From contig CM028325.1 of NCBI GenBank assembly GCA_016647705.1, positions 25,629,566-25,693,565 on the forward strand: a DNA stretch of 64,000 bases, given 5' to 3'. The notes beneath the pieces were generated by a model. The model worked only from the letters and a program-made list of their open reading frames with translations. It was not told the origin of the DNA and ran no database searches. Position 1 is the stretch's first letter. The number at the start of each line of letters is the position of its first letter. The position numbers and the translations under genes were made by a program. Source of the stretch: Eucommia ulmoides. Taxonomy: Eukaryota; Streptophyta; Magnoliopsida; Garryales; Eucommiaceae. Of this stretch, positions 1 through 64,000 are shown piece after piece.

Positions 1-420
1 GTTAACGGATAGTCTATTATATAACCAACTCAAATAATAAGTGATCATATTTTGATTTGAGTTGTGGCATCTTTTATGTAAAAGCTCAGTTAAGTAGTAA
101 GTGTATATTTTGGGTTTCGTTGAAGCCCGTTACGGGAGGGCCCAACGAGAAACCCTAATATAAATAACTAAATCCCCTATTTAATCTAGATTAAGGGTTT
201 CTTCCCATTGAGAGCTACCACCACAATAATCTAGATTATATGGAGGAAGACCTAGTCAGTAATCCGCTTCGACAGATTCAATCTCCTGCGTTTGCTCAAA
301 CCGGTAGGTATTCGATTACCATTCTTTATTGTTGTATCCTAATAATCATGTATATTTACGATCTTTATTAATTTTCGTATTATTGTGATTATGAAAAATA
401 ATCAACATAAATAACTATGT
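1..420. other. Unassigned segment, possibly LTR-like
   Basis: No coding frame is supported. A TATAAATA-like stretch near 161-168 is followed by a pyrimidine-rich leader-like stretch, an arrangement common in LTR promoter/R regions. No second copy or target duplication is visible in the window, so this is a guess; it could also be ordinary intergenic DNA. Confidence 0.25.
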
Positions 421-1490
421 GATGTTGAGATCAAGGAGGCCATGAAATCCATATAGGATTTCAAGGTCCTCAATTCTGATGGTTTTCAGGTTGGTTTCTA
501 TAAGAAGAATTGGGATGTTATTGGCAAGGTCATTAACAGTTTTGTCAAAGACTATTTCAAGAATAAAATTAGGCCTTTTTCTTCTAATGAAACTCTTGTC
601 GCGCTAATTCCTAAAATTGACTGTCTTAAGAAGATTAGCCAATTTAGACCTATAAGCCTTTGCAATATTCACTATAAAATTGTTTCTAAGATCCTTGTTG
701 CTCGGATCTGTCCTCTCCTATCCCAAATTGTTGGACTGTTCCAAAATCTTTGTTTCTGGGAAAACCATATTGATAACATTATCATAACCTAGGAGATTAA
801 CCATTCCCTAAAAAATTCGAATAGTGAACAGGGAGACATATATGATCCTGAAAATTGATTTGAAAAAGGCGTATGCTAGAATTAATTGGAACTACCTTAA
901 AGATACGCTTGAGTACTTCAATTTCCCTAGGGACTGGATTAATATAGTTATGAGTTGTGTCACCAGAATTTATCTATTCTATGGAATGGAGAGAGCCTTG
1001 AGAAATCCAGGCCATCTAGAGGTCTTAGGTAGGGAGACCTATTGTCCTCTTACCTGTTTGCCCTCTGCATGGAAAGACTGTCTCATGTTATTATTAAAAG
1101 TTGTAATGAAGGGGATTGGAAAGGCATCAAAGCCTCTCGAAATGGACCCGTAATCTCTCATCATTTCTTTGCGGATGATCTAATCCTCTTCTCAAAAGTA
1201 GGTAACATTCTTGTCAAATTTTCAAGCAAATCTGGATAGAAAATCAATCTAAGCAAATCTAAAATGTTTGTGTCCCCAAATGTCCCCATAATTCAAGCCA
1301 AAATGTTGAGTAGGTGCTTAGGTATTAGCTTAACTAATGATCTCGGTGTCTACCTTGGAACCCCTTTAATCCATACTAGGTTCAGTAAGAATCAGTTCAA
1401 CTTATTTGTGGAGAAAATTAATAAGAGACTCACCCTTTGGAAAGCTAAAAACTATCTATCGCATGGAGGACCACTCTTATTAAATCTATA
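421..1490 (+). pseudogene. LINE reverse transcriptase, degenerate
   Basis: The product would copy LINE RNA at the nick site. Recognisable blocks run in order: a region at about 421-800 containing QFRPISLCN-like text (PISLCN is characteristic of plant LINE RT), a block at 840-960 with LKIDLKKAYARINW (the first catalytic Asp lies in this motif A), and FFADDLILF at about 1162-1190 (motif C with the Asp-Asp pair). The blocks lie in different frames and stops interrupt them, so no functional protein is made. The 1264-1491 frame reads like the thumb region (LGVYLGTPLIH). Confidence 0.85.
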
Positions 1491-2689
1491 ACTTCTTTTA
1501 TTTCATTGTATTCTCTGTAAACAAATTCCCTCATCTTTGAGATGTGTAAGGAAATTAATAAAATGAATAAAGCATTTTTATGGGGAGACACTAACATGAA
1601 AAGGAATTTCCATCTAGTTAATTTGGGGATTGTTTGTAGCCAATGAAGTTCGGGATGAATAGGGATAAAAGAAACCAAATTAAGTAATGATGTTATGCTA
1701 TCTAAACTTGGTTGGAAAGTTGTCTCTAATGCCTGAAACATATGGGTAGAAGTCATTAAGAATAAATATAAACTTGATAATAGGCCTAACTCGTGGACTA
1801 AGAAAAAATGGTGGACCTCACATCTAGAAAGGTATATGGAATACCAGATATATCCTGATAAAAAGAATTAAACGGATAGTTGGAGATGGTACTTCCATAT
1901 GTTTATGGACGGATTGGTGGTTTGGTATAGGCCTCTTAGGTAATGTTGAATTACAGAAAAATCTTGACCTGAGAGTCGCAAATATTATAAATGATAATGG
2001 TAGTTAATCACTATTGCCTATCATCTACCTATTGACCAAGGAATAGGTTAAAGATATCTATGATTCTAGCCTATCGGATATGACAAAGAAGCAGAGACTT
2101 ACTTTGTATTTGGAAACCTCTAGGAGATTCTCAACTACCTCCGCCTATGAAATAACTAGGAACACAAGTAATAAAAACAAAATTTCCAAATCGGAATGGA
2201 TCTGGAAACTAAAGGCATCCCAAAACTTAAAATTCTTTGTCTAGACCATATTCCATAGGAAGTTGCTGATCAATTATTTGAGGGCCAAATGGTCCAATGA
2301 TGTATTATCTCTATATGATAGATGTTTAAACTCTTTGGAAATGATGGACCACGCTCTCAGGAAATACCCAAAGGCCTATGCAGTTTGGTAATTTTTTTTC
2401 TTAACAATTAATTACTAAGGAAAGATATCCAACTTGATATCCTTGAATGGATTGCCAAACACATCAACGGGAGTACTTCTAACTTTCGTAAAGCTCTTAA
2501 TTTTATATCCATCATCTAGGAGGGATGGAAGGACCGGAACAAAGAATCCATTCATGGTTCATCAAGGGAGGCTTTTCAAGTGGCTTCCAAAATTTCTATA
2601 TTGTACAAAAATCTTTTGGAAGCGCTCTCCCTGTCCAACCATCTAGATGATGAGAACCCTAATACTTGCACTAATTGGAAAACTCCTGT

Positions 2690-3176
2690 GACATGTTATT
2701 ACAAATTAAACATGGATGGAAGTGCTAGAGGCAACCCAGGATAAAAAAGAATTGAGGGACTTTCAAAGGACTACCAAGGAGTGTGGCTTGTGGGCTACTA
2801 TGAACAACTTTCATCTTTCACAGCCATTGAGGCAAAACTCAAGAGTATTCATACTGGAATCCTGATTATAGCAGCTCAAGGCTACCCAAGGGTGATCGTG
2901 GAAACAAACTCAACCGATGCAGCGGCACTTATCCTCAAAGATTGCCTAGTGACACATCTTTACAAACTTTGGGTAGAAGACTGTAAAAGATTTCTCAAAA
3001 ACAATGATTATAAGCTACAATATGTTCTGAGAGAGAGGAACAAATGTGCGAACTTTCTAGCTAAAAAGGGCACGGATGGAGGAGTTTATCTCAAATGCTT
3101 GGAATCTCCAACCGAAGATATGACAATCATGGTGATATCAGAGATGGACGTGGAATCGTTTAATCGTTTTCCTTAG
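2690..3176 (+). pseudogene. LINE RNase H domain, degenerate
   Basis: This is the C-terminal RNase H of the same LINE. MDGSARGNPG at about 2710 holds the first catalytic Asp, and AIEAKL (about 2825) holds the Glu. The third site reads VETNSTDAA, where an Asp is usual in the N position, and the last motif RERNKCANFLAKKG has Asn where the family has Asp. At least one stop lies just after the first motif. Two apparent active-site losses plus stops argue for a dead copy. Confidence 0.8.
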
Positions 3177-3207
3177 TTTTGTAGTCTTCTCTTTTGTATC
3201 AAAAAAA

Positions 3208-3540
3208 CAAAAGATAAAACTAAGACCAATGTGATGAGATATATTGTTTTACATTTCAACGGCATTCATGAACTAATGTAAATAAATGAATGTTACCTAA
3301 CTTATTTACTATTGCATTATGTTTTATTGCTTTTTTTTTGGTGAGCTTGGATGGGAACCCAAATTTAAACAATGGAATGTCATACTCGATCGACATACAA
3401 GTGCTCTATTTACTCAATTGCAATTTTATAAGTATTGTATCTTTAAAAGACCAACATAGTGTTTCTCAATCCTAAAGGGGGGGGGAGGGGGGGGGGGAAT
3501 TATTCCAAGAGTTTTTGGAAGATACTATTAATTAAAGTAG
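3208..3540. other. Unassigned spacer with long G-runs
   Basis: No gene or known repeat is recognised. A G-rich homopolymer stretch (about 3476-3499, interrupted by single A) stands out. It lies between the LINE tail and the first Helitron similarity and may belong to the Helitron's upstream part. Confidence 0.4.
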
Positions 3541-4399
3541 GTTGAACTACTTCAAGCTCCATCGACCAAATCTCCGCAGTGAACTCTATCAAAGTCAATG
3601 AATTATTTTACCATCATTTTTCTTGGTAATCTTAGACATGTGTTTGAAATCTTCTAAGATTCAATTGCTATAACGAGGAATAACCATCATCCTAACTTGT
3701 TTCTTATCATGGCTGAAAATCTAAACTAGACAGAAATCATTGAATCTTTATAGCCAAATCAAAAGTCATTCAATCATCCAAACTTAATTTGCCATGTTTT
3801 TCAGTTAAAAAATATCTTATGAAAGAGATTAAAGCGAGTATTTGGAGGGGGAAAAGTTACCCATACTTTTATAGTAGAGATTTTACCACACATGCACTTA
3901 AGTATATTTCTTGATAGTTCGGGTAAAATTCGAACATGTGACCAAATAGATAGAATAGTTTGTGCCGAATTTCTAAATCCAACTAAAGAATCATAACTTT
4001 TTATGACCATAAAAAAAATATGGTGCACGGACCATGTGATCATCAAAATCCTCAAGAACCTTGCATAGAAAATAGTAGATGCACTAATATATATCTATGA
4101 GATTTTACCAAAAGTACGACTATGGAAGAAAAAGGATATCCTAATTATCATCGTCATTAGAATAGTAAAGTTTATACTGGTGAAGGGAAACAAGTTGACG
4201 ATAGGGATGTCGTCCCATACAATTCATATCTTTCTAGAATGTTCGACTCCCATATTATTGTTGAAGTCTGTGTTAGACTTAGATGTGTCAAATATATTCA
4301 AAAGTATGACGACATTGATTTTGGGACTACTGAATTAGATCAAGAAATATCTTAATGCAAGGTACATTGGACCGTCCAAGGCTATTTGGCGATTATTTA
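3541..4399 (+). pseudogene. Helitron Rep (HUH endonuclease) region, degenerate
   Basis: In Helitrons this part nicks and joins DNA ends during rolling-circle transposition. The frame around 3551-3597 reads YFKLHRPNLRSELYQ, resembling the conserved LRSELY block. At 3883-3906 the frame reads LPHMHLSIF, matching the LPHAHxLxFL block whose two His (3889-3891 and 3895-3897) form the HUH metal site. Further matches are IRTCDQIDRIVCAEF (about 3920-3965) and ARYIGPSKAIWRLF just before the MITE. Frame changes and stops intervene. Confidence 0.75.
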
Positions 4400-5030
4400 G
4401 GCCCCGTTTGGTAACCATTTCCATTCTATTTCCAGATTTTTGGGAATTCTGTTTGGGAATAGCGTTTGATAATTTTTGTTTCCGTTTCCATTTCATTCCC
4501 ATTTGAGAATTGTGCCCATTTTTTTCTTAAGAAATGAGAAACAAAAAAAAAATTATTTCTCATTATTCTCATTCCATTCCCAAAATACATAGTTACTGTT
4601 CACCCGCCGGCCGTCGGCCATCTCCAGCGACCGTCGCCGGTCACCGTCCGGCCGGAAATTTTTCGGCCACTATCACCCACACGCCACCGCTGTCCGGTCG
4701 TGGCCGGCGATGGCCCCATTCCCTTCTGGCCGGCGTCGCCAGCGGGCGCCATTGCTTTTCGGCGTTGCCGGCGCCGGCGCCACCGCAGTCCGATCGTCGC
4801 CGGCGCCGGAGCCATCGCCGGCCGGCCAAAACAGAAAAAAAAAAAAAAAAAAAAAGATTTTAGGATAAAATCGTTACTAAACACAATTCCCTTCCCAAAA
4901 CAAAAAAAAAAATATAAAATTTATCGTTACTAAACGCGATTCTACTCTCAAGAAGAAAACAAAATTCTCATCCCATCCCATTCCCATCCTACTACTGGAA
5001 TGGAAACAGGAACGGTTACCAAACGCCACC
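4400..5030. mobile_element. MITE, PIF/Harbinger (Tourist)-like, 631 bp
   Basis: Terminal inverted repeats GGCCCCGTTTGGTAACC and GGTTACCAAACGCCACC flank the element, with a TTA duplication on each side (4397-4399 and 5031-5033). The centre is GC-rich and repetitive (about 4600-4830, many CCGGC words), and the flanks are A- and T-rich. No transposase is encoded. Dropping the element and one TTA restores a continuous Helitron reading across the junction, which confirms the ends. A related copy lies at 12276-12822. Confidence 0.85.
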
Positions 5031-5033
5031 TTA

Positions 5034-6241
5034 ATTTTGTTTTATATGAAGACATTCCAACAAATGTTGTCTTTAATTCTAATGAATCAATAAAGACAAT
5101 TGTTTCTCGAACTCAATCATAACAGTCAACTTTGACAAAAGAAATTACATATTGTGCTGCACATACTAATGTGTTGCTTATACTTAACAAGACTTTTTCC
5201 AGCATTTTGTTGGGAATAAAACTGAAAAAAACTTGGTAACGAAGATAGAGGGGGTTTGTAATCGGTAGAATGTATTTTGTATTCTTCCAATCCGGGTGAA
5301 GGATTTTATTTGTGTTTATTATTAATTGTAAACAACGGACCACAATAATTGAAATGTTTTTGCATAATTAACAATATTGATGCAACATTTAAAGCCGCAT
5401 ATGTAAAAAGATGGTTATTAAAAGATGATGGTGAATGGATACAGTGTCTTCAAGAGACATCTATTTTGAGTACTAGACATGAGTTAAAAGATTATTTTGT
5501 CATTCTTACTAAATTTTCTCCTATTAATCCATGTGAATTATGGAATTAGTTTTCGATGTGATGATCTTTTTCCTAAAATTTGCACACTTTTCTTAATCCC
5601 TATTCCAAATGGGGAACAAATTAAAGACTATGGTTTGTATTTTTTGAATCAACTACTTGAAGAATTGGGCAAGAGCTTAGTTGTTTTTCCATCGATTCCA
5701 CAACCTATCAAAAATTGAAATATGGTAATTGGCAATAGATTGATATGGAAACATCGTCAAAAGCAAAGTGAAGTACAATAGCTTAATGTACAAGGTAATA
5801 TTAGTCATATTAATGATGGTCAACGTGTTTCATATGAAACAATCACTTCATCGATGTTTATAAATTAAGGAAAAATATTCTTTTTAAATGGTGGTTCCGG
5901 TATGGAGAAGACATTTCTATACAATACCATCGCAAAAAAATAAAATAAAATAAAATAAATCTTAGTCTCAATGATCACGTTATCATTATCATGGCATCAT
6001 CTGATATTGCGTCTCCACTACTTAAAGAAGGTCGAATATCACATTCTACATTTCGTATTCCATTGAATATTGTTTATAATTCAATTTGCTGGTTTAATAA
6101 ACAATCGTTGCATGTAAAACTATTTAGAGATACAAAATTAATTATTTGGGATGAAGTTCTTATGCAACATAAGTATTGTGTTGAGTTTGTGAACCGAATG
6201 CTATGAGATATTTAAGGTAACTCGAAACCATTTGAGGGTAT
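5034..6241 (+). pseudogene. Helitron helicase, N-terminal half, degenerate
   Basis: This is a PIF1-family superfamily-1B helicase of Helitron type. Recognisable text includes FVLYEDIPTNV (after the MITE), AAYVKRWLLKDDGEWIQCLQE (about 5390-5455), the DYGLYFLNQLLEELGKSL block (about 5625-5680), a GGSGMEKTFLYNT stretch near 5893 in the place of the Walker A GGxGTGKT loop, and [12 protein letters not shown] with [15 protein letters not shown] (6047-6180; WDE carries the Walker B acids). The Walker A reading has Glu where Thr-Gly is usual. The frame breaks repeatedly. The LTR at 6242 cuts it just after KPFEGI. Confidence 0.8.
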
Positions 6242-6593
6242 TGATGTCGCCAAAAAATTCCCGACACATGTAACAGCTTTTGCACGTACCAGAAATCTCT
6301 GTAACCTATATCTATTGCCCCTCCTGACCTGCAAAACTGATTAGTTCTAAGGGGACATCGGTATGGTGTCGGCCAAAGAACCTCCAGCGTGAGAATAAGT
6401 CAATCTATTCAAGGGTATTAGGCAAATGACTGCATTATAAAAAGAATGCGATACATTTCCTTTATTTATAGAATGAGCAAATTATGACCGTTGGAGATGG
6501 GTGACCTAGTCTTTGATGATTTGGTCTTTCCTCATTATATTGCTATTTAATAGGGATTCAATGAGGAGTTACACAATTAGTGGGGAGTTACGC

Positions 6594-9318
6594 TGTAAGA
6601 CCCCGACTTTTGACTTACATAAAATTCAAGCCGCGTTTTAAATATTTCAAAAATACTGGGGTAGAGTTCAATATTTATTTTATGAGTTAAAATTTTAGGA
6701 GGATGTATGGGAATTTTGTATAAACATTAAAACATAGTTTGAGTTTAATTGCTACCCCACCATAACATAAGGGAAGGTTTGTGTATTTTTTCAAAAAATA
6801 TCTTCAATTAATTATATATATACATGATAAAGATGGGAGGAAAGGTCCAGAACCGAAGGGAGAGAAAGGAAGAGAAATGAGAGAGAGAAATCGGGTTCAG
6901 CGTCGACGGTGAGGTGCAGGGCGGTTGGCGATGGGCTTTTTTGTTCAGGGGTTGGGTGGAGAAGTGTGTTTGTGTATGACGGAGTGATGCGTGGGTTCAG
7001 GGAGTTCGTTCAGCGTGGCGGTCGGTTGATCGTGTCGTCGCCAGCGCTATTACGGTTCGCTGGAGATCTGCGGTTGTCCGTTCGGTGGTGCTCCGAGGTG
7101 ATTGTGTGTGTTCCGGTGTGTGTATGTGTGTTCTGTGCTGTTCAATCTCTGGCGAGCGTGTGTGTGTGTGATCGGTGAAGGATGATCGGCAGTGTAGCGT
7201 CGCTGTTCGTCATTGACATTCGATGAGTGTGTGGATGTTGTTCGGGTGTTCAACCGTTGGTGGGTGTGCGAGATGTGCAGGCGTCGGAGGTGTGGTTGTT
7301 CGGTCAAACGTGTGTATGTGTGTCGGACGTGGTGTATGTGCAAGTCGGCGGTGCGTGCGGGGTTGTATTGTCCAGCGGTGGGGGTTGTTGTGCCAACACT
7401 GTGTGTGTTCCTTGTTACTGTTTTCGTTCTGTTTTTTCTCCCGTTCCATGTCTATTTCCGTTTTATTTTTTGATCCAGATGTGGGTGGTGGTCGGTTGTT
7501 GGCTGGTTGTTTGGTTGGTGGGTGTAAGTTGTGTGCGAGCAATTGGTGGTGGTGACTGCCGGAATTAGTGAGGATAGAGAGAGTGGTCGGCTGGAAAATT
7601 GACAAAACAGAGCAGAAATGGAGGAGAAGCGCCCGCTTAGGCGATGGAAAGTTCACTTAGGCGATGGAAGATCAGTGTCAGAATGAGAGAAAGTTCGCCT
7701 AGGCGGAAGTTTCTCGCCTAGGCGGCAGGTCGTCAGTGTGTAACTCAAAACTGTAAAGGAGCTCGGTCGCCTAAGCGGTGGATTTGCGCTCAGGCGGTGA
7801 AACTGCAGTATGCAGTTGAGAGTAAGGGAGAAGCAGTCACTCGTTCGCCTAGGCGGTAGGACGTCGCTTAGGCGATGGGGAGCAGAATCAGAAATACATG
7901 GAATTTTAGGGAAATCCATGATCGGTTTGGAACGGGTAACCTTTCTAATTTATTTTGTGAATTGTAAATTTAGTTTTCTAACCTTAGAGTAATAAAATGA
8001 AAATAATAAATCCTGGAATTGTTTATAAGAACAGAGTTTATAAATAGTAAACCGTAACGAAACGATACTAGTTGAATAGTTATATTTCGTAATAAAATAT
8101 GGGAAATAGGAAATTAAGGAAATTAGGATTTCATGACGTGATTAGTTTGTTTTATACAAAATTATTAATTTAGGCCCTGTCACCATTAGGTTCGCAGGCA
8201 CCGGAGTTCGGATACAGGATAGTCGGTTAAAGTTTACGAAAGCGGATATCAGGTGAGTGTACTGTCTTCTTGCCAAACTATTTTTATATACACATATGAT
8301 GAAATCTGTGTTTGCTTTTATAAATGATATGGATCAAGCTAGTTATGGGTGAGTTGGTAAAATGGATTTCCATTGAAATGTTTGGGTTTTAAAAAGAAAG
8401 ACTTTATAAATAATCTATTGGATTTTGTGGTTTTAATTAAAAGTGGGTTTTGTTAAAAAGAGATGGACAATGGTGATTTTGATGATATTGATGAGGTGAT
8501 GATTTATATTATGGTCTGTCCGAAGGGTGGTCCGGCAGACGGATAATTATTTATGATTGTATGATGATAGTATTGAATTGACTATGCCATAGTTTATGAT
8601 GTCCTGTCCGGAAGGTGGTCTGGCAGGTGGTGATTTATGATGGATACTTATTATGTGGTGATTTATATTATTGGCCTCCGGAGACACCCGGTTGGCGGTG
8701 ATATGCGCAGTTAGGTCCGCTAGGAAGGCATATCCTACGGATGGTTACGGTATCGTTGTAACTTCCGATCGTGAGGTTAAAATGATCACTATGACTTAGC
8801 CGGTGGGTATGGAATTGAGATGTGTATTTGAGTTGGGGTGTTCTATATATATATATATATATATATTGGGTGACTTATTATCGATTTTGGTGTTTGAAAA
8901 CTGAATTATATTGCTTTACTTTCATTACTTATTTGATACTGGAGATTTTATCAACTGTGTGGTGTATATATTTATTTACACTTGATCCATTTAAATGTTG
9001 TATTAAATAAAAAATGTACTGTTGTTATGTTAAAAATGATTTTTTTACTAAGAAGGCAGTACACTCGCAGGTGAATCTTTTAGGAGACGGTCCCCTACTG
9101 GCATTAGGTGGAGTCATCTAGGAATAATTTGAGTTGAGTTGTCAGAGAGGAACAATAAAAAAATGAAAGATTATGTATATGTTGACATTATTGAAATTAT
9201 ATAGAAATTTTATGGAAATTGAGTAATGCATAAGAAGATATAAATTTTTGAAATAGGTGATGTCATATTGTCATCACGCCGGTCCTGGAATGACAGGTGT
9301 TCGGGACGGGTCGTGACA
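6594..9318 (+). mobile_element. Solo LTR, chromovirus (Tekay/Del-like) type, 2.7 kb
   Basis: It begins TGTAAGACCCC and ends GGGTCGTGACA, with near-identical 5-bp flanks TACGC (6589-6593) and TACAC (9319-9323). The 3' half matches the inverted LTR at 48841-51555: for example the block around 8735-8790 pairs with 49385-49445, and both end with the GGGACGGGT-GTGACA signature. A GT-rich stretch (about 6900-7560) gives several overlapping spurious ORFs. A palindrome cluster lies at 7629-7880. No internal region remains, so it is a solo LTR. Confidence 0.8.
7629..7880. repeat. Cluster of CGCCTAGGCG-type palindromes
   Basis: About eight variants of the palindrome CGCCTAGGCG (several as CGCTTAGGCGATGG or CGCCTAAGCGGTGG) occur within 250 bp of the solo LTR, at about 7630, 7654, 7688, 7714, 7767, 7789, 7845 and 7865. 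Spacing is irregular, so this is not a simple tandem repeat. Confidence 0.8.
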
Positions 9319-9490
9319 TACACCCTTTTGGCTCTCCCACTTTAAGTGTGAATTAGGTTCTTTGATATTTCACTTGATGGATCTGTATATGGATCATCGG
9401 TTTGGACCAACGTCCATGACCCGGCTAGTTTTGAGCTTTGGGCTTATTGTGATGGGCTTCTCTTGGATAGTGAGAATTTTTCCTGCATTA

Positions 9491-9870
9491 GGTATCACCT
9501 TTATTCTTGGATGAGACTTTCAGTAAATTTTACTTGTTATACCGTAAGATGTTCGTCAATAAATTGTGATTGCGTAGTTGGGGCGTTCATTCCTTGGGAA
9601 AGATGTACATGTCCTGATGTTAAATTTGAACATGCACCTAAGTAATTCAAACGTTGAATGTCTTGGATGCTATCGTCTTCTGAATTTCTTTTCCAAATGT
9701 CAAGACGTTAAGTCCCCAGTTCGATTAGCATGTGCTATGACGATAAATAAATCAGAAGAATAACCAATGAAATTTATTGGAGTTAATTTGATTACACAAC
9801 TTTTTTAGTCAACTATATGGCTTTATCATATCTATCATTGGATCAATTAAGTGTGGTTCTTCTTCAACAT
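9491..9870 (+). pseudogene. Helitron helicase, C-terminal part, degenerate
   Basis: Directly after the LTR the frame reads ITFILG then DFQ, the place of the GGDFRQ motif that follows KPFGGI in Helitron helicases. The text VVGAFIPW (about 9575), PVRLACAMTINKS (about 9717-9755, cf. FPVRLAFAMTINKSQGQ) and FSQLYGFIIS (about 9805-9835, cf. FSHGQLYVALSR) are the later helicase motifs. A stretch of the normal helicase between them is missing, and stops are frequent. Confidence 0.75.
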
Positions 9871-10085
9871 GAGTCTCTATCTATGATTTCAAAAAAAAAA
9901 ATGGTTTTTATTTTTTTGTCATGATAATGTCACTTTATTTTATAATTTATTTAATTTAAAATAGTGCACAGAATACCATGATATATATCTATTATAATAA
10001 TGATATAATTGTTTCATCACTCTCGATCTCTTCATCTGCGTATATCCATGATCTCTCTCGGAAAATTGACCGTTCGATTTCCACC
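9871..10085 (+). promoter_or_regulatory. Probable promoter and 5' UTR of the acyl-CoA ligase gene
   Basis: About 215 bp separate the Helitron remnant from the start codon. A TATATAT stretch at about 9980-9987 could serve as a TATA box, with the leader including a TC-rich run near 10018-10060. The start context is CCACCATGA. No further element is supported; the true transcription start is unknown. Confidence 0.35.
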
Positions 10086-13000
10086 ATGACCCATTTCTTC
10101 AAGACCTTCTCCTCCTCCGTCGCCAGACGGGTCCTTTCTAATCCGGGTCGAATTCAACCGAGATTCGTCCGGAGACGTCGAATTTCCAGTGCTGTCGAAG
10201 CGGATTCATGGCGATCGATGGAGGGTCTCGTCCGGGGCCCTGCCAATTTCGTTCCGCTGTCTCCGATAAGCTTTTTGGAGCGAGCGGCGAAGGTTTTCCG
10301 GGATAGAACGTCGGTGGTGTACGGGTCGGTGAAGTACAGTTGGGGGGAGACCCATGGGAGGTGCGTTAAGCTCGCTTCTGCTCTCACCCAATTGGGGGTT
10401 TCTCGTGGAGATGTGGTAATTTTTTTATTTTTTATTTATTTATTTATTTATTATTCTTGCGATGTTTATCCAGATATTATTTTTAAATTTTTTCTCAATT
10501 AAGTTTCTAGTCTTACTAATATTTTAATTAGATAAAAGTTAATTTCTTCAATTTAGTTCGTAAAATAATTTTAAAAAATATGAGCGAAAAATTATTAGTG
10601 ACTTATTTTTTTTTTTATTATTTTCTTTTAAAAAATTTGAAGTTTAATACTTTAGGATTCCTTTCGTTATCCTCTAATTCGTAAATTGCTTCGTTTAATA
10701 CTTAGTTGATTTAATTATTGTATATTGGTGGATGATAGTAAAATTTGAATATATTTAAATTATTTAATTAATCATTTTAGACTTTTAGCTCTAGTTTAAA
10801 TGCTATTTTTATACTAGTGTGTTTCTTTTTTTAACCAAATATATAAAATTATTTTTTTTATTGGAAAGAATATAGGGACCATTACTCGGGATTCCCATTA
10901 GCGAGCCAAAGTTACCAACTAAATCGATGTTATTTTTCGGGTTACTTCAATCCTTTGTGAAGATTCAGTTAAATGTATCCTTATAACTGCTACTATCAAG
11001 TTCTTGAATTTATGGATGATGACTTACCTGATATATAACTTCTTTAAAAAGTAAAAAAAAATGTTACTGAATTAAAATTAAATCAAAATATGGTTATTAG
11101 ACCCCAAATAATTATTGTTTAACACATTTTCTTCATGATCTAATTATATGTTCAGGTAGGTCTGAATAAGATTTTTAAAATGATATTACATTTACTATTT
11201 ATTTTCATTAAAGTTTACAATTTATTAATTTCAACATAATACTTCGGAATCTTTATGTTTTCATATCCGTGTTTAATTCAACATGCTATTTTAACAAAAG
11301 TTTATAAATCTATTGTGTTGTTGTTGTAAGAAATGTTGAATGTAATTAAATGAAAAAATTACCAAAAATAGTGATGCATGTTGTTGAACTCAACATAGAA
11401 TTTATCATCGTATTGAATTAAATAAATATTAAATTATACAACAAAATACATACAATTGGATGCTCTTTTGAAGGCAATGACCTCATGATCATAAATCCGT
11501 AATCAAATCAAGCAAAACTATATTATATGCATCATTTTTCCATCAGTTCTGATTCTTGTTGAATTTAAGTTACTAAATGACCCCACGATCATAAATATCT
11601 AATCAAATGGTTTAGTTTTAATTTGAAAACCGTCTTTACTTTTATGGCATGGAATTGTTCAACATTGATATGAATTCACTAAATATGAAAATTAAAATTT
11701 GTCAAATATTTTGGATATTTAGGGAGATAGTTTCATATGTTCAGAGGGTATTATCATCATTTATTTTGGTCCAAATTTGAATTTGGAATTTAACGGTATA
11801 ATTAACTCGATTTTTGTGTGGAATAATTGGATAGATTGACTCTCTTAATGGTCCATCTTGTTATTTTTCCAAAAGTTTAAACAACCAAGCAACCCTCAAA
11901 TGATTTTATTGCGGGTCATGCACCTAAAATGTTGTTTTTTTAGTTTTTTCTTTTAGTTTGATAATAAGGCGTGTTCCGACCAGTTTATGCGCATTTCGAT
12001 TACTCACTTCTTTAGGCGATTTTAATGGCGCAATGCTTTACATTAGTCAAGTGTATTTATATTGATCTGATGTGATTAAATTATTCAAGATTTAATTCAT
12101 ATAGTATTTCACTGGAGATGATTAATTATTGGCCAATCAAATCAATAAATACCAATTAAAATAGAAAAGAAAAGGACATCTTCTGATTTTTTATAAATTT
12201 AGAATAATTGTTTTTTTTTTTCTTTTCTTAAATTCAAATTAAATTTTAGCAAACTTATGTTTTTCAACAAACTAGGGCCCCGTTTGGTAACCATTTCCAT
12301 CCCAAAAATTCTTATCTCATTCCTAGATTTTTGGGATTTCTGTTTAGGAATAGCGTTTGGTAATTTTTGTTCTCGTTCCCATTCTATTCTCATTTGAGAA
12401 TTGTGTCCACTTTTTTTTCTTAAGAAATGAGAAACAAAAAAAAAATTGTTTCTCATTATTCCCGTCCCATTTCCAAAATCATTATCACTGTTCATCCGCC
12501 GGCTGACCACCGTCAGCTGCCATCCGCCGCCGCCGGTCAGCCACCGCCTGGCAACTTTCGGCGCCACCGACCGTCTGGCCACCATCACCCACCCGCCAGT
12601 CACCATCTAGCTGCCGCCGCCGCCCGGCCAAAACAAAAAAAAAAAATTTGGTTTTAAGATAAAATCGTTACCAAACGTGATTCTGTTCCCAAAACAAAAA
12701 AAAAAAATTATTGTTACCAAACGCGATTCTACTCTCAAGAAGGAAACAAAATTCTCATCTCATCCTATCCCATTTTCATCCCACTGTTAGGATGGGAACA
12801 GAAACGGTTACTAAACGCCACCTAGATTTCTTCTCACAAATTTTTTTTAGAAAATTATTTTAAAAATACAAACCACACATGCCCTTATTGGCCAAATCAA
12901 TTCATAGTTTCTGAAGATCCTACGAACTCTCTCTTTCATCTTTTAATTTTCTCAACTCCAAAACCGGTTGATCAGGTTGCGACGCTGGCCCCAAACATTC

Positions 13001-14460
13001 CGGCGATGCACGAGCTCCACTTCGCCGTTCCAATGGCCGGAGCAATTCTCTGTACACTCAACACCCGCCACGACTCCTCCATGGTTTCCGTCCTCCTCCA
13101 ACACTCAGAAGCCAAAATCTTGTTCGTCGATTACCAATTACTCGAAACAGCTAAAAAATCACTCCAACATATATCGGCTGTTGGTGGTGCAAAACCGCCG
13201 ATTCTTGTTTTGATCCCGGAATCTGGTGGCTCAGCCTCTTCCAATTCGTTTTCCTGCGACGGTTATGAATACGAGAGCCTCCTAGCCACCGGAGATCCTG
13301 ACTTTGTTATAAAACGACCGGAAAACGAATGGGATCCTATCAGTATAAATTACACTTCTGGCACGACTTCACGACCGAAAGGGGTGGTTTATAACCACCG
13401 GGGGGCATATCTTAACTCAATCGCGACGGTTTTTCTCCATGAAATGGGATCCATGCCAGTCTACCTCTGGACGGTGCCGATGTTCCACTGTAACGGGTGG
13501 TGCCTCATTTGGGGGGTGGCGGCAGTCGGCGGCACAAACATCTGCCTCAGAAAAGTAACTCCGAAAGCCATATTCGAGTGTATATCTCTCCATACGGTGA
13601 CAAATATGGGGGGAGCACCGACAGTTCTAAGCATGATTGTGAACTCGCCACCGGCCGACCAGCGGCCACTTCCACGCACGGTTGGAATAATGACTGGCGG
13701 TTCACCACCGCCACCACGGATATTGGCCGAGATAGAAGAGATGGGTTTTAGGGTTTCGCATCTATATGGTTTGACAGAGACTTACGGTCCAGCGATGTCA
13801 TGCATGTGGATGCCGGAGTGGGATGATTTGTCGAAAGTTGAGCGATTTAAGCTCAAGGCGAGGCAAGGGGTCCACCATTTCGGTCTCGAGGAGGTTGACG
13901 TGAAGGATTTGACCACAGGAGAAAGCGTTAAGGCCGACGGGAAAACCGCCGGAGAGGTCGTTTTCCGGGGAAATACCGTGATGAGTGGTTATTTCAAGGA
14001 TGAAAAGGCGACGAATGAGGCTTTTGCTGGGGGTTGGTTCCGGAGCGGTGACCTTGCAGTGAAGCATTGTGACGAGTATATTGAGATCAAGGACCGGCTA
14101 AAGGATATAGTGATTTCCGGCGGAGAGAATGTGAGCACGGTGGAGGTGGAGGCAGTTTTGTTCGGACATCCGGCGGTGATGGAGGCAGCAGTGGTGGGGC
14201 GGCCGGACGATCACTGGGGACAGACTCCGTGTGCTTTTGTGAAGCTCAAGGAGGGATTCGAGGTTAGTGGTGAAGAGATAATTGAGTTTTGCCGAGAAAA
14301 ATTGCCACATTATATGGCCCCAAAGACGGTTGTTTTTGAAGATATACCTAAAACTTCCACCGGAAAGATTCAGAAGTTTATTCTTAGGGAGAAGGCTAAG
14401 GCCATGGGAAGCCTTTCTCGAGTGGAAAATAGGAGTGACAAACTCCATGGAAATGTGTAA
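10086..14460 (+). CDS. Acyl-activating enzyme (AMP-forming acyl-CoA ligase), AAE2-like
   Basis: Two exons, 10086-10415 and 12976-14460 (phase-0 GT-AG intron), give 604 aa, close to the roughly 600 aa I recall for Arabidopsis AAE2. The ANL-family reaction activates a carboxylate with ATP to an acyl-AMP, then forms the CoA thioester; relatives use short or branched-chain acids. Visible motifs: P-loop [12 protein letters not shown] (about residues 236-247), YGLTETYGP (about 374-382), GWFRSGDL (463-470), KDRLKD with SGGEN (482-495), and STGK with the catalytic Lys at about 574. The first 40 residues are rich in Arg and Ser and lack acids until the end, as in mitochondrial presequences. The C-terminus (KLHGNV) has no peroxisomal SKL-type signal. 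Start chosen at the ATG in a CCACC context; an upstream in-frame ATG at 9978 would add an unlikely hydrophobic leader. The frame is intact. Substrate is inferred, not shown. Confidence 0.93.
11964..12105 (+). repeat. Dispersed repeat (SINE-like), copy 1
   Basis: It shares an ordered set of words with 14598-14722 and 25275-25405: ATAAGG-GT, then a CCA-CTTATGC-like word, ACTCACTTCT, GATTTTAAT and CAAGATTTAAT. The most diverged of the three copies. Some plant tRNA-derived SINEs carry a similar GCGCACCTCGACTAAT word, but I see no clear A/B box pair or tail, so the class is uncertain. Confidence 0.45.
12276..12822. mobile_element. MITE of the same GTTTGG family, 547 bp
   Basis: The ends GGCCCCGTTTGGTAACC and GGTTACTAAACGCCACC match the element at 4400-5030, and the internal flanks are nearly the same. 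The 3-bp flank is TAG on both sides (12273-12275, 12823-12825) rather than the TWA usual for PIF/Harbinger. It has a GC-rich core (12490-12630) and no coding capacity. It lies late in the acyl-CoA ligase intron, about 150 bp before the acceptor. Confidence 0.82.
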
Positions 14461-15043
14461 CTCTAAGCTGAATTTAACTGGGGTTTTAAACATGCTTACA
14501 TTTTGAAGCACATTTTCTGTACAATTTCACACGTACCCAATCTTTGACCCCTTCAAATATGGGTACCATTCTATTTATTTTATTTTTTTGTTTTACGGTA
14601 AGGTGTATCCAAATCAACTTACGCACACCTCAGCTAATCACTTCACCAGACGATCTTAAGGACACACTCTACGTCGATTTGGTACATTTAAAATTAAATT
14701 CAAGATTTAATTCTTGGGTGTATCTAATTTTTCAATTTTACATGTAGATTTGTTTGTTTTTGTGTTTGATTAGCAGCTCAATTTATGGTCCGAATAGAGA
14801 AAGAGAGTGCTACTAGAGCCAAATATTAAAGATAATGGTGAAATTTAACCTTACTATAGCATTATTTACCATTCACATGCCAATTAAATATGAATATGAA
14901 ACATTATGTAACAATTTGAAAAAGTTAAAAGATTAAGGAGCAAAATGGAATTAGCCCGAAGGTATAGAGCCTCATTGGAATTGGATGTTTCAATGCATAT
15001 AAAAGGCAAATAAAATTTAGACTGTACATGGTATTACAATTCG

Positions 15044-15083
<40 letters not shown>

Positions 15084-16158
15084 AGGATAATAGGGAAAAA
15101 TTGGGTGGGTGTGGGTTAGGGAGGAGAAAGAAACAAGAACAAGAACAAAAGGTAGACATACAAGGGTGAAGTCGCTCCTCATCATTTGCCACCTCCTCTC
15201 TCAAATGCAATCTACAAATGAAGTTCAATCATAAACTTTGGACCACAAAATATAAAAGGCCGCGATTGATTAGTGACCATTTATCCCGAGGGTTGTAGTC
15301 TAGGCTTGGAGGGGAAAAAAGGGGTTTTAATGAATAGTCCATAAAATTAAAATTTAGCCCATGCAATGAATGTGTTACAATATTTTTTTTAGAAGTCTAA
15401 AGTTACTGTAATATATTAAAATTATTATAATTTTTTCACATAAAAAATTACGATAACTTTTATAGCGGACAATGATATTTCAACCGTTTTGACAATAATT
15501 TTAACATTTTGAAAAAATTATTATAGCATGTAAATTGCAGGAGCTAAATTTTTAATTTCGTGGACTTTTTACTCAAAAAAATCTTTAAACAAAAAATTAA
15601 AAGTATAAATTAAAAATAAAGAATCAAAAAATTGTTTCACGGTGTAAAGAAAATATCTTAATATTATTGCAATAATTGAACTCTTAATTCTAAAACTGTT
15701 ATACATCATTAACGTTGATGAAGAGATCATGGTCTATTCATTCTTTATCTATCTATTCATTCTTTATCTATCTTATAGTTAAAAAATAAAAATAAAAATA
15801 AAATAATAAACAAACAAACAAACAAACAAGCAAAAGTGGTTTTCTACTTCAAAAAACAATGTAAAAGTATGTTTACCTTTTTTATTAAACAAACATTTCT
15901 TTTAAAATTAAATATTTTTTTACTTAAAAGCAAAACAGTACTTAAAAAGAATTATCAAGACTCTGTGTTTGTTTTTTTTTTTTGTTTTTTTTTATCCAAA
16001 AAAATTGAATTAGAAACAATTGTTCCCTAAAATTTGAAAACTGTACATAAAAAAAAAAAGAAAAAAAAATCCTATAAACAAGAATGCCTCTCAGCGGCCT
16101 GGATACCTACGATCACGGCGGTTCAAAATGATAATAAACAAGAAGATAGAGAGACACA
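14461..16158. other. Intergenic region between the two convergent genes
   Basis: It contains the 3' flanks of both genes, a SINE-like repeat (14598-14722), an A-run of about 30 (15049-15080) and AT-rich sequence. No third gene is seen. Short lysine-rich frames here are translated A-runs. Confidence 0.7.
14598..14722 (+). repeat. Dispersed repeat (SINE-like), copy 2
   Basis: It is closely similar to 25275-25405: AAGGTGTATCCAAATCAACT, then ACGCACACCTC, CTAATCACTTC, GATCTTAA, GTCGATTTGGTACATTTA and AAGATTTAAT in the same order. It lies 140 bp after the acyl-CoA ligase stop and may be in its 3' UTR. Confidence 0.5.
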
Positions 16159-19100
16159 TCATTTATTTACCTCATTTTTAGGAGTCTCCTGCAAGAACCA
16201 CCATGGTCCATTTTTGGATGACAATCTGAAAAAGGAAAAAGGGAAAACATATGATTCAACAGTATACCGTTTGGAGTACCTTTTTTTTTTTTTTTTTTTT
16301 TTTTTGTTCTTTTGATTTTATATTTCTGTTCCAAAAACATGTACAAGGATTTATTGGAACAGAAACAAGACAAACTATACTCTCTAAATGAGAAAAACAA
16401 AAACAAGAAGTCAAAATGATATTTAAATTTTACCTCATATAACCAACCACTGTTCGTAATCCCATGAAAAGAGTCAAACCGGACCAAACTCCACTAAGAC
16501 CAATAACCGACGGAGCATAGAGTAGAAAAGCCGACGCAATTGCTCCTACCACCATCTATAAATCATTCATAAAATTTAAATTAAATTTAGAAACACAATA
16601 TTATAAAACGACTAAAATATTATACAAATTTGAAGCAAAATTTACCATTGAAGAAGCGGCATATGAGAAGTCCGAAACTCCATAGTGAAGACCGTCAAAA
16701 ATATAAGCCAGAGCATTGATGGGTTGACTGGCACTAACAAACTGTGAAGTATATATAAAGGCAATAAGAACATTATTTGGAAAAAAAAAAAAAAAAAAAG
16801 CCAAGAGAATAAAATAATTTGGGTTATTACCAGTAATCCCGATCTAACAATATTAAGCACTTCTGGGTCGTTGGTGAACAAAGTGGCAACGGAATTAAAA
16901 CATACACCTAGTATAATAGCTAATGAAATTCCTGTGAATAATCCTGTCTGTTGAAAACATGAATAAAATGTTAAAAATAAGAATTTGAATAAACTGAAAC
17001 CGAAAGAAATAAAAAAGGGAAATAGAAGAATTTGCTTCTGCAGAGGGTGTGATATACTGATATGTGAGAAAGAATGTTGTTCTAAAAATCTGGGATCAAA
17101 TAAGAAAGATTGTTCTATTCCCTGAAAAATTGTAACAAAACCGAAAAATATGGGAAAAAATCTGTTTCTTCTCTGTTCCAAGGTTATTAGAACAAAAACA
17201 GATTTTTGTTCCAACTTCCAAGATTTCTGTTTCTGTTTCAATTTTTCCAGAATAGAAACAACAACGAAGGAAAAAACAGAAACGCTTACTAAACGCCAAC
17301 TAAGGTACCTTTAGAGCAAGATAAGTGATCTCTTTAACTCTGCTATAGTCCCTTTCGGCAAAAGAACTTGCAATAAGAGCCTAAGAATTGACAGTCAAAA
17401 AGAAAAAACAAAGTGAAGTCAAACAAAGTGAATAACATGATTAAATGTTTCTTGAATATAATTAAATCGGAATCTTTGTTAATTGTTATTTTTTTTTATT
17501 TTATCAGGAAAAAAATGAAAAAAAAAAATTATAGCAATAAATTTGATGATGACGAGCAATTAAATCTTGTTGAAGAGCAAAAGCCAATGATTATGAAGCT
17601 ATCTTTTTACCTGCCCGGATGAAGCTTGAGCATCTACGAGGAGAGATACAGATAACCATACTTGCAAGCAAATTTGATGGGCTGCCATGGCTATTGCTCC
17701 TTGACGAGCAGCCATTGATGTGCTCAAAGTTACAGTCATAACAGCAGCTAGAGTTCTCCCAAGAAGAAAACCACCTAGATGAAAAAAAAGGCAGTTCTCT
17801 TCAGGAATCAACAAATGTGCTTTAAAATCAGAACAATGTGACCCGTGTAACGATTTTGTTCTCAATGCCCACAGGTAACTATAGGAATCCAATTGGCCCA
17901 ACTCACTCTCAAAAGACGCCTTGTAAGAGGAGGATTGCCTTCAGCTTTCTATATAGTTCAGGATCAGGTAATACAAGCGATGTGGGATTCAACATGCCCC
18001 TCATGCACATGGTGAATTTTGAAAAATCACTGCGAACGGATATCAGGGGGGCCCAACATCAGTGTGGGATTTGACAGTAACAAAAACTCACCAGATTTCA
18101 GGTAGCCAGCAAAATGTAAATGTTTCATGCTTGGTAGCAACAGTGTTGTCCTTTTGTTAAGATGCCATAACATCAGAATAGTAACAATATACCTGAAATT
18201 TTGAAATAAATGTCAGCATCAAAGTGCTACGTAAAGAGAGAGAGAGAGGAAAAAAAAAAAAGTATGATGACGTACTGAGATACAACAGAGGAAATGGCTG
18301 CACCGGTTACACCCAAGCGAAATACATACATGAGAATAGGAAATAAGAACACAGCTGACAAATTGCCAAAACCTGCATATCAAAACGTCAATTTATGTTA
18401 AAAGTTTATCTTGATAGAATCCCACATCAAATATGGTAGGCTTCCCAAAGTAGTTTATATATGAAAGGAGTTACTCCTGACACCATATGGTTTTAGGTTG
18501 GAACCTCCTAACATGGTATCAGAGCTAGGTTTGGGAAGTCTCATTTGTTTGTCCCCGATTGTTTGAATATTTCTCTTGTCTTTTTGGTTGTCTGATTGCA
18601 TCACGTGCAAGGCGGGTTTGCACGTGAGGGTGGGTGATAGAATCAATCAAATTTGTGAGGCTTCACAAAATAGTCTATATACGAAAGAAGTTACTCCACG
18701 TGACACCATATGATATTAAGTTGGAATTTCCTAACATATCTGTCATTAAATCTTGGCTAATATATATTTCGGGGGGGTTCTTATCTAATGGTTTTTTTAC
18801 ATTTATTTCAGCAATTTATTTTTTAGTCATTGTAAACACATTTTTTTTTTGTTTTAAAATTTTTGCCAACATTTTAGTTGACTTTCAATATGACATCAAA
18901 TACAAATTTAAAATCTAGTTGATATCAACAATATGGATTCAATCTAGTTTATATCAACCGATGCACAAAAAAAATTATTCGAAGAACTAAAAAATAAAGA
19001 AGAAGAAAATGGAGCTAAACAATAATAAGTGAATTATTTTAAGGTTAACATAATAATAGCAACATATTAAGAACTTACCTAGACATGATACAGGGGTTTT

Positions 19101-19554
19101 TGTGTCCTTGAATCCACGGAATATCCCTTGAATCGCAAGGGAAAGAACAACTGCAGGGGCACCAATTGCTCTAAGTTTAAGAAATTTCTGTGCTGGAATC
19201 AGCATTGGTGAAGCCTGTTCATAAAAAAATCAGTTTAAACAAATATCATCCCTTTTTAACCAAAAAAATCAGCTTAAAAACTAACTCATTACAGCCAAAT
19301 ATGCTTTACAAGCCGTTTGTAATGCTTTATTTAAGTATTTTTAAAAAATTAAAAGTTCAATATAATTTTAAAAAACATACTTAAATACAAAAGAAAAAAA
19401 TCAGCATTGGAGAGTGTATATTACTGTAAAAGAACTCTTAATCAGAAAAAATTCAATGATGGTTGAGAAAATATAAATGGTTGAGAAAATTTGAATGGTG
19501 ATATCCTTTTCCGTCAATCTACATCGATCTTAAAATATTAAAATGAAAGAAATA

Positions 19555-19595
<41 letters not shown>

Positions 19596-21684
19596 CTTTC
19601 CATGTAAAATTTTTATTTTTATTTTTACTTTTTTAGAAGAATTTTTTAATTGCAAAAACAACGGTTGCTTATCAAATTAACTACTTTTTACCAAAAAAAA
19701 AAAAACTGTTAACAAATGGCGATTAATTTTTTCACCAACTATAAAAAAAGGATATACTTACCCCTGGTATACCCATCATGTTGAGAAACAATCCAGATCC
19801 AAAATACAATGCTGCAGCCTCAATGACACCAATTCCAACTGATAGCACTAAGGCAGTAGAGACGGAGGGTAGTAGCTTTCTTTCATCTGTTCCGTTAGAG
19901 AGTTTTAAGGGTTTTTTTTCCTTCTACACATACGATTTTTCTGTACTTCTTTATATCTCAAATTCAAAATAAACTTAAATCAAATGCAAAATCAAAATTC
20001 GAATTTTAACTTTTACCGGAAGTAGATTCCTTATTTGACTGCCGTGATATGTCTTCAGCCACAAATGAAGTTGCAACGCTCAGGAGCGGGATGTTAAAAA
20101 CCTTCGATATAATATTGAAGATCGAAACTGAAACACCTGCTGATGCAAGCTGCAAGACACCTTTGCATAAAGATCGATTTTCAGTTATTAATTGATGATT
20201 TTTTGCAAGACTCAAAATCAAATAATAATGGACTTCTGGGTTTATCAATAAACAAGTAATAATTGTTGAAAGACGCACTGGAGAATAATCAGATTTGTAG
20301 AAATCTAAATGGCCTAACTCACTCTCAAAAGATGCCTTGCAATATGAGCATTGGCCTAGACTTTATATATAGCTCAGGATCAGATAACACAAGCAGTGTG
20401 AGATTCAAGATGCTCCCTCAAACACAGGGCAGAATTTTGACAAACCACTCTGAACGGATATCAGGAAAAGGACCCAACATCGATGTGGAATTCAACAAGA
20501 TTACCTAGACGAGTTTCTATTACATCAGAAATTGCGAAACTATAGAAGCTCCTCAAATATGAAACTCGGCTTGTTGCACTCGAGTAATTTGCTTGAAGCT
20601 TAATAATAAGAACATTCATTTTCGAAAAGACCTACTAGTTTCCAAATGCAACATACTAGATGTAGAAACTAGAAGTCGTCTTGGTCAAACAGAGAACATC
20701 GCAGTAATAATGACAAATAAAGTCGCCAAAACATAACGAAATGTACAGAAACGTTCCTCAAGTACTTTTTAAGATCAAAAAGTTAATTTCACGCAAAAAA
20801 AAAATCTGTTCACTTGAGAATCAAAGTGTGTAATAACGCAGAGAGATATCTTAGTGTTGTCCCTATAAAAGATTGCTTAATCCAAAATAGTTTCATAGAA
20901 AATTTAGAAAATTTGCATGGAGAGCTTTTGCTCCATCAATAAAATATGAAAGCAAATAACCATTTTTCGCTTTTCAAGAAAAATCTTCAAAACGTGTTTT
21001 TTACTTTTTAATTTTTAAAATTACCTTTTTACTTGCAAAACAAACCTTGCTTTCGAAATTAAGTATGAGACCAGTTATTTAAAGTAAGAAAAACACGGTG
21101 CAGAAAACAAGCAAGCAAGAAGAGAGAAAGACCTTACCTAGTCTCCCAATATAAGCTGTTTCCATAAGTTGTGCCAATGGTTCTATTGCTTGCCCAGCAA
21201 TAGCCGGTACAGAAAGCATTACAAGCTCAGTTAGAACACTCTGCGGTCGTGATTGATCTATATCCCCTGCCAATGCACTGTGAAATACCAAATGAAGAAT
21301 CCAATTAACTCCCGAAACAATTACAAACCTCATTTATGAGATTAAATCTAATACCCTGAATAAAAAATGGAAGATTGAAAGTCATGAATCTTACACAGTA
21401 GCCCCATTTGAACCGGTCATGAGTCTCTCTGTGGTCGAAGCCATCCTCTCATCATCATCCTCTGAAACCAAATCATAATTCAAGACATGCTCATCGGCTA
21501 TCAGCCCACAATTCCTAATGACATTATTGTATTTCGGTCCCCTCCGAGTAGTCACTCCGAGATATTGATGCCGGTTAACTTTACTTGAGGTTTTCGCCAC
21601 CAAAAATTTCCTTGTTTCTCTCTTTTCGCTTCTTGCAGTGGTGATTCCATAGTTCGGCGTACTGCTGAGCTTAATCACCCCCAT
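16159..21684 (-). CDS. DTX45: Plastid-type MATE transporter, DETOXIFICATION 45-like
   Basis: Thirteen exons on the - strand: 21684-21395, 21277-21138, 20160-20017, 19886-19762, 19214-19079, 18372-18276, 18192-18092, 17774-17611, 17380-17309, 16947-16831, 16741-16646, 16555-16434, 16225-16159. All junctions are GT-AG and the phases agree, giving 556 aa with no stop. The MATE fold exports organic solutes or ions by proton or sodium antiport. Diagnostic text includes PAIAGQAIEPLAQLMETAYIG, LASAGVSVSIFN, NIPLLSVATSFVAEDIS, GAPAVVLSLAIQGIFRGFKD and MAAHQICLQVWLSVSLLVDA. The acid-poor, basic N-terminus before the membrane domain fits a chloroplast transit peptide, as in the DTX44-47/EDS5 branch. 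An acidic SEDDDE stretch follows. The ATG used begins MGVIKLSST; the frame is open further upstream. The symbol is by similarity; the transported substrate is unknown. Confidence 0.92.
17010..17299. repeat. Possible MITE remnant in MATE intron 9
   Basis: The end CTTACTAAACGCCAAC resembles the inner end of the GTTTGG-family MITEs, followed by TAA. The interior is rich in GGAACAGAAAC/GTTTCTGTTCC words. Similar words occur at 16320-16375 and 41340-41395. No matching left terminus was found, so this may be half an element. Confidence 0.35.
17880..18076 (-). repeat. TRIM/LTR-like repeat in MATE intron 7
   Basis: Related to 20300-20497 in the same orientation. On the - strand it starts TGTCAAATCCCACAC and carries CTGATATCCGTTC, CCTGATCCTGAACTATATAG and TTTTGAGAGTGAGTTGGGCC. 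The start and the AATCCCACATCG word are typical of small plant LTRs. Likely a solo LTR fossil; no flanking duplication was confirmed. Confidence 0.5.
18412..18736 (+). mobile_element. TRIM element, complete structure, 325 bp
   Basis: Two 102-bp LTRs (18412-18513 and 18635-18736), both TGATAGAATC...CTAACA, flank 121 bp. Directly after the first LTR lies TGGTATCAGAGCT (18514-18526), the classic primer-binding site for initiator Met-tRNA. Directly before the second is the purine tract GAGGGTGGG. A perfect TATCT duplication flanks the whole (18407-18411 and 18737-18741). No protein is encoded. By eye the LTRs differ at about a fifth of positions, so the insertion is old. It sits in MATE intron 5. 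Confidence 0.9.
19560..19591. repeat. (AT)n microsatellite
   Basis: About 16 AT units in MATE intron 4; a likely length-polymorphic locus. Confidence 0.9.
20300..20497 (-). repeat. TRIM/LTR-like repeat in MATE intron 2
   Basis: Second copy of the repeat at 17880-18076. On the - strand it starts TGTTGAATTCCACATCG and shares CTGATATCCGTTC, TCTGATCCTGAGCTATATA and TTTTGAGAGTGAGTTAGGCC in the same order. Divergence between the copies is substantial, so they are independent old insertions or one old duplication within the gene. Confidence 0.5.
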
Positions 21685-22210
21685 TTTTTTTGAAGAAAGT
21701 GATAGGGGTTTGAACAATAAGCTCACAGTGAGTACAAAAGCAAGGGCAAAATCTGCAAACAAACAAATCACAGAACAAACGAAACTCAAATTGTTACTTC
21801 CTGAATTCAAACGATGCCTATTCGTTTTCCTAATGAATTCTCCGTTGTCTGAGAATGCAATTCCGTTTCTTCATCATTATGCATCAAAATTACATCAAAA
21901 CGAGTATCGAAAACGAACAAGAAGCTTAAAATCCGACAATCAAAATGAGTGTAGAACTCACATTGAAGAATTTGCAGAGATTAGTACTCGAAAATGAAAA
22001 TCCACAATGCGAAGAACAGTGAAGCAGTTGAATCTAAACAAAAACAGCTGCAGAGAATCCAAATTACCGTAGAATTTAGTCGGTGGAAAAGCATAATCAA
22101 AAAGAAGCTCCCAACGCCACACAATTCAATGGACACCGAGTGTGTTTGTATATATATATATATACATAAATGCATATGGGAAGCTTGCAAAGTGACAGGC
22201 GGTTGAAGCT
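21685..22210 (-). promoter_or_regulatory. Upstream and 5' UTR region of the MATE gene
   Basis: Transcription should run leftwards from here. A TATATATATATATAC tract at about 22151-22167 is a possible TATA region. A TTTGCAG at about 21755 on the - strand would suit the acceptor of a 5' UTR intron. Both are suggestions from sequence only. Confidence 0.3.
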
Positions 22211-23600
22211 TTTCGTTATTTAACGGGAAAAAAAAGGGAAAATAAGGAATTTTTTTGAGCGTTTGTTGACCGGAGAAAAGTGGGTAGTTGGCGATGGAGA
22301 CGAGCCTATGGTGTGGGGTTTTATCCTGCGTTTCGCAATTTCTACGACATTTGTCATTCTATTGCACCATTTGAATCCATTTATTATTATTATTTTATTT
22401 TAAAATCATAATGATTTTTTAAAGTAATTTTTTAAATTAAAAAATGACAATATTTTTTACTCCAACACAAAAGAAAAACATGGAAAGTTCATGTGATAGT
22501 GTAGATAATATATTTTAGTATTATCCATATATTTTAATAATTAATAGATTAGTCAAAAAAATCGGGAAAGAGATACTTTGTACATCAGACATACTTCTCA
22601 CGGGATCTCATATAATATGAAAGTAGAAGAAATAAAATGTAATTATTATTTATTTTTCAAAAAGTACTTAAAATCATTTTTATTTTTTTTTCAAAGTAAT
22701 CGCATATGTAAAAGGATGAGGTAAAGATTGTGCACTAAGTTGAGCTTATGTGAGGATTAGGCCAAGCAAAGGCTACCTTTGTTGAGACCTACCTTAAGAA
22801 CATACTTCCCATTACTTGCACAATACACCTTCGGATTACAATGTTATAGAGAGGATCCGTCTCCTGGGGTTGTAGTATGTTCCAAGGGTTGGGTTTTTCG
22901 CCCATTACAATGGTATGTGAGCTATGTTCAGAACATCATAAGACAAAAGAAAAAAAATGTCATTCCATTTCGACAAAAGAACCAAACCTAGGTTGTGTAG
23001 TTTCTAGTCCGCTATCTCGATCATGGTTTTCTTACCCCTAAAAGGAAATGTTCTTTCCTTTTTTGAAGCATTAGAAACATATTAAGCTTACGAACAGAAA
23101 GTCTATTTACAGAAAACACTCGAGAGAACAAACGGGGGGATGTTACGTCTTACAACAACAAAAAGAAGAACAAACTTCACTTAACACAATATTTTTGCTA
23201 CTATCTCTACCACAACAACCTCTATTGGTTCATTTGGATGCTCCAACGTGTGCTTCAACAGGTGTATACAAGGACAATTTCAATTGAAAATGGAATGTAA
23301 ATTGCCAGCACTAAAGAATTTTCAAGTGATCTCCTCCCGATCACAGGTATGGCTATTGAAATCATGAGAGGCCGATTTCTTTTTTCAATCCTTAGAAAAA
23401 GGAGAAAGTGGGTTTTTTAGCTAGGAGCCTAGCAAAAGAAAAATTGGGATAAATCATGTTTATAGTTTTTATTTTGGCATTTTCCTCCAAAGATCCTATT
23501 TTGAGAACCAACAATTTTTCCACTCCTATACAAATAAAAACAACTTTTTAACTCCTATTTAAAAAAAATAAAAATAAAATAAAAAATTGGTTGAGAGCCC
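22211..23600. other. Unassigned AT-rich intergenic DNA
   Basis: No gene, RNA or repeat family was recognised. Short frames here lack any family resemblance. Confidence 0.6.
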
Positions 23601-23619
23601 TACTAATATTTTGTAATGA

Positions 23620-24965
23620 CAAAATTACCCCCCTCTCTCTCTGCAGGCAGTGGGCCCCGCCCCTCTCTCTCTCTCTGGCGCTGTGCAGTGGGCAGGCGGG
23701 CCTCGCCGTCTCTCTCTCTCTCTCTTCTCTCACCGCGCTCTCTCTCTCTCTCACTCACGGTTTGGACCCAAAAAGGGGCCCACTCCATTTTTTCTCATTT
23801 TTATTTTACTCCTTTATTCAGCATTCTTTCAATTTCAAACTCCCATTTTTTTATTTTTCAATTTCACACCTTTTTCTTTATTCCATTTTTCTTATTTCTT
23901 TTTTTTTTTTTTTTTAATATTTGGAACATTTCATTTGTTCCAAATTAAGTAGATATCTACTGAAAATAAATTAACTAGATATTTACTGAAAATAAATTAA
24001 GTAGATATCTACTGAAAATAAATTAAGTAGATATCTACTAAACATTACAGAACTCACTGTGTTTCTATAAGACTTGTAGGTGAAATTAAGTAAATATCCA
24101 CTGAACTAAAAAATATCACAAAGTACCACTTACATTGTTCTTCAAGAGATAACTTTTTAAGGACTATCATTTGTTCAAAAAATATAAAAAATAAAATAAA
24201 AATAGAATAAAGAAAAATGTGTGAAATTGAAAAAGGGGGCCCACTTCATTTTCTCCCATTTTCATTTTACTCCCTTTATTTAGCATTTTTTCAATTTGAA
24301 ACCCCCATTTCTTTATTTTTCAATTTCACACCTTTTTCTTTTTTCTTTTTTTATTTTTTATTTTTTTTATTTTTGGAACATTTCATTTGTTCCAAATTAA
24401 GTAGATATCTACTGAAAATAAATTAAGCAGATATCTACTAAACATTGCAGAACTCACTGTGTTTCTATAAGATTTGTAGGTGAAACTAAGTAGATATCCA
24501 TTGAACTAAAAAATATCACAAAGTACCACTTACATTGTTCTTCAAGAGACAACTTTTTAAGAACTATTATTTGTTCCAAAAATATATAAAAAAAAAATGG
24601 AATAAAGGAAAATGTGTGAAATTGAAAAATAAATAAATGGGGGTTTGAAATTGAAATAATTTTAAATAAAGGGAGTAAAATAAAAATGGGAGAAAAGGGA
24701 GTTGGCCTCTTTTTTGGGTCCAAACTGTGAGTGAGTGAGTGAGAGAGAGAAAGAAAAAAAAAAGAAACAAAAAGAGAGAGATCGGTGAGAGAGAGAGAGC
24801 AGGCGTGGGGCCCGCCTGCCCATTGCACAACGCCAGAGAGAGAGAGAGAGGCAGCAGGGCTCACCTGCCCACTGCACAGCTCTAGAGAAAGAGTGAGGCA
24901 GGGGGCCCGCTGCCCACTACACAGCGCCAGAAAGAGAAAGAGAAAGAGAGGCAGCGGGTCCCACC
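23620..24965. repeat. Fold-back element, apparently a tandem dimer
   Basis: The left arm (about 23625-23900) has CT repeats, GCAGTGGGC words, TTTGGACCCAAAAA, then AATTTCACACC. It is inverted at 24590-24960 as the right arm. Between them a core of about 220-270 bp (TTCATTTGTTCCAAATTAAG, AGATATCTACT, CAGAACTCACTGTGTTTC) occurs twice in direct order (23920-24190 and 24372-24590), separated at 24190-24370 by a truncated right arm fused to a truncated left arm. So the order is arm, core, broken arm pair, core, arm. No coding frame; the many small ORFs are translations of CT/GA repeats. Confidence 0.7.
24790..24950. repeat. GCAGTGGGC minisatellite in the right arm
   Basis: On the - strand a unit of about 45-50 bp, with GCTGTGCAGTGGGCAG followed by a CT run, is repeated four times; the left arm at 23640-23700 holds about two. 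The copy-number difference suggests arm-specific expansion after inversion. Confidence 0.6.
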
Positions 24966-25601
24966 GAGGGGCATGGATTTATAAATTATAAATCTTCTGA
25001 GGGACAAAATTGACAATTCAATTTTTATGGGAGTTTTGGGATGATCCAAAAATCCATGGTCCTTGAAAAGTTGTTTTTTAGTCATTTGGGACTGCAGAAA
25101 AAAAATTCCTTTTATTTTTAACAAAAAAAATTTGTAGTATAAAACAATCGTTATTTTTAAAATTATAAAGTTTTTAGTTTAAAAAAAAATACTAAAAAAT
25201 AAAACATAACCAAACCATGCCACATTTGTAATGGTTTTTTTTTTTTTTTTTGTGTGTGCGCGTGTGTGTGTGAGATAAGGTGTTGGCCATACCAACTTAT
25301 GCATACCTCGACTAATCACTTCTCTGGGTGATCTTAATGATGCACTTCTCTATGTCGACCTGGTACATTTATGATTAAATTTAAGATTTAATATTCGAAG
25401 TGCTCTCTAAGAGAGTCAAACACTGGTTAACGAAGAAAATAACACATTCTCTTATCAACCGAACTAATTAATTAGTATCTCCATTTCTTAAAGACATGTT
25501 AAAAACCTTTAGCAAATAGAATGTTGCAATTACTGGTACAACTATCTTAATGCAATTATCATTTTTCCAAAACACTCTCCTCAAAAAATTAGGGTACTAG
25601 T
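24966..25601. other. Unassigned DNA with one SINE-like repeat
   Basis: AT-rich with T-runs and a GT/GC dinucleotide stretch (25250-25272). Apart from the repeat at 25275-25405, nothing is recognised. Confidence 0.55.
25275..25405 (+). repeat. Dispersed repeat (SINE-like), copy 3
   Basis: Ordered matches to 14598-14722: AAGGTGTTGGCCATACCAACT, TGCATACCTCGACTAATCAC, GATCTTAATGATG, GTCGACCTGGTACATTTA and TTTAAGATTTAAT. Confidence 0.5.
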
Positions 25602-26252
25602 TGATGTTGCCAAAAAAATCCCCGGTACGTGTTTCAGACCCTCACGCGCCGGAAACCTTCGCAACCCGCAATTCGATCTGCAAAACCAGTTAGTTCTATG
25701 GGGGGGGGGGGGGGACACTGGTGTGGTGTCGGCCAAAGAACCTTCGGCATGAAAATAAGGTTAAATTGCTCAAAGATATAATGAAAGCTTTAGAGAGTAT
25801 ATTCAGTGTATTATCAAGAGTTGTGTTTTGATACCTATCTTTCCCGAATATATTAGTGTCGATTCCCCTTGTAATCGTTCTTGCCATGATTCTCTCCATG
25901 TTCCATAGTTAGTTGTCATGAATGTCTCTTGTGTGCCCATTATGGGATGATGCGTTAATCACATCCGCATATGGGGAGGAGGGTAGTTGAGGCAACAGTT
26001 ATCGTTGACCTACCATCCTTGTGTCTGATCCCCAGGCCTCTCACTAAAGGGCTTCACTTTGTATTGGGTCAGCCCATGCATGCGGTTGGGCCTCATCGGC
26101 AAACTAGGTGCTTCATCTCATTTGCCACTAGAGCCATCGGTCCACGATTAGATCGTAAATCCATTTCTACCGGGTCAGGTTTTATCCTCTGACCTGGTCT
26201 AACTTCTTAACACCGATTTCATAATTCACACATGAGAACTTTTCCCATATCA
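25602..26252 (-). repeat. 3' LTR of the Tat element
   Basis: TGATGTTGCCAAAA ... TTTTCCCATATCA, 651 bp. It matches the right LTR along its length, including a G-run (25700-25714, 15 G) that is 11 G in the other copy. Preceded by CTAGT. Confidence 0.88.
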
Positions 26253-26974
26253 TTTACCCTCCTAACTTCCGTGACGATTCGTCGAAGCGAGACGGAAGAT
26301 CATTTTTCTTCTGTTACAGTTCCTTGGTGTGTGTTTTTCTGAGGCTGTGATTCTGGCCTTATTCTAAATCTCTTGGTTGAGTCAAATTTGGTGAAGGTTG
26401 AGCCGGATACCAAGGTTGATGTGTTGTCGACCCCGCTGAGGTAATAGCGAAGACATTAGTAGCCGTGTTCAGAACTCTTGAGCCATTTGGTTGGGGACAA
26501 CACACTCCTGGTTAGGCTCAGCCCAATCCTGACCAGATTTAGTTCAGTGTTGGGTGAGGTCAACTCAATTCTGACCAAATTTTCACCCCACCCAGTGTGG
26601 ATTAGTATTAGTGTCTACTAAGCTCCGCTTCACACTTCTGCTAAACAGTGCAGATTAGCCGGGCACTGTTGGATTAATTAGTTGTCATTTCCACCTTTAG
26701 TCTTATTAGTTTTGTAATGATGACGCTCAGTAATTATGACTGGCCTTAAGCACCTATCTTACTTGATTTGGGAAACCGTCTTCTCTCTCTCGATATTTGT
26801 TGCCGCCATTTTGCTTCATGCATTATAAATAACCTGACGATTGAGTACTTTCCTGTCATTTCATGATCACTGGTTTGGCTATTTAAAGCCAGACCTCCTT
26901 AAGGTTTCTTTACACTTTTCCTTCTCAGTTTTTCTTCATTTCTTTTTTTTTCCTCTATTCATCTTGGTACGAAT

Positions 26975-27433
26975 ATGGCTTCGTTGTCGTCTGTTTTCGA
27001 TATTTTCAACGCCGTTCAGGCCGAACGGAAGAAGGAAGTTAAGCAAGGGTACCACTTTCGCCAACTCATGATGATGGCGAAGACCTTTGATGAAAGGCAT
27101 CTTAGAGTTCAGGCCATCAAGGATGCTAGTGTCCTTTATGCTTCCTTCGATGCCACCCATTTTTGCACGATATCCCAACTCCACGAACTTCGTGGTCAGT
27201 TACAGGCGGCGGAGAAACAAATCGAAGAGTTGCAAGCCCAATTGCACCTCTATAAAACCCACAACGATGTGCTTAAGGCGAAAAAAGAAAAGCTTCTAGA
27301 CAAGAACGAGGAGAAGAAGGAAAATATACGCTCCTTGGTTCTAGCGCTGAGCCAGTATGAAGTAGGCGACTTCTACCGCTCGAGTTCGGACTCCGAAGAC
27401 TTAGGCTCTTTGCCTTCTCCGGAGTTAGAGTAG
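26975..27433 (+). CDS. Antisense ORF (aORF) of the Tat element, coiled-coil protein
   Basis: An open 152-codon frame on the strand opposite to pol, between the 3' LTR and the tandem array. Tat-lineage elements are known to carry additional antisense ORFs at this place; their role is unsettled. The protein starts MASLSSVFDIFNAV. A long charged heptad-like stretch (about residues 68-120, HELRGQLQAAEKQIEELQ then KKEKLLDKNEEKKEN) predicts a coiled coil, followed by an acidic, Ser-rich tail (SSSDSEDLGSLPSPELE). No catalytic motif is visible. A possible TATA box, TATTTAAAG, lies about 95 bp upstream (26880), with a second TATAAATAA at 26824, as if it had its own promoter. The frame is intact although pol is broken, either by chance or because this part decays more slowly. 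Confidence 0.65.
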   Translation: MASLSSVFDIFNAVQAERKKEVKQGYHFRQLMMMAKTFDERHLRVQAIKDASVLYASFDATHFCTISQLHELRGQLQAAEKQIEELQAQLHLYKTHNDVLKAKKEKLLDKNEEKKENIRSLVLALSQYEVGDFYRSSSDSEDLGSLPSPELE

Positions 27434-27889
27434 TTTTTTATTTTTTTATTTTTTTTTGTTTTTGTAAAAAAGCCCTAAGAGTATTTTTTTTTGAACAGTA
27501 TAGGCTTATTAGTCACCAAATAAGCCCCTACATATGTAACTTCTTTTCCAGTCCAAACTCCATGGTAAGAAGTGATAAGTTCAAGACTGGAAAAGAACAA
27601 TATTTTGAGTAGGACTCCTATGGTGGTAAAATATAGTTACACTTGTTTTGTATCGACCCCATGGTAAGAAGTGATAAGTTCAAGATTTATTTTTTTTTGG
27701 ATTGTAATAAGAAACTATAGAAAAAATTGTGCATTAAATGATTTTCCATCATAGAACTTGTGTTCAAATATCATTCATAAAGTATGGTTTCTCAACCATA
27801 ATGTTTTAGGGATAATTAACGTTTGGGTAAATGGGAGTAAGTTTTCCAGCCATAACTTCTAATAAGGGTAAATGGGAGTAAGTTGTTGC

Positions 27890-28545
27890 GCCAGGCTGAT
27901 CTCTGCAATTTTGGTTGATTGGGAGTCGATGTGTTATTGTAGGTAACCCAATTGGTTGATGAGTTGAACTTGGCGACTCAGTCTAAGGATGAAGACTCGT
28001 TGACAAGTTGTTCTTGGCAGCTCGGTTTACAGGTGAACTGAGCTAGGTGGTTCAGCCAGTAGGAAGACTAACATTGATAGCTTGTTTGTCGGTGGACTGA
28101 GCTAGGTAGTTCAGCCGGTCGCAGAACTAATATTGACAGCTCATTTTATCAATGAACTGAGCTAGGCAATTTAGCCTATTAAGGAGTTAATATTGGTAGC
28201 TCGTTTTATCAGTGAACTAAGTTAGGCAGTTCAGCTGGTTGAAGAGCTGATATTGGCAGCTCATTTTATCAATGAACTACGCTAGGCAATTTAGCCGGAT
28301 GATGAGCTAATATTGGCAGCTCGTTTTATTGGTGAATCAGACTAGGCAATTTAGCCGGTTGAGGAGCTAACATTGGCCGTTTGTTTATTGGTGAACAGGG
28401 CTAGGCATTTCAGCCAGTTGAAGAGCTCTCGTTGGTAGCTCGGTTTACGAGTGAGCTGGGCTAGGCAATTTGATGATATGATAAGCTGATCTTGGCAGCT
28501 CAGTTATTGGGTGAGTTGACCTTGGCAACCCACTTTCAGACCATT
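27890..28545 (-). repeat. 60-bp tandem array in the Tat element
   Basis: About ten to eleven degenerate units containing GAGCTAGGCA-TTCAGCC and ATTGGCAGCTC, spaced about 60 bp. It lies between integrase and the antisense ORF, a position where Tat/Ogre-type elements often carry tandem repeats. Confidence 0.85.
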
Positions 28546-28769
28546 TTATATCCTAAGTTTGGGGGTCGTCTTCATTGAAACCTTTGACGAATACAAGTAG
28601 TTATGACTACTCATTAAAAAGTTTATAATCGAACTAGTAAATAGTCTTTTCTTCAAACCTTAATATAACAAATAACAAAGAACTCACATAAAGTATTTTC
28701 GTAAATGTGCAATGTTCCATGGCCGAGGAATTGGAACACCATCTAGATCTTCCAATCAGTACGTCCCAG

Positions 28770-31700
28770 GTCTATTCACCTTGATCACCTTGTATGGGCC
28801 TTCCCAGGTTGGAGCTAGATTTCCTAATCAGGCCTCTAAGAGGTGTGGCATTACCTTTCGAAACATTATCTCTCCCACTGTGAAGTGTCTTGGGTGAACT
28901 ATATGGTTTAACATCTTTGTCATCTTTGATTTGTAGGCCGCCATCCTCATCGCTGCTTGGTCCCATTTCTCCTTTAATTGGTCTAGCTCTTAGCGTATTT
29001 CTCTCTCGTTTTCTATGAGGTTGACCGTATTATCTCGCTTCGAAGGTAAACTGATCTCCACTTGGACCACTTCTTCCGTCCCATATATCATGGAGTAAGG
29101 CGTTTCTCTAGTAGTTGTGCTCCAAGTGGTACGGTAGGCCCACAAGATCGCTGGCAGCAATTCCACCCATTTTCCTTTGGCATCGTCCAACCATTTCTTT
29201 AGTGCTTCTTTGATTGACCTGTTTATTACTTCTGCTAGCCCATTTACTTGTGGGTAAGATGGGTTTGACGTCCGATTTTTAATTCATTGTACATTCAAGT
29301 AATATTTCCCCCAGTAAAAGAGATTCCGTTATCCAATATCAACACTTCCAGAATACCGAAACGACAGATTACTTGCTTCCAAATGAAGTTCTTAACCTCA
29401 TTCTCATCCACAATTACGAATGCATTAGTCTCCACCCATTTGGTGAAGTAATCGATCACCACTAATAGGTATTTCGTGTTCCCAGATGCTGGTGTGAATG
29501 GCCCTAGGACATCCATTCCCCATTAAGCAAAAGGCCATGAACTATGGATGGGTGTTTGCGTTTGAGAGAAAACTCGGATGTCATTCGAGAACCATTGGCA
29601 TTTGTCACACTTCTTGACGTACTTCTTCGCATCACTGTGCAGAGTCAGGCAGTAATACCCGATTGTAAGTGCCTTGTGTGCCAAGCTTCTTCCTCCCTAA
29701 TGGTTCCCACAAACTCTTTCATGAATTTCTTGCATTACAAGTGGTTTTCTTTGGTCGCAAGCAGAGCAACAAAGGCTGTGTGAATGATCTTCGGTATAAC
29801 TTACCGTCCAGCATGATGTATCTTGATAATTTGTATAAGATTTTTAGCGTTGCCTCTTAGTTGTTTGGTAATGTTCCCTCGCTCAAGTTGTGCACCAGAG
29901 GAGTTCTCTAGTCTTTATCTTGTCCCAACTTTCCAATACATGCACAACATTTAGTTTGAGCTAGTACAGTTGGTTGCGCCAAATAATCCACTACCTTAGA
30001 TTGTTGATCTGGACCGAAGGATGACGCTAGTACTGACAGCGCATTTGCTTTCTCATTCTCAGTCCTTGGAATAACTTTAATTTTGTAGTTGTCAAAGGCC
30101 TTTGTTAGCTCCTCCACTTTATCAACGTAGAGGCGTAACCTTCATTCGTTGACCACGTAAGCCACATTTATTTGGTTGAGTACGAGATGCGAAACTAATT
30201 TGGCCTCCACATAATGGGCCCCCAGTTCATTTGCTAAGGTCAGGCCCAAAATTACAACCTCGTATTCTATTTCATTGTTGAATGCTCTAAATCCGAGCTG
30301 TACAACCTTCTTGAGTTGATCACCCTCTAGGGTTTCTAGAATTATGCCAACTCCACATCCTTATGAGTTTGATCTCCATTAACCCATAATTTCCAAGGTC
30401 ATGTTGGAGTTATCAAACATTATCCGTCCTCCATGGTCTCCCCTTCTAGAGGTGTTAGCTTAGCAATGAAATCAACCAGTACTTGGCCTTTGATTATCGT
30501 CTTTGGTTTGTAGGTTACGTAGAATTCTCCCATCTCTACCACCTACTTCATGAGGCGGCCCAAAACTTTTGGCCTGTGCATTACTGCTCTAAGCGGCTGC
30601 TAAGTTAACACGTTGATTGCATGTGGTTGGAAGTAAGGTCGCAACTTCCGAGCTGCAGTTATCAGGGCTAAAGCGAGCTTCTCGAGTTCAGTGTAGCGAG
30701 TTTCTGCCAATACCAACGATTTATTTACATAGAATAATGGCCTCTGCCCTCCTGTGCATTCCTTTACTAATGCTGCACTGACCACAACAGTGGTGACTGC
30801 TAAGTAAAGGTATAGATCATCTCTTGGCTCAACCTTAGCTAAGGTTTCGACAGAGCCCAAGTAATCCTTGATGGACTACAAGGCATGCTCACTCTCTTCG
30901 TCCCAATGAAAATTCTTTCTCCCCCTCAAGATTTTGAAGAAAGTAGCGCATCTATCTATAAATTCAAAGATGAACCAGTTCACGGCCGCCAATCTTCCCA
31001 TCAACACCTGGACCTTAAGTATCGTCGTGGGGGACTTCATCCTTCCAATAGCTTCTATCTGTCCAGCGTCAGCTGTAATACCTTCCTTGTTCACCATGAA
31101 ACCTAAGAATTTTCCTGATGTTATACCGAAGGCACATTTCTCAGGGTTCAACTTCATATTATACTTCCGTAATATTATGAAAGCTTCTTCCAAATGCTCC
31201 AAATAATCTCCCTTCTCAGAAATTTTGACTAACATATTATCTATATAAACCTCCATAGTTGTTCCAATTCTTTCTTGGAACATATGTTCACCAGACGTTG
31301 ATATGTTGCCCCGATGTTTCTTAGATTGAAAGGCATCACTCTATAGCGAAACATATCTCTAGGGGTGATGAAAGTCGTTGCTTCCTTATATGAATGGTTC
31401 ATCTGTATCTGACTGTATCCTAAATAGGCATCCATCATCGATAATGACTCATACCCAGCAGTTGCGTCCACGATTTGGTCATTCTTGGGTATTGGGTAGC
31501 AGTCCTTGGGGCACACTTGATTAAGGTCAGTAAAGTCCACACACATCCTCCATTTTCTATTCATCTTCTTAACCAATGCATGGTTGGCTAGCCACTTTGG
31601 GTAGACTACCTCCCTTATATGCCCTATTATGAGCAATCTCTGTACTTCAAACTCGATAACCTATTTCTTCTCTGAATTGAACATTTTTCTCCTCTGTTTC

Positions 31701-32940
31701 ACTGGAGGGTAAGAACTCGAGATATCGAGTCGGTGAACCATCACCTTGGGGTAAATCCCCCCATGTCTTCAGGTGCCTAAGCCAACGCATTCAAATTTCT
31801 TTCTAATAATTGCATGAGTTTTTCCTCATCAAGTTTACTCAGCAAAGTACCAATCAACAATTTTTTGGTTCCTTGATTGAAAGTCAGTTCTCTAACTTGT
31901 TCAGTAGGTTAGAGAACCCTAGGATGCTCCTTGAAATCATTGATCTCTTGTGCTGAGCTATTGACCCAGATCAGTCCATTAGTCTGGGCTCTAACGATCC
32001 CTTGCTCTTGAGCTGCGCTGTTGATATAAGCTCTAACGGGATTTTGCTGTTGACCTGGATCATAGACCTGAAACCTATTCTGGCGCTAAGCTGGGCTACT
32101 GATCTGATGTCCAACGGGCCTTTACTGTAGAGCTGGGCCTTTGATCAAAGATCTGCTGGACCCCCACTCTTGGGTTGAGTTGTTGATTTGAGCTCTGATG
32201 GGTTTTTGCTCCCGTTGTTGGTCGATAGTCCCCTTCCACTTCTTAGTCATCGCTAAACATTGCTTAGATGTAGCCTGGACCTCTTGGATGGTGACCACCT
32301 CGCCATCCTTCACGTACTTGACATATTGATGAAGTGTTGATGCTATGGCTCCCATTGCATTGAGCTAAGGATGTCCCACGATAGCATTGTATGGGGTCGT
32401 TGAGTCCATTACTATGAATTCCATTGCTTTGGTTAATCCATCGCCATGTTCGCTAGTTGCGACAGGCAATGTGATCCTTCTTATTGGAGAGCTCAAGTTT
32501 CCATTAAATCCCACTATCAACATTTAGGTTGACTTAATGTCAGAAATGGGGACACCCATTTAGCTGAGTGTTTTAATGAAAATGATGTTCACTAAACTTC
32601 TGGTATCGATCAAAATCCTTCGTACCTTAAAACCGGAGATCCATAGCGTTATGACTAAAGTGTAATCATGGGGGCGAGCCATACCCGTGCCATCCTTGTT
32701 GTCGAATGTTATCACTGGTCCAGTTCCACTTGTTGACATCATCACTCCTCTACTATTTGGCTCTTGTCTGGCCTCATGGGTCTTTCTCTTTTGTTCACGG
32801 TCTATTTTTTCAGAGAGGAGGTGAACCATATTTATTCTAGAACTGAATCTAGGATTGTTGTTGGGGCTATCGTTCTGTATGTTGAAGGGAGTAGTGGCAC
32901 GAACTACGCTCGGAGCCTCCCTGCGTGTTTTTTTGCCCAT
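28770..32940 (-). pseudogene. pol of the Tat element (PR-RT-RH-RH-INT), broken
   Basis: In - strand order: a protease-like stretch near 32700-32560; reverse transcriptase at about 31640-30880 (WRMCVDFTDLNQ, PKDCYPIP, YRVMPF, and the LGFMVNKEGI block); Ty3-type RNase H at about 30860-30600 (PLFYVNKSL, RYTELEKLALAL); a second RNase H-like C-terminal stretch at about 30117-29908; integrase at about 29516-28990 (DVLGPF, VVIDYFTKWVE, then AYRTTWSTTTRETPY). The reading is interrupted many times. Domain order and the dual RNase H give the Tat assignment. Confidence 0.85.
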
Positions 32941-33048
32941 GGAGAGTGGGATCTCCTCTCCCTGGTTCAGATCTACTGCTCTTAACTGCGACTAACTCGC
33001 CTTGTCGGCGAACTTCTTTTTATTCAATTTCCTACAGACGGTGCCAAA

Positions 33049-35291
33049 TGATATTGCCAAAATACCCCCGGTATGTTATACGGCGGAGGATTCGATCCTC
33101 GTGTATTGACTACTCGCAAGTGTACAAGGTCAAAGTTTCAGTATAGTGTGATCATGAAAGATCGGGTTATCGTATCCACAGGGATTGGTGTCGTTACTAT
33201 CGAGTACTGCGTTTGTCATGACCTAACTGTATCTAGGCTAAAAATAAATGTATTTAATTAATTAAATTAATACTAATATAACCTAAATTAACTATACTAA
33301 TATACTAATGTGTTTTAGGGGAAAGAATTGTCTAGGGATTAACGTGTTTACAAATATGTGTTCGGTCTCAATTTACTCACGTTTATGGTGTTCGACCTAT
33401 TTGATAATCTCGGTATCTAAAACTCATCCGCCGCTTCTCCCGAGTGTAAGATGGGGGATATAATATAACTTCGTGTCAACGAAGAAGTCCCCCTCAACGT
33501 CTTAACGACCCTAGGTCGCGTGAGTCTCACCCCAAAGTCATTGATTGTATACAATCCAACTCTTGACCATGTCATTGGATCATCGCGTCGTGTTTACCCT
33601 ATCGACAATCTCGGTTCTAAAACTCTACCGCCACCTCTTCCGAGTGTAAGACGGGGGAATACATGACGTTGAGTCAACAAAGAAATCTCTCTCAATGTCT
33701 TAACGACCCTAGGTCACGTGAGTCTTGCCCCAACGTCATCGATTGTCCACAATCCTAACCCCGATCGGGTTATTTGATCGTGGCGTTTGTTTACCCTAAT
33801 CCGAATATGGGGTTTGTCAAACCCCGTATTTTCCATTTATCTATCTAAGCATGATAAACAAACAATACGCATAATCAAACTATGAAGAATAAACATAAAT
33901 GCAACACCAAAATCATCTAAACACATATTTATAAATTTATTGTTAATCCCTATACAATCCACATTTAACTCATGGTCATAACCGTATAAACATTAAAAGA
34001 ACAAGCTAAACATGCTCACAAAATCCTAAGTTATAAAAATAAGGGAAGAAATCAAATAACTTAGCCTCGTTCGAATATTAGCCACTAAGAACGCTCAACG
34101 ATCGCTTCCCCATCTTCTTCCACTTCGGGATGTGAGCTCTCCCTCTAAAACTCCTAAATCTAACCCTAAGTATAGCCCAAGAGGATCTAGTGGTCAGAGA
34201 GTTCAAGAGGAGAGGAGAGAGTATTTATAAGCAAAATATCTCAAAAATATCTAAAAAATATCTTAGGCAGTGCAGAAGTCACCGTCGTGGCGGTGAGTGG
34301 GTCGGTTAGTTGATCACCTAGGCGGTGAAGACAACGGTGGATTTGGTTGACATCTTGTACCTCCAGCATTGCAATGGTGGTATCGTGCCGCGACGGTGGA
34401 TGTTCAGCAAAGTAAGTCAGTTTCTGCATTTTCACCGCCGCGGCGGTGTGCTTCTTTCATAATATTGCCTCCAAGCTTGTTTTTCCACCGTTCTTCGACC
34501 ATTTTTTATTTTATCTCATCGTTTTCGCTCCAGTTTTCTATCTTTTTTGCCTCACACACCTAATTATACAAAAAGTATAAAAACTAATTAAAACATAATA
34601 AATAACTATAAAAATACTCTAAAACTAACAAAACCGATTTGAAAATATGTAGGTAGATCACACCTATCATATGTGTTTCAGGTCCTCACGTACCGAAAAC
34701 CTTCGCAACCCGTAATCCAACCTGTAAAACCAGTTAGTTCTATGAGGGGGGGGGGGACACTGGTATGGTGTCGGCTAAAGAACCTCCGACGTGAGAATAA
34801 AGTCAAATTGCTCAAAGAAATAATGAAAGCTTTAGAGAGTATATGCAGTGTAGGATTGAGAGTTGTGTTTTGATACCTATGTTTCCCGTATATATTTGTG
34901 CCAATTCCCCTTGCAACCGTTCTTGTCATGATCCTCTCCATGTTCCATATTTAGCTGCCGTGAATGTCTCTTGTATGTGATGCGTTAATCACATCCGTGT
35001 ATGGGAATGAGGGTAGGTGAGGCAACGGTTATCTTTGACCTACTGTCCTTGGGTCTGATGACTCTGATCCCTAGGCCTCCCACTAAAAGGCTTCGTTTTG
35101 CACTGAGTCAGCCCGTACATGCGGTTGGGCCTCATCGACAGACCAGGTGCTTCATCTCATGGGCCACTAGTGCTGTCGGTCCACGATTAAATCGCAAATC
35201 CATTCCTACCGAGTCAAGTTCTATTTACTGACTCGGCCCGACTCTTTAACACCAGTTTTGTAATTCACAAATAGGAAATTTTCCCACATCA
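33049..35291 (-). repeat. 5' LTR of the Tat element, carrying a nested LTR
   Basis: TGATATTGCCAAAA (33049) to TTTTCCCACATCA (35291). After leaving out the nested 33077-34669 insertion and one TATGT, about 645 bp remain, against 651 bp in the other LTR. Followed by CAAGT. Confidence 0.86.
33077..34669 (-). mobile_element. Solo LTR (TGATAGG family) inside the Tat LTR
   Basis: Flanked by a perfect TATGT duplication (33072-33076 and 34670-34674). On the - strand it starts TGATAGGTGTGATCTACC, the same start as the LTRs at 56265 and 59592, and shares their CCGCGGCGG palindromes and the roughly 200-bp internal duplication (33400-33800 here). 1,593 bp, no internal region: a fossil solo LTR younger than its Tat host. 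Confidence 0.88.
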
Positions 35292-35296
35292 CAAGT

Positions 35297-36004
35297 AGCT
35301 GACAGAAACTATTGTACCATATTCAATTACAGAGGATAAGAACCTTTAGCCATCACATGCTACATGGGCCCACATTAATTTATTGTTGTCTGCAAAGAGC
35401 AAAATGATTGGAGACCAGGGCGGCTCCACTGGATGGCCACCAAATTACAAATGACACATTATTTTAGAGAAAAGAAAATAAGGGTGCATTTTTTATGAAT
35501 AATAATAAATGCAGCATTTTTTCTTGATAAAAATAATTTATAAATATGAGGGGTTAGGATTAAGCCATCACAACAAGCTTCCAATAATTGGGGACTTCAT
35601 ATTATATTTATCACGTGAAATCGATGTCTTGAATGTTAAGCCGCATAAGAGTGTCAGAGGTTTTTGCACTTTGCACTAAAATTTGAGAGAAATCTCATTT
35701 TAGTTTATGTATTTTTAATTTTAACTCATTAAATTCTGAAATATTTAAATCGATTAAGTTAGTCATTTTATAATTTTTTTTGACGAAATTCATTGACGTG
35801 CATGATTTTATATTTGACATGTGACTGATTTCTGTTATAAAGAATTACATAATTATCTATTTAAATTGACTTGTCACTATTTAGATACTTTATAATTTAA
35901 TGTGTTTAAATAGAAAATATAGAGGTTCAAAGAGAGAATTTTTTTTTCAAGGGTGGGAAGTGCAAAAATCACAAAAATATTATGCAAAACATGTGGAGAT
36001 TTAA
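35297..36004. other. Unassigned AT-rich DNA
   Basis: No gene or repeat recognised between the Tat element and the next transposon. Confidence 0.6.
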
Positions 36005-36670
36005 GATTGTGTTTGGGTAAGGGATTTCTAGTGGGAATTTCATTTGGTTAGAGGATTTTAAAATTCTATTTTGACAAATCCCTTATTTGGGTTTTAGGAG
36101 GGAAAGATTTTGTCAAATCCTTGTATCTTAAAAAAAAAATAGGGAAATTAAGGATTTTTGAAATCCATTTGGGAGATCTTACATTTGTTAAATCCACTCA
36201 AATGAGGATTTCACAAATTTCACTCCTTTCGCGACTGAGCCATCCTCGCGGCAACGCCCCTTCTTCTCTGCTGTCAACACCTCTCCTTCTCAAGACGATC
36301 ACAACCGACGAGAGCTCTTCATTCGCTGATGAGAGTTGCTGACGTCTTTGTTCGCCATCCATTGTTGTATTCGTTTGTTCGTTAACCATCGTCCATCGTT
36401 GTCTTTGTCTATCATCCATCGTCGTCGTCTACCAGTTCGAATTTGGTCATCTTTCAATTTCGAATTTGGGGATTTCGATTTCGCCGTTGATATTCTTCGT
36501 CATCATTTGATCGCCTTTTAATTTCAAATTTGGGGATTTTGAATTTCGAATTTGGGGTTATAGATTTCGCGGTTGACGTTCTTCATTGTCGACGATTAGG
36601 TTTGCAATTAGGGTTCGCAATGGAGCTTCTCCTTCGCCGACGACCACCGACGTTTAAGCTCTGTTTCTGG

Positions 36671-36723
<53 letters not shown>

Positions 36724-36972
36724 CCTAGAAGTGGGATAAAAAAAAAAATATATATATATATTTTGTTCCCATAAATTTGTTTTTGAAATTTGGGATTAGA
36801 ATAATACTGTTTACAAATACTTTATCTATCCAAATAAGAGAATTGTAAATTACACGTTCAAATACTTCAACTTCAATAATTATCCAAATAATGAATTTGT
36901 GAAATGAAGGGATTTCAAAATTCAGGATTTTAAAATCTCATTATTTCACAAACCCCTTATCCAAACGCAATC
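36005..36972. mobile_element. PIF/Harbinger-type non-autonomous element, 968 bp
   Basis: Terminal inverted repeats GATTGTGTTTGGGTAAGGGA and (inverted) GATTGCGTTTGGATAAGGGG, with a TAA duplication on both sides (36002-36004, 36973-36975), the superfamily hallmark. Inner subterminal sequence is also inverted (AAATCC words). The centre is GC-richer with ATCGTC words and an (AT)n run at about 36674-36720. No transposase frame is visible. Confidence 0.85.
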
Positions 36973-36989
36973 TAATAGTAGTGCTAAAT

Positions 36990-37322
36990 TCTTTGCCCAG
37001 TGTCTAAATTACTATATAGGAACTATTTCACTTGACATCGTGGCATTTTTAGTTGGAATCTCCTAAAATGGTATCAAGGCTAAAGTCATAAAAATTCATC
37101 TCTTCTTCCCTTGTAGTTAAATTATTCGTGCAAGTCGAGAATTGTATATTTCTCATCATTCCATCGTAAGTCAAATCGTCCATATAAACTGAGAATTACA
37201 CTTAATGGTGGATATTAGATTCATGTTCTACATCGAACACTTAAAAATATCCAAATCACTATATAAACCAAAGACCTATTCTATTTGACATCTTATGATT
37301 TTAAATTATAACCTTCTAACAA
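36990..37322 (+). mobile_element. TRIM remnant related to the 18.4-kb element
   Basis: An LTR-like end TTGGAATCTCCTAAAA followed at once by TGGTATCAAGGCT (37069-37081), a near match to the Met-tRNA binding site, and about 150 bp later a second LTR-like stretch with ACTATATAAACCAAAGACC, TTTGACATCTTATGATTTTAA and CTTCTAACA (to 37322). The start of the first LTR and the target duplication are unclear: a decayed copy. Confidence 0.5.
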
Positions 37323-37353
37323 ATGAAAGTTTCAATATTAATTTTTTTGACTT

Positions 37354-37403
<50 letters not shown>

Positions 37404-37970
37404 TTATAAAATTTAAAAAATTCCTTTGTATCGATGAAAACATGAATCATTTATTTATACTTTAATACTCTATTTGCATTTTATATTTATAGTTTAATAT
37501 GTCTTTAATTTTTATTTTTTCTCGTCTCACACTATCCCCAACGCTATAATATTATTTTTGAATTAGAGAATATAGTTTTGTAAATAGTTTTATCATAACA
37601 TTGTTAATGATTTTAATATTTTCTTATTAAATAAAAAATAGATCTCCTTAGCTACCATGAAAAATAATTTTATCATAACATTGTTAATGATTTTAATATT
37701 TTTTATTAAATAAATAAATAAATAGATCGCCTTAGCTACCATGAAAAGACTCTAGTGCCCCCACAGTGGCACGGTCCCCTTTGTGAAATAATGGAGTTAG
37801 TTGGAAAGCAGTTTTCATGTTTCATTGGTGGGCCAAATTTTTAGACAATTGAAAATTATTTTGCTCCACATTGTTTGGAGCCTCTCGCTTAGTAACACGT
37901 TTGGTGGGTAGAAATGGAATAAAATCATATATAGCATGTTACCCTAGTCAATTAAAGGTTCTTGCTTGGG
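37323..37970. other. AT-rich spacer with an 80-bp tandem duplication
   Basis: A long A-run (about 37361-37400) and a tandem duplication of about 80 bp (37581-37664 and 37665-37747, each with TATCATAACATTGTTAATGA and CCTTAGCTACCATGAAAA). Otherwise unassigned. Confidence 0.65.
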
Positions 37971-39250
37971 CCAATTGATAATGAGTTCCAAAAATTTAGG
38001 GTAAATTGACAAGTGTACCGCAAGTTAATTGCATTATTGTTTACCATCTAAATCACGGGTTTGAAAAATGTGTGATCGATAATCACTGATAGCTAAAAAT
38101 AATGCACTTAATTGATAGACTGATAATATTAGTAATACGGTGTTCAACTTGGGTGTCGAATCACATAAGTCAGTTTTATAATTATTAATTTTTAATTATT
38201 TTTTTTCCTTTTAAGAAAACAAGTTTTGATTTTTAATAATACTAAATTTACAAACAAAATAAAATAGAGAACAAGTTTAAGAATTGTGGGTTCCGTATTT
38301 TGGGAATTATGTTGTTTTCGCATTTTCTCTTTGTGCAAACGAGCGTTTTCAACTACAAGTCGAAACTGCTATGAAAGATTAGATTGATTAGTCATGAGCA
38401 TAAATTATCTTCGGTATTTAATTCCTACGTTAATCTACTATAAGGTGAATTAAAATTTAGACATAGCACATTCAGACCAATAATCAAATTCCAAAAATAC
38501 GATTGTATGATTGTTAGATTTAAATCACATGTACTAGATCTAATGTTCTAGGAACAATACAAAAATCTCTACAAGAATACTTTCAAAATAAATCCAATCA
38601 CAATAAAACTATTTCAAGAACAATATTCCTCGTCATATAATTGTTTATACACAATCCAAAATTAAATTTAAAATAAAATATTACATAAATCCGCAATACT
38701 TACCGTATTCCTAAATCGGTTGAAGGGAGATTAGTTGCTTATGGCGGTTTGTTCTTCCTAACGAATGATCAGCAATGGCTCCATGAAGAATTTTTCACAC
38801 CAAAATCCAGTAGAAAAACTCTAATAGAGTTTTGGAAAAAAAGAAAAAAAAAAAAATAAAAAAAAAAGAAAAAGTAAAATAAAGTCCTAAAACTCTACCA
38901 AAAAAAAAATGAAAATGGAATGAAGCTTTATTTTCCTTCGGGTCCGCCGAAGGAATTCCTTTCAGTGCCAAAACTTTGCCTTTTTTAACCAATGGCCTTA
39001 AATGGCATTTAAGGCCATTTCCTGCCTGGTGCAACGGACAACACAGACCAAAAAATGGTCAGCTGGCAACTGGCAAGGCGCGCGCACACAGTGCGAGTGA
39101 GAGACATTCGATAGACAATTATGGTAAACTTCGAACATCGTCTGTATTTTTTCTCACACGAACTCTGATTTTGCTATATAACTAGGTTATGAAAAGCTTA
39201 AGAAGTCTACTTTCATCTGAAACTTCTTTCATCACAAAATTCTAACAATA
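37971..39250 (-). repeat. Possible solo LTR, weakly supported
   Basis: The left side (GACAAGTGTACCGCAAGTTA, about 38010) looks like the inverted 3' end of a gypsy LTR. The right side ends AATTCTAACA. No duplication or second copy could be paired, so limits and class are tentative. Confidence 0.28.
38991..39019. repeat. Perfect 13-bp-arm hairpin
   Basis: AATGGCCTTAAAT, a 3-base loop GGC, then ATTTAAGGCCATT: a perfect inverted repeat. Function unknown. Confidence 0.85.
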
Positions 39251-42200
39251 TAATTATTTATAGTAGAAAAAGTGAACAATGATTTTCGATCTAATAAACC
39301 GCGACTTTTATATTTGATTTTGGTAGAACACTTCAAATATGTATAAATATAAAAAATAAACTTATTAAAAATATATACACTCTTAAGAATTTAAAAAAAA
39401 AAATATATTTAAGGGATGAAATTGTTAAGAAATCGGGAAATATCAAACTCCCAAACTTATATTTTACTAGTCATCGAGCAGAACAAAATACGCTAATTAA
39501 ATGAAAGTCACTTTCATAGGAAACACGATTTCATTTAGCGTATGCAACTAACCCTTAAACCATTAGGTCACCCCTAGTGAATGAGTTTCAGTCTCCTGAG
39601 GATTTTCAATAATCATACTTACAAACATCTCAAGTTCTTATTGTTGATTGTATTCCTTATAAAAGTTTTGTCAATCCTATCCAATGATTGCACATCAAAT
39701 CTAGATCACCCAAGAGTCACATAATTAGCCATTGATTTTCTAGCATATGATTCCTAGCAGTAACCATTTTTGCATCTACAACATGCACGCAACTTTCATG
39801 TATAATGTATTTAACGCAAAACAGTTAGTCGTTTGAATTTCAACAATCAAACAACTTTTCCTAGAGGTATTTTTTTTTAGTTTATATATATACTAGCATA
39901 TACCCCGTGCTTAAAGACATGCGTGTAACTTGTTGGCGTCTAATTTTAATTTTGAATCATAAATTTAACACACTCATAATTAACGTTGATTCACATAATT
40001 AATTGATTTTTTAATTTATCATATAACTTTTAAATGACTATCATTCTTGAACTGCATTAAAAATCGCACATCAAAGAAACCTCAATATACAATACTAAAA
40101 TCAATTTAATTGTCACATATGTACTAAAGTCTATACAAAAATTAAATGAAATTAATTACACCATTCATTTTTTTTAAGTAACTAAATACTTAATCCGTCT
40201 TCCATAAATTCTCCTGACCACATTAATAAATGTTTGAAGAGATACATGAACATGAGTGGGCTAATGAGGAAGCGTCACAATAATTTGAATTATCAAAATA
40301 AATATATTAGCAAAAATAAAAAAAAAAAAAAAAAATGACTACAATATAAAATCTATTAAATACATTAAGATTAAAAAATATTACGGCTGTAGGGCGTCTC
40401 CATTGACGTAGTGTAATTTTTTTAATCATAGCAAGCTCTCAAGCTTTTTCATCCCAATCTTACAAAAAATAAAACGTTAATATCATGATTTGCAATAAGA
40501 AAGTTTGCAAGTTGCATTTGAGCAAAACTAAAAACTTAACCTTTGACTATTAAATTTAGTACTAGTTCACGAAAAAAATCTAGGAATATGATAAGTTCTA
40601 TTTCTATTCAATGAAATAAGAAATTGGGAACAAAACAAAAACAACTCCTTCACATTATATATAGCAAGAACAAAATTGCATTGACATACCTAAAATTGAA
40701 TTTGAAACACTCAAGTTTGAACCCCTCTCCACCCTTAAACATCGGCCATTGACAAAACTCTCCAACGAAAAACACTTCCGCATTAATTTATGAACCAAAA
40801 ATTTTTGAGAACAAAAATCGATTTTTTTTTTCTTTTTTCTTTTTTCGAAATGAAAACAGTGACATTTTTTTTTGGAATAGAAAATAGAAAAAGTTTGTCT
40901 TTGAGTACAAAAAATAGAAGTAGTTTTTTTGTGAAGAGAAACAAAAATAGTTTTTTTGGGAACATAAAACAAAAACATTTTTTTTGGGATGGAGCGGGAA
41001 GACAACGTAAATCATTATGTCACTGAGTCAATAGATGGATCTAGTCAATATTTCTTGAATCATAAATGAGAATATTGTAAGTAAATGCAATCAAAATCCT
41101 AGACAAGACACACTAATCAAACTAAATCGAGGAAAACAAACCTAAAATTAATAGAGTTCATAAACACAATCAAAATAATCAAAGAATTCAAATATTACAA
41201 GAAGTAGTAAAAAGAATGGAAGTAGATTTAATCAAAAAACACCAACCACTTCATTTCCAAATTCAACGGTAGGAAAAAAAAAAAAACAATCTAGAAATAT
41301 AAACATCTACCGAAATGCAAAATTTGGAGGAAAAAAAAACAAAACTTTTTCTGTTTTTTTTTTTTTTTGGTTTCTAAAACAGAAACAGATAACAAACACT
41401 TAATCTTTGCATTAATCATCTTGCAACACAACGTGATATAGGAAAAGGGGAGGAAAATACATGTTACCTTGAAATCCTCAGATTTGGAAAATGAATCGTA
41501 ACTGATGAATCAATTAGAGACCAAATGTCATTGCATGAATAAAAAAAACCAAAATTTAGTTGAAATACAACCGTTAATTCAGAAAACCCAACTTGAAATA
41601 AAATGCAGAGAATTGAGAATCAAATGTGATTAACAAAAATTAATTCAGAAAAAAGCTAAATCAAAATTGAAATAAACACACTCCACAGATCAGCGAAGTG
41701 AAAGGAATAACGAAAATCTGGATTCAAACCTACTGCTAGACCACTGTGCTTTAGAGGTGGGGGATGTCGTCAAACGTTGAAGGTGGAGAGAGAAGTGAGG
41801 CAGGACAAGGAATCGAAGCTACCTGATCGGCGAGAAAGTTTGATTGACGGTAGAGAAGCGAGAGAGGTGAGCTCACAATTTGAATGGGCAGTGGAGAAGA
41901 GAGAAAGAGAATATGTTCAAGTAGGGTGAAGATAAGAGAGGTTAAAAGTAATCTGAGCTTCATTGGTCGAGGCAGACGAACGTAAGAGTAAACGACAATC
42001 ATGGGAGGTTGGATTAATCGGTGAGTAGGAGGGATGGTTGGAGAGGAACGTGTGCAACTGTGCACTGTGCAGAGAAAAGAAAAATGGAGGGAAAGGTATA
42101 GAAGGGTGGGATCATGGTTGTGGGTTTCTACATTCTAGGGCTAGAAATAGAAGCTAGATGGGAGAAAAAGTAATTAAAAAAAAAAAAAAAAGAGTAGGGA

Positions 42201-42550
42201 AGAAGGATAACCCGGGCCGCTACTGATATTAGCCACCAGAAATACCACTTAAGCAACCCTCAATTTACATTTTATGAATATGGAAGTTACTTATATACGC
42301 CGCGTTAATCTTAGTAATCTATTCTGTGAGATTAAATTTGGGCCGTTGAAATGTCATAGTCAGCAAAAAGAGTTGTGATTTGTTAATATATATATTTCTT
42401 ACATAATTTTCTTTATATTAGTGACTTGTGCAATGCTAACCCCACCAGGCTTTCTAAAATGTCCTTATAATGAATATTGGGCCAATTATTCCATTCTAGT
42501 TGGCTTGGGGGCATTAGGTATAAAGGCACCCTACATGCTTACTAACTGAT
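39251..42550. other. Unassigned AT-rich DNA
   Basis: No gene recognised. 40788-41000 is a loose repeat of T-run plus GGAA/AGAAACAAAAA words, giving spurious Lys/Phe-rich frames. 41340-41395 holds GTTTCTGTT words like those in MATE intron 9. A GA-rich stretch lies at 41760-42120. Confidence 0.55.
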
Positions 42551-43149
42551 GCACCTCGATTTTTGATTAGTAGAGGAAGTAAAGATTGAGAAGAAGAGGA
42601 AACAAGTTTCCATATTCCCTATCAAAATCCTCCAAATCTGTTCATTCTGAAAATGGTTTTTTAAGGGTTTTTCTAGGCGTCGGTTTTGAAAAACTTCTTG
42701 GGTAGGGATTTTATGTTTAAAAAGAAGTCGCTACTTAGCATGGGTTAAATGGTATGCTAGGTCACCGGGAGTTTTATAAATTAATTTTTATTTTGAAATG
42801 GCCTGTGTTTTGACTCGTGATCTTGTACCAGAGATTGTTTTTAAGTTCGGGGGTTAGTTATGCTTGAGGAAGGTTTTACGCACCCTAAGACACTCGTCCG
42901 CAAATGGTACTTTACTTTAAATGAATATTCACTGTTAAACAACATCTAACTAATTTTCTTTGATTCGCTTTAACAAAATAATTCCCCCTTTTTATGCATT
43001 TTTATATGTAATATAAAGCCGGTAAATGTTAACTATCTATTATGCAACTAAAAATAAAACAAGTTAAAAAATGATTTTTTTTTTTTTTTATGTAATAAAA
43101 GCAGTAAATACTACACTAATCTAAGTAGTGACAATCCAATATACAAAAA

Positions 43150-43450
43150 TATAAACGACCAAACCTTATAAAGGTTTCCTACATATCTCTGTTTTCATAA
43201 GGAATCAGGTCGACATGTAGTTCCAACATGTAAGCTATATGAAATGAAAATATTTTTTTGTATTTTTTAAAGACCGAACCTTATAAAGGTTGCCTACATA
43301 TCCCGGTAAACACGAGAAATCAGGTTGACATGTAGTTCCAACATGCAAACTAAGACTAAATTATTTAGATATGTGACCGAACCCACACTTCGGTTGCCTA
43401 CGTATCTCAAATTAATGAGAGTTAGATCATCACATAGTTCTTTCATGTAA
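43150..43450 (+). repeat. CCTACGTATC-type array, part 1
   Basis: Three units with ACCGAACC-TATAAAGG, TTGCCTACATATC, AATCAGGT-GACATGTAGTTC at about 43160, 43273 and 43377, spaced about 105-115 bp. Confidence 0.7.
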
Positions 43451-44086
43451 GGTAAAAACTGGTTTTAGTTGATTTTAGTTATTAAACAAAACATGAATCA
43501 TAACATGATATGTAAATGGTCTCTTTGATTTTGTCAAGAACACCTTAACTGAACTCTTTTGCTTAGACAAGTTAGTATTTGTTTTTGAGTTGTTAGTTAA
43601 AAAAGAAGAAAAATATCATATATATATGCCAGTCCTACTTGCAACTAAGAAAGACGGGAAAAGTTCTAAAGAAGGGTCACACATATCCCCAAAAGAATAG
43701 AGGTCCTTCCTTTATCCTAAATTTTTAGCTACAAGGATCTGTCAGTGTAGAGTGTGCATGCGCGCGCGCGCGTGTGTATATATATATAAGGTGCTAGTCT
43801 ACTAGCCTGAAGACTTAGTGCCAGGCTATGATCTTGATTTTTAGCATAAAGTAAATTCAATTATTAACAGTATATGGTTGTATTAACAGTTAGTAAGCGT
43901 TCGGTTTGAAGCGTTCATGAAACAATTGTAGAGATTATGCACAAGTCATGGTATGATAGATATTTTTTTGGGATCCTCATATGTTCTTAACACGTTCTCA
44001 AATGATTTTGGTCCTCACATGTTCTTGGATGTTCTTGATGTTCTTTCCATGATTTTGTATGATTTGGACATGATTTGAAGTTTACA

Positions 44087-44325
44087 ACATAAATTTAATG
44101 TTTTTTAGTTGATTATGGGTTATATATGTTATGTATATGTAATTTATGTATGAACATTATATGAACATGCTATGTACAAGTAAAATACATAAATTTATGC
44201 TATGATTGTAACATAAATTTAATGTTTTTTAGTTGATTATGGGTTATATATGTTATGTATATGTAATTTATGTATGAATACTATATGAACATGCTATGTA
44301 CAAGTAAAATACATAAATTTAAGAC
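44087..44325. repeat. 124-bp tandem duplication
   Basis: Two adjacent copies (from 44087 and from 44211), each starting ACATAAATTTAATG and containing ATATGAACATGCTATGTACA. They differ at only a few bases, so the duplication is recent. Confidence 0.85.
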
Positions 44326-45184
44326 AAGATTGAAGGATCTTCAAAAAACATACCTAGTTTAGGGGAATGATCTTTCTCTAAATAAATACCTTATTCTCAT
44401 TCTTGATCTTCTTGGTTTGTACTTGATCAATTGCCTTCAACTTCTTGAGTTCTTGCACTAAGAACCTCAAGAACTCCCTCTGGGGTAGAATTTCAGAAGA
44501 ATATCGAGGTGTTATTGAAGAAAAATGGTTGAAAATCCTAGAACCCGAAAGCCTTGTCTAGATTTAGAGAGAGAAAACACAGGTTCAAACTATTGAAAGT
44601 GTGAAAACTAGCCCCCGTATTTATAGGCCAGAGGACCTGCGCACTGGTCCATGCGCAAGCCTTACCAAACTCTTCTTTAGGGTCTGTTTGGCGTAGGGGT
44701 CATGTTCTCTTGTCTTGATCTTGAATTGTTTTGAACGACTTTTGAAGATTGTGTTGGATTTTCAAATATTTGGTAATGATTACCAAATCTTTTGAAAGAT
44801 TCTAGAATCATTGGAAACCATTAGTAATCATTGGAAATCATTACACAATCATCAATGTGATTAGTTGCATGTGGATGCATTAAAGGCATGAGGTGACACG
44901 TCCGATTCGATTTGTTGGCTAAGTACTGGTTAGTTTTATTATTTCAGTTTGATTGTCATTAATGTTTTCAAGGTTCAATGCACATGGTATTGATGAGTCA
45001 CTTTGAATTAATGTTTAATGATGACCCTTGATGTGATGGGCTTGGATTTGGTTGGATTTGAATCGAATCAAATTAGTTTTCCTTGTAATAGATAGTTACA
45101 TTTCAAGGGTTTTGGTTAATCCTAAGATATTTTGAACAAAATAACTACATTCTTTAAATCTACCCAATTCATGTCATCCCAAGC

Positions 45185-45560
45185 TGTAATGACCCAGTTT
45201 CCTAGAACCGTCACTTGGTTTCTCCTATAGAAAATTATACTTCAAATATTATACTATTTATAAATAAATTAGTATTACTGATAATTCCGTTCTGATACCA
45301 ATTGTAAAGACTCGATTTTCCAAGACCGCCACACGGTTTATTCTATAGAGAATTCTACCAGGAATATTTCACTATTTATAAATAAATTAATATTACTATT
45401 AATTTAGCTTTGATACCAACTGTAACGACTTGGTTTCTCAGGACCGCCACACGGTTTCTCTTAAAGAGAATTTTACCTCGACTATTTCACCATTTATAAA
45501 TAAATCAATATTACTATTAATTTAGCTCTGATACTACTCTGTAACGACCCGATTTCCCAA
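45185..45560 (+). repeat. Leading edge of the LTR repeated in tandem (118 bp)
   Basis: TGTAAYGAC-type starts occur at 45185, 45303, 45421 and 45540, spaced 118, 118 and 119 bp. Each unit has the CC-TCACACGGTTTCTC word, a TATTTCACTATTTATAAATAAAT core and TGATACCAAYTG at its end. The last unit is only begun before unique LTR sequence. Confidence 0.88.
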
Positions 45561-46498
45561 GGCCATCACACAGTTTCTCCCCTTGGAGAATTAATACTAA
45601 ACCTGAACGATCAATATTTCATCTCATAAAAAATTGATAAATATTACAATTACAGTGATAGTTATAATTATCGAATTATCTAGTCAGTTTATTGATTTTG
45701 TTAAAATAATAAACCGTTGATTTATTATTGATACCGACCGTATATATTGTTTATGGAGATATATTATAGATATATTACAATATATATGGGTAATTTTGTA
45801 ATCCACATAAAATAATACTAAACTTATAATAAATGATTCTTCTTGGGTAGATCATCTAATATTAACACAGAAACAATTACACTTCGAATTTTAATTGCGT
45901 GGCTCCAATTCATAACGCCAATATATTTTGTAATTTCTATTTTTTTTAAAAAAATAGAATATTCATATAACTTTTCCAAAATAGAATACAAATACAACTA
46001 TTTCAAATTCCAATTTTATGTCAGTTCGCTCACGGTAGTTGTAACTAATAAATACGACTATTACAAATTTAATAGAAATCCAGATAAAATTCTCGGCGCG
46101 ATTTTATTCTCATCGGCCCTGCAATCAAAACTGTAAGGGTTGTGAGCTAACGCTCAGTAGAATTTCCACCCTTCTAATATATGCTTCTAATTAATATAAC
46201 AAATAAAACACATAGACATGATTTTCACATAATTCTCACATAATCACAATTATATAATAAAAATTAACAACTATAATTTAATAATAATAATAACATAAAT
46301 TTCACAATAGAGAAATTAAATACATATATTACAAGAGTTAAAAATTCTATCTGAAATTCGAAACCGGAATCCGAATAGGAACTATTTTCTTGCTAAAAAC
46401 CATTCAATATATAAACTTTCATTTTTCTCTATTTAAGCATATATATAACCCTTACTGATCATCTATATCCTCAACTTGTATCCTAGATTCGTTTTTGA

Positions 46499-46523
46499 TT
46501 TATTATTATTATTATTATTATGA

Positions 46524-46575
<52 letters not shown>
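46499..46575. repeat. (TTA)n microsatellite
   Basis: More than 20 TTA/ATT units with one interruption (TGAATTA near 46520), followed at 46606 by an (AT)n run. Confidence 0.9.
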
Positions 46576-46576
<1 letters not shown>

Positions 46577-48049
46577 ATTTACATCACATGTACACGCGTC
46601 TTCTATATATATATATATATATATATATGTTGATTTGGTTTCCTTCATTAGGAAGGAAACCATTTCAATCATTAATTAATTAATCAATTTATTTATTTAC
46701 ATAATGCCCCATTAAAATAAGAAAAATTATATCCCAAAACTCTTAAAAGTATATTTTAAATAACACAATAGTCCCAAAATTTTTAAACGTCAATTTAAAA
46801 TTAACATTCAAATCCCAAATATTATCAAATATTATTTATACCATAAATTTACAAAATACTCCAAAAAATATTACACTTATATATAAAGTAATATTTTCAA
46901 AAATATAGATTTTCGGGGTATTAGACAAGAATTAAATTCTTGATGGGATGTATATTTAATGCTCATTAAATGCCTTACTTAGGTGGCGAACTGGATTGAT
47001 TTAGTTTTGATAATAGGTAGTCACATTTCAAGGATTTCGGTTAACCCTAAGATATTTTGATCAAAATATTTTCATTATTTGAATGTGTCCTATCCATGTA
47101 ATCCAAAGAATTTAATTCTTGCTGGGATTGACATTTAATGTTCATTAAATGTCTTGCTTAGGTGGCAAACTAAATCGGTTTAATTTCGATAATGGTTAGT
47201 TACCTCATAATTGACGTAGTTTCTTCTTTAGATATTTTGTAGAGAATATACTAGAGTTATCTTTGTCATTTTAATGCTCATTTGTGAGTCATTAAATGAT
47301 GAGTTGGGCCCTTGATTCAATGGGCCTTGATGGTTTGTCAAGATAACTTTGGGTTTGGTCAATTTCAAACCGAGTCCTAATCCTTAGTTACCGTGTGTAA
47401 TTTGGATTTTTCATGACATTTTCATGCATTGATCATGGTATTTTGAATTTTTTCTTGGCTGTATTTGAATGTAACATGCATTAACGAACAATATTTTTAG
47501 TGTTAAACAGACGAAACTAGTGATAGTAAATATTTTAAGGTCAAAGTAGGTAACCGAGGTAAATTGGTAAAATATCCTATAATTGAATGGTAGTAACTAA
47601 TATTTATTCCTATTACAGGTGATTTAATGAAAATAAACCTCTAATTATTTCTTTTTAGACATCTTTTAGTAATTTTGAGGTTGACTCGAAACTTTTACTT
47701 AGTTAAATTCAATCCAGTTTAACAGTTTTTGTGTTTTCTTACGTTTTTTTGGTGTTTTTTTTTCTTTCTATATTATATAATATGATCCAAAGTAGATATT
47801 CATTCTCTTTAAACCTAAGTTTAAAGTTTATCTGAACTTGTACTTGATTCGACACTGACTATGCAGGACAAAATGTGGTGTCTATGGTTGCCCTTTTTTG
47901 TCATGCGAGTTTACTCGTAATGACAAAGAAGGAGACACAAACATTTTGTTATGCTAGACATGAAATATAAATACATGTATTTTGATATTAACTAAGAAAA
48001 GTCAAGCGCATTTGACATTGCTGCCTTTACTCTACGAGAGCGGTAAAGG

Positions 48050-48545
48050 GTTTCCTAAAGGACGACGACATACCTGATCCTAAGGGATATGGTTAGGATG
48101 ACGATCGATCACTCCTACCATTCTATGATCTTACAGGATGACGAATGATCAACCTTAAATTATTTCTATTGGGAGGATGACGTGAATGCCTGATCCTATA
48201 TGTCTTCATAAGGATGACGATCGATCAACCTTACCGTGACTTGGATACCTATAAAATGGAGCAAATTTATGATCCTCCAAGTCTTGTTAAAGATGACGAT
48301 CAATCAACCTTACCGTGACTTGGATACCTATAGAACGACATGAATGCTTGATCTTATAGGTTTTGGTAGGGATGACGATCGATCAATCTTATCGTGACTT
48401 GGATACCTATAGAAAGACATGAATGCCTGATCCTATAGGTCCTGGTAAGGATGAAGATCGATCAATCCCTACTGTGACTTGTATTCCTAAAGGACGAGGA
48501 ACGATAAATCCTATAGGATTTGGAAAAGAGGATGAACGAACATCG
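48050..48545 (+). repeat. GGATGACGATCGATCAA tandem array
   Basis: Six or so units of about 55-110 bp with GGATGACGATCGATCA, CCTTACCGTGACTTGGATACC and GAATGCCTGATCCTATAGG. Similar arrays are familiar from decayed Ogre-like DNA. Confidence 0.75.
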
Positions 48546-48840
48546 GCTTCTAGTTATGACCATACCCAAAGGGTTTTCCTACATATCTAAAATTAATGAG
48601 GATCAGACCATATGTAGTTCTAATCGGTAAAGTAAATCAAGATTTGGTGGTATGGTTATGGGTTAGAGAAACCAATTTCAAGGTGTTTTGTTAGTCTAAG
48701 ACTGAGGTCAACATAAATTTTCATGAGTTGGCTTTATTGAACCCCATTAGGACGCCTACATATCTCAAATTTAACTAAGAATCAGGTCAAGTGTAGTTTG
48801 AACATGTAATTTAATTTGATATTTGGTGGAAAAGGCTATT

Positions 48841-51555
48841 TGTCACAACCCGTCCCGGACACCCGTTATCTCGAGGCGGGCGTGACTACAACATGACATC
48901 ACCAATACCCAAATTTTCATATCAATGACAATATACACCTACTGTATAATACAAACACCTACTATAGGGGACACACCCGTCCCAAAATTTGATTAACTAA
49001 AAGTATTTATCCATGAACCTTTTATAGGTTTGCCTTTGATAGCTTTTCTTAATCGCCTATATGACTTCATCACGTAGCTCTACCTAGTGCCAGTAGGGGA
49101 CCGACTCCTAGCTGTTGTACCTGCGAGTATACTGCCTTCTTAGTAAAACATTTTTAAAATATTAATACGTTCTAAATATTTCCACAATTTAGTATGGATC
49201 AAGCATAAGTATATAAGCAATGAAAATAAAGCGATATAGATAAATTCCACCCAAATCCATCTAGTATAAAATCCTACCAAACATCATAATAAATAACATC
49301 AAATCAACCAATATACGTAAAACACCACATCTCAAGCAACAATCTCAAACACACACCTCCAACACACACACACTGGCCAGCCCTAGTGATCATTTTAACC
49401 TCACGATCGGGAGTTGCAACGGTACCGTAACATCCGTAGGAATGCCTTCATACGAAATATCCACACCCTTTTCGGGGAGAAATATAATTCACACCTCTTA
49501 CGGGGAGAAACATCCATATCCCATGGGAAGAATCCACACCCTTTACGGGGAGAAACCACACCCCTTTCGGGGAGAAACCACACCCCTTTCGGGGAGAACA
49601 ATCATAGCATCGTCAAATCAAATATAGCATCATCGAATCATAACTCTATAAATATCGTTTACTCAACATCGTCAAATCACCACGTCTATCTTTTTTCCTC
49701 AAAACCAACTTTTAAATCCAAAAAATCATATTTCGCATTTCCTTTTAAAGAAAACGTTTGATTCTATCAAACCACTTTTCCACCCATTATTTATAGAAAA
49801 ACCTGGCATTTTAGAAAAATAGATGTTTCCTATTTTATTTTAAAAACACCGTCTAATCTCACCAAATCCAATAAAAAATCATTCTCAACTTCTTTTTGAA
49901 AACTATCGAAATCTTCCGAAAATCCAGTTTACCAACTCACTCAAATCCTGCTTGATTCATATCATTTATAGATTCATACAGTTTAGGTAATCACAAATGT
50001 CATCTCATATATATAGAAAATAGTTTGGTAAGAAAACAGTACAATCACCTCGATATCCGTTTTGCAAAACTGACACTAACCGCACTTTATCTGGACGCCA
50101 GTGCCTGCGAACCTAATCGTGATAGATTCTAAATTAATATCTTACCTAAAACATCCTAATCATGCAATGCGGATCCTATATTCCGAATCGTTACTAATTC
50201 TATTGTACCACGTACTTAAAATTAATTAATCGTCACGAAATTATTATGATTTTTAGATTTGTAACACTAGCTAAAATTTAATTTAACGAGAATTAGTAAT
50301 CGTTTGAAGTTTCACCTGTTTCCGAAACGTTTGGCGATCAAGTGATCGGTTTTAGATTTTCCTGGGGTGGTTTCTGTAAATTCTCTTTTTTTTTTTCCTT
50401 TTTTTTTTTTTTTTTTTTCCCCGTTTTCTGTTCCTGCTTCCCGTCTCTGTTCGTTGCTTTGGGTGTCCACCGGCCAGCCATGCACCACATGTCGGCAAGG
50501 CAGAACCCCTTACGCACACCATCACAGACGTCCGACGGCCGACGGCCGGTCACCCACACATCCACCGATCGAACAAATCCGACGAACACTCCTCCACGCA
50601 CAGTGTCGTTGGTTCGGAAACACCCACCACAGCCACGCCGCACAAAACCAGAAACGGAAATCTCCCACTTCGCCGTACGCCACCCCCGACGATCGACCAC
50701 CGTCCGAACCCACTCACGCCCATACTCGTCGAATCTCGCCACCCCCCATGCTGACCTCTCTCTTTCTCATATGCTCGTGATTTTGGGTTCACTACCAGTA
50801 CCCACACACACCACCCACTCAGCCGGAGAGACGGCGACAACACCCCCACCGGATTGACAACGACGCCTACCAATGATACAACCAAGGCGATCGAATAATA
50901 CACACAAAACACACACCTCCGTAGCACCCCTGCCGGAGCAACGGCCACGGTCCGACTCTCTCCACCGTTGAACTCTCTCTCTCTCTCTAAACGGACCGAC
51001 GAGCCTCTATGCCGATGATTACACCCCCATGCACCTCCGACGCCTTTGCCGGCTTTCGTTTCTCAAACCCACATCCTTGGCCTGCTCTCTCTTTCTCTCT
51101 TCTCTCTCTCTCTCTCTATATTTCTAAGTGATTTCTAGATTTTTTTTTTCCAGATCTTTCCTCAATTCCGTAAGACAGTATATAATGCATGAAATTAGTG
51201 GGAGGAATATCCCTGGCTTGCCACGTCGCTTACGCCGATCTCTCTTGCCGGCCGGTTGGAGTCTTGTGGCACACACGACGTTTCTCCATGTTCTTTTTTT
51301 TTTTTGTTTAAACTTTTAATTAAAATGCACTTTCCTCCCCCAACTTTCTTTAAGATCTTATTTTAATCATTTTCAACTTTTACAAGTTTCTAAAATTATA
51401 ATTTCACCCTTACTATTTTAAATTTTGATTTTCATTGTCAATTTGGATCTCAAGTTTAATTTCCATGATTTCTAAATTTCAAAATTGACCCCGAATTTCT
51501 CCATACTTTAAAATGCAACTATTAATGATGTACCTATTATGATTTGGGCCTTACA
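48841..51555 (-). repeat. 3' LTR of the chromovirus element
   Basis: TGTCACAACCCGTCCC to GGGCCTTACA (inverted TG...CA), 2,715 bp, same family as the solo LTR at 6594-9318. It includes a minisatellite CACACCCYTTWCGGGGAGAAA (49460-49600, about six units) and a GC-rich stretch (50440-51060) that yields several spurious ORFs. Confidence 0.85.
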
Positions 51556-51677
51556 ACTCTTCTTTCCTAAAAAAAATTTTGTCCCGAAATTATATATATA
51601 TATATTACTTAAATGAACAAATGTGGGCGTTTGTTCCCCTTTTCGTCTTCCCGCTCCCTTGCCGCCTCTTCCACTAC

Positions 51678-51917
51678 TTAATCGCTCCACAACACCTTGA
51701 CCAATGGGATCGTTTCCATCCGTAACACCTGGTCCTTACTACTTAAGATTTGGACTGGCTTCTTAACATAGGTTAAATCTGTTTCCACTTCGATCCTCTG
51801 CGAAGTCAACACTTGAGAAGGGTTTGGCACATATTTCCAGAGCATCGATTCATAGAGGTTGTCGTGTAGTCGAGATAATTCTGGCGATAACGCAAGTCCA
51901 TACGCTGTCGTGCCCAC
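51678..51917 (-). pseudogene. Integrase C-terminus of the chromovirus, fragment
   Basis: The - strand frame reads AYGLALSPELSRLHDNLYESML, then KYVPNPSQVL, LTYVKKPVQIL and IPLVKVLW, the standard GPVAYRLALP...HNVFHVSMLRKY...IPLVKVLW block of plant chromovirus integrase/chromodomain-like ends. A fragment of a broken element. Confidence 0.8.
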
Positions 51918-53540
51918 TCGATCTAAAATTCCATATGGTCCGATGTACCTTAGACTTAACTTCTCTTTCTTCCTGCACCTCGTTAATTTTCGCCAGGCTA
52001 CTAATATGTCAAAGTCGCATCACCAAGTTATATTTGTCTCATGTGATGCCAGAACAACTGTTTCCCGTATGGGGTCTTATCATCCCCAAATCGCCCAAGA
52101 TTTATAACCCACAACTGTTCATTGAATCATACCATCCAACAAACAAGGTGCACTTGGTCGATTGCACTTAACACAGATAACTCACTGTCAAAGGATCTCA
52201 TGTTCTTAACTGCTTCCACTGCGCTTTTCTGATAAAATCAAAATCAATAACTACACTATATGCCGAAAATATTTCAGTCCCGTAAGTCTATTTCAACCCG
52301 TCGTAACCGGCACTTATCCATTTCATCCGATATTTCCTAGTCGCCCGTTGCAACAATATTTTCCATTCAGCACTTAACCTAACTATAATCGCCACCAATC
52401 TCATAAACATAGATAACCCAACTATCATTAACCCTGATACCTACCTCAATTCTCTAATACTCATATCGATATCTTTCATAATACCTAAATATCACCAACC
52501 CACATAACTACAACTCAAATAATCTATAAGAATTCATTTCATGCCTCTACATTTTATCAAGTCCCTGACCTGGTCACGTGTTTCAAGTTTGTTTCTACCT
52601 GCCTAACATGCTTCAAACACATATCCACGTATATATATGACTCAAAGGGCATAGGTACACCCCGATCACAACAAAATCAATACCTTCTAGTAATTGTTAG
52701 CTACTAACTGTAAAACATTATATCTTGTATACATATCAGCTCAAGGATATTTTAAATTCTCCTTGTCCTGTAATATCCCAATAACTTCTAAATTCCAATA
52801 AAAAGTAGTCACATCGGGCTATTTTTAAATCTCGCAAGTTTCGCTTTCCTATCTCAGTTCGGTCTATCAGATCGGAATTCTGTATCATTTTCATATCGCA
52901 CTTTATGGGATACCACCACGATTGACGACAAGATAGTTATTAGCATAACCAGTTTTTTTTTTTAACCCGTATATTCAAATAACTTATCAACTTTTGACAC
53001 TACAGTTTCCTCCCACGGATTTTTCATACACTGACGACTTATTTTACTTGGATAACAATTATTATCCAGATCACCATGCGGCGGTAACACCTATGCTTTC
53101 AGAATTTCAGCTCTAAGATTTCGAGTAACCAATTAATACAATTCCTAGAGTTACTAATCCTTGTCCCTTTTTATTTTAAAAGAATATCTTGTCCCAATCT
53201 TAATTTTAATATTTTCATTAAATTGGTGTGTCACGCAATCGAACAATCCTATCAATATATATATTGGACATACGTATCAGGAAACACTCCTCGAACTCCT
53301 CTCCCTTTTCTTTTTTGGTATAGGTCAAGGCTACAATAGCCCACCTAGAGATTTTTGTTACTTCTCGACCTTAACTTGACTAACCAATCACCGAATAACA
53401 AATGCTACGGTTTTCCCTTTCCATTCTAATTTACTAATCATACTCACGCCATTACAGTATAATTAATAATACTGGGGTATTGCATATCTCATTCTGTTCA
53501 CTTCTTTTAAGGTCTCGTTTATAAATTGACATTATCAACC
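51918..53540 (-). other. Decayed interior of the chromovirus
   Basis: The interval lies between the integrase fragment and the truncated 5' LTR, where gag and pol should be. I recognise no further domain. Confidence 0.6.
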
Positions 53541-53559
53541 CACACGACGTTTCTTCTTG

Positions 53560-53602
<43 letters not shown>

Positions 53603-53839
53603 AATTAAAATGCCTTTCCTCCCCCAACTTTCTTTAAGATCTAATTTTAATCATTTTCAACTTTTACAAGTTTCTAAAATTATAATTTCACCCTTACTAT
53701 TTTAAATTTTGATTTTCATTTTCAATTTGGATCTTAAGTTTGATTTCTATGTTTTCTAAATTTCAAAATTGACCCCGAATTTCTCCATACTTTAAAATGC
53801 AACTATTAATGCTGTACCTATTATGATTTGGGCCTTACA
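53541..53839 (-). repeat. Truncated 5' LTR of the chromovirus
   Basis: A near-identical direct repeat of 51271-51555 (CACACGACGTTTC ... GGGCCTTACA) with a longer T-run. Only the LTR start is kept. Confidence 0.88.
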
Positions 53840-54120
53840 CTATTGGTTAGAGAAACTGGTCGTTACATCAATATATGATTGAAAATGACTAAGAAAATTC
53901 TCACGGGCAAAAACTCTCGGGGAACCTCGACATCTAGTAGAGTTTCTTATTCACATCCCACATAGGACTACCTGATGAGGACTAGAAAACTTTATGTGGG
54001 AAATTTAACCTTAGATAAAATATGCCCTAGTCGTAGGTTGGGGCTCTGTGATGCTTGCTTCTTTTCTAGGGATTACAAACTTTGATTTTTGAATCTTGCA
54101 TCTTAAATTTTGCATTTTTT

Positions 54121-54300
54121 GACTTTTAAATTGTACCCCAGCTTTAGCTGGGGTGAGTCTTATCAAGAAATCTCGATGGGAAGATTTGGTATAATGTGCC
54201 TCAGTTCTAGCTGGGGCGAATCTTATTACAGTATCTCAACAGAGAAACTAGATATAATATGTCACAATTGTAGCTAGGGTGCAAGATTATTTCCTGAGTG
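54121..54300. repeat. Three-unit repeat with a CCCCAGCT hairpin
   Basis: The first unit contains CCCCAGCT-TT-AGCTGGGG (54136-54153), a perfect 8-bp-arm hairpin, then GAGTCTTATCAAGAAATCTC. The next two units (about 54201 and 54263) are progressively degenerate. Confidence 0.7.
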
Positions 54301-54539
54301 TTCAGAGAATGCCACAGAGCCCACGTGGGTTACCCATATATCCTTAACTAAGTGTGTGAGTTTTAGTGTTTGATTGAGCCTGGAGACCCCGTTGGGTTGT
54401 TTATGTACATTGATTTTACATTTTATTGTTTAGTAATTTATTTTAGACAATGATCATCAGATGGTCGAAACCCATATGGGTTATCTATATACACTAATTT
54501 TCCATGTCAGAAATCAAGTTGAAATGTAGTTCAACCCTC

Positions 54540-55702
54540 CCTGTGTTGATTTTCAAATTATTGATCGTGCCCACAAAGGTTTCCTACGTACCTTGGCGAG
54601 TAACGAAGTATCAGGTCGAAGTGTAGTTTGTTCACAGGTATCCCTTGTCATTTTACCTAATAGGATTAACAATTGGATTCTCAAGGAAGTCGAAGGACTT
54701 CTCGAAAATGCGCCCTATTACAAGGTTAAGAGAATTTCGTAAGGCTGACACTTCTCTAACTTTGACCAGACCCGCTTTGGGTTTCCTACGTACCTTAGTG
54801 GTTTACCAATGATAGGGGTCGAAGTGCTGACGCTTGGGATAAAAGAACTTCATTTAAGGTGACAACCGAACCTATAAAGGTTTTACGTATATTGGTATTT
54901 AATAGGATTTAGGTTGACACTTAGGTCTTCCTTGATTACGGGATTGATTTTAAAGTTAACGTAATTTAATCTTGATTGATGGAGGATTTTTATTTAAGTT
55001 AACTTCGTTCAAATCTCGATTTATGGAGGATTTTTTTAATGATGACCGAACAAGTATGTGGGTTGCCCACGTATCTTGGTATTTTACGTAGAATTAGGTC
55101 GGCACGTAGTTCATTTTTGATCGAATGAAGGATTTTTCATGTTGATGACCGAACCTTGAAAAGGTTACTTATGTATTATTGTTTTCACAGGGAATCAAGT
55201 TGACACATAGTTCATCGAGATGAATTGATTTTTCTTTAGATTATCGATTGAACCCACTAGAGTTGCCTAAGTATCCCAGACTTTACCAAGAATCAGGTCA
55301 AAACGTAGTTTACCATGAGATGGTTGTCAACCAAACCCACAAGGGTTTCCTACGTTTCCTAAACTTTGCCAAAAATCAGGTCAACACGTAGTTCTTGGTG
55401 TTTAGGTTGTCAACTGAACCTACAAGGGTTTCCTATGTATCCTGGGCTTTGTTGGGAATCAGGTTGACATGTAGTTTATGGTTTTAGGTTGTCAATAGAA
55501 CCCACAAGAGTTTTCTACGTATCCCGGACTTTGCAAGAAATAGGTTGAAACGTAGTTCACCATGAGATGGTTGTCAACCGTTTCCTATGTATCCTAGACT
55601 TTGTCGAGAATCAGGTTGACACGTAGTTCATGGTTTTTAGGTTGTTAACCGAACCCACAAGGGTTTCCTACGTATCCTAGGCTTTATTGGAAATTAGGTT
55701 GA
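54540..55702 (+). repeat. CCTACGTATC-type array, main block
   Basis: About a dozen units with ACCGAACCCACAAGGGTTTC, CTACGTATCC and AATCAGGTTGACACGTAGTTC. The last six are spaced about 80-82 bp (near 55246, 55326, 55408, 55490, 55570, 55640). The array is cut by the LTR at 55703 and resumes at 62001. Confidence 0.8.
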
Positions 55703-56264
55703 TGGTAGCGCGTGAATACGTCGCTACTTTCACCGCAAGTGTATGAGTCAAGTTTTAGAATAGATTGAAAGAGTTAGGGTTTTCATATCTACAGGAATTG
55801 GATTAGACGGTCGTTGAGTACCGCGATTATCATAACCGAACTTTATTTAGGCAATAAAAATTATAGGTTTTTATAAATAATATAATAAATTAATTAACTA
55901 AATAAACTAATTAATCTAATAAACTAATATTAATGTTTATGGGAGTAAATTGTCTTGGGATTAACTTCTTCCACTTAAATGTGTTCGTTTCAATCAAGTT
56001 TACATTAACGACATTTATCCTATCCGACAATATCGGTATCAAAATCTCATTTACTACCTCTCCCAAATGTAAAGTGAATGAATATGTGACTTCGCATCAA
56101 CGCCGAAGTCCTCTCGAGCGTCTATACGACACTTGGTCACATGAGTCTTGCCCCAACGTCACGGATTGCACACTTTCTAACTCTCTCCCTGGTCATTAGA
56201 TCATCGCGTTGTATTTAAACTCTAGTCCGAATTCGGGGTTACCTCTCTCGAGTGTCAAACCGCA

Positions 56265-57665
56265 TGATAGGTGTGATCTACCTATATATTTTAAGACCGA
56301 TTTTGTTAGTTTTAGAGTAGTTTTTATAGCATTTTTATTATGTTTTAGTTAGTTTTTATTATTTTTGTATAAATCAGGTGTGTGGGGGTAAAAAGATAGG
56401 AAAACAGAGCGAAAAAGATTAGATCGAACCAAAAACAGTCGAAGAACGGTGGAAAAACAAGCTCGAGGGCAATATTTTGAAAGAAGCCCACCACCATGGC
56501 GTCCAGACCTCCGCTGCGGCGGTGAAAATACAGAGAAGACCCTATCTTGCTGAATGTCCATCGCTACAACTATGATATTCATTGCCTAGGCGATAAAATT
56601 GCAGGATGGTTACCAAATCCACCGCTGTCTTCACCGCTGCGGTGATCACTAACCGATATACCCACTGTCGCAGCGGTGACCTTTGCACAGTTTAGATATT
56701 TTTTAAGATATTTTTGAAATATTTAGCCTATATAATCCTCTTTCCTCTCTTATTTTCGCTCTCTCTTGCATGCTATCACCCTTACAACATACCTAGGGGT
56801 GGATTGAGGAGTTTTAGAGGGATAGCTCACATCCCGAATGAGAAGAAGACGACGAAGCAATCATTGAACGATTCTTAGTGACAAATCTTCAGACTAGGCT
56901 AAGTTCTTCGATTTCTTCCTTTATTTCTTTAATTTAGGAATTTGTGAGCATGTTTAGCTCGTGCTTTATTGTAAATACAGTTATGGCCGTTAGTTAAACA
57001 TAGATTATATAGGGATTGACAATATATTTATAAATATGTGATTTGTATGATTTCGATGTTTCATTTACGATTGTTCTTTGCTATTTTGATTGTGTTTATT
57101 GTATTGTTCTATTTATTATGCTTAGATAGAGCGGACTAGGGTAAACATAACACGACGATCCAATAACCTGAGAGGGAGTTGGATTGTGGGCAATCGATGA
57201 CGTTGGGGCAAGACTCACGTGACCTAGGATCATTAAAACGTTGAGGGGGACTTCGTCATTGACACGAAGTCGTGTATTCCCTTGTCCTATACTCGGGAGA
57301 GGTGGCGGGAGAGTTTTCGAACTGAGATTGTTGATAGGGTAAACACAACGCGACGATCCAATAACCCAGGAGGGGGTTGGATTGTGTACAATCAATGATG
57401 TTGGAGTGAGACTCACGTAACCTAGGGTCATTAAGACATTGAGAAGGACTTCTTCGTTGACATGAAGTTGCGTATTCCCTCGTCTTACACTCGGGAGAGG
57501 TGGCAGGGGAGTTTACGAATTGAGATTATCGTTAGGGGTAATCGCAGTAATCGATAATAATCAACCCTAATACCTAGGAACACGATACCCTTACTCTCCC
57601 CAACTATACTAAAACTTGACTCATACATTTGCGGTGAAAGTGGGGACGCATAATTGCGGCCACCA
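56265..57665 (+). repeat. 5' LTR of the LARD-like element
   Basis: 1,401 bp. It contains CCGCTGCGGCGGTG palindromes (56508-56660) and a tandem pair of about 200 bp (57120-57330 and 57330-57530), each with ACGATCCAATAACC, GACTCACGTGACCTAGG, and ACTCGGGAGAGGTGGC. Confidence 0.82.
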
Positions 57666-57671
57666 AGTTTT

Positions 57672-57688
57672 TGGCGTCATTGTCAGGG
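57672..57688 (+). promoter_or_regulatory. Primer-binding site, tRNA-Asp-like
   Basis: TGGCGTCATTGTCAGGG, six bases after the 5' LTR, resembles TGGCGCCGTTGCCGGGG, complementary to the 3' end of plant tRNA-Asp and used by many plant gypsy elements. Confidence 0.65.
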
Positions 57689-58841
57689 ATTGTGTTTTTT
57701 TTTTTTTTTTTGTTATTATCAATATTGTGAGTAAATGACCCTATTTTACTTTTAGGCATTTCTTTTATATATAATTTTTGTTTGTAGTTTTATTTTTGTT
57801 TCTTATGCAGGGTACTTAGAGATGTTAGATCACCATGTATTGATGCATTCTTTTCAATGGGATTCCGAGCCGTTTTATAGTGCATGACCACGCATATAAG
57901 CCGATGAGGCGTGTCATTGAAAGATCGAGCCGAACAAAGTAAAATCTCACCAAGCTTGAGGGTGTTCTGAATATGTCGGGCCGAGGACATTAAACCACGT
58001 GCTTCTTGGGAGGCAACCCAAGTAAAAAATAAATTAAACCTGTCACAGCCGAGTTTATTCGAACGCGACATTCTCTCACCTCCCAGTTACGTGTTCTAAA
58101 CCTCATTCATCAGCATGCTTTAATTTCATACGTTGAGATTGATGATTGGGATCACTGAGGACACTGTCCGTTTTAAGTTCGGAAGTGATGTGTAGTATAG
58201 TATGTTAAATGTTTTATTGTTTTCTTGTGTGCTTGTTTGTTTAGGTTAATTTGTGTTTATTTGTTGTTGTTGTGTGCATGATGAGTTTTGCGTTTATCTG
58301 GGCCATTACCTGGTGATGATATTATCTACTGGTTGTTTTTAAGGTCAAGGGTAATACCTATGCATGTGTTTTGTGTGCCTGACAATGCGTTTTGGTGAAA
58401 ATTATTGTAGATCCTAATTTGCACGAGCACATGGACTCAATGTATTTCTATTCAATTGATTTGAGGACGATTATCAATTAGCCAAACTCATGACAAATTA
58501 AGGATTCTAGAACCTGATTGAGGGGAAGCTTGAGGTGAAATCCTAGACGAGGTAGTTCAGGAGACGTGATTTAGGCATTCTTTTTCTCGCTTGAGCCTTT
58601 TTGAAGCCTACCCTGTTACATGTTTATACCTTGTTACCCTATCAAAGTCTAAATCCCAATTCAATTCTGAACACATAAGCAAATACCCTAGTCAGTTGAT
58701 CTTTTTGCAAACCTATATCACTGAATTAAAGGCATATTTGAGTGAATCAAGTTAGCATTCATATATGCTACTTGATGTGAGCGGTTGGGTTTAGGGCGAA
58801 CTTCGGATTGGTTCGGTATTAGTGTATTCACTTGTCATTTT

Positions 58842-58965
58842 CTTAATCCTTTTTGAACATTCCTAAATTGTAGAAATTTGAATAAGTTTGGGGGGGTGTT
58901 ACTTAATCCTTTTTGCGCACTCCTAAAATTGTAGAAATTCGACTAAGTTTGGAGGGTGTATTATA
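58842..58965 (+). repeat. 60-bp duplicated purine-tract segment
   Basis: Two adjacent units (CTTAATCCTTTTTG ... AAGTTTGGGGGGGTG and ...AAGTTTGGAGGGTG) inside the LARD-like element. Their AAGTTTGGRGGGTG tails look like the AAGTTTGAGAGTAT tract just before the 3' LTR, so they may be extra polypurine tracts. Confidence 0.6.
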
Positions 58966-59591
58966 CACATAAAAAAAATTACATTTTTTGTTGACAAGTG
59001 AGTACTACATTCTTAACGTATGTTCAGGGTTGTTTCTAATTTAACTGTGGGATTTCAAGAGTGAATGTGCCAAGCGTTGAGCCTTAGGTAACGTTAAGTT
59101 AACAACGTTAACGCATTTTCTTTTCCAAAATATCCTTGGCCAAATATTCCATAACCGAACCAAGTCCTTCTGATCCCTATGAGCTTCCAAGCCTACATTA
59201 GTGGAGAGTGGACCCCAATCCGGTATATAGAAATCCTAGTCCTATACGGTCTAAGTCATGAGTTTCGTTGGTAGATAATCCAATCCGGTCATTGTATAGT
59301 TATATTATTGATTCTCGCACTAACACATTTACAGGATCTAGAATGACGTTCACCATTATTGCATGTCGAAATTTAAGAACCACATGATGTGTTTTACCAC
59401 TTGAACTCGATATGACTGGCGGTTGTTGAGGGAAAAATGACTTGGTCGTTGGAAGAATTCAAAACTGGAATATCATTATGTTTAGATTATTTTTAGGTTG
59501 TTTGTTATTTAATTTAGTTGTGTGTTTTATTTTTTATTTTCATGTGTGTGTTTTGCTCAAGAACTAGCAAAATTTCAAGTTTGAGAGTATT

Positions 59592-61179
59592 TGATAGGTG
59601 TGATCTACCTATATATTTCCAAACCGGTTTTGTTAGTTTTAGAGTAATTTTTATAGCACTTTTATTATGTTTTAATTAATTTTTATTCTTTTTGTATAAA
59701 TCAGGTGTGTGGGGGTGAAAAGATATGAAACCGGAGTGAAAATGATTAGATTGAACCAAAAATGGTTGAAGAACGGTGGAAAAACAAGCTCGAGGGCAAT
59801 ATTCTAAAAGAAGCCCACTGTCGCGGCGGTGAAAATGCAGAGAAGACCTTATCTTGCTAAACATCTACTACTGCAGTGGTGATATTGGCTGTGAAACTGT
59901 TGGATGGTCACCAAATCTACCACTGCAGCGGTGATATAGCCGACATACCCACCGCCGCGGCGGTGACCTCTGTATAGTTTAGATATTTTTGAGATATTTA
60001 GCCAATATAATCCCCTCTCCTCTCTCATTTTCTCTCTCTATTGCATGCTACCACCTTTGGAATATATCTAGGGGTGGATTGAGGAGTTTTAGAGGGAGAC
60101 CTCACATCCCGAAAAAGAAGAAGACGACGAAGCGATTGTTGAATGGTTCTTAGCGACAAATCTTCAGACTAGGCTAAGTTCTTCGATTTCTTCCTTTATT
60201 TCTTTAACTTAGGGAATTTGTGAGCATGTTTAGCTCATGCTTTATTGTAAATATGGTTATGGCCGTTAGTTAAACATGGATTGTATAGGGATTGACAATA
60301 TATTTATAAATATGTGATTTGTATGATTTTAGTGTTTTGTTTATGATTATTCTTCGCTATTTTGATTGTGTTTATCGTATTGTTATGTTTATTATACTTA
60401 GATAGATATATCGAGAATTTGGGATTTGACACTCGGAAGAGGTAATCCCAGATTCGGATTAGGGTAAACATAACGCGACGATCCAATAACCCAGGAAAGA
60501 GTTAGATTGTGGGCAATAGATGACGTTGGGGTAAGACTCACGTGACCTAGGGTCGTTAAGACGTTGAGGGGGACTTCTTCGTTGACACGAAGTTGCGTAT
60601 TCCCTCATCTTACACTCGGGAGAGGTGGAGAGAGAGTTTTCGAACTGAGATTGTCCATAGGGTAAACACAACACGATAATCTAATAACCCGAGAGGGAGT
60701 TAGATTGTGTGCAATCAATGATGTTGGAGCGAGACTCACGTGACCTAGGGTCGTTAATACGTTAAAGGGGACTTCTTCGTTGACACGAAGTCGCGTATTC
60801 CCTCGTCTTATACTCGGGAGAGGTGGCGGGGGAGTTTACGAACTGAGATTGTCAGATAAGTCGAATGCCGTTAACGTGAACTAAAACGAGATCGAACACG
60901 TATTTGTAAACGAAGTTGATCCCTAGACAATCTATTCCCTCAAAACTATCTCAATATAATATTAGTATAGTTAATTTAGTTAGTTTAATTAAATTAGTAT
61001 TAGTATTTAATTTTATTCAATTTATTTTCACTTAGATAAAATTAGGTTATGATAATCGCGGTAATCGATAATAATCACAACCAATCCCCATGAACACGAT
61101 ACTCTTACTCTCCCCAACTATACTAAAACTTAACCCGTACATTTGCGATGAAAATGGCGATGCGTAATTGCGGCCACCA
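59592..61179 (+). repeat. 3' LTR of the LARD-like element
   Basis: 1,588 bp, same start and end as the 5' LTR, with perfect CACCGCCGCGGCGGTG near 59950 and the same 200-bp pair (60460-60850). It is longer than the 5' LTR by about 190 bp. Confidence 0.82.
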
Positions 61180-61619
61180 CCCCGTATTCTCAAAATCAAT
61201 CCTAATACCATAAAAAGTATATTAAGATTGTAATAAAATGGTAAACACAACCGAATAAATATGAACAACCATTAACGAAACATAAATTTTATATAAACAA
61301 CGTTTTCATACACGAATCGCTCTCTAGACAATATATGTATATCTATACATGGCCCTAACCAAATATACAACAAAATATACGCTAAACGTATACAAAACAA
61401 TTAACCAAATCTAAGAGGGAAAGAGAGAAATGAGGAGACTAGCCGTTATCTGAAGCATCGACACTAAAATCGCTCCGAGAACGTTTTCTCTTCTTCGCGT
61501 GTTGATCTTCTCTTGGTTGATCGGCCTTGGAGCTCTCAAGACACTCCCGAAAATGTCTACCCTTGTTTGGGGAGAAGATGGATGATATTTATAGAATTTA
61601 AAATATCTTAAAATATCTT

Positions 61620-61800
61620 AAAATATCTGCAACATGACCGTTGCAGCAGTGGAATCACCGCTGCAGCGGTGGAGAGGTTGATGACTTTCTGGCGGGTAAC
61701 CACTGCAGCGGTGGAGCTTTTTGTATTTTGACCACTACAGTGGTGGAGAATCAACAACTCTCAGTATTTTCACCGTTCCAGCGGTGGATGCAAGTTTTGG
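61620..61800. repeat. Cluster of CACCGCTGCAGCGGTG-type palindromes
   Basis: Five variants in 180 bp of the outer solo LTR: near 61639 (GTTGCAGCAGTGG), 61657 (ATCACCGCTGCAGCGGTGG, perfect core), 61700 (CCACTGCAGCGGTGG), 61732 (ACCACTACAGTGGTGG) and 61780 (CACCGTTCCAGCGGTGG). Confidence 0.8.
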
Positions 61801-62000
61801 ATATTGATATTTTTACCCCTTTTCTCCACCGTTCTTCTATCGACTTGCTTGTTTATGAACCGTTTTAGTCACTTTTCACCCCAAATACCTAATTTATGAC
61901 AAAATAAATAAAAACGTGTTAAAACATATTAAAACGCTATAAAAATACTCGAAAACTACCAAACCCGGCTTGAGAATATATAGACAAATTACACCAATCA

Positions 62001-64000
62001 GTTGACACGTAGTTCATGGTTTTAGGTTGTCAACTGAACCCACAAAGGTTTCATACGTATCCTAAATTTTTTTGGGAATTTGGTCAACACATAGTTCATG
62101 GTGATTGATGAATTTAATTGAGTTCATTGTGGTTTGGTCATTCTATTTTATGTCATAAGATGAAATGAACGTTGTTTCTATCAAGAAAACATGAATAGGA
62201 TGACAAGTGTCCCAGTCTCTAAATGGGGTAGTAATTGGATAAGTTCTGTTGAGGAATCTAATCCGATACTTCCTATTGTGCGATTTATGATTATTGATAG
62301 TGTAAAATATGTCCCAGCTTGGAGATGAGACTAATTTGGTACCGGATTAAGAAGTTAAATTGGTTCATCTCGCTATTTGTCGGAGGTGATGAAAAATGAA
62401 TTCGGGATATTATTGATGTCAATCCCCGAATAGACATGCTGACGAGTTTGATATTTGATAAGAAAAAGAACTTTCTAATAATTAATTCTTATGATTTTTG
62501 CCCATTGGTGCAACACCCAGGCCATGCAATTGTTTATGATGTCTAAACATGAATTGATAAAATGGATTACCTATATCGCCAAGGCTTGCAGATTGTTTAT
62601 TGGAATTGGGATAGTGAACCTCCGCCTTTCCATTTGGTACATTTTTCTTCAAATGTTTTGCTTTAAATGTTAGCACATAGGCAACCTGTGTCTATTTCCT
62701 GTATTTTTTTTTTTACAGTCAAAGTATTGTCCAAAGAAAATGAACCTTTGTCTCTGTTCCTTGTTCTTGTCACTTAAACAGTGTACGCTGGCATCTCTCT
62801 TTCTAAGTTGGCAAATCTTCGGCTGTCGTTGGTCTTCTTCTCTTGTCAAAAGCTCCATCCCTAGTAACTTTGAAATGAACCACACTTGTCTTGAAATCGA
62901 AAACCAATTATTCTATGGGGAACAATGGTTTTTCTGGATCTACGGCCTTTTGATGAATTTAAATCACAGGATAGAATTTAATGAGACTTTTGATTTATTT
63001 TTGTATGATGGTGGTATGGTATGGTAGAATCTCCGACCACTTTAAGTAGGATAGTATGGTAGAATCTATAATTGCTTAGGTAGTAAAGTAGGTTATTTCT
63101 CTGACCACTTAAGATTGGATAGTATTTCTCTTACCTTTTCCTTTTTCCTATATCGTTTGTTTTTTCGACTATCTGCCCTGAGATGTTAGATATGGAAGTT
63201 ATAGTTTGCTATGCATGTTTGCTAAATTTTGGCAGTTTTTGACCTTCATTTTTTTTAATCTTGATGAATTTTGAATTACTAATCGAATTCTGGATTTTTC
63301 AACCCGATTTCAGAATTGTTGTCTTAGATGAACCTAAGAACTTCCTTAGGTGACGAGAAAGTAACCGAAATTGAATTACTGTTTTTCCTTGTTTTGTCTA
63401 TCATTTTTACCCTAGTACTCTTTAATAGGGAGTGGCAATGTGAACTTTGACCCCTACCGCTTGGTGGAGAGCATACAATGGATTTTATCAATTCCAATCT
63501 ATGTATTATGACAGAAACTGTGAGAACGCGCTCTAGCCCATGGCAGGGGGTTCCTACAGTTGGATGATCGAACCTCAATAGGTTTTGTTACGTACCTTGC
63601 AAGTTACCAAGGATCAAGTCAAGCGTAGTTCTAGATTAGGCACCTATGGTTTATTTGAATAACAAAGAGAGTAAGGAGAATCAAAGGACTGCTCCTATAG
63701 ATGTGCCTGGCATAGGACTGGGAGAATATCGTAAAATCGATACTTTTTTTTTTCTTTCTACTGGACCCATTTGGGTTTCCCACGTAGCTTGGTAAGTTTC
63801 CAGGAATCAGGTCGTAAAGTACTTTCGGTCCGAGATAATTCTAAGAATCATATCTATCGCACATAAAGATAACTACATTTGTTGGCAGCAATCTTTCCCT
63901 AGTCTAATGGATAGAGTTTCTTGCCTAAGCATTAGCTAGTTTAAGATTGATCGTTATCTTTGATTGGTAGTCTACTTAAGTATTTGAATTACATTGTTTT
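62001..64000. other. Repeat body continued; no gene
   Basis: The CCTACGTATC array resumes at 62001-62110 and recurs at 63560-63830. Between them, 62110-63550 is unassigned, with a short repeat of ATGGTATGGTAGAATCT and GACCACTTAAG words (63010-63120). No protein family is recognised in the frames here. Confidence 0.55.

Follow-up and report, generated by a model that had tools for sequence, protein, structure and literature searches.

What is a frame of 152 codons doing open, on the strand opposite to pol, inside a retrotransposon whose own pol is in pieces? The frame runs from an ATG to a TAG stop at positions 26975-27433 of the plus strand, encodes 152 aa, and is stop-free already from 26903; it lies in a 64-kb window, by which we mean the whole stretch of DNA that was analysed. 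With a rough probability of 0.7, we read it as a genuine coding frame of the antisense additional kind (aORF-3R, or eORF-3'R), belonging to an Ogre/Retand-type Ty3/gypsy element that is old and dead, and we infer an accessory-protein role for it. This reading draws on a period-3 coding signal of 6.82, on the gene order pol, array, antisense ORF, 3' LTR, and on two collinear RVT_3 pieces between RNase H and integrase. Several points count against it: 152 aa is shorter than the antisense ORFs listed for common bean, the TATA words upstream are ordinary, neither a gag match nor a target-site duplication was found, and the RVT_3 and rve matches fall below their cut-offs.

The host is a Ty3/gypsy element on the minus strand, with LTRs that form a direct repeat about 9.04 kb apart and that both, read on that strand, start with TGAT and finish with CA. 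Its minus-strand order, 5' to 3', is protease-like frame, reverse transcriptase, RNase H, RVT_3-type RNase H, integrase, 60-bp array, antisense ORF and 3' LTR:

34674-35291, minus strand: 5' LTR, 618 bp, from repeat and alignment
32560-32991, minus strand: frame upstream of the reverse transcriptase, protease-like by eye, without a Pfam match
30876-31660, minus strand: reverse transcriptase, in two frames (Pfam)
30603-30875, minus strand: RNase H piece (RT_RNaseH) adjoining the reverse transcriptase, E 2.6e-12
29911-30360, minus strand: second RNase H (RVT_3), split into two collinear pieces, with RNase H and integrase on either side
29298-29522, minus strand: integrase core piece (rve), E 2.2e-05, 25.1 bits, under the Pfam cut-off of 32.6
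28684-28771, minus strand: final stretch of the integrase frame by three-frame translation, with the pol end at about 28684
28014-28528, minus strand: 60-bp units in tandem, separating pol from the antisense ORF, from a repeat search
26975-27433, plus strand: candidate antisense additional ORF (aORF), 152 aa, in three parts (N-terminal 60 residues; coiled-coil pattern at about 63-121; acidic tail at 128-152)
25630-26252, minus strand: 3' LTR, 623 bp, TG...CA on the minus strand

The frame at 32560-32991 we take to be protease-like from a motif, and the stretch at 28684-28771 has the look of an integrase C-terminus; Pfam gave no match in 28775-29283. The two RVT_3 pieces lie at 29911-30141 (profile positions 86-120, E 4.4e-04, 20.6 bits) and 30145-30360 (profile positions 16-77, E 0.095, 13.1 bits), both under the cut-off of 21.6. 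A purine-rich stretch on the minus strand adjoins the 3' LTR from 26253 and resembles a polypurine tract. We considered a 3' LTR reaching as far as the pyrimidine tract near 26900 and rejected it, as the clear similarity in the alignment ends at 26252. No target-site duplication was found, the 5 bp outside each LTR being different, and no gag match was obtained among nine minus-strand pieces of at least 75 aa. Rfam gave no match at the gathering score over 25000-36000.

The space in which one would look for gag, from the protease-like frame to the 5' LTR, is filled by a 1.5-kb repeat with 198-bp tandem subunits (33168-34672), of which there is a copy at 59589-61101 (77%) and a partial one at 56264-57530 (76%), in opposite orientation. 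At most a few bases separate this repeat from the 5' LTR, and thus gag and the primer binding site seem to be gone or displaced. Two other repeat structures were noted: a 30-bp direct repeat (97%) right after the ORF, at 27557-27586 and 27656-27685, 99 bp apart; and, about 0.7 kb beyond the 3' LTR, a foldback-like region (23646-24914) with a G+C-rich tandem array of 49-bp units and inverted arms, among them arms of 80 nt (83%) and 138 nt (86%).

The LTRs have diverged by a K2P distance of 0.174 over 609 aligned sites (74 transitions, 18 transversions and 3 indels), which corresponds to about 6.7 or 12.5 million years at substitution rates of 1.3e-8 or 7e-9, respectively. Covering the minus strand from 32991 to 28712 (4280 bp) requires 25 stop-free pieces in any frame. 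The plus strand over these positions requires 47, and 500 random sequences required 45.4 on average (sd 4.0), none of them as few as 25. The minus strand here is coding-like yet cut at least 24 times, if the entire stretch was coding; the part from reverse transcriptase to integrase (31660-28712, 2949 bp) takes 17 pieces, or at least 16 breaks, and both break counts are lower bounds.

We take RVT_3 to be the second RNase H (aRH) of the plant elements. In this element it lies between RNase H and integrase, in the order RT_RNaseH, two RVT_3 pieces, rve (with RVT_3 and rve under their cut-offs); Neumann 2019 (PMC6317226) gives this place to the second RNase H in both Ogre and Retand, and describes the extra ORFs as highly divergent. 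The host element therefore looks like a member of the Tat clade of Ogre/Retand type, as judged from its domain order. The position and orientation expected of an aORF-3R, antisense to pol and between pol and the 3' LTR, are found as well. Two domains were sought by Pfam and not found. Transposase_28 (PF04195), present in 97% of active clusters, gave no match in the ORF or in any of the ten other plus-strand pieces of at least 40 aa (eight searched at E up to 10, two at E up to 1), a scan that covered pieces of this size only, so that a shattered remnant could lie in shorter ones. The plant mobile domain (PF10536), which many Ogre elements carry, was not found in the ORF.

To what extent could such a frame be an accident? 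The window has 11 frames that begin with ATG and reach 110 codons, and only one of them exceeds its period-3 signal of 6.82, a 484-codon frame at 13006-14460 with 9.09. A sliding-window scan of the 64 kb attained 6.82 in just 5 of 1115 windows, and none of 2000 base shuffles did. Length is a weaker criterion: dinucleotide shuffling of the element produced an ATG frame of at least 152 codons in 7 of 200 trials, shuffling of 26253-27960 did so in 3 of 1000, and a third-order Markov simulation of the element gave an ATG frame as long as the ORF in 37 of its 1500 elements. No simulated element (0 of 1500) had both the length and a period-3 of 6.82 or more. The control is based on composition, so that the K/E/Q-rich helix adds to the signal, this being itself a coding property. 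The length alone is only moderately unusual, and with the coding periodicity added, chance is very unlikely. A frame open by accident would account for the 7 shuffled elements with an equal length, but neither for the joint result in the simulated elements nor for the periodicity that base shuffles never attain, and we ruled this candidate out on periodicity plus length, length being insufficient; its probability is practically negligible.

What an earlier note on this DNA had observed from the letters alone is borne out by these results. The 152-codon frame is uninterrupted and opposite to pol (the ORF on the plus strand; the reverse transcriptase, RNase H, RVT_3 and rve pieces on the minus strand), it does lie between the tandem array (28014-28528) and the 3' LTR (25630-26252), and pol is indeed broken many times, by either of the counts above. 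The assignment to Tat-type antisense additional ORFs also agrees with the published position and orientation, the real coding character and the RNase H order. Its interpretation is supported in this part; transcription from an own promoter and a regulator role are still proposals, and the geometry of the locus weakens its suggestion of an RNA opposing pol transcripts.

That suggestion came together with a proposed promoter, and three features upstream of the ATG bear on it:

26824-26831, plus strand: TATAAATA, TATA-box-like, 151 bp before the ATG
26880-26888, plus strand: TATTTAAAG, TATA-box-like, 95 bp before the ATG
26903-26974, plus strand: pyrimidine-rich, ATG-free stretch, a possible 5' leader, recognised by eye

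The TATA-like box about 95 bp upstream is where it was said to be, but it does not exceed chance: the window holds 2 copies of TATTTAAAG, where 2.54 would be expected. For TATAAATA, shuffles predict 8.84 copies and the window has 29, some of them inside repeats. With counts as ordinary here as these, neither word singles out the site upstream of the ORF. The start context has A at -3 and G at +4, and together with the pyrimidine-rich leader it would fit a plant gene start with a putative promoter.

The pol frame ends at about 28684, some 1.25 kb beyond the ORF stop at 27433; thus a short antisense mRNA would oppose the 3' untranslated stretch and not pol, unless there were read-through. This bears on the possibility that the antisense RNA, and not a protein, was the working product, pairing with the genomic RNA and feeding small-RNA silencing or dampening the element. 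The available text of a review (PMC7264820) raises such a role, and reports antisense transcription of Grande and weak expression of Retand antisense ORFs. A pure RNA role, however, leaves the strong coding periodicity unexplained, and by the geometry the RNA would face the 3' untranslated stretch alone. We regard it as unlikely.

If the product was a protein, what kind of protein would it be? Residues 63-121, approximately, carry a heptad pattern with L/I/V/M at positions a and d, and the heptad values are matched by 16, 10 and 3 per 1000 shuffles for spans of 28, 42 and 56, respectively, in agreement with the coiled coil proposed earlier. The acidic tail that had been described alongside it is likewise present, with seven D/E and one K/R in the last 25 residues (128-152). 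Pfam returned 13 weak families at E up to 1, all under their curated cut-offs. The best of these are Phage_scaffold (2.5e-04), Tropomyosin (5.5e-04) and DUF4140 (1.2e-03), with xRRM at 2.1e-03 when the frame is extended upstream, again under the curated cut-off. Several are coiled-coil models over residues 64-130 (Tropomyosin, Phage_scaffold, DUF948, YabA, Rab11-FIP3), and we read the weak matches as helix or coiled-coil composition and not as kinship. The matches to DUF4140, DNAJ_related and xRRM extend into the N-terminal part, and beyond composition we have no explanation for them; the first 60 residues have no convincing Pfam match. A phmmer search of solved structures gave no match at E up to 0.01. 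Sequence patterns run against viral and prokaryote contigs matched 29 and 103 stretches, none of them a relative, although this contig set is uninformative for a plant element.

Published elements offer close comparisons. In Retand elements the interval from pol to the 3' LTR regularly carries ORFs in antisense orientation, some of them with coiled-coil ("Smc") matches, according to Vicient 2025 (PMC11963269). The Retand antisense ORFs described there (TRP28/Transposase_28 and others) share with ours the antisense orientation, the place between pol and the 3' LTR, an array beside pol and a similar LTR size, and the coiled coil here has its counterpart in the "Smc" matches of some there. They differ in that our ORF has 152 aa and Transposase_28 was not found in it. 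The stretch from pol to the 3' LTR is about 2.43 kb, compared with 2.93-6.57 kb in the active Retand clusters of that source, and since it falls under their range the present copy may be cut down. A cut-down copy would explain both the short size and the missing Transposase_28, as would a family without the domain; the same source reports two clusters lacking it.

Other families offer parallels of the same kind. Gao 2014 (PMC4093653) describes, in the part available, an ORF2 in opposite orientation in 15 common-bean Ty3-gypsy families (pvRetro13 and others), 211-939 aa long and in some cases with an SMC match; ours, at 152 aa, is shorter than any in that range, and it is likened to them by description and not by sequence. 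Gene23 of maize Grande (Gomez-Orte 2013, as cited in the available text of PMC7264820) is an antisense accessory gene that likewise follows pol and precedes the 3' LTR; it is reported to have a promoter of its own and to encode a nuclear protein, whereas TATA-like words are all that we have here. The antisense ORF4 of Silene Retand (from the same text) shares position and orientation, but has the Transposase_28 not found here.

The strong coding signal, the good start context and the failure to find Transposase_28 also speak for another candidate, a piece of a host gene captured in reverse by a single element or a few. The ORF sits, however, at the usual place of antisense ORFs in this class of element, and captured genes are usually in the sense orientation, as the available text of PMC7264820 has it. 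Capture is therefore distinctly unlikely, and we prefer the antisense additional ORF.

Why the frame is still open is a separate matter. A neutral simulation with the LTR divergence and indel rate gives a survival probability of 0.076 for an open frame of 459 bp, or 0.25 with substitutions alone; the break rate of 32991-28712 likewise gives 0.076 for no break in 459 bp, and that of 31660-28712 gives about 0.08. Because the frame was picked for being open, a survival of about 0.08 is unremarkable, and openness is weak evidence of selection. One might suppose that the frame has been domesticated and is under present host selection, hence open in a ruined element. It has indeed stayed open despite an LTR K2P of 0.174, with survival chances of 0.076, 0.076 and about 0.08 by the three estimates, and the real chance may be lower still, since breaks can only have been undercounted. 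Yet 0.08 is not rare for a frame chosen as open, and the 32991-28712 estimate assumes that the entire stretch was coding, so that domestication is a slim prospect. The frame most likely stayed open mainly through its shortness; its coding character is inherited from the active family and does not by itself speak for a working copy.

Taking the frame as an antisense additional ORF, we would picture its past as follows. During the active life of the family, to judge from relatives, a promoter in antisense direction shortly before the ORF would have yielded a small mRNA. The mRNA would have been translated into a small accessory protein able to oligomerise through its coiled coil, and this protein, again by analogy with relatives, would have been nuclear and may have acted on the element's own expression or integration. 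A regulatory role of this sort has been proposed in print for related antisense ORFs, in the sources as far as available. The present copy is, in our analysis, most likely a relic of a gene for an accessory coiled-coil protein, its function being a matter of analogy.

A bolder proposal would be that Ogre/Retand-type elements include a class of compact coiled-coil proteins, antisense accessory products of about 150 aa that lack Transposase_28, and that the floors of two large surveys (at least 200-250 codons) have left it under-catalogued. The present copy would then keep its frame because the product still acts, perhaps as a dimer binding or titrating the longer antisense proteins of active relatives. 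We consider this quite improbable. The size floors are themselves real, at 250 codons in one survey and 600 bp in another as given in the available text, and the 152-aa ORF falls below both. Going by these floors and by searches of the literature, short antisense ORFs are little catalogued, but the minimum length of 300 in a sunflower study, and the inclusion by Vicient 2025 (PMC11963269) of shorter ORFs holding Transposase_28, both as far as the available text goes, count against that.

The kind of ORF described here has already been published; what is new is a short antisense example whose coding signal is clear. What antisense ORFs do in plant LTR-retrotransposons is called an open question in PMC7264820, and a 152-aa ORF of this sort would be a convenient small form on which to test it. 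The ORF also points to a size class under the floors of two large surveys (250 codons; 600 bp, by their available text), although a single relic copy by itself leaves the overall picture unchanged.

Two further coding signals were noted elsewhere in the window. The 484-codon frame at 13006-14460, which has the top period-3 value among the ATG frames, has a putative product that we take, by motif, to resemble an AMP-binding acyl-activating enzyme. The sliding windows with the highest period-3 (up to 7.8) lie at 286-912, which is probably an exon.
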